Origin: a virus
Length of the DNA stretch: 41,499 bases
Virus record (IMG/VR): IMGVR_UViG_3300040801_001811
Span: 1 to 41,499 of that record
Strand: one strand, 5' to 3'
Positions 1-41,499 of the stretch are shown in pieces. The notes beneath the pieces are model-generated. The model was not told the DNA's origin and ran no database searches. It was given only the letters and a program-made list of their open reading frames with translations. Both the position numbers and the translations under genes were made by a program. How positions within the stretch are numbered: the first letter of the stretch is position 1; the number at the start of each line of letters is the position of its first letter.

Positions 1-7
1 AAAGAGA

Positions 8-358
8 ATGGGTATTACTGCATTCTTGACAGGGATTCTTTTTTGGATTGCGACGCTGTTTCACTACCGCGTGGAAGATGAAACTAAAGAAATTGCTGAT
101 CAGGGTGATGAGTTAGATCCCTACAACGACGCACCGGTTTCACCGAAACTTGAGATCTTTTATACCGATAAGGTAGAGCCTTACCATGGGCACTTGTTTC
201 ATGAAGTGAAGGTGGATTTGGCTGGAAGGATATACTTCAAGATTGGCGGTAAGTGGGAAGTGCAAAAGAACATTGATGAGATTGGTATTTACAATATCAT
301 CACTGGTGAGAAGATGGCTGAAGGATTTAAAAAGGCTATAGATCGCGCCTCGAAATGA
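8..358 (+). CDS. Small membrane-anchored protein of unknown function
   Basis: The 116-aa product begins with a hydrophobic stretch (residues 2-20, ITAFLTGILFWIATLF) that looks like a single N-terminal membrane anchor or uncleaved signal. A charged, soluble remainder follows, with an acidic linker (residues 22-40) and a compact beta-rich part rich in aromatic residues. The ATG is preceded by AAAGAGA, a weak ribosome-binding site. The gene is complete, but its upstream neighbour lies outside the window, so an operon cannot be judged. It ends just before a perfect hairpin terminator shared with the convergent gene at 392-1195. I do not recognise the family. An inner-membrane phage protein is the simplest reading. 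Confidence 0.6.
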   Translation: MGITAFLTGILFWIATLFHYRVEDETKEIADQGDELDPYNDAPVSPKLEIFYTDKVEPYHGHLFHEVKVDLAGRIYFKIGGKWEVQKNIDEIGIYNIITGEKMAEGFKKAIDRASK

Positions 359-362
359 CATA

Positions 363-388
363 ATGCCCCGGGGATGTCCCCGGGGCAT
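363..388. terminator. Bidirectional hairpin terminator between convergent genes
   Basis: A perfect 12-bp inverted repeat (363-374 with 377-388, ATGCCCCGGGGA and its complement) has a 2-nt loop. It lies 5 nt after the upstream stop codon and 4 nt before the minus-strand stop at 392. There is no long T tract on either side. It belongs to a family of similar CATAA-flanked hairpins seen at gene ends in this window. Confidence 0.7.
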
Positions 389-391
389 ATG

Positions 392-1195
392 TTACCATAG
401 TCCACCTGTGATTCTTTTCAGGTGACGCATCTTTGCATTCTTATCATTAAACAACGCAGTCTTTCTCCAGACTTCTTTAAAGAACGTCTCATAGTTCTCT
501 TCAGCATCTGAGAAACCGTCAATGATATCACGAATCCGCCCAAGTTCAGAACCAGCTGAAATAGCACCCCGGTCAAGCGCTACCACCAACTGATTATAGA
601 CGTATGACTGAGTAGCATACAAAACGAGTTTCGCAAAGTTCTGATAAGAAGTGGGTTCGAGGTGATTCATGTTATCATCGTTCTCGATCCAGCATCTCAA
701 GAATACGTTTTTCGGCAGTGAATAATTTTCTCTGACCAAAATTACATTCTCACCAATTACCGAGACGTAGGCTGTTGAGACATTAGGGATTGGCATATGT
801 GATGACAATATACCAGCCGCCCCATCCAGCATTGGGTTACCGCGACGCATACCCATCTGCGCCGTACCCAGTACGCTACCTTCACCAAAAACAAGAGATA
901 ATGCTCTGGTAATTTTTCTTCCTTGTGTCAATGTTTTGGGAATACGGTAAACCGTGTTGTAAGCATCAATACGCTCTACCTCAACATCTTTGTAAAGCGG
1001 GATTTCAACCATCATCCCACCAACCAGGTTACAGTCAACCATTACCCGTCGCTCTACAACTTGTTCGCGAATTCTTGCAGCTACGCTTGTTGGAATAGCG
1101 CGAGCATACGGGAGATCGTATAGAAATGCTCTATCGAGAACATCTCTTGGGATCTTTAACATAACCTGGTCAATGGCGTAACTGATTGGATTCAT
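392..1195 (-). CDS. Conserved hypothetical protein, possibly a virion component
   Basis: The gene encodes 267 aa on the minus strand. The product is mixed alpha/beta with no signal peptide or membrane segment. Its C-terminal third is helical and charged (GSELGRIRDIIDGF, then a basic tail ending KRITGGLW). A hydrophobic beta-rich centre (residues about 130-160) precedes it. The start has a good ribosome-binding site, CCGGAGAGAACG, before ATG. It is transcribed divergently from the tubulin gene across a 98-nt gap. I recognise no enzyme motif. The composition resembles tail or neck structural proteins of large myophages, but that is only an impression, and the gene should be treated as unknown. 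Confidence 0.6.
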   Translation of the reverse strand: MNPISYAIDQVMLKIPRDVLDRAFLYDLPYARAIPTSVAARIREQVVERRVMVDCNLVGGMMVEIPLYKDVEVERIDAYNTVYRIPKTLTQGRKITRALSLVFGEGSVLGTAQMGMRRGNPMLDGAAGILSSHMPIPNVSTAYVSVIGENVILVRENYSLPKNVFLRCWIENDDNMNHLEPTSYQNFAKLVLYATQSYVYNQLVVALDRGAISAGSELGRIRDIIDGFSDAEENYETFFKEVWRKTALFNDKNAKMRHLKRITGGLW

Positions 1196-1219
1196 CGTTC
1201 TCTCCGGTTAATTGTTACG

Positions 1220-1244
1220 CTTACAGCAATTTTATGTCTGTAAG
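1220..1244. promoter_or_regulatory. Divergent intergenic hairpin upstream of phuZ
   Basis: CTTACAG (1220-1226) and CTGTAAG (1238-1244) form a 7-bp inverted repeat around an 11-nt loop that contains TTTTATG. It lies in the 98-nt region between two divergent genes. phiKZ-type late promoters are reported to centre on TATG, so the loop could hold a promoter for phuZ. No ACATATTAC-type early element is visible here. The function is inferred. Confidence 0.35.
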
Positions 1245-1293
1245 ATTTGACTCATAATCTAAAGTCAAACCAACCCCCGTAAGGAGCAATATC

Positions 1294-2256
1294 ATGAGTG
1301 TCGGTAAAATGCGTGTATATGGAGCCGGTGGTGCTGGCATGAACATCGTTCATGCTTTTAGCAAAACCGTTTCGGAAGGTTCTGATGGTATTATGGCTGA
1401 ATCACATTTTACCTATCTCGATACCAGCCGTTCAAATTTGAAACCCGGTATGGATGAGAAAGATTGTTACATCCTGCCAGCAGATGGTTCTGGTAAAGTT
1501 CGTGGTCACAACTACGAAAAGATCGGTGAAGTGGTTAAGCAAGTAATGCTTGATCATAAACCACTGGATTTCAACGTGGTGGTATTCTCTGGCTCTGGTG
1601 GCTCTGGCTCCGTCTTTGGTCCAATGGTTATCAAAGAGTTGCTGTCTCGCGACATTCCAGTAGTAGCGGTTGTGGTTGGTTCTGATGAATCGGTCATTGC
1701 AGCAGAGAACACTTTGAAAACACTGAAGACCCTGGAAGGGGTTTCTCGTCAAACCAAACATCCTGTCATCATGCACTATCGTCATAATGAGCGTGGCGGT
1801 GCCCGCTCTGAAACTGATGCGGATGTCATCGGTGCTCTGGGATCGCTGTCAATTCTGTTCTCACGCAAGGTACCGGAGTTTGATCGTCAGGACATTTTCA
1901 ACTTCCTGAATTATCATAAAGTGACCAGTGTTGAACCGCGTCTGGCTGCTCTTGAGTTCTTGATGGATGACGATGATATCCTGGAAGGTACGCGCCCTCA
2001 CTCGGTTGCCAGTATCTACCGTTCAGCCGATGAGCAAACTCTGACTATCGTTCCCGAGTACCACGCAGCGGGTCATTTGGAACTAGGTGCTGTTGCACGT
2101 TGCATTCATTACCTGATTGATATTGAATCAATTCAACGGTACGTCAACCGTCTTCAGAAGACTATCAGTGAACTTGATGAGGTTCGTGCATCGCGCGTTC
2201 ATCATAAATCGCTGGTAAATGATGATGAGATGGACGATAACGGTTTTGTAGTGTAA
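1294..2256 (+). CDS. phuZ: Phage tubulin/FtsZ-like GTPase (PhuZ-like)
   Basis: The 320-aa product has the tubulin/FtsZ nucleotide-binding signatures. Residues 9-18 (YGAGGAGMNI) match the first glycine loop of FtsZ. Residues 98-107 (FSGSGGSGSV) match the tubulin signature loop GGGTGSG, with serine in place of threonine. The length fits known PhuZ proteins (about 315-340 aa). The C-terminal end is acidic (NDDEMDDNGF), like the acidic tail PhuZ uses for polymer contacts. In nucleus-forming phages PhuZ builds a dynamic spindle that centres the phage nucleus and delivers capsids to it. The start is set by TAAGGAG 8 nt upstream of ATG. A hairpin terminator follows directly, so the gene is probably transcribed alone. 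Confidence 0.88.
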   Translation: MSVGKMRVYGAGGAGMNIVHAFSKTVSEGSDGIMAESHFTYLDTSRSNLKPGMDEKDCYILPADGSGKVRGHNYEKIGEVVKQVMLDHKPLDFNVVVFSGSGGSGSVFGPMVIKELLSRDIPVVAVVVGSDESVIAAENTLKTLKTLEGVSRQTKHPVIMHYRHNERGGARSETDADVIGALGSLSILFSRKVPEFDRQDIFNFLNYHKVTSVEPRLAALEFLMDDDDILEGTRPHSVASIYRSADEQTLTIVPEYHAAGHLELGAVARCIHYLIDIESIQRYVNRLQKTISELDEVRASRVHHKSLVNDDEMDDNGFVV

Positions 2257-2262
2257 ACATTT

Positions 2263-2280
2263 GGGGAGGGAAACCTCCCC
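2263..2280 (+). terminator. Hairpin terminator after phuZ
   Basis: GGGGAGG (2263-2269) pairs with CCTCCCC (2274-2280) around a GAAA tetraloop, 6 nt after the phuZ stop. It is flanked by CATTT and TTATG. The T tract is weak (TT only). Confidence 0.7.
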
Positions 2281-2393
2281 TTATGCCCCCAAGGCCTCTA
2301 GAAAGCGCTGTAGCGTTTAAAACTGTTAAAACTAACCTAGGGTACTAATTTTATGGAAAGGTGGGTTAGAATTGATTCTACGCGCTTTTAGGC

Positions 2394-2411
2394 ACATATT
2401 ACCTAATTGAT
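2394..2411 (+). promoter_or_regulatory. Early-type promoter element of the small-gene operon
   Basis: ACATATTACCTA (2394-2405) is followed by ATTGAT. The same element occurs upstream of chmA, the 19964 operon, the beta C-part gene and the HD-domain gene. It resembles the AT-rich TATATTAC core reported for phiKZ early promoters. It lies 23 nt upstream of the first of ten tandem small genes. The match is seen in the sequence. The promoter function is inferred. Confidence 0.6.
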
Positions 2412-2433
2412 ACTTCTCTGGCCGGAGTAACCA

Positions 2434-2820
2434 GTGCATATTTCAGTTAGATACGATGTCAGTGATCTCTGTTTTCTGTTAGACAGAATCATTGTTGAAG
2501 TGATGTCGAAAGATAATGACTATCAGTATTGGCACGACCACTACAGGCTTTCAGTCTACAGATTGATTCTCTGGTGGTTTGCAGATCGGTTAGACCATGT
2601 TAACGGGTTCCCAATGCTGCACGACGGCTTTGTTGATGTGCCTCACTCATTGAGAATACATTTACTAAACGCCACATCGAACATACAGGCCATGCTTTAC
2701 AGCATGGTACCATACCCACATCACGTCAACGCGGAATGGACCTCGGCTCAAATGGAGCTAAGAAACGGGGACCTTGTTATATCATTGCAAGGGAATAATA
2801 CCAATGTCAAAAGAATCTAA
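2434..2820 (+). CDS. Small unknown protein, first gene of the 2434-6501 operon
   Basis: The 128-aa product starts with GTG at 2434, preceded by GGCCGGAGTAACCA (GGAG ribosome-binding site). It is mostly helical and rich in His, Tyr and Trp, and ends in a short beta segment (NGDLVISLQG). This helix-then-strand layout recurs in several downstream neighbours, so they may be diverged paralogues. It is the first gene after the early-type promoter and overlaps the next gene by 17 nt. I do not recognise the family. The position suggests an early accessory role such as host takeover or defence evasion, which is inference. Confidence 0.6.
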   Translation: MHISVRYDVSDLCFLLDRIIVEVMSKDNDYQYWHDHYRLSVYRLILWWFADRLDHVNGFPMLHDGFVDVPHSLRIHLLNATSNIQAMLYSMVPYPHHVNAEWTSAQMELRNGDLVISLQGNNTNVKRI

Positions 2821-3301
2821 AATGTCAATGATCATTGATCTTGACGAGTATGTAGCATTCACAAGACTGCAGCTCAAGTTGTTCAAAAAGTCGAAGAAGA
2901 TTGACCCGGGTGACCCCACTGATGAAGAACTGCGTCAATTGGTATATGACCTAATTGATGCGAACATACAAGATAACCTGCTGTGGTGTAAACGGTATCC
3001 TGGCCAAAACATTTCAGCCATCCAAAAGGTATTTCCTTGGTGGTCTGTTAATGGGAAAGAAGATTTTCACTCGGACTTCTATGAAGAGGTCATCTCCAGG
3101 TTAGAGGATTTCTACAGTACAGAACTGGACTGGATACTGTGTGAAAAGACCTGGGACATTATTTCTGTGACAAGAAAGGCGTCAGTATGCGTGATATCTC
3201 GTGGGGAAGATTATCGTATCGTGGACTGGCATCATATCCAGAATGAGAAGGTGAAAAATGGAAACGGTTCGCAAGACTTCATTCCTCTTGGATTACGCTG
3301 A
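2804..3301 (+). CDS. Small unknown protein of the early operon
   Basis: The 165-aa product is acidic and helical, with an aromatic C-terminal half containing alternating hydrophobic strands (SVCVISRGEDYRIVDW). I chose ATG at 2804 because CAAGGGAA lies about 10 nt upstream. A longer in-frame start at 2774 would extend further into the previous gene and lacks a ribosome-binding site. The gene overlaps its upstream neighbour by 17 nt and its downstream neighbour by 44 nt, indicating translational coupling. No known domain is recognised. Confidence 0.55.
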   Translation: MSKESKMSMIIDLDEYVAFTRLQLKLFKKSKKIDPGDPTDEELRQLVYDLIDANIQDNLLWCKRYPGQNISAIQKVFPWWSVNGKEDFHSDFYEEVISRLEDFYSTELDWILCEKTWDIISVTRKASVCVISRGEDYRIVDWHHIQNEKVKNGNGSQDFIPLGLR

Positions 3302-3749
3302 AATAAAACAACTGTTAATAAATGCGATAAAGTCGCGTTTGAAGAAACAGCCAGACGAGGAAATTATTAATGATGTCATGCTGGGTGCTACCGAGCTTAA
3401 ATTAAAAGGTAGAATCGAGCAGGCTGTTTTCATGCCTGAAAAAAACCTTGAAGCCATCGGCTTTAAAAAAGATTACGCCAGTGAGCTTGCTGAGATTATC
3501 ACTGACTTTGCGTTAAGAGCAAATAGAAAGATTTTATTGACAGAGGTTGAGGAGATAGTCGCAGATTATCAAGTTAACATCTTAAAGGATGGACGTGTTA
3601 AAGTCACAAGAACCGTGAACCTAATGCCAAAGAAGGATGAAACAAAGGCGTTTAGGGCAAAGGCTGACGAATATCGTGAACACGTCTTAAAAGAAATAGA
3701 AGAGGGGCACTATTACCCAGAAAGGGTTAGGAAGTTCCTGGGGGTATAA
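3258..3749 (+). CDS. Small charged unknown protein of the early operon
   Basis: The 163-aa product is highly charged, Lys/Glu-rich and largely helical. A central amphipathic beta stretch (YQVNILKDGRVKVTRTV) is followed by a basic helical tail. The ATG has AGAAGGTG 6 nt upstream. The start lies inside the preceding gene (44-nt overlap), and the stop is immediately followed by the GTG of the next gene. No enzyme motif is visible. Nucleic-acid binding is possible from the charge pattern but is not demonstrated. Confidence 0.55.
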   Translation: METVRKTSFLLDYAEIKQLLINAIKSRLKKQPDEEIINDVMLGATELKLKGRIEQAVFMPEKNLEAIGFKKDYASELAEIITDFALRANRKILLTEVEEIVADYQVNILKDGRVKVTRTVNLMPKKDETKAFRAKADEYREHVLKEIEEGHYYPERVRKFLGV

Positions 3750-3750
3750 C

Positions 3751-4227
3751 GTGGTTATAAACCAAGTTACAGCATTGATACCCATGGATTCAAATTGGTC
3801 TCAGTCCACATTACCAAAACTTGAGTTCATGGAGCCCACTGGTTTTAAACTCGATGATGTCATTTCTGAAGCGGTTAATATAGCCACAGCAGTTATCGAT
3901 CATCTCGATGCTAATAGTATCAGCACCCACATTGACTATGGTGGTTTACATCATGCGTTAGATCATATCGCTGATACAAGTGCCCAATTTGCAGAGTATT
4001 CATCTAAGGTGTGGGAGTTCTACACTGACATGGTGTGGGAGTGTTACAACATCGTATACCCCTATATTCGCGTCTTGATGAATTACCAGCCCGCCACATT
4101 CTTTAATGTTGTTGACGGGTATCGTTGTACTGATGTTCGTGTCTCTAAACTTGTCTATGGTCCTGATTTTATCAGAGTAGTTATTGATCTGATAAAAGAA
4201 TACGGTGAGCAGATCACGAGTATTTGA
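3751..4227 (+). CDS. Small unknown protein of the early operon (GTG start)
   Basis: The 158-aa product starts with GTG at 3751, one base after the preceding stop, with GGGGGTATAAC just upstream. It has helices to about residue 90, then an aromatic YPYIRVLMNYQP segment and a hydrophobic strand (PDFIRVVIDLI). The YPY-hydrophobic-then-strand pattern is echoed in the next gene (YPYMRLIAFS), which suggests ancient duplication. No recognised domain is present, and the function is unknown. Confidence 0.55.
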   Translation: MVINQVTALIPMDSNWSQSTLPKLEFMEPTGFKLDDVISEAVNIATAVIDHLDANSISTHIDYGGLHHALDHIADTSAQFAEYSSKVWEFYTDMVWECYNIVYPYIRVLMNYQPATFFNVVDGYRCTDVRVSKLVYGPDFIRVVIDLIKEYGEQITSI

Positions 4228-4228
4228 T

Positions 4229-4576
4229 ATGAAAAAAGACTTCTACATCCCCTTCATACTGCCTCCCACTGACCCTAAGTGGGAGGCAGTATATGCCGAA
4301 ATGGTAAATGCTATCGACGACATCTTATTCAGATATAGTCGATTAACACCGATCGAACAAAGATGTGATGATAGATTTCTTTATGAAGCCTTACAGGTGG
4401 ATGAGTCATCTGCTGCACATCAAAAAGTTTTTACTTCAGTGTATCCATATATGCGCCTAATCGCATTTAGTGATGTGGAGTATTGGTTAGATTCCATTAA
4501 ATTGCTAAATGTTAGAGATGATGGCGCATTAAGGTTAACCGCCACGTTTATCCCAAAAGCAGGGTTGGACTTATGA
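4229..4576 (+). CDS. Small unknown protein with a strong hairpin in its 5' coding region
   Basis: The 115-aa product starts at ATG 4229, one base after the upstream TGA. An upstream in-frame GTG at 4205 would overlap the previous gene without need. The protein resembles its neighbours: helical start, YPYMRLIAFS segment, then a final strand (GALRLTATFIP). Codons 10-22 contain a perfect 15-bp inverted repeat (see the separate entry), which could modulate translation or transcript stability. The stop overlaps the next start as ATGA. The function is unknown. Confidence 0.55.
   Translation: MKKDFYIPFILPPTDPKWEAVYAEMVNAIDDILFRYSRLTPIEQRCDDRFLYEALQVDESSAAHQKVFTSVYPYMRLIAFSDVEYWLDSIKLLNVRDDGALRLTATFIPKAGLDL
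4256..4292 (+). repeat. Perfect 15-bp hairpin inside a coding region
   Basis: ATACTGCCTCCCACT (4256-4270) and its exact reverse complement (4278-4292) flank a 7-nt loop. The hairpin begins 27 nt after the start codon of the 4229 gene. No T tract follows, so it does not look like a standard intrinsic terminator. A stem this long by chance in coding sequence is unlikely. Confidence 0.75.
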
Positions 4577-5043
4577 GTGATAATAAATACTACGTTATCC
4601 CTTACGAGGAATACGAAGTACAGTTTAAACCATACCTTGAAACTCTCAGCGAGTTAATGGTGTCTGAAGAAATGCTGGTAGACGATAGCATGAAGCTATG
4701 GTTATCAAATGGTCCAAGATCATATTCACCGTTGATGGAATATGCGTGTGAAGCATTGTCGATGATCCATGATGAGGACATCGATGGAATTGATGATGGG
4801 TCAATACAACAGAAACTTGATCGATATATTTCGACAATACAGGAAGCAGTAACGGACCTTTCAGAGAAACTTAATCCATTCTTTGAGATTATTTCTCATG
4901 AGCACCCAGTACGTGAAGACTGGTATGTTTTTCGTTTGGGTAAAACACAAATTTGCATTGGGGTTGGTATAGATGCAGTCGACTCGTCAAACCTTTATCG
5001 TCCCTACAGAGATCGTGTTGCTGAACGTGCTTGGATTGTGTAG
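4573..5043 (+). CDS. Small acidic unknown protein of the early operon
   Basis: The 156-aa product is strongly acidic (many Asp/Glu in residues 25-95) and mostly helical. It ends with a beta pair (DWYVFRLGKTQICIGVG), the same helix-then-strand layout as its neighbours. ATG overlaps the preceding TGA (ATGA), indicating coupled translation. Acidic small early phage proteins are often DNA mimics or inhibitors, but nothing here proves that. The family is not recognised. Confidence 0.55.
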   Translation: MSDNKYYVIPYEEYEVQFKPYLETLSELMVSEEMLVDDSMKLWLSNGPRSYSPLMEYACEALSMIHDEDIDGIDDGSIQQKLDRYISTIQEAVTDLSEKLNPFFEIISHEHPVREDWYVFRLGKTQICIGVGIDAVDSSNLYRPYRDRVAERAWIV

Positions 5044-5380
5044 AGCATCGTCAATAACAGCGTTGACGTCGGAGCGGTTGATAGAAGCCGCTCTACAGAC
5101 AATGTTACGGTATAGACCTTATATGGTGTCAGTACCTCGTGAATGTATATCGTACAGTGTGATGGATACGGTATTTGAAATACTGGAAAAAACACCTGAA
5201 GCATCTAATGCTGCGATAGAAACCTTAGCTGAAGATCTTACCATTGTTATCATCTCAACCATCGATGAACTGATACAAAAATACTTTGGTGAGGATTCTG
5301 TTGTAGTCCTTGATAAAGTTTTTCAAGATGTCGTTGTGATAACGGGGCACGGTAATGAAGTTACTACTAGACACCGCTGA
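4973..5380 (+). CDS. Small unknown protein overlapping its upstream neighbour
   Basis: The 135-aa product starts at ATG 4973 with GGGGTTGG about 8 nt upstream. The start lies 71 nt inside the previous gene. The protein is helical and Leu/Ile-rich, with a C-terminal hydrophobic strand (DVVVITGHGNEV). The long overlap is unusual even in this packed operon. A later start is possible, but no better ribosome-binding site was seen. The function is unknown. Confidence 0.5.
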   Translation: MQSTRQTFIVPTEIVLLNVLGLCRASSITALTSERLIEAALQTMLRYRPYMVSVPRECISYSVMDTVFEILEKTPEASNAAIETLAEDLTIVIISTIDELIQKYFGEDSVVVLDKVFQDVVVITGHGNEVTTRHR

Positions 5381-5738
5381 GGATATACTTAGATTACGTA
5401 AGTGTATCGCACAGATGACAGTTGCAGAGGTTGACATGGATGAGATTTTATCTCAGATATGTACAGCCCTAACGTACAGACCCACGATCGATGACCAATA
5501 CAGTCAGTTCTGTAAAGCATATTCAACGTGGGGCTCATGGAACAATACACCTACCTCCGACGGAGCATTACTCGTTAAAGGTTGGCGCGGTGTATTTGAG
5601 AACGTATACCGACATTATAGACAGTTAGCATTATGGGAAGAATCTGGCGTAGCGCCATTCTCCTTTACAACGTTACTGAATAACAATGTCATGGTCATTG
5701 AAAAAACCCCTGAATGGAAAGAAGAAGATCCGGGGTAA
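5355..5738 (+). CDS. Small unknown protein of the early operon
   Basis: The 127-aa product starts at ATG 5355, overlapping the previous gene by 26 nt, with CGGGGCACGG upstream as a plausible ribosome-binding site. The N-terminal half is helical. The centre is rich in Trp, Thr and Ser (WGSWNNTPTSDG), and the end carries a short strand (NNNVMVIEKTP) and an acidic tail. No recognisable family. It shares the strand-at-the-end layout of the other operon products. Confidence 0.5.
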   Translation: MKLLLDTAEDILRLRKCIAQMTVAEVDMDEILSQICTALTYRPTIDDQYSQFCKAYSTWGSWNNTPTSDGALLVKGWRGVFENVYRHYRQLALWEESGVAPFSFTTLLNNNVMVIEKTPEWKEEDPG

Positions 5739-5760
5739 CGATAAGGGGACGGTGAAGCAA

Positions 5761-6078
5761 ATGATCAGACTTTTTGTAGAGCTAGAAAGCATCGTTCCAT
5801 TGATCGATGCGGTTAAGCACACGTATGAACCAGATCTACCGTTCGAGGTTGTGGTGCAAGATAAAAAATTTAAAGCCATAGTCGAGAATCTATTGACCTG
5901 TGTTATACGTCGAGACATACCCAAAACCTTGACTATCCAAGAGCTATTTGAGAACGAGGATATTGTCTGGTTAATTGAACAACTCATCGCATGTCAGATT
6001 AGTAAACTGATTATACGTGAGAAACTTCGACGAATCACGCTCCAAGATCTTGAGGGTAGCGTGATCCTACATCTTTAA
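5761..6078 (+). CDS. Small helical unknown protein of the early operon
   Basis: I chose ATG 5761 (105 aa) because GGGGACGGTGAAG lies just upstream. An in-frame ATG at 5686 would add 25 Lys-rich residues overlapping the previous gene. The product is helical and Leu/Ile-rich with alternating charges and no cysteine pairs or membrane segment. It closes the tightly overlapping part of the operon. The next gene starts 12 nt downstream with its own ribosome-binding site. The function is unknown. Confidence 0.5.
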   Translation: MIRLFVELESIVPLIDAVKHTYEPDLPFEVVVQDKKFKAIVENLLTCVIRRDIPKTLTIQELFENEDIVWLIEQLIACQISKLIIREKLRRITLQDLEGSVILHL

Positions 6079-6090
6079 AAGGGCGATGAG

Positions 6091-6501
6091 ATGAGTGAAA
6101 TAGACTCCAGCCATATCGGCAAGATTGTCAGTTTTGATGTTCTGCCGGCTGCTGTATTGGGTATGGGGACATACAGCTACGTCAAGATACTTGGTATCCT
6201 TGACGCTGCCTCTACCTTCCAGTTTATCGACCCGGTGGCGATGCATGCAAACGTGTACCCCACCCTACCGCCGGGTACCCCAAACCGTTTTGATGCTTAT
6301 AGTTACGTGAAACTGAAGTTTCAAAATGGGGAGATAACCTGCATTGGTCTACCATGGATTACAGCAGGTAGTTTAACTGTTCATGAAGGAACAACCCTGC
6401 GTGCTACGATTTATAACTCTTCACCGAGTGAATTGAATCGACTGCGCCAAGCCCTGGTTGCAAATGGTTTTAATGATATTGAGATATCCACAATCGATTA
6501 A
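6091..6501 (+). CDS. Conserved-looking small beta-rich protein
   Basis: The 136-aa product starts at ATG 6091 with AAAGGGCGATGAG directly upstream. Unlike its neighbours it is beta-rich, with Gly, Pro and Tyr (VLGMGTYSYVKILG, PTLPPGTPNRF), and contains a YSYVK motif twice (residues about 28 and 72). This suggests two related beta modules or a compact SH3-like fold. It is the last gene of the cluster. I do not recognise it. It could be structural or a small binding protein. Confidence 0.55.
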   Translation: MSEIDSSHIGKIVSFDVLPAAVLGMGTYSYVKILGILDAASTFQFIDPVAMHANVYPTLPPGTPNRFDAYSYVKLKFQNGEITCIGLPWITAGSLTVHEGTTLRATIYNSSPSELNRLRQALVANGFNDIEISTID

Positions 6502-6760
6502 TAATTACTTCGTATGCACTAATAGTATGACTGTCTGGGCAACGGTCATCTGCGCGTAGTAAAGTGTGGATATTGTCGTGGGTTGCTCGACCCGTCCGTT
6601 ACTCTCATCGACCGATCTGGCCTGTTACTCCTCCTTTGACTTGCCAGTAGGTGCGGTTTCCTCCTTTTCCGCGTTAGGGGGTAGCGGGCGGTGCTCGAGC
6701 TCTAGTGTTAAGCTTCGTGTGTTAACTCCGTGTTTGCCTGTGGGGGAAACCCCACAGGCT
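6502..6760 (+). ncRNA. Candidate structured RNA, or long 5' leader, ending in a strong terminator
   Basis: These 259 nt hold no convincing gene. A 78-codon open frame at 6566-6802 is low-complexity Ser/Phe, lacks a ribosome-binding site and runs through the terminator. Local stems are present: TGACTGT/ACGGTCA (6528-6534 with 6542-6548, 7-nt loop) and GGGTT/GACCC (6580-6584 with 6589-6593). A pyrimidine-rich stretch (6625-6675) and the strong terminator hairpin follow. No promoter element of the ACATATTAC type precedes it, so it could also be a long untranslated tail of the upstream operon. Confidence 0.35.
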
Positions 6761-6778
6761 ATTTTTTCTTTTTTTTTT
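6736..6778 (+). terminator. Strong intrinsic terminator
   Basis: GCCTGTGGGG (6736-6745) pairs perfectly with CCCCACAGGC (6750-6759) around a GAAA loop. A long T-rich tract follows (ATTTTTTCTTTTTTTTTT). This is the most classical intrinsic terminator in the window and isolates the DNA polymerase gene from upstream transcription. Confidence 0.9.
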
Positions 6779-6832
6779 GTTGGTATATTTTTTTATAACT
6801 AATCCTCTTATTATGCCCTAGGAGGATTCACT

Positions 6833-8968
6833 ATGAATTTGTTCACAAAGCCCCGTGAAGAATACACACGCGACCTTAACGTCATTGGTAATTACTGCCA
6901 GCAAAACGCAATCTACCTCTCCAGAATGACTGGCTGCTCTTACGAAGAAGCTCTTGAGTTCGTTAGAAATGAAGTTTCCATTGAAGGAAACTACAGCGCC
7001 AAAGATCCAGATACAAAGGTACTGGCAAAGAAGAGTCCTGGTAACCGCCAACCTACCTCACTTTCGTTTTCTCGTTTTCTTAAGACGGTGACTGATAAGG
7101 AACTTATTATCGCACCTACCTTGACCTGTTATGTGTCACCGAAGGTCAAGAAGTCATTGATAGCTGAATACATTACAGGTAACCTTAAGAAACGTAAGGA
7201 CATGAAGAAACTCATGTTCACAGCAAAGATGGCTTTAGATAAAGTCAAAGAATCTTTCTATAACCTTCTTCAGTCTACCTTCAAAATTAAAAACAACTCC
7301 ATCTCTGGTGCGCATGCCTCACCGTACCAGATCCTGTTTAACAAGTCATCGCACAGTACCCTAACCTCAACATGTCGATCTGCTACCAGCTATGCTAATG
7401 CTCATAACGAAAAGTTTCTTATGGGTAACCGACATTACTGGTCACCTGAGGTTACACGTGCAAACATTCTATCTATTATTCAGTTAACGGATAGACAACT
7501 GTTTAAAAAGGCTATGGATGAATACAATCTTCATTATCCAACGCCTGATGAAATGATGCAGTGTATTACCTACTCAACCAATCTCTACTGGATTAACTTA
7601 GAGGAGATTGAATCGCTGCGTGAGCTTAGCACTAAATTAGAACCGATTGAACGTGCGATGTTCATGTACGTTGGTGACATGTATCACCTAGCTAAACATA
7701 ATCCCACAGTTGTCAGGGATATGCTGGGCCAAATCTCTCAACGGGTAGAAAAGGGATGCGCTGATCCAGAAAAGTACATTAGTAGTTTGAATGCTGATGC
7801 GACTGCCCTGGTATCACTCCTTTGCTCAAAGATACTTAACGGGAGACAGTTAAACGATCTTAAAGAGCAAGATCCTGAAGGATATGCTATCGTTGGTGCG
7901 ACAGCAAAGAACGTTCTGGAAACGCTCGAAAAGTATCGCACCATGATCAAAGGGTTGTGGGTAACTATAAATCTGCCGCCATCAATATACAAAGCACCCA
8001 TGCTTTATCGCCGTTGTGCTATTGTATCTGATACTGACTCTACTATCTTTACGAATCAGTATTGGACAGAGTGGTTTGTGGGTCAAATTGACTTTAGCGA
8101 ACAATCGTACGCTATTGGATACACCACGACATTCTTGACCTCGCAGATTGTTGTTCATTACCTTGCATGTATGTCAGGTAACATGGGTGTTGTGACAGAG
8201 CAAATTCATCAGCTTACAATGAAGAGTGAGTTCTATTTCCCAACCCTTTCCGTTACCACCATGGCAAAGAACTATTATTCGTATATCTCCGCTCAGGAAG
8301 GCAACGTATTCAAAGACCTTGAGATGGAGATTAAAGGTGTGTCCCTTAAAAGCTCTAACTGGCCAGCCGCGGTGGCTAAGCGCTTGAAGAAGTATATGGG
8401 ATACATCATGACGTCAGTTATGGAGAAAGGGAAGTTAACGTACGCTGAGATTCTTGATCCAGTTTACGAAATGGAAAAGGAGATTCTTGACGATATTGAA
8501 GCCGGTGGTTACACCTATTTGACGACCAGTCAGATCAAGGATAGTAGCTCCTACGTTAACCCTGACTCATCACCTTACGTCTATTACCAAATGTGGCAAG
8601 AAGTATTTGCACCTAAATATGGTGATTGTGATGCACCTCCATACCAGTCTATTAAGGTTTCTGTAACTATCGATAAACCCGCAACGTTTAAAAGATGGTT
8701 AGAGGAAATGGAGGATAAGGAGTTAGCGAATAGAATGCGAGAATGGGCTGCCAGAAATGGTAAGACCTCAATCGGCATGTTACGTTTACCAGAACCTATC
8801 TTACAGGTCACTGGTATTCCTCGTGAGATCATTGACGTCATTGATCGAAGGACTTTGTTGTACAACACTGTCTCTGGATTCTATCTGGTACTGGAATCCT
8901 TAGGGCTGTTTATGATGGAGAAAGACCGCTTACGGTTTGTATCTGATTTCTATAAACCGTCGAAGTAA
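6833..8968 (+). CDS. Divergent family B DNA polymerase, palm and fingers part
   Basis: The 711-aa product shows two polymerase signatures. Residues 153-159 (KNNSISG) match motif B (KxxNSxYG) with a following long basic helix. Residues 398-403 (VSDTDS) match motif C (YGDTDS), with D400 and D402 as the catalytic metal ligands. No clear motif A and no 3'-5' exonuclease motifs are visible, so these may be very divergent or encoded elsewhere, as in other phiKZ-like phages where the polymerase is atypical. It would replicate phage DNA inside the phage nucleus. The start has CTAGGAGGATTCACT upstream, a strong ribosome-binding site. A strong terminator precedes the gene and a bidirectional one follows. 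Confidence 0.75.
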   Translation: MNLFTKPREEYTRDLNVIGNYCQQNAIYLSRMTGCSYEEALEFVRNEVSIEGNYSAKDPDTKVLAKKSPGNRQPTSLSFSRFLKTVTDKELIIAPTLTCYVSPKVKKSLIAEYITGNLKKRKDMKKLMFTAKMALDKVKESFYNLLQSTFKIKNNSISGAHASPYQILFNKSSHSTLTSTCRSATSYANAHNEKFLMGNRHYWSPEVTRANILSIIQLTDRQLFKKAMDEYNLHYPTPDEMMQCITYSTNLYWINLEEIESLRELSTKLEPIERAMFMYVGDMYHLAKHNPTVVRDMLGQISQRVEKGCADPEKYISSLNADATALVSLLCSKILNGRQLNDLKEQDPEGYAIVGATAKNVLETLEKYRTMIKGLWVTINLPPSIYKAPMLYRRCAIVSDTDSTIFTNQYWTEWFVGQIDFSEQSYAIGYTTTFLTSQIVVHYLACMSGNMGVVTEQIHQLTMKSEFYFPTLSVTTMAKNYYSYISAQEGNVFKDLEMEIKGVSLKSSNWPAAVAKRLKKYMGYIMTSVMEKGKLTYAEILDPVYEMEKEILDDIEAGGYTYLTTSQIKDSSSYVNPDSSPYVYYQMWQEVFAPKYGDCDAPPYQSIKVSVTIDKPATFKRWLEEMEDKELANRMREWAARNGKTSIGMLRLPEPILQVTGIPREIIDVIDRRTLLYNTVSGFYLVLESLGLFMMEKDRLRFVSDFYKPSK

Positions 8969-8971
8969 CGG

Positions 8972-9003
8972 CATAAGCCCAGGGCATTGCCCTGGGCTTT
9001 ATG
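8972..9003. terminator. Bidirectional terminator with CATAA/TTATG arms
   Basis: CATAAGCCCAGGGC (8972-8985) pairs with GCCCTGGGCTTTATG (8989-9003) across an ATT loop, with one unpaired T. It sits between the convergent polymerase gene (stop at 8968) and the minus-strand gene (stop at 9004) and can serve both. Confidence 0.8.
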
Positions 9004-10092
9004 TCATACGTAAGTACGTATTTCACTATCAATCCCACTCTCGACCTCAATTAAGAGTCTACGCGGTAATGCGCCTCTTAGAGATCTATCGTTACGGATT
9101 GTTCTAAGCGCGACTCTGATACGGTTTAAGTAAAACTTGTTGTCCTGATTATTGGACTCTTCATTGAGTTTTAACAAAAACTTTATCAGTGGTAGTCTAG
9201 CTAATGTCAACGCCCAATTCACTTGGCGAGTTCTAGCTACCTTTGGTAGTTCCATGGATTGAAACAAAGAATCTTGATTCACCATGGCGACACTTAAAAG
9301 TATCTGGTCGAATGCAAAGCGTTTATTACGCAAAATCTGTAACTGCTTTTCAAGCACGTTATCAAGCTTACTTGTAAAGTCAGTGATATACATTTTATTC
9401 TCACGTTCAAACTTTGCTGGTTGTTCACCACGATGTATTGTTGATAAACGATTAAAAATAGCAATGTCTAAATGTGTAGGTAACATGTTGGGTAGAGGAT
9501 ACATCGCAACAAACTGATTGATTGTGCGATCTGCATCTGGGTTGATGCTTTTCTCCACCTCAAACCATCTACGATACTGTAGCATCAGCAGCGGTATGTT
9601 AACTGTAATAATGGCAATACCATTAATGTCGCTCTCATAGTTACCTTCCGGTACTTTAAGATTGATGTCATCAAAAGGATGCCGTATTACTTTAATAGGC
9701 TCTAACTCTCTCCACCGTCTTACGGCGTCGTCTACATCGAAAGGAGTATCAACTGAGATAATAACTTCATCAATATTCTTACCGTAGAAAACTCCAGGAG
9801 TAAAAACCTGTCCCACTGATATTGATGATGTCATCCTCAAAGACATTGCTAGGTCTAAACCACGGTCTTCAGCAACGTCAACGTAACTTTGATAGTCACG
9901 GTTCATGGATACGTTCATAGACTGTATCAGTCTTATCAGGAAATGTCCGCTATTAACCGCGAATACATTACCATGATAATAATCCATGACCTTTGCCATA
10001 TCTCTCGACATACCGCCTTTGACGTAGAGAAATTCAGGCACACGTACAATGCCCCGCGTCGCGGCAGGGACGCTGTCAAATAGGGTATGCAT
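9004..10092 (-). CDS. Conserved hypothetical protein, 362 aa
   Basis: The product is soluble. It has a mixed N-terminal domain (about residues 1-150, with VIISVDTPFDVDDAVRRW), a central part, and a helical basic C-terminus (about residues 260-362, Arg/Leu-rich). No enzyme motif or membrane segment is recognised. It is transcribed divergently from chmA across a 221-nt region. Its start context is CGGAGAAATAA before ATG. Position next to the shell gene suggests a phage-core conserved gene, possibly a virion protein, but this is not established. Confidence 0.55.
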   Translation of the reverse strand: MHTLFDSVPAATRGIVRVPEFLYVKGGMSRDMAKVMDYYHGNVFAVNSGHFLIRLIQSMNVSMNRDYQSYVDVAEDRGLDLAMSLRMTSSISVGQVFTPGVFYGKNIDEVIISVDTPFDVDDAVRRWRELEPIKVIRHPFDDINLKVPEGNYESDINGIAIITVNIPLLMLQYRRWFEVEKSINPDADRTINQFVAMYPLPNMLPTHLDIAIFNRLSTIHRGEQPAKFERENKMYITDFTSKLDNVLEKQLQILRNKRFAFDQILLSVAMVNQDSLFQSMELPKVARTRQVNWALTLARLPLIKFLLKLNEESNNQDNKFYLNRIRVALRTIRNDRSLRGALPRRLLIEVESGIDSEIRTYV

Positions 10093-10169
10093 TTATTTCT
10101 CCGAACTTCTAATCGGTAAATTTTAACTCCACATGATAACCCTATAGGAGATGTTCAAAGCATCTTCAC

Positions 10170-10217
10170 GACACCAATCAAAGGGTGTCATAATCGGAAC
10201 GTGGTGTCTTATGCACC
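10170..10217. promoter_or_regulatory. Paired hairpins in the region upstream of chmA
   Basis: GACACC (10170-10175) pairs with GGTGTC (10184-10189). A second GGTG (10203-10206) pairs with CACC (10214-10217), enclosing TCTTATG. The GGTGTC word is repeated directly. These elements lie between two divergent genes and could be an operator or the end of a short transcript. The function is inferred only. Confidence 0.3.
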
Positions 10218-10236
10218 ATTGAACTGATTTTCAATG

Positions 10237-10254
10237 ACATATTACCTAGTTGAC
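10237..10254 (+). promoter_or_regulatory. Early-type promoter element of chmA
   Basis: ACATATTACCTA (10237-10248) followed by GTTGAC is identical over its 12-nt core to the element at 2394. ChmA is an early, very abundant protein in known nucleus-forming phages, so an early promoter here makes biological sense. Confidence 0.65.
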
Positions 10255-10256
10255 AT

Positions 10257-10274
10257 TACAATGGAAACATTGTA
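10257..10274 (+). promoter_or_regulatory. 5'-UTR hairpin of chmA
   Basis: TACAATG (10257-10263) pairs with CATTGTA (10268-10274) around a GAAA tetraloop. It lies just downstream of the promoter element and 40 nt before the start codon. It may protect the 5' end of an abundant mRNA. That role is inferred. Confidence 0.5.
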
Positions 10275-10313
10275 TTGTTTGCGCAAACATTAATCCCAAA
10301 GGAGAACAAACGC

Positions 10314-12185
10314 ATGGCTATCCATGACGACGAAGAAAAGAAGCCGACCGCAACTCGCACTGCTGAACAAGCGGCACGGCTCGATCCGAAACAGCAAGCC
10401 CAGCAGCGGGTAGCTCCCTCTGCGTCTGAAGCAGGCTTTCAGGCACGTGGTGGATCTGTGATGGATATCAACTCCCGACTGCGCCGCAGTCTGGGTCGTA
10501 ACACCACTGGTGAAGCTGTTACCAAGTTCGTCAATGTTTTCCGTGAGATCATGGAAAACGAAGTGGGTAAAGAAGAAAACGCATTCCGCGTTTTGGTACT
10601 GGACAGCCAGGTTCGCCTGACCGCACTGTCTGCTGTTGTTCTGGCGCTGTCGGTACAAAGCCAGGGTCGTACCAAGGTAGCAGCGTATACCATGATCGTG
10701 GAAGCTTCAGGTCCCCGCCTGAACCCGATCTCTGTCAATATCGGCGGCACCCAGGTTGAGCTGGAAGCCACTGCCGGTGATACCGCTGACAACCTGATGT
10801 GGAAGAAAGTACAAGAAGTCGTAGCTGAATCCTTCGGTGCCTCCGCTGAAATCCTTGAGGCCGGTTTCAACGTATTGCCGAAAGAACTCGACCCGACCGA
10901 TAAAGAGCGTGTACACAACGTTCTTTACAATGCAGCCGCAGCGCTGCAGACAACCCTGGATCTGGCACTGGGCGGTATTGAGGAACCGTTCAATGTAACC
11001 TGGATTGAGCAAGGCGACGTGCTGTCTGCTCGCGTTGACTACAACCCGCTGCCGATTGAAAACTCTGCTGGTCTGCCGGTACGCAGTGACGTCAGCATCC
11101 TGCTGAACGCATCGCGTCAAAACAGCGGCAACCAGATTCATGCTGCAAGCATGGACTTCAGTCGCGTCGATGGCTATGTCGACCTGGTATATTCTCCGCC
11201 GAAGCCGCCGATGTACGGTCATCAGCCTGACAGCCGTCACTTCACGCCGCGCTTCGTTATCACCAACAGTACCCCGCTGCTGAATGCCGTAACCATGGAG
11301 CTGCAGCTGCTGTCGCTGGTTACTGCCACCATTCTGCAACGCGGTATGGCATGGGCAGGCGTATTCAAGCCACGCGCCGGTGCTGGTACTGATCTGCGTG
11401 ATATTGGCGCCATCGGTCTGGAAATGCCAATCCTTACTGGCTCTGAGCCGGGCAAAGGTGCACGCGTTGATACCAAGACTGGCTGGAGCAACAATGATCT
11501 GCTGAAACTGATCAACACTGCAGTTCGTGAAAACCTGGTATACACCATGCATGTGGAAGAAACCGGTGACATGAGCTGGATTCAGCAAACTTTCCTGGCT
11601 GCCGGTTCTGGGCGGATGGATGCAAACCAGGTTATCCTGGAAGCTGCAAACAATCTGACCATGGGCAAATTCAGCCAGTTCTACAAAGGTGGCCCGGTTG
11701 TGGTAAGCGAGAACATGCGCGTCCACTTGGGTTACTACCTTGATTCCAACGGTGTCAAGCGCGATCTGCGCGACATCGATTACCTGGCTCTGTTGAACTG
11801 GGTAGGTGAGAAAGATATGGGCGTTGTTGTTGACTGGTGTGACACCTTCGACAAAGTCGACGTTCCCATGGAAATCCGTCTGGAAAAACAGCGCAAAATT
11901 CTGCAGAACATTGTCGGTGAAGGCAATGCTCGCATTACCGGTTACGCGCGTCCGGTAACTTTTGAGCCTGATTTCATCATGGCGTTGACCGCCGCTGCCG
12001 AAGCAGCTGGTCTGGTTATTCGTCCAGGCAACATTGCTTTCGATGCCAGTGGTTCTGGCTCGCGTGGCAATGCGAATATCGATCGCTTTGCAGTGTCTCA
12101 GATGGGCGGTGGCATGTTCAATCAGGGTCAAACCTGGAACAACCATCGTTCCAGCACACCGATGATGGGTCGCTGGGGTCGCTGA
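10314..12185 (+). CDS. chmA: Probable phage nucleus shell protein (chimallin)
   Basis: The 623-aa product starts at ATG 10314, with CCCAAAGGAGAACAAACGC upstream. A TTG at 10275 in frame lies inside the leader hairpin region and is not used. ChmA forms the single-layer protein lattice that encloses phage DNA and excludes host nucleases. The assignment rests on length (201phi2-1 ChmA is about 631 aa), a position immediately upstream of the RNA polymerase beta-prime N-part gene (as phiKZ gp54-gp55), a flexible charged N-terminus (residues 1-45), and a Gly/Asn/Met-rich flexible C-terminus (last 50 residues), which fits the disordered tail used for lattice contacts. Codon use is far richer in CTG, CGT and GCT and more GC-rich than its neighbours, indicating very high expression. 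A terminator follows. Confidence 0.8.
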   Translation: MAIHDDEEKKPTATRTAEQAARLDPKQQAQQRVAPSASEAGFQARGGSVMDINSRLRRSLGRNTTGEAVTKFVNVFREIMENEVGKEENAFRVLVLDSQVRLTALSAVVLALSVQSQGRTKVAAYTMIVEASGPRLNPISVNIGGTQVELEATAGDTADNLMWKKVQEVVAESFGASAEILEAGFNVLPKELDPTDKERVHNVLYNAAAALQTTLDLALGGIEEPFNVTWIEQGDVLSARVDYNPLPIENSAGLPVRSDVSILLNASRQNSGNQIHAASMDFSRVDGYVDLVYSPPKPPMYGHQPDSRHFTPRFVITNSTPLLNAVTMELQLLSLVTATILQRGMAWAGVFKPRAGAGTDLRDIGAIGLEMPILTGSEPGKGARVDTKTGWSNNDLLKLINTAVRENLVYTMHVEETGDMSWIQQTFLAAGSGRMDANQVILEAANNLTMGKFSQFYKGGPVVVSENMRVHLGYYLDSNGVKRDLRDIDYLALLNWVGEKDMGVVVDWCDTFDKVDVPMEIRLEKQRKILQNIVGEGNARITGYARPVTFEPDFIMALTAAAEAAGLVIRPGNIAFDASGSGSRGNANIDRFAVSQMGGGMFNQGQTWNNHRSSTPMMGRWGR

Positions 12186-12205
12186 TAGCAGCAGTAGTGC
12201 AAAAG

Positions 12206-12232
12206 GAGGGGGAGAAATCCCCCTCTTTTTTT
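12206..12232 (+). terminator. Intrinsic terminator after chmA
   Basis: GAGGGGGA (12206-12213) pairs with TCCCCCTC (12218-12225) around GAAA, followed by TTTTTTT. Read-through to the beta-prime gene 45 nt downstream is possible, but the structure should strongly favour a monocistronic chmA message. Confidence 0.88.
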
Positions 12233-12269
12233 GCCCCACATCAAACCAGTAGGTAGGGAGTGATAAAAC

Positions 12270-13502
12270 ATGATTAAATTGGAACTTGTCGATCTTGATG
12301 AGTTATTCCATTCGTTGAAGTACCCGCCTATTATCGTCAACGATATTGACGTTAGCATGTCTGAAGAAAAAGACAAGCTAAACACAATGCTTTATACGCG
12401 ATACGAGGGAGATACCCTCGATGTCATGCCGAGCTGTGATTGCGGTGAACTACGCGGACAAGTCAATTCCGATCTTCGTTGCCACTCCTGCGGTAGTGTG
12501 TGTGCAAGCGTAACCGAGAAACCATTTGAATCCATGCTCTGGATGAAAGCCCCAACGGGCATTGAGACATTGATCAATCCAGAAGTCTGGTCCATCTTGA
12601 CAAAGCATCTATCAGTCACCGGCTGCAATGTACTGGAATGGTTGTGTAATAGCCTATACAGACCAACCAGTGTACGCGGCCAACAAGTAGCTGATAAGTT
12701 ACAGTCACTTAATCTACCAAGAGGACTGAATAACTTCTACACCCATTTTGATTCGATTATGGATAACCTCCACGCCAATCGAATTATAAAAGGTTCTGTT
12801 AAAGCTCGAGAAGAGTTTAAACAATTTGTGAGAGAGAACAAACATCTTTTCTTCACAAAACACCTACCCATCCCATCGCGGTTGGGTTTTATTATTGAAT
12901 CCACCAACACAGGCATCTATGCTGACACCAGCATGTCCCTGGCGCTGGACGCGATTAGAACCATCAGCTCCATTAAAACAGGTATCACTCCACTGCGCAC
13001 AAGTCGACTTGAAGCGAAGGTTGTAAAAGCAATCTCACAGATGGCGGCATATTACCGGTCATTCACGACCGGTTCATTGGGCGGTAAACAAGGATGGTTG
13101 CGTAAACATGTCTACGGTAGTCGTCTACACTTCACTGGTCGTGCTGTAATTTCATCGCTCAGTGAAAATCACGATTACGAAGAACTTCATGTGCCGTGGG
13201 GTCTTGCAGTACAGTTACTGAAGATCCATCTTAGTGCAAAGTTATTGCGCCGTGGATATAGCCCGAAACAAATCAGTGAACTGTTCTATCGCTACGCGAT
13301 GAACTATAGTCCGCTGTTAGATGAACTGTTCACGGAGATGATAGCTGAAGCGCCATATAAAGGCATTCCAGTTATACTGCAGCGAAACCCGACGCTGCAG
13401 CGTGGATCAGCGCAACAGTTTTACATAACCAAAGTTAAGACAGATCCTAAGATCTATACGATCTCAATGTCTGTGTTGACACTGCGGGCACCTAACGCTG
13501 AT
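12270..13502 (+). CDS. RNA polymerase beta-prime N-part, exon 1 (join with 14676..14858)
   Basis: Exon 1 encodes 411 aa of a split beta-prime subunit of the phage multisubunit RNA polymerase (phiKZ gp55-like, non-virion enzyme). A zinc-binding knuckle is visible (C56, C58, C71, C74). Residues 273-293 (KQGWLRKHVYGSRLHFTGRA) match the conserved [22 protein letters not shown] region. The frame runs to N409-A410-D411 and then hits TAA, which is the first triplet of a group I intron. The catalytic motif is completed only by exon 2, giving NADFDGDE with D411, D413 and D415 as magnesium ligands. The spliced product would be 471 aa. The ribosome-binding site is TAGGGAGTGATAAAAC. Unspliced message yields an inactive truncated protein. 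Confidence 0.88.
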
Positions 13503-13529
13503 TAACTCTTTAAACCAAAGGTAAAAAAC

Positions 13530-14312
13530 ATGACTGAAGTAGTGTTCAGTCCTGTCGACTCTAACTGGGAGGGGTACTATGAAATTCCTAACCACTCCAA
13601 GAACCACATAAGTCCCTATGGAGTGGTGATTGATGCGGTAACGGGAAATGTTGTCTCAACCCACAAGTCGACGGGATACGTATATGTCTGTATCCACCAT
13701 GACGATATAGACGCAGTAAAACCAATAGGTATCCATAGGTTGCTTGCAATGGCCTTCTATGGTCCCCCGCCGTCTGAAAAAGCCATACCGAATCATCGGG
13801 ATGGTGTTAAGGACAACAATTTCAAAAGCAACATTGAGTGGTCAAGCTATAGTGGTAACATCGACCACGCTTACCGCAATAACCTCAGAACAGACAATCG
13901 ACCTATCCTGGTAAAGGATTTGCGCGATGGTTCAGTGATGAGATTTCACGCCATGGCTGAGTGTGCTCGACACTTCAATGTAAGTACCGAGAGAATCTGG
14001 AGAAATGTTCGCGATAACACCGGGAATATTTACTTCAATTATTACGTCTTCAGGTTCGAAGATGACACAAGACCATGGCCAGCTCTGACTTCTAAGGATA
14101 TAGGCAAGGTTAATAACGGCGAGTCAAAAGAAACACTGGCTCTTGAGTTAGAGACACGCCAAGTCATTGAAGGGCAAAGCATCTCACAAATCGCGACAGA
14201 AACCGGTGTTAAAATGACGACTGTTGCATATGCTCTCAGAACTGGAAAACAGTACCCGGTAAAAGGTTATGTCTTCAAACTGAAGAATGATCCCACCCCC
14301 TGGTTGTATTAG
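13530..14312 (+). CDS. HNH homing endonuclease, intron-encoded
   Basis: The 260-aa product has a NUMOD4 module at the start (WEGYYEIPNHSKNHISPYG, residues 13-31) and an HNH domain. The HNH domain shows IGIHRLLAMAFYG, then PNHRDGVKDNNFKSN and IEW...NIDHAYRNN (residues about 71-118), with H..N/H..H metal and catalytic positions. Two DNA-binding repeats of NUMOD1/helix-turn-helix type follow: about residues 127-165 (ILVKDLRDGS...ARHFNVSTERI) and 210-255 (QSISQIATETGVKMTTVAYAL). It would cut intronless alleles of the beta-prime gene so that repair copies the intron. ATG at 13530 has CCAAAGGTAAAAAAC upstream. It is entirely intronic. Free expression from the unspliced message is expected. Confidence 0.9.
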   Translation: MTEVVFSPVDSNWEGYYEIPNHSKNHISPYGVVIDAVTGNVVSTHKSTGYVYVCIHHDDIDAVKPIGIHRLLAMAFYGPPPSEKAIPNHRDGVKDNNFKSNIEWSSYSGNIDHAYRNNLRTDNRPILVKDLRDGSVMRFHAMAECARHFNVSTERIWRNVRDNTGNIYFNYYVFRFEDDTRPWPALTSKDIGKVNNGESKETLALELETRQVIEGQSISQIATETGVKMTTVAYALRTGKQYPVKGYVFKLKNDPTPWLY

Positions 14313-14343
14313 CGACAACACTACCAGTCAAAGACTGTGTCGC
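14312..14343 (+). repeat. Hairpin at the 3' end of the intronic endonuclease gene
   Basis: GCGACA (14312-14317) pairs with TGTCGC (14338-14343). Inside, CAGTC (14325-14329) pairs with GACTG (14333-14337) around AAA, with an asymmetric bulge. It lies between the endonuclease stop and the intron catalytic core and is probably a peripheral stem of the ribozyme. Confidence 0.5.
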
Positions 14344-14675
14344 AAAAGGTTTAAAGAATAGTCCTCCTGTGTGGTAACATGCAGTGAGATTCTCCTGAAT
14401 TGCTGGAAACCCCTTAGAGCTGTTTCACCACTGCGAGGCGAAAGCCAAAGCGACGGTTTGAAAACGAAACAGATTGGGCAATCAGCAGCGAAGCTCCTCT
14501 ATGTCAATGACAGTGGAGAACGTTCAACGACTATCCGATAGCACGGAGTAGACGTCAAGCGACGTCAAAGCGGGAGACATCCCTCCGGGATGAAGATATA
14601 GTCTGCTCCTACGGGAAACCGTAGGCGGGTGCCAAAGCGCACCGGTCTAGCCTAGCGAGCTAGATGGACAAAAGG

Positions 14676-14858
14676 TTCGATGGTGACGAGCTTAACCTCA
14701 TGCTAATCCTTGACATGGGAATGCATGATAAATTGCGGACACTCGCACCGCATATGGGGGCACTCGATCTGAAAAAACCCAGACAAATATCTCGAAACCT
14801 GGGTATACCTGCACCAGTAATTGCGACCGCTGCAAACTGGATCAGTGAGCTAGATTAG
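14676..14858 (+). CDS. RNA polymerase beta-prime N-part, exon 2
   Basis: Exon 2 contributes 60 aa beginning FDGDELNLML, the second half of the catalytic NADFDGD motif. It continues with a segment resembling bacterial RpoC after this motif, including LGIPAPVIATAANWISE in place of the PSQDVVLGLYYMT region. A start at ATG 14664 in the same frame would give an isolated 64-aa peptide. That frame crosses the splice site, has no good ribosome-binding site, and is not considered a gene. The subunit ends here, as split beta-prime N-parts do in phiKZ-like phages. The remaining beta-prime part is at 26790-28718. Confidence 0.88.
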   Translation, partial: FDGDELNLMLILDMGMHDKLRTLAPHMGALDLKKPRQISRNLGIPAPVIATAANWISELD

Positions 14859-14904
14859 TGCGGTAATTTTACACAAACATGCCCAATGCTAGGGAGGAAA
14901 GTAT

Positions 14905-15525
14905 ATGGCGCAAATCATTGCCGGAGGTGCTGAGATTTTTGATGCGGCTACCTACGGCAACCCGAATGCAAGCATCTATCAATTCATTGACTATCAGGCA
15001 CAACAGATTAGCAATAACCTGACCAGTGCTGCTCAGTCATTCTTTCAGACCACGAAAGACATCTACCGTAAGGTGGATTTGTCTGAGGCTACGCGTCTTG
15101 CTAAAGCAGTGACACGCCGAGTTAGAAGCCTGTGGCAACCCGACGGCATTTACCCGGTTACTGAAATCGGTCAAATGCAAAACGCAAGTCTCACCATGCA
15201 ACGATGGATCATGGCTGAACCAACAGTCAGGACACTCTTTCATAAGCAACTGTGTGATGGGTATTCTGACACGTACGTGGATATGTATCCGGGTCGGGTT
15301 GGTGAAGATCACTATGATTATCGCCGTGTCATGAATGGCGTTGTTGTGCCACATGAAGAGCGTGGGTGGGATGCCACCACATACATGGAAGATCTTATTC
15401 CAGATGATGTGGAGCTTGACTTGAACGATCAGATTGATATCATTTCCTCTTGGCAATTTATCCAAGCGAAGGTTGCAGAACGAAATGAAGATCCAACGAG
15501 CAAGTATAACGGCACTTTAAGCTGA
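14905..15525 (+). CDS. Conserved hypothetical protein, 206 aa
   Basis: The start ATG 14905 has a strong GGGAGGAAAGTAT ribosome-binding site. The N-terminal 75 residues are helical and Ala/Gln-rich (YQAQQISNNLTSAAQSFF), and a middle part is rich in Tyr, Asp and Arg. An acidic segment (DLIPDDVELDLNDQIDII) precedes a polar tail. No enzyme signature was seen. It begins a run of small genes after the RNA polymerase subunit, and the composition would fit a virion or assembly protein. The function is unknown. Confidence 0.6.
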   Translation: MAQIIAGGAEIFDAATYGNPNASIYQFIDYQAQQISNNLTSAAQSFFQTTKDIYRKVDLSEATRLAKAVTRRVRSLWQPDGIYPVTEIGQMQNASLTMQRWIMAEPTVRTLFHKQLCDGYSDTYVDMYPGRVGEDHYDYRRVMNGVVVPHEERGWDATTYMEDLIPDDVELDLNDQIDIISSWQFIQAKVAERNEDPTSKYNGTLS

Positions 15526-15547
15526 TAACCGGAATGGGAATGTTCAT

Positions 15548-15955
15548 ATGCCAGATAATCCACTACCCTCGTTAGATTCTGGAGGTTGGGTAACAGGAGT
15601 AGCACAAAAGGCTGAAAAGCTATTTAGTTATTTTCTAGCCAGTGAACGTTCCCAGTCCAATCATTATCCGGATATTCAAAGTCTGCCGTACATCATTCAA
15701 CAAAACTCAGACGATGATATCTCGCTTCAAACAGAAATTCGCAATGCCTTATCTAAACTATTCGAAGATTACTTTGAGTACGTTGAAATTGAGGTACTTG
15801 TAAGACCACAGGATGGCCAAGAGAATAACCCAAAACAGGATATCAGGATATCCGCTCTGGTGCGTTCAAATGGTGTTCAGTATTCGCTGCAACAGTTGCT
15901 ACAGTCGTCTAATAAGACTATTAGCAATATTGTTAATTTAAATCGTAATCAGTGA
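15548..15955 (+). CDS. Conserved hypothetical protein, faintly gp25-like
   Basis: The 135-aa product starts at ATG 15548 with CGGAATGGGAATG upstream. Residues about 55-110 run as a helix (LQTEIRNALSKLFEDYFE) followed by two strands (VEIEVLVRP and DIRISALVR). This order resembles the gpW/gp25 baseplate fold (helix, EPR-type turn, strands), but the EPR motif is not present. A baseplate-wedge role is a weak possibility. Otherwise it is unknown. The gene is in the same run as its neighbours, spaced 22 nt and 11 nt. Confidence 0.5.
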   Translation: MPDNPLPSLDSGGWVTGVAQKAEKLFSYFLASERSQSNHYPDIQSLPYIIQQNSDDDISLQTEIRNALSKLFEDYFEYVEIEVLVRPQDGQENNPKQDIRISALVRSNGVQYSLQQLLQSSNKTISNIVNLNRNQ

Positions 15956-15966
15956 GGTAGTAAAAG

Positions 15967-16485
15967 GTGACGGAAGAAAATCAAGCCCAGGACATCCCAA
16001 AAGAAAAAGTTGCAGAAGAAATGATTCCTCTGACACTTGAGCAGTTGACTTACCATTACGGTCTCATGAAACTGCAGCTTGATAGAGCGGTTGGCACGAT
16101 CAACAAGCTTGTTGAGTATGTCAATAACCTGCACCAGAACCCTGCCTTTGTCGGTGGTATTTTGGGTCACATCAATGACCTGACCGAACAACGCCAGCTT
16201 CTGTTTGTTGCTGTGCATCAAAACCTCAGTGAAGCTGAACAGAAAAAATGCTACCGCTGCACCCTGAATTACATCACCAAAGATGACAAAACCGGTGCTG
16301 AAGTTGCCATGGAAACGTGGGATAAAGGCACCAACGAGTGGGTCACTATCCTGGATGATGATCCAATCCAGATGACGGCACGTGAAGCAATCATTGGTCG
16401 TCTGGTTCTTATGGACGCTGATGAAACAGTACCGTACTACATCACCCTGATGGCGGTTGATCCGTCTGAAGCTACGCCGAATTAA
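15967..16485 (+). CDS. Conserved hypothetical protein (GTG start)
   Basis: The 172-aa product starts with GTG at 15967, with GTGAGGTAGTAAAAG upstream. The N-terminal half is helical with coiled-coil-like heptads (YGLMKLQLDRAVGTINKLVEYVNNL, residues about 31-55). The C-terminal half is beta-rich and acidic (WVTILDDDPIQM). Codon use is more like highly expressed genes (CTG, GGT, CGT) than its neighbours. It is followed by a hairpin terminator. No domain was recognised. Confidence 0.58.
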   Translation: MTEENQAQDIPKEKVAEEMIPLTLEQLTYHYGLMKLQLDRAVGTINKLVEYVNNLHQNPAFVGGILGHINDLTEQRQLLFVAVHQNLSEAEQKKCYRCTLNYITKDDKTGAEVAMETWDKGTNEWVTILDDDPIQMTAREAIIGRLVLMDADETVPYYITLMAVDPSEATPN

Positions 16486-16497
16486 TAATTCACGTGA

Positions 16498-16541
16498 CTG
16501 CCGGGTAAAACCGGCAGCACCATCATTAATTTTTTTCTTTC
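16498..16541 (+). terminator. Probable intrinsic terminator
   Basis: CTGCCGG (16498-16504) pairs with CCGGCAG (16511-16517) around GTAAAA. A T-rich tract (AATTTTTTTCTTT) follows after a 12-nt gap, which may reduce efficiency. Confidence 0.6.
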
Positions 16542-16552
16542 GGTGGTGACAT

Positions 16553-17095
16553 ATGTCAGAGACAAGTGATTTTGCTATAATGGAAGCGATGAAGGAAATT
16601 ACTACACGCTCTAAGAGCGTACTACCTGCAATCGCTGAATCCATTTTTGTCAAAAAGTATCTACCGATGTTTGCAAGTAAAGAACCGGTTGATATTTCCA
16701 AATGGCTTGAAATCGCAGGTACAGCCACAACACCGGTTATGGTTCTTACCGATGGTGGTGAATTTTTATTTGAAGTACCAGCGCTGCTGCAAGATATTAA
16801 GTTTCGTGAAGCCAAATCCGGCGCAGACTCCGTTACTGAAATTGTTGCAGACGCTTCAAACAAAGCTCGGGTTAATCCGCAGTTTGGGATGAACTACCTT
16901 AATATCCGTTTACAGGAAAGAATTGTAAACAAGGGTATTGATTTATCGACAATCATTGCATGGAACCGAATCTTTGCAAGGTACGGTTACGAGCCTGTAA
17001 AGATCCCGGAAGAATTATTGCCTGAAGAAACAGAAGTAAAAGTTTCAGATGGCGGTGATGGTCCAGTGAAATTCGATGAATTTGAAGAGCTTTAA
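16553..17095 (+). CDS. Conserved hypothetical protein, 180 aa
   Basis: The start ATG 16553 has TCGGTGGTGACAT upstream. The protein has a helical N-terminus, a central beta-rich hydrophobic patch (TPVMVLTDGGEFLFEVPALL), a helical segment, and an acidic tail (ELLPEETEVKVSDGGDG). It overlaps the SbcD-like nuclease gene by 20 nt, which suggests coupled expression and perhaps a recombination-related role. No known domain is recognised. Confidence 0.55.
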   Translation: MSETSDFAIMEAMKEITTRSKSVLPAIAESIFVKKYLPMFASKEPVDISKWLEIAGTATTPVMVLTDGGEFLFEVPALLQDIKFREAKSGADSVTEIVADASNKARVNPQFGMNYLNIRLQERIVNKGIDLSTIIAWNRIFARYGYEPVKIPEELLPEETEVKVSDGGDGPVKFDEFEEL

Positions 17096-18197
17096 ATTAG
17101 CCGAACTCAGCGACGTGCATCTGGGACACAGCACTACACCAACCGAGCATATTCTTAATAGTTTAAGAGCAGCGTTTCCAAGCAATAGTGAAACAGCGGC
17201 GCTTGATATGATTGTCATTGCTGGCGATCTATTCGACAGACTTTTAAACTTACCGGAAGATGACGTTAGCCCTATCCGTAGATGGATGAATGATTTTCTA
17301 AGAATGTGTAAGCGTCATGACATTGTTCTTAGAGTATTAGAGGGCACTCCCAGTCACGATTGGAAACAGTCGGCTATGTTTGAAGAGATCAATGAGATTG
17401 CGGATATTGGCGCAGACTGTAAATACGTCTCTAATCTGTCCATTGAATATATCGAGAGATTTGGTTTCACGTTCTTATACGTGCCTGATGAATGGAGACC
17501 AGATCCAAATCAAACATGGCAAGAGGTTCTGGCTCTATTAAAAGAAAATAATCTGGACAAAGTCGACTTTGGTATCATGCATGGATTCTTTCCACATCAG
17601 TTACCAGCGCATCTGGTACCTGGTTCACATGATCCTGAGAGATACCTCGGCATTGTTAGTAAGGTTATCTTCATTGGGCACGTGCATAAGTTTTCTGAGT
17701 ACGACAGAATCTATTCAGCAGGTTCCACCGACCGCATTAGTCACGGTGAGGAATCGCCCAAAGGTCATCTTCGCTATACACTTGAAGAGGATGGTACCTA
17801 CAGGGTTAAATTTATTGAAAATGTCAATGCAATGATTTACAAGAGTATTGACTGCACTGGTTTAGATGGCGAGGATCTTCATCGTGAAGTCGAGAAGGTT
17901 ATTGCTACTTTACCAAAAAGGTCTGCTGTAAGATTGATCTCACCAAAAAGTGAGGTTGCTTCAGCTAGCCTGAAATATTTCAAGGATAAGTATACTGACT
18001 TTATCTGGTCAATGAAGGTTGATGCAAAAACGTTTAAACATGCTGAAGAACTTATTGTTAAACGTAGAGACCAGAAAATTGTCAAGATAACAAAGGACAA
18101 TATTGTACCGCTGTTACATGAGCGGTTAAAGGTCAAACGTCCAGATCAGGCAGAGTCTTGCGTGAAAATTTTAAAGGATGTTGTCGATGGCAAATGA
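17076..18197 (+). CDS. SbcD/Mre11-like metallophosphoesterase nuclease
   Basis: The 373-aa product carries all five calcineurin-type phosphoesterase blocks: D13-x-H15 (LSDVHLGH), GD51LFD54, GTPSH94D95, MH169GF and GH201VH203. These coordinate two metal ions in SbcD/Mre11 and the T4 gp47 nuclease. The usual GNHD block reads PSHD here, so the Asn is replaced by Ser, which could alter activity. The C-terminal 130 residues are a charged capping region. The family works with an SbcC-like ATPase (T4 gp46) to process DNA ends in recombination-dependent replication. No SbcC gene is in this window, so the partner, if any, lies elsewhere. Start ATG 17076 lies in the tail of the previous gene. Confidence 0.82.
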   Translation: MNLKSFKLAELSDVHLGHSTTPTEHILNSLRAAFPSNSETAALDMIVIAGDLFDRLLNLPEDDVSPIRRWMNDFLRMCKRHDIVLRVLEGTPSHDWKQSAMFEEINEIADIGADCKYVSNLSIEYIERFGFTFLYVPDEWRPDPNQTWQEVLALLKENNLDKVDFGIMHGFFPHQLPAHLVPGSHDPERYLGIVSKVIFIGHVHKFSEYDRIYSAGSTDRISHGEESPKGHLRYTLEEDGTYRVKFIENVNAMIYKSIDCTGLDGEDLHREVEKVIATLPKRSAVRLISPKSEVASASLKYFKDKYTDFIWSMKVDAKTFKHAEELIVKRRDQKIVKITKDNIVPLLHERLKVKRPDQAESCVKILKDVVDGK

Positions 18198-19059
18198 GAT
18201 ACAATTGATTGAAGAGCGCGAGAAAGGTCCAATTGATATTTCAATTGGTACCGCTCTTGGCATTCAAGCTGCAATGGGGTTGACTGAGGAGGGATACCCC
18301 ATTCTTAATAATGGTAAACCGATAGAAGCACCCATTAAGAAATATGGTGTACTTCTTTTCAATGCCAGAACACTTTTCAGAAACCTCTACACGGTTTTAG
18401 AGAAGGAGATTCGATTGAAGGTGTCAGCGAGAAGTATCGTTGATGTCATGCTTACTGAAATGAGAATCATTGATTCCATAGTACAGCGCTTCAGTGATGG
18501 TAAGACCGAAGTTGTTTACTATGCTTGCAATTATAACGGATTAACACGTTTGTTTCCAAAAGCGTTATTTAAAGAGGTCAACACAGACCTTCAAAAAATC
18601 TACGCGAACATGGAGAACACGTGTATTGATCTTTTTTCTGAAGCTCTTAAAGAAGAGGGTCGCGAGTTTCATATTCACGATACCCAAATGCCCGGTCTAA
18701 AGAAGAATACGTTAATTGTTACCCACTATCCAATTGATTTGTTGTGGCATGATAAATACCCCACACTCGATCTTTTGGAGACACATACTGGCGTTATTAA
18801 ACGTCAGGCTCAGTGGAATACAAAACTTAAGAATGGGTCGAACCTTGATCGCATTCCTTTTGATAAGATGACCATTCAATTTTTCGGAGATACGGGTGGA
18901 TTACTATCACCTTACCCGATTAAGTATCGAAAGGCATTGATTGAAATTGCAGAAAAAAATAAATGGAATACCCTGACAACAAAAGGACGAATATTACTCA
19001 CGGTTAAGTTAGCCCGTATTCACGACCTTGAAGTGCTTGTACGCACCATGTATGCGTGA
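18187..19059 (+). CDS. Conserved hypothetical protein next to the SbcD-like gene
   Basis: I chose ATG 18187 (290 aa) because AAAGGATG lies 6-13 nt upstream. ATG 18178 in frame has the ribosome-binding site too close. It overlaps the nuclease gene by 11 nt. The product is helical and Lys/Leu-rich, with a central HIHDTQMPGLKK segment and a regular THYPIDLLWHDKYP stretch. It has no cysteine cluster or nucleotide-binding loop. The tight overlap suggests a partner role in DNA processing, but no homology is recognised. Confidence 0.55.
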   Translation: MANEIQLIEEREKGPIDISIGTALGIQAAMGLTEEGYPILNNGKPIEAPIKKYGVLLFNARTLFRNLYTVLEKEIRLKVSARSIVDVMLTEMRIIDSIVQRFSDGKTEVVYYACNYNGLTRLFPKALFKEVNTDLQKIYANMENTCIDLFSEALKEEGREFHIHDTQMPGLKKNTLIVTHYPIDLLWHDKYPTLDLLETHTGVIKRQAQWNTKLKNGSNLDRIPFDKMTIQFFGDTGGLLSPYPIKYRKALIEIAEKNKWNTLTTKGRILLTVKLARIHDLEVLVRTMYA

Positions 19060-19106
19060 TTTTTTACAACGGTTAACTATCATTTGTACCCAAGGAGACC
19101 CGGACA

Positions 19107-19844
19107 ATGTCTGATCAAAACAAGCAGTATACCCCCCGCCCAAAGAATGCGTTGGATGACTACAAGCTACGTCTTGTAGGTGACAAATTGAACGGTGCAT
19201 CAAAGCGCGCTATGCTCGCTGTTAGCATCGTAGGCAATAACCCGCGTGTCAATGTCTTCACAAACGTAGACAACGATAAAGATAACGGCATTATCCGTGC
19301 AGCCATGGATACCCCGACTTTTTATCTTTTGCTGGATCGGCTTGAGCATGCGATCAATGCAGACCCAGGTTTTCGGGATTACATTGAAAACAAGAAACCG
19401 CCCCGTGATCGCACGCAGCGTGGTCTTGAACTCGAATCAAAAACAATCGTCGGTAAAGACAAAGATGGTCAGGTATACATCTCTGTTATTTCAGCGGACG
19501 AATCACGTCCTCGTGCAAAGTTTGTCTTTAAGACAAGCTATCACCATGACCTGATCAATGGTTCCACCGGTCAGCGTTATTCAGACGCTGAGCTGTCTGT
19601 TATGGTTGCTAAAGCATTCCATCGCATGATGTCAAACCTCGTGACCAACGTTATCAACACACACTACAAAGAACCCGAGAAGCGTCCGTATAACGGTGGC
19701 GCTGGTGGCGGCGGTGGTGGTTGGAAAGGTAATAAAGGCGGCGGGAATTATCAGCAAAACCGCGGAGACAATAATGCCGGTGCAAAGAAACCCCCGCAGG
19801 ACTTCAGTGGTGACGGCAACTGGGAAGATGACTTCCCGATGTAA
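19107..19844 (+). CDS. Probable single-stranded DNA-binding protein
   Basis: The 245-aa product has a folded N-terminal domain (about residues 1-190, beta-rich with aromatic residues). A Gly/Asn/Gln-rich linker follows (GGAGGGGGGWKGNKGGG, residues about 199-230), then an acidic, hydrophobic tip (NWEDDFPM). A Gly-rich linker plus an acidic C-terminal tip ending D-D-aromatic/hydrophobic-P is the hallmark of bacterial SSB (DDDIPF) and phage SSBs, where the tip recruits partner proteins. The oligonucleotide-binding fold itself is not obvious by eye, so this is a divergent candidate. The ribosome-binding site CCAAGGAGACCCGGACA is strong and codon use indicates high expression. It sits after SbcD-like and unknown genes, a DNA metabolism cluster. 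Confidence 0.6.
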   Translation: MSDQNKQYTPRPKNALDDYKLRLVGDKLNGASKRAMLAVSIVGNNPRVNVFTNVDNDKDNGIIRAAMDTPTFYLLLDRLEHAINADPGFRDYIENKKPPRDRTQRGLELESKTIVGKDKDGQVYISVISADESRPRAKFVFKTSYHHDLINGSTGQRYSDAELSVMVAKAFHRMMSNLVTNVINTHYKEPEKRPYNGGAGGGGGGWKGNKGGGNYQQNRGDNNAGAKKPPQDFSGDGNWEDDFPM

Positions 19845-19856
19845 TTGATGGCGAAA

Positions 19857-19895
19857 GCCGTAGGACCGGACCCTATGCGGATTCGGTCCTACGGC
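19857..19895 (+). terminator. Long hairpin after the SSB-like gene
   Basis: GCCGTAGGACCG (19857-19868) pairs perfectly with CGGTCCTACGGC (19884-19895) around a 15-nt loop that contains CTATGCGG. No T tract follows, so it may be a terminator of the phage RNA polymerase type, an mRNA 3'-end stabiliser, or both. Confidence 0.6.
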
Positions 19896-19922
19896 CTATG
19901 CCCTATCAATACATAATCAGAT

Positions 19923-19940
19923 ACATATTACCCATGTGAC
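19923..19940 (+). promoter_or_regulatory. Early-type promoter element upstream of the RNA polymerase operon
   Basis: ACATATTACCCA (19923-19934) followed by TGTGAC differs at one position from the chmA element. It lies 30 nt upstream of the start codon at 19964. Confidence 0.6.
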
Positions 19941-19963
19941 GCCTTACAACAAAGGAGTTTAGA

Positions 19964-21508
19964 ATGCGTCTTATAAGTAACGACGACAATACCGTAATCG
20001 TTGAAAGCGATTCTGGTGAGAAACTGTCATGGGATGTATCGGTCTATGACCGCACACGACTGCCCACAGTCGACGGCGTCTTTGATGAAATTAATGACTT
20101 CTTCCAACAGCGACTTAAAGCTGAGCAGCGGAAGAATATCTTCAAAGTCTATGTTGATATTAAAGAAGCGTTACAAACAGTGGCTGAGCCAAATGCTCTG
20201 TCAAAGATTCTGATTACCCTTGTCGGTGAATTGTATAAAGCCATCGACTATAACGAGTTTGAGTTCTGGTATAAATGGAAGTGCGTTGACAGGATCATTA
20301 TCCCCAATAACCTGAAGACGCAGTATGACCCGGATGATCCGCCGGAAAGAACTTATCTCAAATCCGATTACATTAAGTTGGTTGGTTTAGCAGTATTACT
20401 CAGACCAATGATTCCGGTTTGGGGTGAATACATCTTGAGGATCAAAGACCAGGCTGGCAATGTGTATAAAGAATACGCAGCCATGCGCCTGATGGGACAC
20501 GTGCCGCTGGTGCTTGAGATGGAGGCTATGGAGAAGTTGCGGGTATACGTGCAGCGATCTGTAGGTAATGATCAAAAGACTCTATCCGCTATCTTCAGCG
20601 GTTTAGGTACATCTGAACTACCAGAGTATCTGCTAGCGCTGGTAGTAGTAAGACGTCTTGTGGTGGGTGAGGTACATGCTTCAGAGGAGCGTGGTAATGT
20701 TATCTCGAACATCTACGGATTCTTAACAGGTGCACTAAAAGACCTGGATAGACGATTCGGTGGCGGGATCAGTGAGAAACATCGTGAAGATGATTCCATT
20801 GACGATGACTCGATGTCATTAGTTGAGTCGTACAAAGTTAAAGCTGAAGTCCCCGCCGGTGAAATTGCAGTGCTTAGCATGTACACTAAAAATGTCGTGC
20901 ATATGGCAAAAACCATAGACCCCACAATCGATGAGGCTATGGTAAAGGCGTGTGTGGATAAAACGCTAAGGAATCACGAAATTGAAATTCAAAAGTTTCA
21001 GGTCGTGATTTGTCAGTGGTTGATAAAACCAGTGATGTCACCTTTGGGTTTGACGCACCTTAACAAAGAACCCTTCCTGAAGGTAATGGGAGTATGTCAG
21101 GCTGTTCTATGGCATTGGGGATTCTTTAACCTCGCAGCATTGTTAACCTCCAAGATCTACACCTTACCGGAGAATACAATGTTCGCAGCAGAGACTCGGT
21201 TACGTATTCCCAATAACCAGGTTGACCGATTGATCCAGTTGTATCCGCATTACCATCCAGCGGATGAGCGTAAACTGGGGGATGAATCATACGTCCGTAG
21301 AAACAATGCGGGTTGTAAAGCAGTACGGGCTTTGGCAAAAGAGATAAGTGGTAAGGTTTATCAATTAACCTGCCTTGAAGATCTTATTGTCAATTGCCAA
21401 TCTGTAGACGGCTCTGGTAAAATGTCCGCACCAGGTGACCTTGCAGAGAATGTTGCAAATCTGGCCATAAAAATCGCAGAGGGGAAAGTTCTCTATGAGA
21501 ATAGTTAA
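19964..21508 (+). CDS. Probable fifth subunit of the non-virion RNA polymerase (phiKZ gp68-like)
   Basis: The 514-aa product is mostly helical with no conventional RNA polymerase motif and no sigma-like signature seen by eye. The call rests on length (phiKZ gp68 is similar, about 520 aa, from memory) and on position: it is followed by two conserved genes and then the beta C-part and beta-prime C-part genes, as phiKZ 68-69-70-71/73-74. gp68 is a phage-specific subunit needed for promoter recognition. Visible features include an acidic linker (REDDSIDDDSMS, residues about 277-288) and a hydrophobic Trp-rich segment (VLWHWGFFNLAALL, about residue 390). The ribosome-binding site is AAAGGAGTTTAGA. 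It is preceded by an early-type promoter and overlaps the next gene by 14 nt. Confidence 0.5.
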   Translation: MRLISNDDNTVIVESDSGEKLSWDVSVYDRTRLPTVDGVFDEINDFFQQRLKAEQRKNIFKVYVDIKEALQTVAEPNALSKILITLVGELYKAIDYNEFEFWYKWKCVDRIIIPNNLKTQYDPDDPPERTYLKSDYIKLVGLAVLLRPMIPVWGEYILRIKDQAGNVYKEYAAMRLMGHVPLVLEMEAMEKLRVYVQRSVGNDQKTLSAIFSGLGTSELPEYLLALVVVRRLVVGEVHASEERGNVISNIYGFLTGALKDLDRRFGGGISEKHREDDSIDDDSMSLVESYKVKAEVPAGEIAVLSMYTKNVVHMAKTIDPTIDEAMVKACVDKTLRNHEIEIQKFQVVICQWLIKPVMSPLGLTHLNKEPFLKVMGVCQAVLWHWGFFNLAALLTSKIYTLPENTMFAAETRLRIPNNQVDRLIQLYPHYHPADERKLGDESYVRRNNAGCKAVRALAKEISGKVYQLTCLEDLIVNCQSVDGSGKMSAPGDLAENVANLAIKIAEGKVLYENS

Positions 21509-22991
21509 AATGATCATGGTGGAGACAGGGACTTACGATGACATGGTCTTGAGACCGTATCAGACGTCTCTGGATGCGCAAGGGCTGATGATGTATAAGG
21601 AAGCCACGCAAGATGGCACCATGATCACACCAGCCGCATTGTCGGGCGTTGCAGGACACCTGATGCGTCCGTCTTCACAAGTCACGGGTCAAGCCCCAAT
21701 CGAAAACGGTTGGGACACAAGACGCCTTCGTTTCATGATTGAGATTGAAAAAGATCAGGGGTGGGGTGCTAAAAATATCCAAATCATTACCGGTTACACG
21801 GATTACGTGGGCGCTGGACTTTCAGGTGCTGTCGATCCTGGGATGCGTCTTTATTTCAATAACAGTATTGTTGTTCGTGCTGTATCTGAAGTAACGGCGT
21901 TTGGTCAGCAGTATCGTCAGAGTATTGCCGATGCCTCGCAGATCATACCGGTATTTAATATCGGTGCTCCATCGTTTAACCCGAACTCCATTAACGGTAT
22001 GCCAACACTGATGCGTCCAATGGATGTTGTCTCTGGCATGTACATGAATAATCTCCACGATCCCAATGCGCATGACCTCAGTACCAGCATGTCCGTATCG
22101 CCGAAGAAATCCAGACGCGATAACGGTAATGTAGCAAACTACATGGCAAGAACAATGAAAGCCATGACGACTGCGCATTCTGATAACGATGATTACACAG
22201 ACGGTGCTGAAGATATTCTGATGAAGGCCAAAGGTTATCTCAAAGAACCAATGGTTTCCTCTGATGATTTCCTTGGCGAGCTGATGAATGTTAGTGACTA
22301 CATGTCAACTGGCACAATCAGTTACGGCGATCTTTGCCGCCGGTTCCCTGAAGCCGATCATTTGAACACAGTTGTATTGCGTGGGGAAATGCAAAAGCAA
22401 ACGCGACCTACTCCACAGCGCGGTGGGGCGCAACACTGGATTGGTAGCGATATGGAAACAATCGCTTCAACAATCCTAACGCAAGCAGTTCCTGCGATCA
22501 TGCTGGAGCTGATGTTAACAAAGGTTTCGTTTGCTGCTACAAACGAAACGCTGAATGGTCAGTTCGTCGTAGAGATGCGCGATGCTGCCAGCTTCAGTAA
22601 GAACATTGACATGTCACCATACCTGCAACGGTTTATCGATCGTTTGCATACTGAGGTGCTTAGCGATATCAGCCGCAATAATCAGATATCTTTCAGACTT
22701 CAAATGTTGAGCGATATTCTGGGCGACACGTATGTGACTATCTCTATCGGTGGAGGACCCGATACAGATTTCGTCTTGCCGTCGTTTTGCGATGCGTTAA
22801 TGTCACCAGTGATTGGTGGCAGCAACAAAGACCTTTCCATGGTTGCAATGGATCTTGAGCAGATCTACAGTAACGGCGCAACGCAGTATACCGCCCAACC
22901 AACAGGTATGCACGCGATGCAGCAACCCGGAATGAATTTTCAACAGAATGTAGGAGGATTGCAACATGCAGGAATTGATGACCTTATATGA
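21495..22991 (+). CDS. Conserved phiKZ-like protein, 498 aa (gp69 position)
   Basis: The start ATG 21495 lies in the end of the previous gene, with GAGGGGAAAGTTCTCT upstream. The protein is Met-, Ser- and Asn-rich. It has a beta-rich N-terminal domain (residues about 65-130), a Gly/Met-rich middle, and a helical region around residues 330-400 (SYGDLCRRFPEADHLN precedes it). It ends with a Gln/Gly/Met-rich tail. No catalytic motif is recognised. Its place between the two RNA polymerase gene groups is conserved in order relative to phiKZ, so a role in the transcription or virion-assembly module is possible but unproven. Confidence 0.55.
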   Translation: MRIVKMIMVETGTYDDMVLRPYQTSLDAQGLMMYKEATQDGTMITPAALSGVAGHLMRPSSQVTGQAPIENGWDTRRLRFMIEIEKDQGWGAKNIQIITGYTDYVGAGLSGAVDPGMRLYFNNSIVVRAVSEVTAFGQQYRQSIADASQIIPVFNIGAPSFNPNSINGMPTLMRPMDVVSGMYMNNLHDPNAHDLSTSMSVSPKKSRRDNGNVANYMARTMKAMTTAHSDNDDYTDGAEDILMKAKGYLKEPMVSSDDFLGELMNVSDYMSTGTISYGDLCRRFPEADHLNTVVLRGEMQKQTRPTPQRGGAQHWIGSDMETIASTILTQAVPAIMLELMLTKVSFAATNETLNGQFVVEMRDAASFSKNIDMSPYLQRFIDRLHTEVLSDISRNNQISFRLQMLSDILGDTYVTISIGGGPDTDFVLPSFCDALMSPVIGGSNKDLSMVAMDLEQIYSNGATQYTAQPTGMHAMQQPGMNFQQNVGGLQHAGIDDLI

Positions 22992-24246
22992 AAACATCTT
23001 GATTGCTGCCGGTGGTGAAATTGGGGATGATGGTATTCCACGGTTTATGACAGTAAACGACCGGCAGCCCTGTTTCATCGGTGACAAGATGTTGGTCATG
23101 CCTACTCGCGAAATTCAGCGAGAAGGTAACTGGAGTAACCGTATTGCGTTTCATCCAGTGAGCGAGAATATCGTTCGCGGTGAATCCGATGTCGTTAAGA
23201 AGTTGAAGCAGCTCATCGCAATAAGACTTACGGGCAGTATCTCAATGCTCATGTCTAACCTCATGGCGCTGGCGGCGGATACGGACCAGCAGGCAAAATT
23301 ACCTGCATCACTTGCAACATTCTTGACAGTAATCCCTGACGTGGATGAGACGACTGTAAGGAATACAGCAGCTGTACTCAATTCAATTGAATCTGTCGGC
23401 CAGAACAGGCTCATCAGTATCTACCTGAAACGTAAAGGTATGCATGCTGGTCGCACCTGGCACCGTTTGGCAACTGTCACCTTCCCGATTGTTGAAGAAT
23501 TCTTCAAGGAGGAAAGAGACATTTACGGCAGAACTCTTCGCAAGAAGGATAAAGCTGCCTTTGTCAATCTGTTCAACTGGATCTTACCGGATGCTGACGA
23601 TGTCACCAAGTATTCGTTCGGTTCAGCTGACATGACGGCGCCGTACTTCCATGCGCTGATGGGTGCATTTGTAACTGTGGCTACTCGCTTGAATACTGTC
23701 AGTAAGAAGTTCAAGAAGTTTCTTCCAGATTACGATGCGATTCATATTCCACTGGAATGGGCGGATGATCTCCAGGACCTTGGTAAGTACAAGGACATGA
23801 TCGCCCCGCAGCCAGGTAATGATGGTCCACCTATCAAGGGTGACAGTGAGGAAGAAGTCCAATCCGCACAGGAGGTGGTTAACAAAACTACTACCACCCA
23901 ACCCCTTGGTCAACCAATTCCGCAAGCACCAGCTGCTACACAAGTGCCACGCGGATTTGCACCACCATCACCCACTGTTGGGCAAACCACAATCCAGCCT
24001 TTGGGTAAACCAGTTAATCAGCCACAAACATCGGCAGATGACTGGATGAATTTCATGGCGCATCAAACAATGCCGACTGCAATTCAACCCTTCCCGGCTG
24101 CTAACAGAATGCCTGTGCAGTATCCGCAGTCATATCCCCAACAGCAACCGCCGTTTGCACCGTTTAATGCGGTGGGTGTCACTCGACACAATGGTCCGAC
24201 TGATCAGCAGGGCTGGCCCATGCAGGGTACAGTCACAACGATCTAA
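22966..24246 (+). CDS. Conserved phiKZ-like protein with a Pro/Gln-rich tail (gp70 position)
   Basis: The 426-aa product overlaps its upstream neighbour by 26 nt, with GTAGGAGGATTGCAAC as a strong ribosome-binding site. Residues 1-270 form a helical, folded domain. Residues about 285-426 are Pro/Gln/Thr-rich and probably disordered, with a near-repeat (QPLGQPIPQ and QPLGKPVNQ). Such tails often serve as flexible linkers or binding regions. No known domain is recognised. A bidirectional terminator follows. Confidence 0.55.
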   Translation: MQELMTLYENILIAAGGEIGDDGIPRFMTVNDRQPCFIGDKMLVMPTREIQREGNWSNRIAFHPVSENIVRGESDVVKKLKQLIAIRLTGSISMLMSNLMALAADTDQQAKLPASLATFLTVIPDVDETTVRNTAAVLNSIESVGQNRLISIYLKRKGMHAGRTWHRLATVTFPIVEEFFKEERDIYGRTLRKKDKAAFVNLFNWILPDADDVTKYSFGSADMTAPYFHALMGAFVTVATRLNTVSKKFKKFLPDYDAIHIPLEWADDLQDLGKYKDMIAPQPGNDGPPIKGDSEEEVQSAQEVVNKTTTTQPLGQPIPQAPAATQVPRGFAPPSPTVGQTTIQPLGKPVNQPQTSADDWMNFMAHQTMPTAIQPFPAANRMPVQYPQSYPQQQPPFAPFNAVGVTRHNGPTDQQGWPMQGTVTTI

Positions 24247-24252
24247 CGGCAT

Positions 24253-24286
24253 AAAAGGAGGGGGGATCACCCCCTCCTTTTTCTTT
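24253..24286. terminator. Bidirectional terminator between convergent genes
   Basis: AAAAGGAGGGGG (24253-24264) pairs with CCCCCTCCTTTT (24270-24281), followed by TCTTTT. The hairpin follows TAACGGCAT after the 24246 stop and precedes the minus-strand stop at 24292. Confidence 0.88.
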
Positions 24287-24291
24287 TGACT

Positions 24292-24639
24292 TTATCCAAT
24301 CTTTTCTAACGTTTTGTAAAGTCTTTGTATATCAACAATTCGTTGAGGATCAGGCAGCATAACCATAGTCATTGAATGGTCATACTGAAACGGTGATGTC
24401 AAATTATTCGCACGCATAAAGATCCACCAGTATTGAGGTGCCACATTAAGCGCCTTCAGTAGACCATAGAAGTCACCCTGGTATCTGTATGCTACATTAT
24501 CTTTGACCCGCGTCATGCGTGTTCCAGAGTCTTTACGTAACCATTCAAGGTGTGCTTCTATTACCTGCATGAACTGTGGCTGATAGTACACATCCGGTCC
24601 AGGGTTTACGGACGTTTCATATATTGGCTGCGTCGTCAT
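24292..24639 (-). CDS. Probable baseplate wedge protein (gp53-like)
   Basis: The 115-aa product contains YRYQGDFYGLLKALNVAPQYWWIFMRANN, which fits the pattern seen in T4 gp53-type baseplate proteins and LysM-like phage modules (Y-x-x-x-G-D, then W-W/x-I-x-x-x-N). This is followed by a P-F...M-x-LPDP segment like the G-x-x-L-x-IP turn. The N-terminus is Pro/Thr-rich. It is a lone minus-strand gene inside a plus-strand RNA polymerase operon, which supports a separate late-expression program. The ribosome-binding site region is CGGGAGTAACC before ATG. The assignment is by motif pattern only. Confidence 0.45.
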   Translation of the reverse strand: MTTQPIYETSVNPGPDVYYQPQFMQVIEAHLEWLRKDSGTRMTRVKDNVAYRYQGDFYGLLKALNVAPQYWWIFMRANNLTSPFQYDHSMTMVMLPDPQRIVDIQRLYKTLEKIG

Positions 24640-24670
24640 GGTTACTCCCGCGACCTAAGTCATTTGAAAT

Positions 24671-24688
24671 ACATATTATCATCTTGCC
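24671..24688 (+). promoter_or_regulatory. Early-type promoter element upstream of the beta C-part gene
   Basis: ACATATTATCAT (24671-24682) followed by CTTGCC is a diverged copy of the ACATATTACCTA element. It lies between the divergent minus-strand gene and the beta C-part gene. It would restore transcription after the terminator at 24253. Confidence 0.45.
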
Positions 24689-24718
24689 CTTTCAAACAAT
24701 ACTGACAGTGAGGATGTA

Positions 24719-26785
24719 ATGTCAGACAATAATCCCCCACGCATTGAGAATGAACTGCATCCAGATTTGCTGGGTGTGAACGCAATCAATCCCTGGGTCG
24801 GACATGATAGCTCTTCACGAGCAGCCATGTTGGCCTCACACATTGGACAATCACTTGTTGTAAAAGGTGCCAATATCCGACGGTGTCAAACTGGTGTTGA
24901 ACGTGAGTATGCGAAGTATACGTTCTCATTGAAGATGCCGTGTAACGCATTAATTATCCGTTGTATTCAAATGTATCCGAAGACAATGGGTGAGAATCAG
25001 ATTAAAGATAATCCGATAACGACTATCATCTACGAAGATGTTGATAGCGAGAATCGTGAGATCGGTATTCTTGATTTGGTTAAGTACCATCACTTGCACC
25101 AGCATTACGGTTTCCATTACCAGTACCGGTCTAAGGTTTTAGAGAAACTTATGCCTGGCAGCTTTATCCCAAAAGGTACCGTGATAGCGGATTCGCCAGC
25201 AGTATCGCCAGACGGTGATTACATGTTTGGCGTTGAGACTAACATCGCACTGATGTCGTATCAGCCGGTGATTGAGGACGGTGTTATTGTAAGCGATGAG
25301 TATATCAAGAAGCTCACCGCCACAGCTTACGGTAACCGGACAGTTTCTTTTGGTAAAGACTACTATCCATTAAATCTGTATGGCGATGAAACTCGCTATA
25401 AACCTTTCCCTGATATTGGGGATAAGATCAGACCAGATGGATTACTGTTTGCACTTCGTCAATACGACGAAATGCTTGCACCCATTCACATGACTCCAAA
25501 AGATCTGATGGAAGTCGACTACGTGTTTGATAGAACTATCTACGCGGAAGCCGGCGCCCGAGTTGTTGACATTGAAGTATACAAGGGGTGTCAGCCAACC
25601 AGTAACTTACCGTCGAACATGACGGTCCAATGCGAAATGTATTACAGGAAAGAACTGCAATACTATTCCGCGCTGGTAGCAGAATATGAATCCATGCGTA
25701 GAAAGCGTGGTGAAGCGTTAAAGGTCAATCCTGAGTTCCATCGGTTGTTGGTAAAGGCTCGTGCTTTCTTGAACGATGATAAGAAAAATCGAATCAACAA
25801 AACCATTAACCGTGTACCTTTGGATGAGTGGTGTGTAGACCTGACGTTTGAATACGAGTCTATCCCAACGGTGGGGTCAAAGATTACTGACCTACATGGC
25901 GGTAAAGGCGTTATCGTTGAGATTATGAAAGAAGAGGACATGCCTATCGATGCTGCTGGCAATAGAGCAGAAATTATCATGGATGCAGATTCCACGATAA
26001 AGCGCATGAACCTCGGTCGTTTGTACGAGCAGTACATCAATGCGTCGGCAAGAAATACGCAACTTACCATTGAACGACTGCTTGGTAATAAAACTCAAGA
26101 GGAGATTGAACTTGCATGGGATTATCTCATGGGGTTCTACCAGATTGTTTCGCCAAGAATGTACGAAGCTGTAATAAGCTCTGGCACTGAAACAAGAAAG
26201 CTTCAGCATCTTGAATGTATCGTGGAAGATGGTATCTACATGTGGTTACCAACCGACACACCTGTAGCATACCCCGATGTGGTAAGAGCCTTGCGTGATA
26301 ACTATCCCGCTGTTAATGGCCCAGTCACATACCGGGGAGCCTCAGGCATTCAAGTAACCACAAAATCAAACATCATTATCGGTAGCATGTATATCGTGCT
26401 TCTAGAGAAGATGGGTAACACTTGGGCTGCAGTATCCTCATCCAAGCTACAACACTTCGGTATACCGGCAAAGCTTACAAATGCCGACCGGTACTCATCA
26501 CCCATCCGTAACCAACCGGTGCGAATCCTGGGTGAGTCTGAGGTTAGACTGTTTGCTGCTACCGTGGGTGGAGACACGACAGCAGATCTTCTGGATCAGT
26601 CGAACAATCCTGTTGCACATAAACTGATTATCGACAACATCCTTGAGAGCAAAAAACCTACCGCAATAAAGCAGGTTATTGATCGGACTATACTACCAAA
26701 GGGTCAAGGTCGCCCACTCCAGTACGTCAATCACGTTCTGGAATGTTCTGGTATTAAGTTCGCCCGCGGAACTGATAAGGGGTAA
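24719..26785 (+). CDS. RNA polymerase beta subunit, C-terminal part
   Basis: The 688-aa product matches the C-terminal half of bacterial RpoB. Near the N-terminus, INPWVGHDSSSRAAMLASHI corresponds to the LxPLLEHDDANRALMGANM block. GVETNIALMSYQPVIEDGVI corresponds to the [21 protein letters not shown] block. DIGDKIRPDG and residues 385-397 (KITDLHGGKGVI, with D391 and K396) correspond to the GDKMAGRHGNKGVI core element that lines the active site. This is a piece of the same split, phage non-virion enzyme as the genes at 12270 and 26790 (phiKZ gp71-73-like). The ribosome-binding site is TGAGGATGTA. The N-terminal part of beta is not in the window. Confidence 0.9.
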   Translation: MSDNNPPRIENELHPDLLGVNAINPWVGHDSSSRAAMLASHIGQSLVVKGANIRRCQTGVEREYAKYTFSLKMPCNALIIRCIQMYPKTMGENQIKDNPITTIIYEDVDSENREIGILDLVKYHHLHQHYGFHYQYRSKVLEKLMPGSFIPKGTVIADSPAVSPDGDYMFGVETNIALMSYQPVIEDGVIVSDEYIKKLTATAYGNRTVSFGKDYYPLNLYGDETRYKPFPDIGDKIRPDGLLFALRQYDEMLAPIHMTPKDLMEVDYVFDRTIYAEAGARVVDIEVYKGCQPTSNLPSNMTVQCEMYYRKELQYYSALVAEYESMRRKRGEALKVNPEFHRLLVKARAFLNDDKKNRINKTINRVPLDEWCVDLTFEYESIPTVGSKITDLHGGKGVIVEIMKEEDMPIDAAGNRAEIIMDADSTIKRMNLGRLYEQYINASARNTQLTIERLLGNKTQEEIELAWDYLMGFYQIVSPRMYEAVISSGTETRKLQHLECIVEDGIYMWLPTDTPVAYPDVVRALRDNYPAVNGPVTYRGASGIQVTTKSNIIIGSMYIVLLEKMGNTWAAVSSSKLQHFGIPAKLTNADRYSSPIRNQPVRILGESEVRLFAATVGGDTTADLLDQSNNPVAHKLIIDNILESKKPTAIKQVIDRTILPKGQGRPLQYVNHVLECSGIKFARGTDKG

Positions 26786-26789
26786 TAAA

Positions 26790-28718
26790 ATGGAGGCAAG
26801 AAAACTGGCTGCCATGACAGAGGAGCAAATCTGGCAGCTAAAAGATGGCCCGCTTACCGTTGTCTTTGATGACGGTAAGCTTAAGACGACTTCCAGACGA
26901 GTGATCTTCTCATACTACGCCTGGGAGTTCCACCGCCGTTATCCGAATACACCACTGCTAACGCGACATTGCTTGCAAGATCCATACGTGACAGGTAACT
27001 CAAACCTGAAGCTGGTGAATGCGGCTATGTGGGACTGTTATGACTCACACGTTGGTAGTGGTATTATCATTGAACAGTTAACGAAGATTTCATACGAAGC
27101 TTCGAATCGATTGTACAATGCCATTACTCGACGACTTGAAACTCATGTTACCAGCATCAGCGCTCTTGACTTTCTGGATGTTATTGACCATCCAGCGATT
27201 CGTGAAGCGAATGAGAATGTGAAGCCGAGTTCCGACACGGATGATCATACTGTTGATAACACCTACACCGTCATTGAAAAGGTTCTACTTGATCCAAAAG
27301 AGATGCGTGATAATGGTGTTGCAAAAGCCGCACGCTCTGGCTTGGTATCGATGGGACAGATTCTTCAATGTGTGGGTCCACGCGGATATGCAACGGACAT
27401 TGATTCCAACATCTTCCGCAATCCTATCCTTACTGGTTTCTATCATGGCCTGAGAAGTCTTGAAGACATGATGAAGGAATCACGCTCAGCAGCTAAGGCA
27501 TTGTTCTTCACCAAAGACCCGATGCAGAAGTCTGAGTATTTCAACCGTAACTTGCAGCTATCTGCTGCTACTCTCAGTAATCTACATATGGGAGATTGCG
27601 GTTCCACGCATTTCATTCCGTTCACTGTTAAAGCAGGTGACATTAATCCCGGGTTATTGGGGATCTATTTCAAGAACGATAAAGGTAAACTTGAGATGAT
27701 CACCATGGGACATAAGCATCTTATTGGTAAAACCATTGAGATCCGCTCTGTCTTTGGATGTTTGCATCCAGATCCATACGGGGTGTGTTCTACCTGCTTC
27801 GGTGATTTGGCGCTATCGTTCCCACCTAATACTAACATTGGTCACTTCTGTTCTGCAGTGGTGCAAGGTGAAGTGGGTCAACGTATTTTGTCAACCAAGC
27901 ACGAGGACGGTAGTTCAACGGTTGAGACTCAACCGCTGGATGATTATACTCGCCGTTACATTCGTGTGTTTGGTGATGAAAACCAACTGGGTCTTTCACC
28001 GCGAACAGATGGTGCAAAGGTTACATTAACGATACCGGATGAGGGAGCTAAAAACCTTTTCGATATCACTTTCGTGGATGATGTTAAGTCTCTAGTGACA
28101 TTCCGTATCACTGAGATTTCGCGTATGCGAATGACCATCCAAAAGAAAAGCGGTAAAATTGAAAACGCTGTCCTTAATATTGCGAATGGTCCTCGCAATG
28201 CATCCTTCACCCATGAGGCGTTACAGTTTATCAAAGCCAGAGGGTGGAGTAATACGCATAACGGTGAATACGTTATTGATGTCAGTGGATGGGATACATC
28301 AATCCCAATGTTTGAGCTACCGCTCACTCACCACAACATGGTCGAGTACATGAAGACAATCGAAAAGGTTGTTAAAGGTACCGGTGATAATGACCTGAAG
28401 ACATTGATGGATTGTGATTCTCCAGCTGAGGCCCTGTCTGTTCTGTATGAGTTGGTGAGTTCTAAAATGGACGTATCGCTATCTCATCTACAGGTCATTG
28501 CGTTAACCACCATGGCGGTCGATCCTGACAACGACGACTACCGTATCCCTAAACCGGGAATGGTTGGTAAGTTCGCAGCATACAAGGACTACATGGCTAT
28601 GAGGAGTCTATCGTCTATGATGGCATTCCAAAGACAATCACCCACACTGCTCTCGATTAAATCCTTCAACGTGAGGATTCGACCGAAGCATCCATTAGAT
28701 CCACTCCTTCTGGAATAG
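26790..28718 (+). CDS. RNA polymerase beta-prime subunit, C-terminal part
   Basis: The start is ATG 26790, with TAAGGGGTAATAAA upstream. A longer in-frame start at 26679 would overlap the beta gene by more than 100 nt and lacks a ribosome-binding site. The 642-aa product begins just after the catalytic loop region. Residues about 210-250 (NPILTGFYHGLRSLEDMM, then a charged helix) match the bridge helix and trigger loop. A zinc-binding segment (C324, C333, C336: GCLHPDPYGVCSTCFG) and NIGHFCSAVVQGEVGQRIL match the conserved GExVGxIAAQSIGEPGTQ block. With the 12270 gene it completes beta-prime of the non-virion enzyme (phiKZ gp74-like). The adjacent helicase gene starts 3 nt downstream. Confidence 0.9.
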   Translation: MEARKLAAMTEEQIWQLKDGPLTVVFDDGKLKTTSRRVIFSYYAWEFHRRYPNTPLLTRHCLQDPYVTGNSNLKLVNAAMWDCYDSHVGSGIIIEQLTKISYEASNRLYNAITRRLETHVTSISALDFLDVIDHPAIREANENVKPSSDTDDHTVDNTYTVIEKVLLDPKEMRDNGVAKAARSGLVSMGQILQCVGPRGYATDIDSNIFRNPILTGFYHGLRSLEDMMKESRSAAKALFFTKDPMQKSEYFNRNLQLSAATLSNLHMGDCGSTHFIPFTVKAGDINPGLLGIYFKNDKGKLEMITMGHKHLIGKTIEIRSVFGCLHPDPYGVCSTCFGDLALSFPPNTNIGHFCSAVVQGEVGQRILSTKHEDGSSTVETQPLDDYTRRYIRVFGDENQLGLSPRTDGAKVTLTIPDEGAKNLFDITFVDDVKSLVTFRITEISRMRMTIQKKSGKIENAVLNIANGPRNASFTHEALQFIKARGWSNTHNGEYVIDVSGWDTSIPMFELPLTHHNMVEYMKTIEKVVKGTGDNDLKTLMDCDSPAEALSVLYELVSSKMDVSLSHLQVIALTTMAVDPDNDDYRIPKPGMVGKFAAYKDYMAMRSLSSMMAFQRQSPTLLSIKSFNVRIRPKHPLDPLLLE

Positions 28719-28721
28719 TGG

Positions 28722-30242
28722 GTGAATTTTAAACTTGATGTCTACACGCACTATATCAAGGTTACAGGGTTCAACAAGTTCGGTAAGGATGTCTTGTTGG
28801 ACTTCTGTAGACCATTAGCACAATACGGTCTAGTGCGTGTGGGACACAATCAGTTTGTAAGAAAGATGTTAAGAATCTTTGCTGCTGCAACGCGTGATAG
28901 ATCAGAATTTAGATTTCACGTTAATCAGTTAGAAGAGTTACTTGATCATCTTAAACGTCATGTCCAAAGTGAAGATGCAATCGCGCTTAAACATCATCGC
29001 CCTCACGAACCAGTGAGGGTTGAGTTTAAGATGAAGAAACACTTCGTTGATCATGATTATCAAATTCCAATTATCGACTACCTGACTAATACACAGTTCA
29101 TTAATGTGCTGACATTGCAGACAGGTAAAGGTAAAACACACTGTGCCCTCAGAGCCGCTGAGAAGCTCGGTGTGCGTACGTTACTCATCCTTAAGGGTAT
29201 GTACGTGGATCAGTGGATAAAAAGCTACAGAGAGGCTATGGACGGTCCTGTTAAAGACCTGATGGTGGTACGCGGTGCTAAACACCTTAAAGCTCTTTTA
29301 GAGCTTGGCGTGCATGGTCAGCTTGAAGCAAAATTCATTATTGTGACAAGTCAAACTCTGTACAACTACATTCAGGATTACGAAGCAGCTTCTGGCGGTG
29401 AAATTGATTATGCGGTCCCACCAGATCAGATGATGGAGACATTAGGCATTGGTTTACGGATTGTGGATGAGGTGCACCAGTTATTTCATTTTAACTTCCG
29501 TTTAGATTTATATACCAACGTCAGTAAATCCATCTGTCTGTCGGCTACGTTGAACTCCGATGACTCATTTAAAAATAGAGTCTATCGAATAGCTTTCCCA
29601 CCCAACGTGCGTTTCCAGGGTGCGGAATACGATAAGTATATCGCCGTGAAAGCTTTGACATACACCTTGTCAGAACCTAAACTTCTTAGATGGAAGTCAA
29701 GGGGCAGGCAAACGTATTCTCACGGTGAGTTTGAGAAATCATTGATTAAGCATAAGAAAATCCTTGAGAGGTATATAACTCTCATTGGATGGATTATCAG
29801 AGAAGAGTTTATTAATAGTCGTAAAGGTAAGCAGAAGATGCTTGTCTTTAGTGCCAGTAAAGAACTGTGTACTATCTTGACTGAACGATTCTCGCAGCAA
29901 TACCCGAACTTGAAGGTAGCCCGCTACATCGACGAAGATCCTTACAACGTGTTACTTGAAAATGATCTTATTTTCTCCACGCTGTTATCGTCTGGTACTG
30001 CGGTTGATATCCCGGACCTTTACGTTACGTTAATGACCACCGCGCTAGGTAGCCGGGAAATGAATGAGCAGGCGCTAGGGCGCACGAGGCGCTTAAAGAA
30101 CTACCCAGACACTACTCCAAAGTTCCTGTACTTAGTTTGTGAGGATATCGACAAGCACATCGATTATCATAAACGAAAGATAGAATACTTTAGAGACAAA
30201 GTGTTATCACATCAGGAACTCATGCTTCCATACAAAGTCTAA
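28722..30242 (+). CDS. SF2 helicase (UvsW/RecG-type phage helicase)
   Basis: The 506-aa product starts with GTG at 28722, 3 nt after the beta-prime stop. Motif I is TGKGKT (residues 134-139). Motif II is DEVH (249-252), motif III SAT (274-276), and motif VI QALGRTRR (450-457). These form a complete superfamily 2 two-RecA-domain helicase of the DEAH/DEVH type with an N-terminal 110-residue extension. SF2 helicases of large phages such as T4 UvsW unwind or remodel branched DNA and help start or restart replication. Its coupling to RNA polymerase genes is also seen in phiKZ (gene 75 position, from memory). No HNH or nuclease domain is attached. Confidence 0.85.
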   Translation: MNFKLDVYTHYIKVTGFNKFGKDVLLDFCRPLAQYGLVRVGHNQFVRKMLRIFAAATRDRSEFRFHVNQLEELLDHLKRHVQSEDAIALKHHRPHEPVRVEFKMKKHFVDHDYQIPIIDYLTNTQFINVLTLQTGKGKTHCALRAAEKLGVRTLLILKGMYVDQWIKSYREAMDGPVKDLMVVRGAKHLKALLELGVHGQLEAKFIIVTSQTLYNYIQDYEAASGGEIDYAVPPDQMMETLGIGLRIVDEVHQLFHFNFRLDLYTNVSKSICLSATLNSDDSFKNRVYRIAFPPNVRFQGAEYDKYIAVKALTYTLSEPKLLRWKSRGRQTYSHGEFEKSLIKHKKILERYITLIGWIIREEFINSRKGKQKMLVFSASKELCTILTERFSQQYPNLKVARYIDEDPYNVLLENDLIFSTLLSSGTAVDIPDLYVTLMTTALGSREMNEQALGRTRRLKNYPDTTPKFLYLVCEDIDKHIDYHKRKIEYFRDKVLSHQELMLPYKV

Positions 30243-30288
30243 ACGTGTGGGAGTGTGAGCATTCCTTTGTAGACTGGAGAAAGGGATA

Positions 30289-30900
30289 ATGTCGGTTTTC
30301 ACACCAGAGAGCTTGTTTCGCTTAAAAAAGAATATTGATCGAACGGTTATCCAAAAGATCGAACAACCAAACGCTGTGAAACTTCAGCAAATAAAAAAGA
30401 CATTACCTGTTCTCTGGAATGATCTGGTGCGAAGGGAGCCTTCATTTAATACGATGGTGCATCAGATTTTAAACGATGAAGTGGGGCTCGCAGAACTATT
30501 TTCTGAAATACAGATAACCCCTAAAGGTAGTGCGACGATGACGCAGACCGAGGCGGTTACCCAATTTATAGCCAATGCAATGGTTTGCCTTATTATTGCA
30601 TGTGGCGAATATAACGCATTGCGTTTATTTGAAAGGTCACCGATTACTGTACTGCTTGGTTTAATTCACTCAGTTCAGTATTTTCTTGTGCCTTCCAAAA
30701 CAAATCCTTACTGTGAACAGTTTCAGGTATTAACTCTAGCGGGAGTATTTTCAAGACTTTCAAAAGAGATGTACCCAGCAAGATACACGCATGGTCTTAT
30801 TAGCTTGTTCTCTGAATTCAATATTGACGAGGAAATACTAAGACCTACGTTCAAGGAATGTTACAACCATTTCTGCATAAAAAACATAGAAGTGCATTAA
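30289..30900 (+). CDS. Unknown helical protein, 203 aa
   Basis: The start ATG 30289 has GGAGAAAGGGATA upstream. The N-terminal 60 residues are charged and helical. The centre (residues about 95-135) is hydrophobic and helical (VCLIIACGEYNALRLF, ITVLLGLIHSVQYFLV) and could be a buried helix pair rather than membrane segments. The end is polar with Cys, His and Tyr (CYNHFCIKNIEVH). It is spaced 46 nt after the helicase gene and followed by a terminator. No family is recognised. Confidence 0.55.
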   Translation: MSVFTPESLFRLKKNIDRTVIQKIEQPNAVKLQQIKKTLPVLWNDLVRREPSFNTMVHQILNDEVGLAELFSEIQITPKGSATMTQTEAVTQFIANAMVCLIIACGEYNALRLFERSPITVLLGLIHSVQYFLVPSKTNPYCEQFQVLTLAGVFSRLSKEMYPARYTHGLISLFSEFNIDEEILRPTFKECYNHFCIKNIEVH

Positions 30901-30901
30901 A

Positions 30902-30944
30902 AGGCTAGGGGAATTTCCCCTAGCCTCTATGTCATTTTTTTTTT
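30902..30944 (+). terminator. Strong terminator after the 30289 gene
   Basis: AGGCTAGGGGAA pairs with its complement (30902-30926, small loop), followed by CTATGTCA and then TTTTTTTTTT. It ends the operon that began at 19964 or 24671. Confidence 0.88.
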
Positions 30945-30964
30945 GATTCTAAAACATTTCAAAT

Positions 30965-30984
30965 ACATACTCCTATAGTGAATG
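30965..30984 (+). promoter_or_regulatory. Weak early-type promoter element
   Basis: ACATACTCCTATAGTGAATG (30965-30984) keeps ACATA, CCTA and the TGA of the recurrent motif but lacks the central TTA. It lies upstream of the 31031 gene, with a 47-nt leader. Confidence 0.35.
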
Positions 30985-31030
30985 CAGGGAGAAATCCTTC
31001 TCCCTTAACCAATATCCGTAGGAGGATATC

Positions 31031-31294
31031 ATGAAAATTCACGGAACTATTATGGTAGACAGAACCCCGAGAAACAGTAAGCCCCTGCCAGCTTTCTTCA
31101 ATGAAGAAAGAATGGCTGCATATATCGCAGCCGTAGGCTGCAAACAGGAAGTGTTGGAATTCCTGCGAGGTGAGCTGCGCGGCCAAGATCGCTGCACAGT
31201 GCGTGACCTAATCGCCACCGCCGAGCAAAAGCTCACTGGTGGCACCGCCAGTGAGGCACTGGCACGAGTTATCAACGAATATCGGGAGTGGTAA
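31031..31294 (+). CDS. Small unknown protein, 87 aa
   Basis: The start ATG 31031 has CGTAGGAGGATATC directly upstream, a strong ribosome-binding site. The basic, Ala/Arg/Glu-rich helical product (ERMAAYIAAVGCKQEVLEFLR) has no recognisable domain. It is followed by the next gene with a 1-nt gap. Possibly an accessory early protein. Confidence 0.55.
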   Translation: MKIHGTIMVDRTPRNSKPLPAFFNEERMAAYIAAVGCKQEVLEFLRGELRGQDRCTVRDLIATAEQKLTGGTASEALARVINEYREW

Positions 31295-31295
31295 A

Positions 31296-31505
31296 ATGAA
31301 AAAGATTTATTTGGCGATTGCAGTATCGTTCATTTGTTTGACCATCGGTTTAATGATGGTTGCCAAAAAAGAACAGCAGGTTGTTGTTATTGAACTTCAA
31401 CTACCTGCTCATGAATCGGTTCCCTACGTGGAGCCGGTTAAGTATGCAGCACCTATGGATCTCAGTCGATGGAAAGCCCCTGTGGCTGAACCGGCTGGGA
31501 TCTAA
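31296..31505 (+). CDS. Small membrane-anchored or secreted protein, 69 aa
   Basis: I chose ATG 31296, one base after the previous stop (TAAATG), with GGGAGTGGTAA upstream. A longer open frame starting at 31239 lies inside the previous gene. The product has a basic start (MKK) followed by a hydrophobic helix (IYLAIAVSFICLTIGLMMV, residues 4-22). A short polar, Pro/Val-rich tail follows. That layout fits a signal anchor, and the polar part would face the periplasm. Possibly involved in lysis control or superinfection exclusion, but only topology is visible. A terminator follows. Confidence 0.55.
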   Translation: MKKIYLAIAVSFICLTIGLMMVAKKEQQVVVIELQLPAHESVPYVEPVKYAAPMDLSRWKAPVAEPAGI

Positions 31506-31510
31506 CAGAA

Positions 31511-31542
31511 AATCCCTGGGTTACACTAGGGATTTTTTTTTT
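31511..31542 (+). terminator. Intrinsic terminator
   Basis: AATCCCT (31511-31517) pairs with AGGGATT (31528-31534) around a 10-nt loop and is followed by TTTTTTTT. Confidence 0.85.
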
Positions 31543-31545
31543 GTC

Positions 31546-31602
31546 TGGATCAGTAAAAATTTAGCTTTATTGGTATGCTATGAATACGGACAGGGGGTCA
31601 TC
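31546..31602 (+). promoter_or_regulatory. Possible late-type promoter region upstream of tail-fibre-like genes
   Basis: GGTATGCTATGAATAC (about 31572-31587) contains two TATG words. A TATG-centred late promoter is described for phiKZ. The early-type ACATATTAC element is absent here, consistent with late structural genes downstream. This is a hypothesis. Confidence 0.3.
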
Positions 31603-32199
31603 ATGGCCACACAAACGATCATTGAAGGTGGTCTACAGTTCCTTGCGGGTCCTCTGCTTGGGAACATGATCATCTATATGCCGTATGAAACTACTGAGGG
31701 TGGACAGACTGTCTATAAAGACGGTTGGACTTACTATTCAGTGTTTCAAGACTCGGTAGCGCAAAACATCACCAATGTTCAGATTGTCAACAACATCGCT
31801 GCGAGGAATGCGCTCAACCCAACAACAAACATTCAAGTTTACGTTGTTGACGCTTCAGATGATCCACTGGTCTCAAGTGGTGGTGCATTCTATATTTACC
31901 AGACATCGAATGACAGTTGGCTTCTTACAAGTTCAGCTGGTGTTTCAACTGGTATTCAAGAGACATTTGAAACTGTCTCTAAAAACATGACAGCCAGAGC
32001 CGGCACGATTGTTTATACGCCAGCTGGCGATATTTCAGCAATTGATTTTGGAGGTATAGTCAAAACCTTGAATTACAATATCGATAATAATATCGAGTCA
32101 ATTGTACTTTCTGGGCCAAGTCTTCCTCCCGGTATCCAACTCACTAAAACTTTTACCTATAACGTCAATGGCGATATAGAGAGCTGGAGCTATTCATAA
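31603..32199 (+). CDS. Probable virion structural protein, tail-fibre region
   Basis: I chose ATG 31603 (198 aa) with CAGGGGGTCATC upstream. The open frame extends further upstream to 31360 without a ribosome-binding site. The protein is beta-rich and Thr/Asn/Ser/Gly-heavy (IQVYVVDASDDPLVSSGGAFYIYQ), typical of phage tail or fibre proteins, without Cys. Its stop overlaps the next start (TAATG), so the two are co-translated. Exact role unknown. Confidence 0.5.
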   Translation: MATQTIIEGGLQFLAGPLLGNMIIYMPYETTEGGQTVYKDGWTYYSVFQDSVAQNITNVQIVNNIAARNALNPTTNIQVYVVDASDDPLVSSGGAFYIYQTSNDSWLLTSSAGVSTGIQETFETVSKNMTARAGTIVYTPAGDISAIDFGGIVKTLNYNIDNNIESIVLSGPSLPPGIQLTKTFTYNVNGDIESWSYS

Positions 32200-33725
32200 T
32201 GGGTACAGTCACTTCGCAGCTTACACGGCTTGGCGATATGGAAGGTACTCTGACCTCTGTTTCTATCGGTGGCGGTCAGGGTGCATCAGCCAACACCGAT
32301 ATTTTCTTGCAAGGCGCGCAATCACTTGCACGTCGTACATCTAACGTAACGTTAGGTGGTTTTCTTTATGATGATGGTGCTGGTAATAACGTTTCTGCCG
32401 CTAACACGCATGTAGGTTTGTGGGTATGGGTTACTCACTATGCCGTGTTGACAGACCTGCGAGCGAGACTTGCAGACGGTGGCAATAGTAACAACTATGA
32501 TGAACATCAGTTTCCCCTCACCGAATATCCAAATGAGGGCGGCTGGGTTCGTATATGGGTAGACGTTTCAAGGACGCCGGAGGCGACAGGTGGGACAGGT
32601 TTAACACTGACCAATCTTCGATACTTTGGACCTGTTATTTCTATTCCAGCGGTTGGTGGTAACGCTCAGAACTTGGTACTCGACGCTGTTGATGCAACGG
32701 CTACAGGTCTTTTGCTAACAGGTACAACTTCTGTTTTCAGTGACCTTGTTACCGCTGATGCAAACGCCACTAACAAGTATGGTGTTATTTCATCTCTCTC
32801 TGGTATTCTCTTTTGCCGCGCCCGAATCACGATCGGTTCAGCAACCGCAACTGAGTTTAGTGAGAGTAACTTCGTTTTGATTTTCCCTCAGCAAGCCCTT
32901 GTGTCTAACACGTTCATGGGGTTAACTGTTGACCTTCAAAACGCTGCAACTGACGTAGAGTTTATTGCAGGTTCTTTCCAGTCACCGGGTGCCAAGAAAG
33001 GTGACTTTATAGTGACAGGCACAGCGGGTATTTTGCTTGTAGACGGATGCACGTTTACGGGTATGAGAATCCTTACCTTAACCTCAGCTGTAACTTTCAC
33101 AGACAATATCCTGCAAACATCTGGACTACTGACACAGTCAGGCGCAGAGATTCAGAATTGTTCTTTTGTTGCTGGAAGCGGCACTGCCTCAGTGCTTTGT
33201 GATGACATTACCAAGTTAACAGATTGCTCCTTTGTTAGCTCAGGTACAGGTCACGCAATCGAGGGTTTCTCCGCGGCTGGCGACTACACCCTCACTAACC
33301 TCACCTTTAGCGGTTATGCCTCAGTAAACGGTACGACTGGTAACGAAACTATTTACGTTACAGCTACAACCGGAACTGTGAACCTTACCGTTATTGGCGG
33401 CTCTGTACCATCGATCAGAACAGCTGGAGCCACAGTCAACGTTATTGCTGGTTTGGTTACAATTACCATTGAAGCAAACGTCTCTCTGGTGGATGCTGAA
33501 ATCCGAATTTATGATTTGGATAACAATCCAACCGGATCTTATGGTACAGAACTTTCTGGAGTAGAATCACATAACGCTGCCACGTATGTTTTTAATGCGA
33601 GTAGTAGTAATTTGATTCATATCCAGATCATGAAGAGCGGGTTTGAAGAGTACGGTCAATCCTACACCGTGCCTTCGGTATCCTCTACCGTAAACGTAAA
33701 CCTCAGACTTGACGTAAACGCCTGA
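32199..33725 (+). CDS. Probable tail fibre or spike protein with beta-helix-like repeats
   Basis: The 508-aa product is Thr/Ser/Gly/Val-rich and almost Lys-free in its central part. Residues about 240-420 contain irregular repeats of short strands separated by Asn/Gly/Ser turns (for example GILLVDGCTFTGMRILTLTS, VTFTDNILQTSGLL). That pattern is typical of right-handed parallel beta-helix spikes. A C-terminal domain (about residues 425-508) is immunoglobulin-like in composition, with alternating strands. It is probably a receptor-binding or fibre component. It forms a cluster with the genes at 31603, 33739 and 35252. No catalytic residues can be assigned. Confidence 0.55.
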   Translation: MGTVTSQLTRLGDMEGTLTSVSIGGGQGASANTDIFLQGAQSLARRTSNVTLGGFLYDDGAGNNVSAANTHVGLWVWVTHYAVLTDLRARLADGGNSNNYDEHQFPLTEYPNEGGWVRIWVDVSRTPEATGGTGLTLTNLRYFGPVISIPAVGGNAQNLVLDAVDATATGLLLTGTTSVFSDLVTADANATNKYGVISSLSGILFCRARITIGSATATEFSESNFVLIFPQQALVSNTFMGLTVDLQNAATDVEFIAGSFQSPGAKKGDFIVTGTAGILLVDGCTFTGMRILTLTSAVTFTDNILQTSGLLTQSGAEIQNCSFVAGSGTASVLCDDITKLTDCSFVSSGTGHAIEGFSAAGDYTLTNLTFSGYASVNGTTGNETIYVTATTGTVNLTVIGGSVPSIRTAGATVNVIAGLVTITIEANVSLVDAEIRIYDLDNNPTGSYGTELSGVESHNAATYVFNASSSNLIHIQIMKSGFEEYGQSYTVPSVSSTVNVNLRLDVNA

Positions 33726-33738
33726 CAGTAGATAATCG

Positions 33739-35241
33739 ATGGCGCTCATTGACCATACCAACTTTGCTGCTAACCTCAAGCAGTCTACCCAACCACGCGG
33801 TTCTACACCAGACGGCAACATCTATTTTGACGTTGCTAATAACCGCATTCAGCTTATTGGTGAAGATGAACTCGCAACCGTCGATTTCGGCGGTGGCGCA
33901 GTAACAAACCCGTTGAATAACTTCGACGGCATCACCATGCGGGCGCTGTATAACTTTGAAAACCAGGAACGTCGTCTTGATGAAGAACTGCGTAAGTACA
34001 AGCGTGGTACTGACGGTGACTTCCGATTCGCTGGTGCTTACAACTTTGTAAACGGTGTGAAGCTTGACGGTACTGACCGTAATAAAGTTCGTGGTTCCGG
34101 TTTCCAGGAATTCGCTGACACCGGCGATGGTCAAACTGACGTAGACCGTATCTATCACGGTGTGGTATCTCTGGTACCAATTCAGCCAACCACCACCCCG
34201 TACTGGGCATTGGTTACTGATACCGCCGAAGCTACACTGCAGTCCGCTACCTGGGCCGACTTTGTTCGTGCAGGTGACATCAACGAAGTTGTACAGGTAT
34301 TTGGCGATACGGCTAACGGCGACGCCACTGCTGGTGATTTCGACTTTACCACCCGCGTACTTGTTGTACGTGTTCGTTCGTGGGGTTATAACCCAGGTGA
34401 AACAACCTCTGTCGCGTCCGGTGTATCCGAATTCTCCGGCTTCTCGGCAGGTTACGGTGTGGGTGAATCTATTAACCCCGCCAACATCTACGATATCGCG
34501 GATGTCTTTGGTGGTGCTGCGATTGCACCGTTCACCGGCATGTCCCTTGAGGCGCTGGTATCTCCTCAAGTTGAGACCGGTTTCAACGAAGCCGATGGTG
34601 ATTTCACCTGGGTTCTGAACAATGCCAACAACGCCACGGTTCAGGAATGCGCAGCTTATCTTGATGCTGTGACTCTCCAGGATTCCGACATCGATGATGG
34701 CGCTGGTACCTATAACGGTCGTAATGGTCGTGTATGGTATACCCGTAACGCCGCAGGTAAAGTTGTAACGGCATCTATTGACGGTGCTGGTCTTTTCATC
34801 GAAGGTCTTTCGACCGCTGAGAAGCAGAACGTAATCTTCACCGACGATAATGGTAACCAGAAGACCTATCCGTTCTTCCCGGAAATCCAGATTTCTGTCG
34901 GTGCTGCTGCTGCTGCTGATTCTTTGGCATGGTATCATGTGTTCTACGTGGATGGTGTAGCCACAGATGACTTTGATACAGCTAATGCTGTAACAGTTAA
35001 CGATAGCAGCGGCACGCCTGTTAAAGGTAACGTTCAGGCGAACATTGTTGGTGGTCGTATTAACTTCGCATACGCCTACGATACCAACACCCAGGCTGGC
35101 TTGTCGGCTGGCGCGGATAAAGACATGGTCGTTATCGTTGAAGGTGATGGCGGTGCTGCCCAGGCTATTACTTACTTCACGGTGACACGTACCACGATTA
35201 TCCCTGTCACATGTGCGCCGGCGGTAGATACCAACGCGTAA
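33739..35241 (+). CDS. Probable virion structural protein, 500 aa
   Basis: The product is Gly/Asp/Ala/Thr-rich and beta-heavy with few Lys, and a helical stretch near residues 60-95 (NFENQERRLDEELRKYKRG) suggests an oligomerisation segment. Gene-optimal codons (GGT, GCT, CGT, AAC) suggest high expression, consistent with a major virion component. The start ATG 33739 is weakly supported, with GTAGATAATCG upstream. The gene stands in the fibre cluster and has a strong GGAGTGAG context at its end for the next gene. A fibre, collar or decoration protein is most likely. It is not assignable further. Confidence 0.5.
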   Translation: MALIDHTNFAANLKQSTQPRGSTPDGNIYFDVANNRIQLIGEDELATVDFGGGAVTNPLNNFDGITMRALYNFENQERRLDEELRKYKRGTDGDFRFAGAYNFVNGVKLDGTDRNKVRGSGFQEFADTGDGQTDVDRIYHGVVSLVPIQPTTTPYWALVTDTAEATLQSATWADFVRAGDINEVVQVFGDTANGDATAGDFDFTTRVLVVRVRSWGYNPGETTSVASGVSEFSGFSAGYGVGESINPANIYDIADVFGGAAIAPFTGMSLEALVSPQVETGFNEADGDFTWVLNNANNATVQECAAYLDAVTLQDSDIDDGAGTYNGRNGRVWYTRNAAGKVVTASIDGAGLFIEGLSTAEKQNVIFTDDNGNQKTYPFFPEIQISVGAAAAADSLAWYHVFYVDGVATDDFDTANAVTVNDSSGTPVKGNVQANIVGGRINFAYAYDTNTQAGLSAGADKDMVVIVEGDGGAAQAITYFTVTRTTIIPVTCAPAVDTNA

Positions 35242-35251
35242 GGAGTGAGTC

Positions 35252-35698
35252 ATGCCAGTTGTAGCCAGTGTTGACTACGTGAATAAACGGATTTATTTAT
35301 CCGCTGATACGGTTGGCGTGCCGCTGGATACCCTGGATGTCTATAAGGAAGTAAGGGCACTCAGACGATCAACGGAAGATCATCGTAGATTCAGACCTAT
35401 GGTGATCGCTGGTGGTAATATCGCGAAAATTCCCGGTGTTACTTTTACCCAGCCATACGTGCAGTTGTTATTTGGCTGTCGTATTGTTCCATTTGATACA
35501 CCGCATTCATTGCGTGTTATCCGAGATACATTCACGGATGACGGCGTAGTGGGTGCTGGTGTATTCGATCGTAGCACGTTGTCGTCAAACATCGATATTG
35601 ATTATGACGTACAGGCCGTTGAAGTGAGATTGGTGGGTGCTGAAGATAATGAGGAAATCCTCAGGAAACTCAGACAGCTAATTGCACTTTCTGTTTAA
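35252..35698 (+). CDS. Phage structural protein, tail-fibre-associated type
   Basis: The 148-aa product has the layout of a common protein next to phage tail fibres: an N-terminal IYL strand, a helix with DVYKEVRALRR, then RRFRPMVIAGGNI and a strand with LLFGCRIVP followed by LRVIRD. Such proteins usually have an x-W-R-x-W-x-x-W segment and an fflRN-x-x-GWRi block. Here the corresponding positions are FTQPYVQLLFGCRIV. The RBS is AAGGAGTGAGTC. It ends with a helical tail (EEILRKLRQLIALSV). A bidirectional terminator follows. Confidence 0.55.
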   Translation: MPVVASVDYVNKRIYLSADTVGVPLDTLDVYKEVRALRRSTEDHRRFRPMVIAGGNIAKIPGVTFTQPYVQLLFGCRIVPFDTPHSLRVIRDTFTDDGVVGAGVFDRSTLSSNIDIDYDVQAVEVRLVGAEDNEEILRKLRQLIALSV

Positions 35699-35699
35699 G

Positions 35700-35732
35700 C
35701 ATAAGCCCAGGGGAATTCCCCTGGGCATTATG
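35700..35732. terminator. Terminator with CATAA/TTATG arms
   Basis: CATAA (35700-35704) and GCCCAGGGGAA (35705-35715) pair with TTCCCCTGGGC (35716-35726) and TTATG (35728-35732), with one unpaired A and essentially no loop. It is the same design as at 8972-9003. Confidence 0.8.
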
Positions 35733-35758
35733 TCGCGTTACTCAAATCAATTATAAAC

Positions 35759-35776
35759 ACATATCACCTACATGTC
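35759..35776 (+). promoter_or_regulatory. Early-type promoter element of the HD-domain gene
   Basis: ACATATCACCTA (35759-35770) followed by CATGTC carries a T-to-C change in the core relative to the chmA element. It lies 23 nt upstream of the start codon at 35793. Confidence 0.55.
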
Positions 35777-35792
35777 AACAAAGGAGAAACAA

Positions 35793-36395
35793 ATGTCACT
35801 AAGAGATGATCTAATGGCTGACTTCAAAGGTCAGTATGCCATCAACGACCCGGGACATCGGGAAGAGCATTTCATCAAGGTTGAAGAAGCTGGTCTTCGT
35901 ATAACCAAAAGATTGAAGAGTGATGCTTGGTGGGATGAGGATTTGGTTATTCTGTTTGCTTGGCTGCATGATCTGTTCAGTTGGAGCAGGATCAACCACC
36001 ACCAGATGAGCGCGTTCTGGGTTAGGACAACTAACTACAAACACGTGGCTTTCCTGTCAGACAATGTAAGGGAGCTGTTGGCGCGAGCTTGTGAGGAACA
36101 CCGCGCAAGTTATAAGGGTGGCTATAGTAGTTTGTTTAGTCAAGCCATGGCCGCCGCCGACCGCGGTATTCCTGACATGGGGAAAATAGAAGAGATGGTC
36201 GAAAGATCAATTCAATACCACATGGCGGGGATGGGTGGTGAGGTAGTATCGTCATCAGTCGAGGCTAGAAAGATTGCTATTGCTCACGTTAAACACAAGT
36301 ATGGTAGCAATGGGTATGCTCGCTGGCCTGATCTGACAAAAGAGCTCTTTGGTGAAGAATTGAAAGATCTTCAACATGCAATTGATAATTTTTAA
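35793..36395 (+). CDS. HD-domain phosphohydrolase-like protein
   Basis: The 200-aa product starts at ATG 35793, with AAAGGAGAAACAA upstream. An ATG at 35772 in frame overlaps the promoter element. HD superfamily ligands are visible: H22 and H26 (GHREEHF), H59-D60 (AWLHDLF), a helix with EEHRASY, and a distal Asp (AAADRG). HD proteins hydrolyse nucleotides or cyclic messengers. Phage members include nucleotide pyrophosphohydrolases and anti-defence nucleotidases. It is transcribed from an early-type promoter next to small accessory genes and a macrodomain gene, so an anti-defence or nucleotide-pool role is plausible but unproven. Confidence 0.68.
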   Translation: MSLRDDLMADFKGQYAINDPGHREEHFIKVEEAGLRITKRLKSDAWWDEDLVILFAWLHDLFSWSRINHHQMSAFWVRTTNYKHVAFLSDNVRELLARACEEHRASYKGGYSSLFSQAMAAADRGIPDMGKIEEMVERSIQYHMAGMGGEVVSSSVEARKIAIAHVKHKYGSNGYARWPDLTKELFGEELKDLQHAIDNF

Positions 36396-36415
36396 TATTG
36401 GTCCCAGGAGGACTT

Positions 36416-36742
36416 ATGGTAACTGAAAAAGAGAAAGAGAATCTGGACAAACTGGCGGCTCTCCTTAAGAAACTGGATGAGAGTGACATCCAGCCGGTGG
36501 AGGGCGATGAAAGCGAATCAGTGGGATGGTGGGATAACAATGAAGGGTGTGACCCACTTCTCGAGGAGATCGAGGGCGAAGCTGACGCATGTCTCATTAC
36601 CGACAAAGGTACCCCCCATTATCGGGCACATCAATATCTTCGAGAAACACACGGGTTCCGTGTGAAGCCCGGTGAGACCGATAGCTTCGGCTGGTTGACG
36701 GGTGTCATCGTCACCAAGCGCGGTTATCTGGTTTACGGGTAA
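36416..36742 (+). CDS. Small acidic unknown protein, 108 aa
   Basis: I chose ATG 36416, with CCAGGAGGACTT directly upstream. The product is very acidic in residues 1-60 (many Glu/Asp) and ends with a beta-rich part (GVIVTKRGYLVYG). It follows the HD-domain gene with a short gap and is followed by a terminator, so it is probably co-transcribed. The family is not recognised. Its acidity could reflect DNA or RNA mimicry, but that is speculation. Confidence 0.55.
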   Translation: MVTEKEKENLDKLAALLKKLDESDIQPVEGDESESVGWWDNNEGCDPLLEEIEGEADACLITDKGTPHYRAHQYLRETHGFRVKPGETDSFGWLTGVIVTKRGYLVYG

Positions 36743-36750
36743 CGGCATAA

Positions 36751-36779
36751 AGAGGGGATCACTCCCCTCTTTTTTTTTC
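36751..36779 (+). terminator. Intrinsic terminator after the accessory pair
   Basis: AGAGGGGA (36751-36758) pairs with TCCCCTCT (36763-36770) around TCAC, followed by TTTTTTTT. It is preceded by the CGGCATAA lead-in shared with other terminators. The minus-strand macrodomain gene ends at 36778 and may use the same hairpin. Confidence 0.88.
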
Positions 36780-37242
36780 ACTTTATGTAGACGTAAACTG
36801 GAATAGGGATCTTATCAAGGTACTTATATACCAAAGGTAACACCTCCTTATCCCAATCTAATCCACCTAAGCCACACCCTAGACGCGGAATGGCTAACGA
36901 TGTAATGTTAAGTTCCTCCCACGACTGCGATAACAATTTAAGGTTGTGTTCAACCCATTCAATCCTCGACGGATCTTTCCAATGTTTCTTTGTTGGAAAA
37001 CAAAGTATTTGTCGCCCATCCGGTAACTTATAAACCCAGAGAGAGGTTACCTTGAGTTTAGAGCTACGGCAAGCTTGTCTATACGCATGCAAAAGACCCG
37101 GGTATTCTCGGGCCATAGTTTTTGCAAGACCAGCACCCATTACGCCAACCACGTTAACCGGACACGTAAGGGTTTGACATTCAGATAACATGATGTCACC
37201 GTCTGTTATCCCTAAGTGCCCGACTTCATCGTATATTGTCAT
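36778..37242 (-). CDS. DarG-like macrodomain protein
   Basis: The 154-aa product (start ATG at 37242 overlapping the upstream TGA, with AGGGAAATCACTGTG before it) is a stand-alone macrodomain. Visible blocks: GDI (residues 15-17), CPVNVVGVMGAGLA (27-40) matching the ADP-ribose-binding N-x-x-G-x-MG-x-G loop, CFPTKKHWKDPS, and AIPRLGCGLGGLDW. The last two closely resemble the DarG antitoxin macrodomain, which removes ADP-ribose from thymidine in DNA modified by the DarT toxin. No DarG C-terminal extension and no DarT-type gene are present here. A likely role is protecting phage DNA from host DarT-type defence or reversing ADP-ribosylation. It is a family-level inference. Confidence 0.85.
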   Translation of the reverse strand: MTIYDEVGHLGITDGDIMLSECQTLTCPVNVVGVMGAGLAKTMAREYPGLLHAYRQACRSSKLKVTSLWVYKLPDGRQILCFPTKKHWKDPSRIEWVEHNLKLLSQSWEELNITSLAIPRLGCGLGGLDWDKEVLPLVYKYLDKIPIPVYVYIK

Positions 37243-37643
37243 CACAGTGATTTCCCTAACTTTGTAAGCTCCCGCATAGTGTTTTCAGCCTGAGGTGCTT
37301 CACGTTGAACATCGTCAGCAGCAAGCTTTAGCAGATACTCGGTTATATGTCTTGGGTATAGCAAGAATTTATCAAGCGTAATCCCAAAGCGTTTATTGAT
37401 CTCATAAACCTTGTATCGCCATATCTTGTTCTGTATAGGACCAAACGAATGAATATCTTCTTTAGGTCTAACAGACACATAGCTCAAAGGACCCAGCGAC
37501 GGATCATCATCCGTGGTAATACCATAAGCGTTTTGATAAGCACGTTGTCTTAAAATTTCAAACGTGATATTATCAATCTTATCTCCACTTTGTTCCAGTG
37601 AAGTTATAAGCTCTTTTAAACGATCCAGCCACTGACCAGTCAC
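37242..37643 (-). CDS. Unknown protein co-transcribed with the macrodomain gene
   Basis: The 133-aa product is helical and charged, with a central polar segment (DDDPSLGPLSYVSVRPKED) and no recognisable catalytic motif. It overlaps the downstream macrodomain gene by a shared ATGA, so the two are translated together. It is too short and lacks the NAD-binding or catalytic features expected of a DarT-type toxin. A partner or independent accessory protein is likely. Confidence 0.55.
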   Translation of the reverse strand: MTGQWLDRLKELITSLEQSGDKIDNITFEILRQRAYQNAYGITTDDDPSLGPLSYVSVRPKEDIHSFGPIQNKIWRYKVYEINKRFGITLDKFLLYPRHITEYLLKLAADDVQREAPQAENTMRELTKLGKSL

Positions 37644-37711
37644 GTCCCCTAAACCAAAGCTTGGGTATATGACATGGCCGGTAGTTGGATCGTCGCTTAT
37701 GGTTAATGGGT

Positions 37712-39430
37712 TTAAGCTCCCAGGATGATCCTCCGGCGCTGTAGGGTAAAAAAAACGTTTGTCACATCAACCGGAATGATGTAACGATGCGAAGAATCAG
37801 ATTCATCGCCTTGCGGCTTACCGCAAGAAGGGCAGGAGTATCTCGGGATACCAATCATTGAGATAGTGGAATAATCAATATAATTACCCACCTCCTCAAA
37901 GAACTTATCTCTCAACTCATCCTGACCAGTTAGAGTTGTCAAAATGCGGTCAATGGTGTCACGAGAATCAATGTAGTTCTCATCCCCACTTGGAAGTGTG
38001 ACAAGAATCTTGTCAACCCAGTGAGCAAACTGACGCAACATAGTGACGTTACCTTGCGCCATGATGCGTCTCTCACGATCTTCACCTTTAGCGGTTGAGC
38101 CAAAGTTTTCTTCGATCATGTTAACAATACTTTCAATCCAGCTGTACCCGGAAGTGATGTATTCTTCAATACTGGGTACACGTAGAATCATTTTCAGTTT
38201 TGGTGTAAACTCAACAGTCTTCTTTTTACCGTATTTCAGATCTGACTGGTAGAGCATAACGTGCTCATTGGTATGCTTTGCACGACGATTCACCATATGC
38301 TTCTTTTGCGCATGTGTTAACGCTTCGCGATCTGTCCAGCAAAGGCGCGGCAAGTAAAGCATCGCTTCTTCAACGTGTTGACATTCAGTCGGACTTGCAA
38401 TACAGGGTCTGCGGTAGGGATAACCGTTAGGGTAAATAGCGCATGCCAAACCCCACAGCAAAATAGGAATATCTGTTGCACGGATAATCTTCTTAAGATT
38501 CTCTGGACGAGTATCTTTTAAAGATGCGTCATAAATGTGATCGAGTGCAAAGTTAACCAGATGGTTCACCATGTAGACCGATGTGTTTGAATAGACTAAA
38601 CCGCTGGTCATATTGCCAAGAGCAATCTTTTCATCAGCCAGTCGCTGATCCAAAAGCAAAAGATCAGAATCAGTAGGCGCTTTAATACTCACCCAGATAC
38701 CAGAATGCCACAGAGGGATCTGCACGATAGATCCCAGACCAAGTGCTCCAAGTACCTGGAACATCGCTGCATCACCGGAAAGTTTACCGTTTTCACCTTC
38801 ACCTGAGATCTTAGGTGCGCCCGCTGCTAGCCGCACACCCTCAATTTCAACAGACTGCATCCAGTTCGATGTCTCTTTACTAAGAGACTTCAAGAGTGCA
38901 TTACCTGCCACCAGATTATCGATACCGTCTTTAATAGCCTGGGCCCACTCAGCGCCTTCCTTCGCACTAATTAATTCCGTCTTTGGAATAGCTTCGGCCA
39001 GTTTATTAAACTCTTCAACCGAGTGACGAAGAAAAGAAACGTAGTGACGTTTATCAATTTCTTCACCATCCTTAGCTTTAGGAAGCGTACCCTGCACATC
39101 GCGTTCAATCGTGATGTTGTGTGGTACTTTATCCAGGTATTCGACTTCGGTATCTTGCGATTCCTCGATCTCACCCAAAACCGCAGCAAAGGCCGCTTCT
39201 TCAAGTGCTTTGTTTTTTTCATCTTCAACCGCACTAGCGTACGGCGAGACATCATCACGGTGTTCATCAGACTCGTATTCAATCACCGGTGGTGTTGAAT
39301 CATCAACTTCAACTTCAGTTTCAGCTTCAACATCTTCCACCAATGTTTCAGTTTGCTCGTCTTCTTGAGTTTCGATAGACGGTACCGCAACGGTTTCTTC
39401 TTCCTGTGATGGTTTTTGTTCATCGTGCAT
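37712..39430 (-). CDS. Conserved hypothetical protein with acidic N-terminus and zinc-ribbon-like end
   Basis: The 572-aa product begins with about 95 residues that are extremely Glu/Asp/Thr-rich and probably disordered. A folded helical region follows (about 100-560), with a Cys-containing central segment (YPYRRPCIASPTECQHVEE). Near the C-terminus, CPSCGKPQ is a C-x-x-C knuckle that could be half of a zinc ribbon, with the second half not obvious. It is the second gene of a minus-strand pair. Such proteins in large myophages are often baseplate or head-assembly factors, but no clear homologue is recognised. Confidence 0.58.
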   Translation of the reverse strand: MHDEQKPSQEEETVAVPSIETQEDEQTETLVEDVEAETEVEVDDSTPPVIEYESDEHRDDVSPYASAVEDEKNKALEEAAFAAVLGEIEESQDTEVEYLDKVPHNITIERDVQGTLPKAKDGEEIDKRHYVSFLRHSVEEFNKLAEAIPKTELISAKEGAEWAQAIKDGIDNLVAGNALLKSLSKETSNWMQSVEIEGVRLAAGAPKISGEGENGKLSGDAAMFQVLGALGLGSIVQIPLWHSGIWVSIKAPTDSDLLLLDQRLADEKIALGNMTSGLVYSNTSVYMVNHLVNFALDHIYDASLKDTRPENLKKIIRATDIPILLWGLACAIYPNGYPYRRPCIASPTECQHVEEAMLYLPRLCWTDREALTHAQKKHMVNRRAKHTNEHVMLYQSDLKYGKKKTVEFTPKLKMILRVPSIEEYITSGYSWIESIVNMIEENFGSTAKGEDRERRIMAQGNVTMLRQFAHWVDKILVTLPSGDENYIDSRDTIDRILTTLTGQDELRDKFFEEVGNYIDYSTISMIGIPRYSCPSCGKPQGDESDSSHRYIIPVDVTNVFFTLQRRRIILGA

Positions 39431-39433
39431 GAC

Positions 39434-39925
39434 TTACACCCTTATCTGTTGTTCCGGGGGGAGAACGGTATTGATGATGTCGAGGATGTTCAACAAGTTA
39501 TCAATTACCACTGTCTGGTATGAAGCATTCCAATTCTCGTACTTCTCACCAATCATGATAGCGTTTAACAAGTCATCGGGACTGTCAGCCGCGCCAGACT
39601 TACCCTGCCACATGCTACGGATTTGAGCAAGCTGTCCCTGATACTCACGCACGTCTTTCAACAAGATTGCTGACAGGCGAGCAAGCTCTGAACGATTGGT
39701 TACTTTATCAGTAATTTCTTTATTGCGTATTACCGGAGCAATACGTGTTGGCAATAGCAACATGCCTTCACAATCAGCATGTAGACTTGCCACATCAGAC
39801 CAGCAAAGGCGTGAAGATTGTTGTGCTTGTTGCTTAGCGATCTCACGCGATTTTACTTCACGCGTCTTCTCGCTACGAGTCTTTTTTCTACGCTCAGCGG
39901 GCGCTTTGGTTTCATGTTTGTGCAT
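39434..39925 (-). CDS. Unknown protein with a basic N-terminus, 163 aa
   Basis: Residues 1-36 are highly basic (Lys/Arg-rich: HKHETKAPAERRKKTRSEK). The remainder is helical and Leu/Ile-rich. The gene lies 3 nt upstream of the 37712-39430 gene, so both form a minus-strand operon. The basic start could bind nucleic acid or serve as a flexible tag. The start has CAAAGGTAGTCTACA before ATG. Function unknown. Confidence 0.55.
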   Translation of the reverse strand: MHKHETKAPAERRKKTRSEKTREVKSREIAKQQAQQSSRLCWSDVASLHADCEGMLLLPTRIAPVIRNKEITDKVTNRSELARLSAILLKDVREYQGQLAQIRSMWQGKSGAADSPDDLLNAIMIGEKYENWNASYQTVVIDNLLNILDIINTVLPPEQQIRV

Positions 39926-40018
39926 TGTAGACTACCTTTGTGGTTTTTTATGGCAAACATGCCTGTTCATATAGAATACTTTCACGTAAGAATTCACTTA
40001 TTCTTTATTGGAGCTGAC

Positions 40019-40882
40019 ATGATTGAAGATCTGCGTTATGTTCTATCTCAGTATCTAAATCCTGAGAGAACACGACTTTTGATTGGTGCTGTGAGCACTC
40101 TGTACGAGTACAACTACACCTCATTTGAGTCGCCCATATTGCAGCTGATCAACGTTTTACCCGACGTTGGCTCTGAGAAAATGTTGATGGATACAGCTAC
40201 CATCATTGAACGCAGTATGGAAATCGTTTTACGTGAACACGGGTTGACCTTTGTGTCAGGTGATCTGACTATCAAGATGGATATCCTAGATGGTCTCAAA
40301 ACTCTTGAGACGTACGATGACCATGAAGCTCTTGTCGATATTGCGACCGATGAAGAAGATCCCTCTCAAGCATTATGTGAAATGTTGGCACTGGTGACAA
40401 ATAGAAGCTGGGCTGATTTCGCAGAACCGCTTGGTGACGTACCCTCGTCACTGATCGAAAGACTCCTATCAGTGCATGAACGCGAGATGGGAATTCGAGA
40501 AGCTTTAGAGGACGATGATAGCGATGCCACAGAGATTGATGTCTGTAAGCTACGCGCCAGATTGAAAAATTATCTGAGTAAATCTGGTAAAGATTTAATG
40601 GCTGCAGATTTAGTTGCTAGTGGTTATCGAGTCGGTACAAGTATTGATCAATTGCTTACCGCTAAACTCGATGAACTCTATAGCTTCATGCCAAAGAAAC
40701 CAGAGCTTGCCGCAAAGAATCTAATGTCGATTGCGCTGATGTCATCTGAATCTATTAGCACATTGAAACAAGCAATCAACGATCGTTTGGAAGATTTGTA
40801 CGATGACGTATCTTTTATCACAGGCGTCGATGTAGCATTGACCGATGAAATGAGAAAGGTTGTAGCGTATGAACAAGAGTGA
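40019..40882 (+). CDS. Conserved hypothetical protein, 287 aa
   Basis: I chose ATG 40019, with ATTGGAGCTGAC upstream. The frame is open further upstream to 39818, but that part is antisense to the minus-strand gene. The product is helical and acidic with no Cys cluster. It has a Leu-rich start and a Ser/Asp-rich middle (EREMGIREALEDDDSDATEID). It overlaps the following possible RNA polymerase gene by 14 nt. It is divergent from the minus-strand pair. No known domain was seen. Confidence 0.58.
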   Translation: MIEDLRYVLSQYLNPERTRLLIGAVSTLYEYNYTSFESPILQLINVLPDVGSEKMLMDTATIIERSMEIVLREHGLTFVSGDLTIKMDILDGLKTLETYDDHEALVDIATDEEDPSQALCEMLALVTNRSWADFAEPLGDVPSSLIERLLSVHEREMGIREALEDDDSDATEIDVCKLRARLKNYLSKSGKDLMAADLVASGYRVGTSIDQLLTAKLDELYSFMPKKPELAAKNLMSIALMSSESISTLKQAINDRLEDLYDDVSFITGVDVALTDEMRKVVAYEQE

Positions 40883-41499
40883 ATTCTTTATGCGTGCCAT
40901 GCACGCGCAGTTATTTAAAAAGAAGCACTGGATTATTTCAGCGTTTTCTTTATTTGAGGAAGATCCTGAGGACTGGAAAAAAGATCCTTACGGATTCCGT
41001 ATCGTTATAAAAGACAATGGTAAATACTTTTTTGTTGACCCTACTGATGCAACAAAGTTGATTGCCATTACTGATGCAACAGCAAAGCAACCGCTTTACG
41101 CGTTCCGTGAGAAACTCACTATCTCCCCAAGTAAAGGGGATGGCGATAACATCGGTGTACCCAATCTACAAAAAACGATTGAGTCTACCTATGGTAATGT
41201 CATGTTTAATCACATGGTTATTATCTACGCCTTTGGTAATAAGATTCCCTATCAACAGGGTAAGGTGAATGCTAAAGGGTTGGAAGAGATCATTATTGAA
41301 CGCCTTCAGGACGATCCACCAGAAGGCGCTTCACGAGATCCTAATTTCATCTACATCGATGAGTTAGTTAAATTTATGGAAGCAATGAGTGCGCTGGTAG
41401 GGTTAACACAACTTTGTACGCCAGCAGCCTCGGTTAAAACAATCACTGCCAATAAAGATATTTTGAAGGTGCGTGATGAACTTCTTATTGAGCACCGCG
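40869..41499 (+). CDS. Possible beta-prime C-part of a second (virion) RNA polymerase, truncated by the window end
   Basis: The frame is open from ATG 40869 to the last base (210 codons), so the product is incomplete. Residues about 100-185 (STYGNVMFNHMVI, then PYQQGKVNAKGLEEIIIERL, IYIDELVKFMEAMSALVGL) follow the bacterial RpoC pattern after the catalytic loop (TVGRAILWMIVP...N...KKAISKML...FADQIMYTGFAYAARSG). The non-virion beta-prime C-part at 26790 begins in the same manner. phiKZ encodes its virion RNA polymerase beta-prime C-part at gene 80, a few genes after gene 74, which fits this position. The match is weak, and the bridge helix and trigger loop would be past the window. Confidence 0.42.
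   Translation, partial: MNKSEFFMRAMHAQLFKKKHWIISAFSLFEEDPEDWKKDPYGFRIVIKDNGKYFFVDPTDATKLIAITDATAKQPLYAFREKLTISPSKGDGDNIGVPNLQKTIESTYGNVMFNHMVIIYAFGNKIPYQQGKVNAKGLEEIIIERLQDDPPEGASRDPNFIYIDELVKFMEAMSALVGLTQLCTPAASVKTITANKDILKVRDELLIEHR

Follow-up and report, generated by a model that had tools for sequence, protein, structure and literature searches.

Phage multisubunit RNA polymerases very likely present, in their catalytic motif, a shared target for group I introns, which occupy about eleven positions within ten codons, in part as tandem insertions separated by micro-exons of 6 to 20 nt that would be spliced by two or three ribozymes; the same insertions could explain the crass-like phage genes reported to be broken at this motif. 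The 41.5-kb stretch of viral DNA analyzed here (the window) provides one such case. Judging from its sequence, positions 13503 to 14675 almost certainly correspond to a mobile group I intron that encodes an HNH homing endonuclease, splits the polymerase gene between NAD and FDGD, and is predicted to be spliced (Table 1). Taken alone, this intron is a further example of an already known intron type.

Table 1. Features of the window and of related loci. Insertion sites are written on A-P-N-A-D-F-D-G-D-Q, a slash marking the insertion point
Sequence	Feature	Position	Strand	Basis or detail
Window	Chimallin (phage nucleus shell) gene	10317-12185	+	PF25677, E=1.3e-68
Window	Exon 1, N-terminal beta-prime subunit of non-virion RNA polymerase	12270-13502	+	phrog_2987, E=6e-143; PDB 7OGP chain A
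Window	Group I intron of 1173 nt separating NAD from FDGD	13503-14675	+	Spliced alignment, Rfam core, fold
Window	P1 5' strand	13500-13516	+	Minimum-energy fold; exon GAU 13500-13502, intron UA 13503-13504, extension 13507-13516
Window	Putative ribosome-binding-like AAAGG upstream of endonuclease ORF	13517-13521	+	Sequence
Window	HNH homing endonuclease ORF, 260 aa, in P1 loop	13530-14312	+	HNH_3, 28.9 bits; phrog_59, E=2e-28
Window	Group I catalytic core	14343-14625	+	RF00028, 93.1 bits
Window	P1 3' strand and internal guide	14348-14363	+	Minimum-energy fold; extension 14348-14357, guide UAGUC 14359-14363
Window	P7 5' strand, GACTA	14529-14533	+	Rfam alignment
Window	P7 3' strand, TAGTC	14599-14603	+	Rfam alignment
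Window	Exon 2, FDGDELN..., 60 codons plus stop	14676-14858	+	Alignment with relatives, PDB 7OGP
LucasX, L203	Site A/P			
L025, L198	Site one base into the codon preceding N			
phiKZ group, L030, L052	Site N/A			
L086, L094, L096, L195, L220	Site A/D			
Window, L018, L037, L038, L050, L052, L080, L084, L198, L203, L242, L244, L246	Site D/F			
L019, L042	Site one base into F			
Goslar	Site two bases into F			
L241	Site D/G			
L018, L025, L037, L038, L048, L067, L081, L086, L090, L094, L195, L203; phage records Aeromonas D3, VP4B, 2050HW, PBS1	Site G/D			
PA7, Brmt, PS119XW, KEN49, L052, L198, L242	Site D/Q			
Goslar	Site one codon beyond D/Q			
L010, L011, L017, L038, L081, L094	Site R-N/P			
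L052	Three tandem introns	5231-6640		Micro-exons 6 nt (A-D) and 12 nt (F-D-G-D)
L198	Three tandem introns	5226-6367		Micro-exons 11 and 12 nt
L203	Three tandem introns	5616-6664		Micro-exons 12 and 9 nt
L018, L037, L038	Micro-exon			9 nt (F-D-G or Y-D-G)
L086, L195	Micro-exon			12 nt (D-F-D-G)
L025	Micro-exon			20 nt
KEN49 (L017, PP456877)	Two introns with micro-exon	2592-4370		18 nt (A-D-F-D-G-D)
Goslar (L249, MK327938)	Two introns with micro-exon	about 3623-5430		13 nt, CGACGGTGACGCT
L110 (crass-like)	Insertion at D/F, the window's position	4553-5462		LAGLIDADG-like ORF judged by eye
L113 (crass-like)	Insertion after DFD	4544-5454		
L114 (crass-like)	Insertion after DFD			
L164 (crass-like)	Insertion before last D	5460-5710		RF00028 match

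The interrupted gene encodes a homologue of phiKZ gp55. Exon 1 comprises 411 codons ending in A-P-N-A-D and is followed directly by an in-frame TAA at 13503 to 13505. The joined exons specify a phrog_2987/phiKZ gp55-like protein that aligns with the solved phiKZ subunit (PDB 7OGP chain A) over 465 residues, including the NADFDGD junction, and shows double-psi beta-barrel (DPBB) domain homology with DxDGD, as in the N-terminal beta-prime subunit of phiKZ-type non-virion RNA polymerases. The break thus falls within the magnesium-binding aspartate motif, as the initial annotation had it. Because a chimallin gene (product 27% identical to PhiPA3 gp53) adjoins the beta-prime gene immediately on its 5' side, a gene order common to phiKZ, PhiPA3, and PA7, the window phage belongs with the nucleus-forming phages (chimalliviruses). 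When the first 20 kb of the window were compared with the phage collection for near-identical sequences, no match was obtained. Elsewhere in the window, the C-terminal beta subunit, whose phiKZ counterpart is gp71-73, is a single unbroken ORF of 688 aa (24719 to 26785), and a macro-domain protein is encoded on the minus strand at 36778 to 37245 (PF01661, E=4e-11).

The group I identity first proposed from P7-like strands and splice-site bases was borne out by the covariance-model search suggested with it: the RF00028 match (E=8e-23, cut-off 50 bits) covers the whole model, with P3 to P9 and P7, and is the sole Rfam match in the window. In a spliced alignment run without any splice-site rule the proposed endpoints scored at the top, tied only with a 1-nt shift, and among the top alignments they alone have U before the intron and G at its end (G14675); both endpoints hold to the base. 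Computed with the ORF loop removed, the minimum-energy fold (z = -5.1 against shuffles) contains P1, in which GAU/UA pairs with UAGUC, placing the splice-site U13502 opposite G14361, and is then continued by a 10-bp extension. Where P1 reaches into the exon it comprises just 3 bp, which taken alone do not exceed control positions; the case for the intron rests jointly on the core, the fold, and the exon alignment. The motif is intact in the intronless relatives FLC9, PhiPA3, and PA1C, in agreement with the predicted junction. The survey of relatives described below found no intronless allele nearly identical to the window's beta-prime gene; the closest relative, L018 (52% protein identity), also carries introns.

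Missing from the initial annotation was the HNH endonuclease ORF in the 5' part of the intron, which matches HNH_3 (PF13392) above the cut-off of 24.8 bits. The histidine of its N-H-R-D-G motif, H89, aligns with H82 of the related PhiPA3 gp210, which nicks the intronless site and whose H82R mutant does not inhibit phiKZ (PMC11620839). Cleavage and competition were demonstrated for the gp210 system (Birkholz 2024; PMC11620839) and would be expected for the window phage. The endonuclease is most like those of L084 and L080 (128 and 109 bits), both inserted at D/F. In the endonuclease tree the site labels require 7 changes, against 9.2 after shuffling (as few in 2 of 200 shuffles), a weakly supported hint that the insertion site is set by the endonuclease and not by the ribozyme. 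The three D/F endonucleases cluster in only 56% of bootstraps. In the tree of 42 intron cores, the resolution of which is too weak to judge movement between sites, the window core did not group with the other D/F introns.

The initial annotation placed the phiKZ intron in the beta subunit (gp71-73) only; this is incomplete, as phiKZ also has one in the NADFDGD motif of beta-prime, and the window is consequently not the first case in this subunit. The phiKZ gp55 ORF ends in ...K-A-P-N followed by G-Q-L-N-N-stop; the HNH gene gp56 and an RF00028 core come next, after which the frame resumes with A-D-F-D-G-D (gp56.1). In the solved enzyme (PDB 7OGP chain A) PHIKZ055 is fused to PHIKZ056.1, with DFDGD at residues 417 to 421 (PMC8287921), and the 56 kDa stated for native gp55 (PMC4666361) exceeds what the 420-aa ORF could encode. 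An intron in the motif is thus implicit in published data. The two systems thus share a group I intron, an HNH endonuclease (105 bits between gp56 and that of the window), the subunit, and the motif. They differ in that the phiKZ site is N/A, 6 nt upstream of the window's, and show only distant similarity in core and endonuclease. PhiPA3 offers a second parallel, an intron with an HNH endonuclease at the active-site region of a polymerase gene in a nucleus-forming phage, but there the interrupted gene is that of the beta subunit of the virion RNA polymerase, another polymerase and another subunit (PMC11620839). The window core is 71% identical to that of the PhiPA3 gp210 intron over 265 nt. 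Mobile group I introns with HNH nicking endonucleases (I-HmuI, I-HmuII, and I-BasI) also occur in essential genes of phages SPO1, SP82, and Bastille, although these, unlike the window intron, sit in DNA polymerase genes. Genes with several group I introns, a small internal exon, and exon skipping have been described in Bastillevirinae and Twort (PMC11878797), a likeness that concerns the window's relatives rather than the window intron itself; the text examined from that report states neither a size for the small exon nor its placement in an active-site motif.

Some 100 relatives were surveyed, drawn from two largely overlapping IMG/VR scans with exon-1 alignments (80 loci each) plus phage records, and intron positions were called by spliced alignment under the U/...G rule together with Rfam searches. 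Group I introns occupy about eleven positions in the same ten codons (Table 1), the assignments in L096, L246, PBS1, and some tandem members resting on junction and guide pairing without an Rfam match. In loci with an uninterrupted motif, spliced alignment called no intron inside it. Elsewhere in the gene, introns were found only around R-N/P-T-L, a second active-site motif lying some 35 codons upstream in the conserved RNPTL. Of the 41 introns counted after the first scan (collapsed by hand, and from related phages that are not independent), 35 fell within 27 of 1,413 nt, with 0.8 expected. The idea put forward in the initial annotation, that such introns home to an active-site sequence unable to drift, gains strength from this restriction of nearly all relatives' introns to the ten codons or R-N/P, and further from a few crass-like phages, in whose distantly related polymerase the motif is also interrupted (see below). 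Additional introns called near the profile ends in divergent loci (sites -20, -14, and +9 to +19) were false calls of the automatic spliced alignment and were excluded, as was cr118_1, found through intron-core similarity, whose intron lies in a major head protein gene.

Presence and absence of similar introns at neighboring positions can be seen directly between near-identical phages. L031 is an empty-site counterpart of L030 (96% identical), and L247 is one, more distantly, of L048. The L030 intron (region 5240 to 7000) breaks the U rule, AAC with C for U preceding it, and was placed by the comparison with L031; its adjacent codons read AAC/GCC/GAT/TTT versus AAT/GCT/GAC/TTC in the empty allele within flanks that are 96% identical, differences that would be expected if co-conversion had accompanied homing. 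The guides of nearly all G/D introns, e.g., GC(U/C)GUC or GCCAUC, are complementary to exon GA(C/U)GGU, that of the PA7-type D/Q introns (GUCUCC) to GGAGAU, and that of the first Goslar intron (GAGUCGG) to CCGACUU. Wherever the guide is located, the long G/D and D/Q guides outscore all control positions in their own loci, whereas the shorter D/F guides (GUC or GUCC) are indistinguishable from controls by pairing alone. In the Bacillus phage PBS1 (L103, about 4783 to 5677), G/D holds an intron that contains an HNH ORF; the motif is intact in BpSp (L104). An in-frame ATG often terminates G/D and crass-like introns (L018, L081, L090, L103, L113, and L164), possibly by chance; in the window one lies 12 nt upstream of exon 2.

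Tandem arrays of two or three introns occur in about fifteen loci, leaving micro-exons of 6 to 20 nt that encode only parts of the motif (AD, FDG, DFDG, FDGD, or ADFDGD). RF00028 matches above the curated cut-off flank every micro-exon on both sides in L018, L038, L086, L195, L198, L203, L025, and KEN49, and the cut-off is exceeded by all three introns in L198 and in L203 and by one in L052. The second core of L037 (49.5 bits) falls just under the cut-off and the first core of Goslar scores 46.9 bits; Rfam misses some cores in L052 and Goslar, which rest on reading frame, guide pairing, and a P7 read by eye. The last exon of L094 lies beyond the fetched sequence. KEN49, a cultured P. aeruginosa phage, combines the phiKZ-type and PA7-type introns, and its predicted micro-exon is confirmed by comparison because near-identical phages each lack one of the two: KTN4 the D/Q intron and Brmt the N/A intron (94 to 99% identity), the flanks joining at the predicted bases. 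Goslar, a cultured E. coli jumbo phage, has two motif introns, only one of which is annotated in its record (Intron_gpI); the predicted spliced junctions read GCCGACTT / CGACGGTGACGCT / ATGAACAAC.

The polymerase of crass-like phages is only distantly related, and its DFDxD motif was uninterrupted in 57 of 63 loci. Four loci carry an insertion within it (Table 1), of which L110 and L113 gave no Rfam match and were assigned from their junctions and P7-like strands. According to Yutin et al. (PMC7886860), Zeta crass-like phages have RNA polymerase genes that are interrupted within DxDxD, for which they suggested unknown mechanisms of expression. The interrupted catalytic motif is the same, the insertions observed here being in four other crass-like contigs, and introns with micro-exons are a candidate explanation for the broken Zeta genes.

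In the proposed mechanism, folding of the window transcript would bring exon GAU into pairing with UAGUC, its internal guide; guanosine would cut after U13502, and the freed exon would attack after G14675, restoring NADFDGD. Translation of unspliced mRNA would run into the stop codon right after NAD, so that active polymerase would come only from spliced mRNA. In co-infecting relatives the endonuclease would presumably nick or cut the motif where it lacks the intron, whereupon the intron might be copied in or the competitor harmed. It could be argued instead that the gene is truly split, polypeptides ending in NAD and starting near FDGD (e.g., at the in-frame ATG at 14664 that precedes exon 2) assembling without RNA splicing, much as jumbo-phage polymerases consist of split beta and beta-prime pieces (PMC7598289). 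We regard this as highly improbable, since the break would pass through the three-aspartate metal site, the identically arranged phiKZ homologue is a single fused chain of 56 kDa, and nothing would account for a complete group I core whose P1 sits precisely at the exon boundary.

Equally hard to credit is a decayed, unspliceable insertion that leaves the contig with a dead polymerase gene. Such a reading could appeal to the evidence being the sequence of a 41-kb fragment, yet the core scores well over the cut-off, and the intron structure, the junction, and the open exons and endonuclease ORF, with its conserved residues retained, are all directly visible. Somewhat less remote, though still unlikely, is that the mobile intron is also a switch in which translation of the endonuclease ORF competes with P1 and thereby times the active late polymerase. 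The ORF does lie within the P1 loop and the 10-bp P1 extension adjoins the ribosome-binding-like site; however, presence and position differ between close relatives, as for mobile elements and not for a fixed regulator, and many introns at the motif have no ORF. A spliced, mobile intron is the reading we prefer.

In the openly accessible literature we found no description of a multi-position micro-exon hotspot, an earlier mention of the phiKZ gp55 or PBS1/AR9 intron being possible, and as far as we found the position cluster and the micro-exons are apparently undescribed. Homing introns are said to favor codons unable to change, an idea that becomes testable where a universal enzyme has received many insertions in parallel within ten codons of its most conserved motif. 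The tandem cases also raise the question of how an exon of 6 to 13 nt between group I ribozymes is spliced correctly when skipping it would delete catalytic residues. Gene callers miss such micro-exons, and phage polymerase genes that look broken may therefore be intact. For phage competition, intron-encoded endonucleases would have an additional target in the second polymerase, besides the beta gene of the virion polymerase known from PhiPA3.
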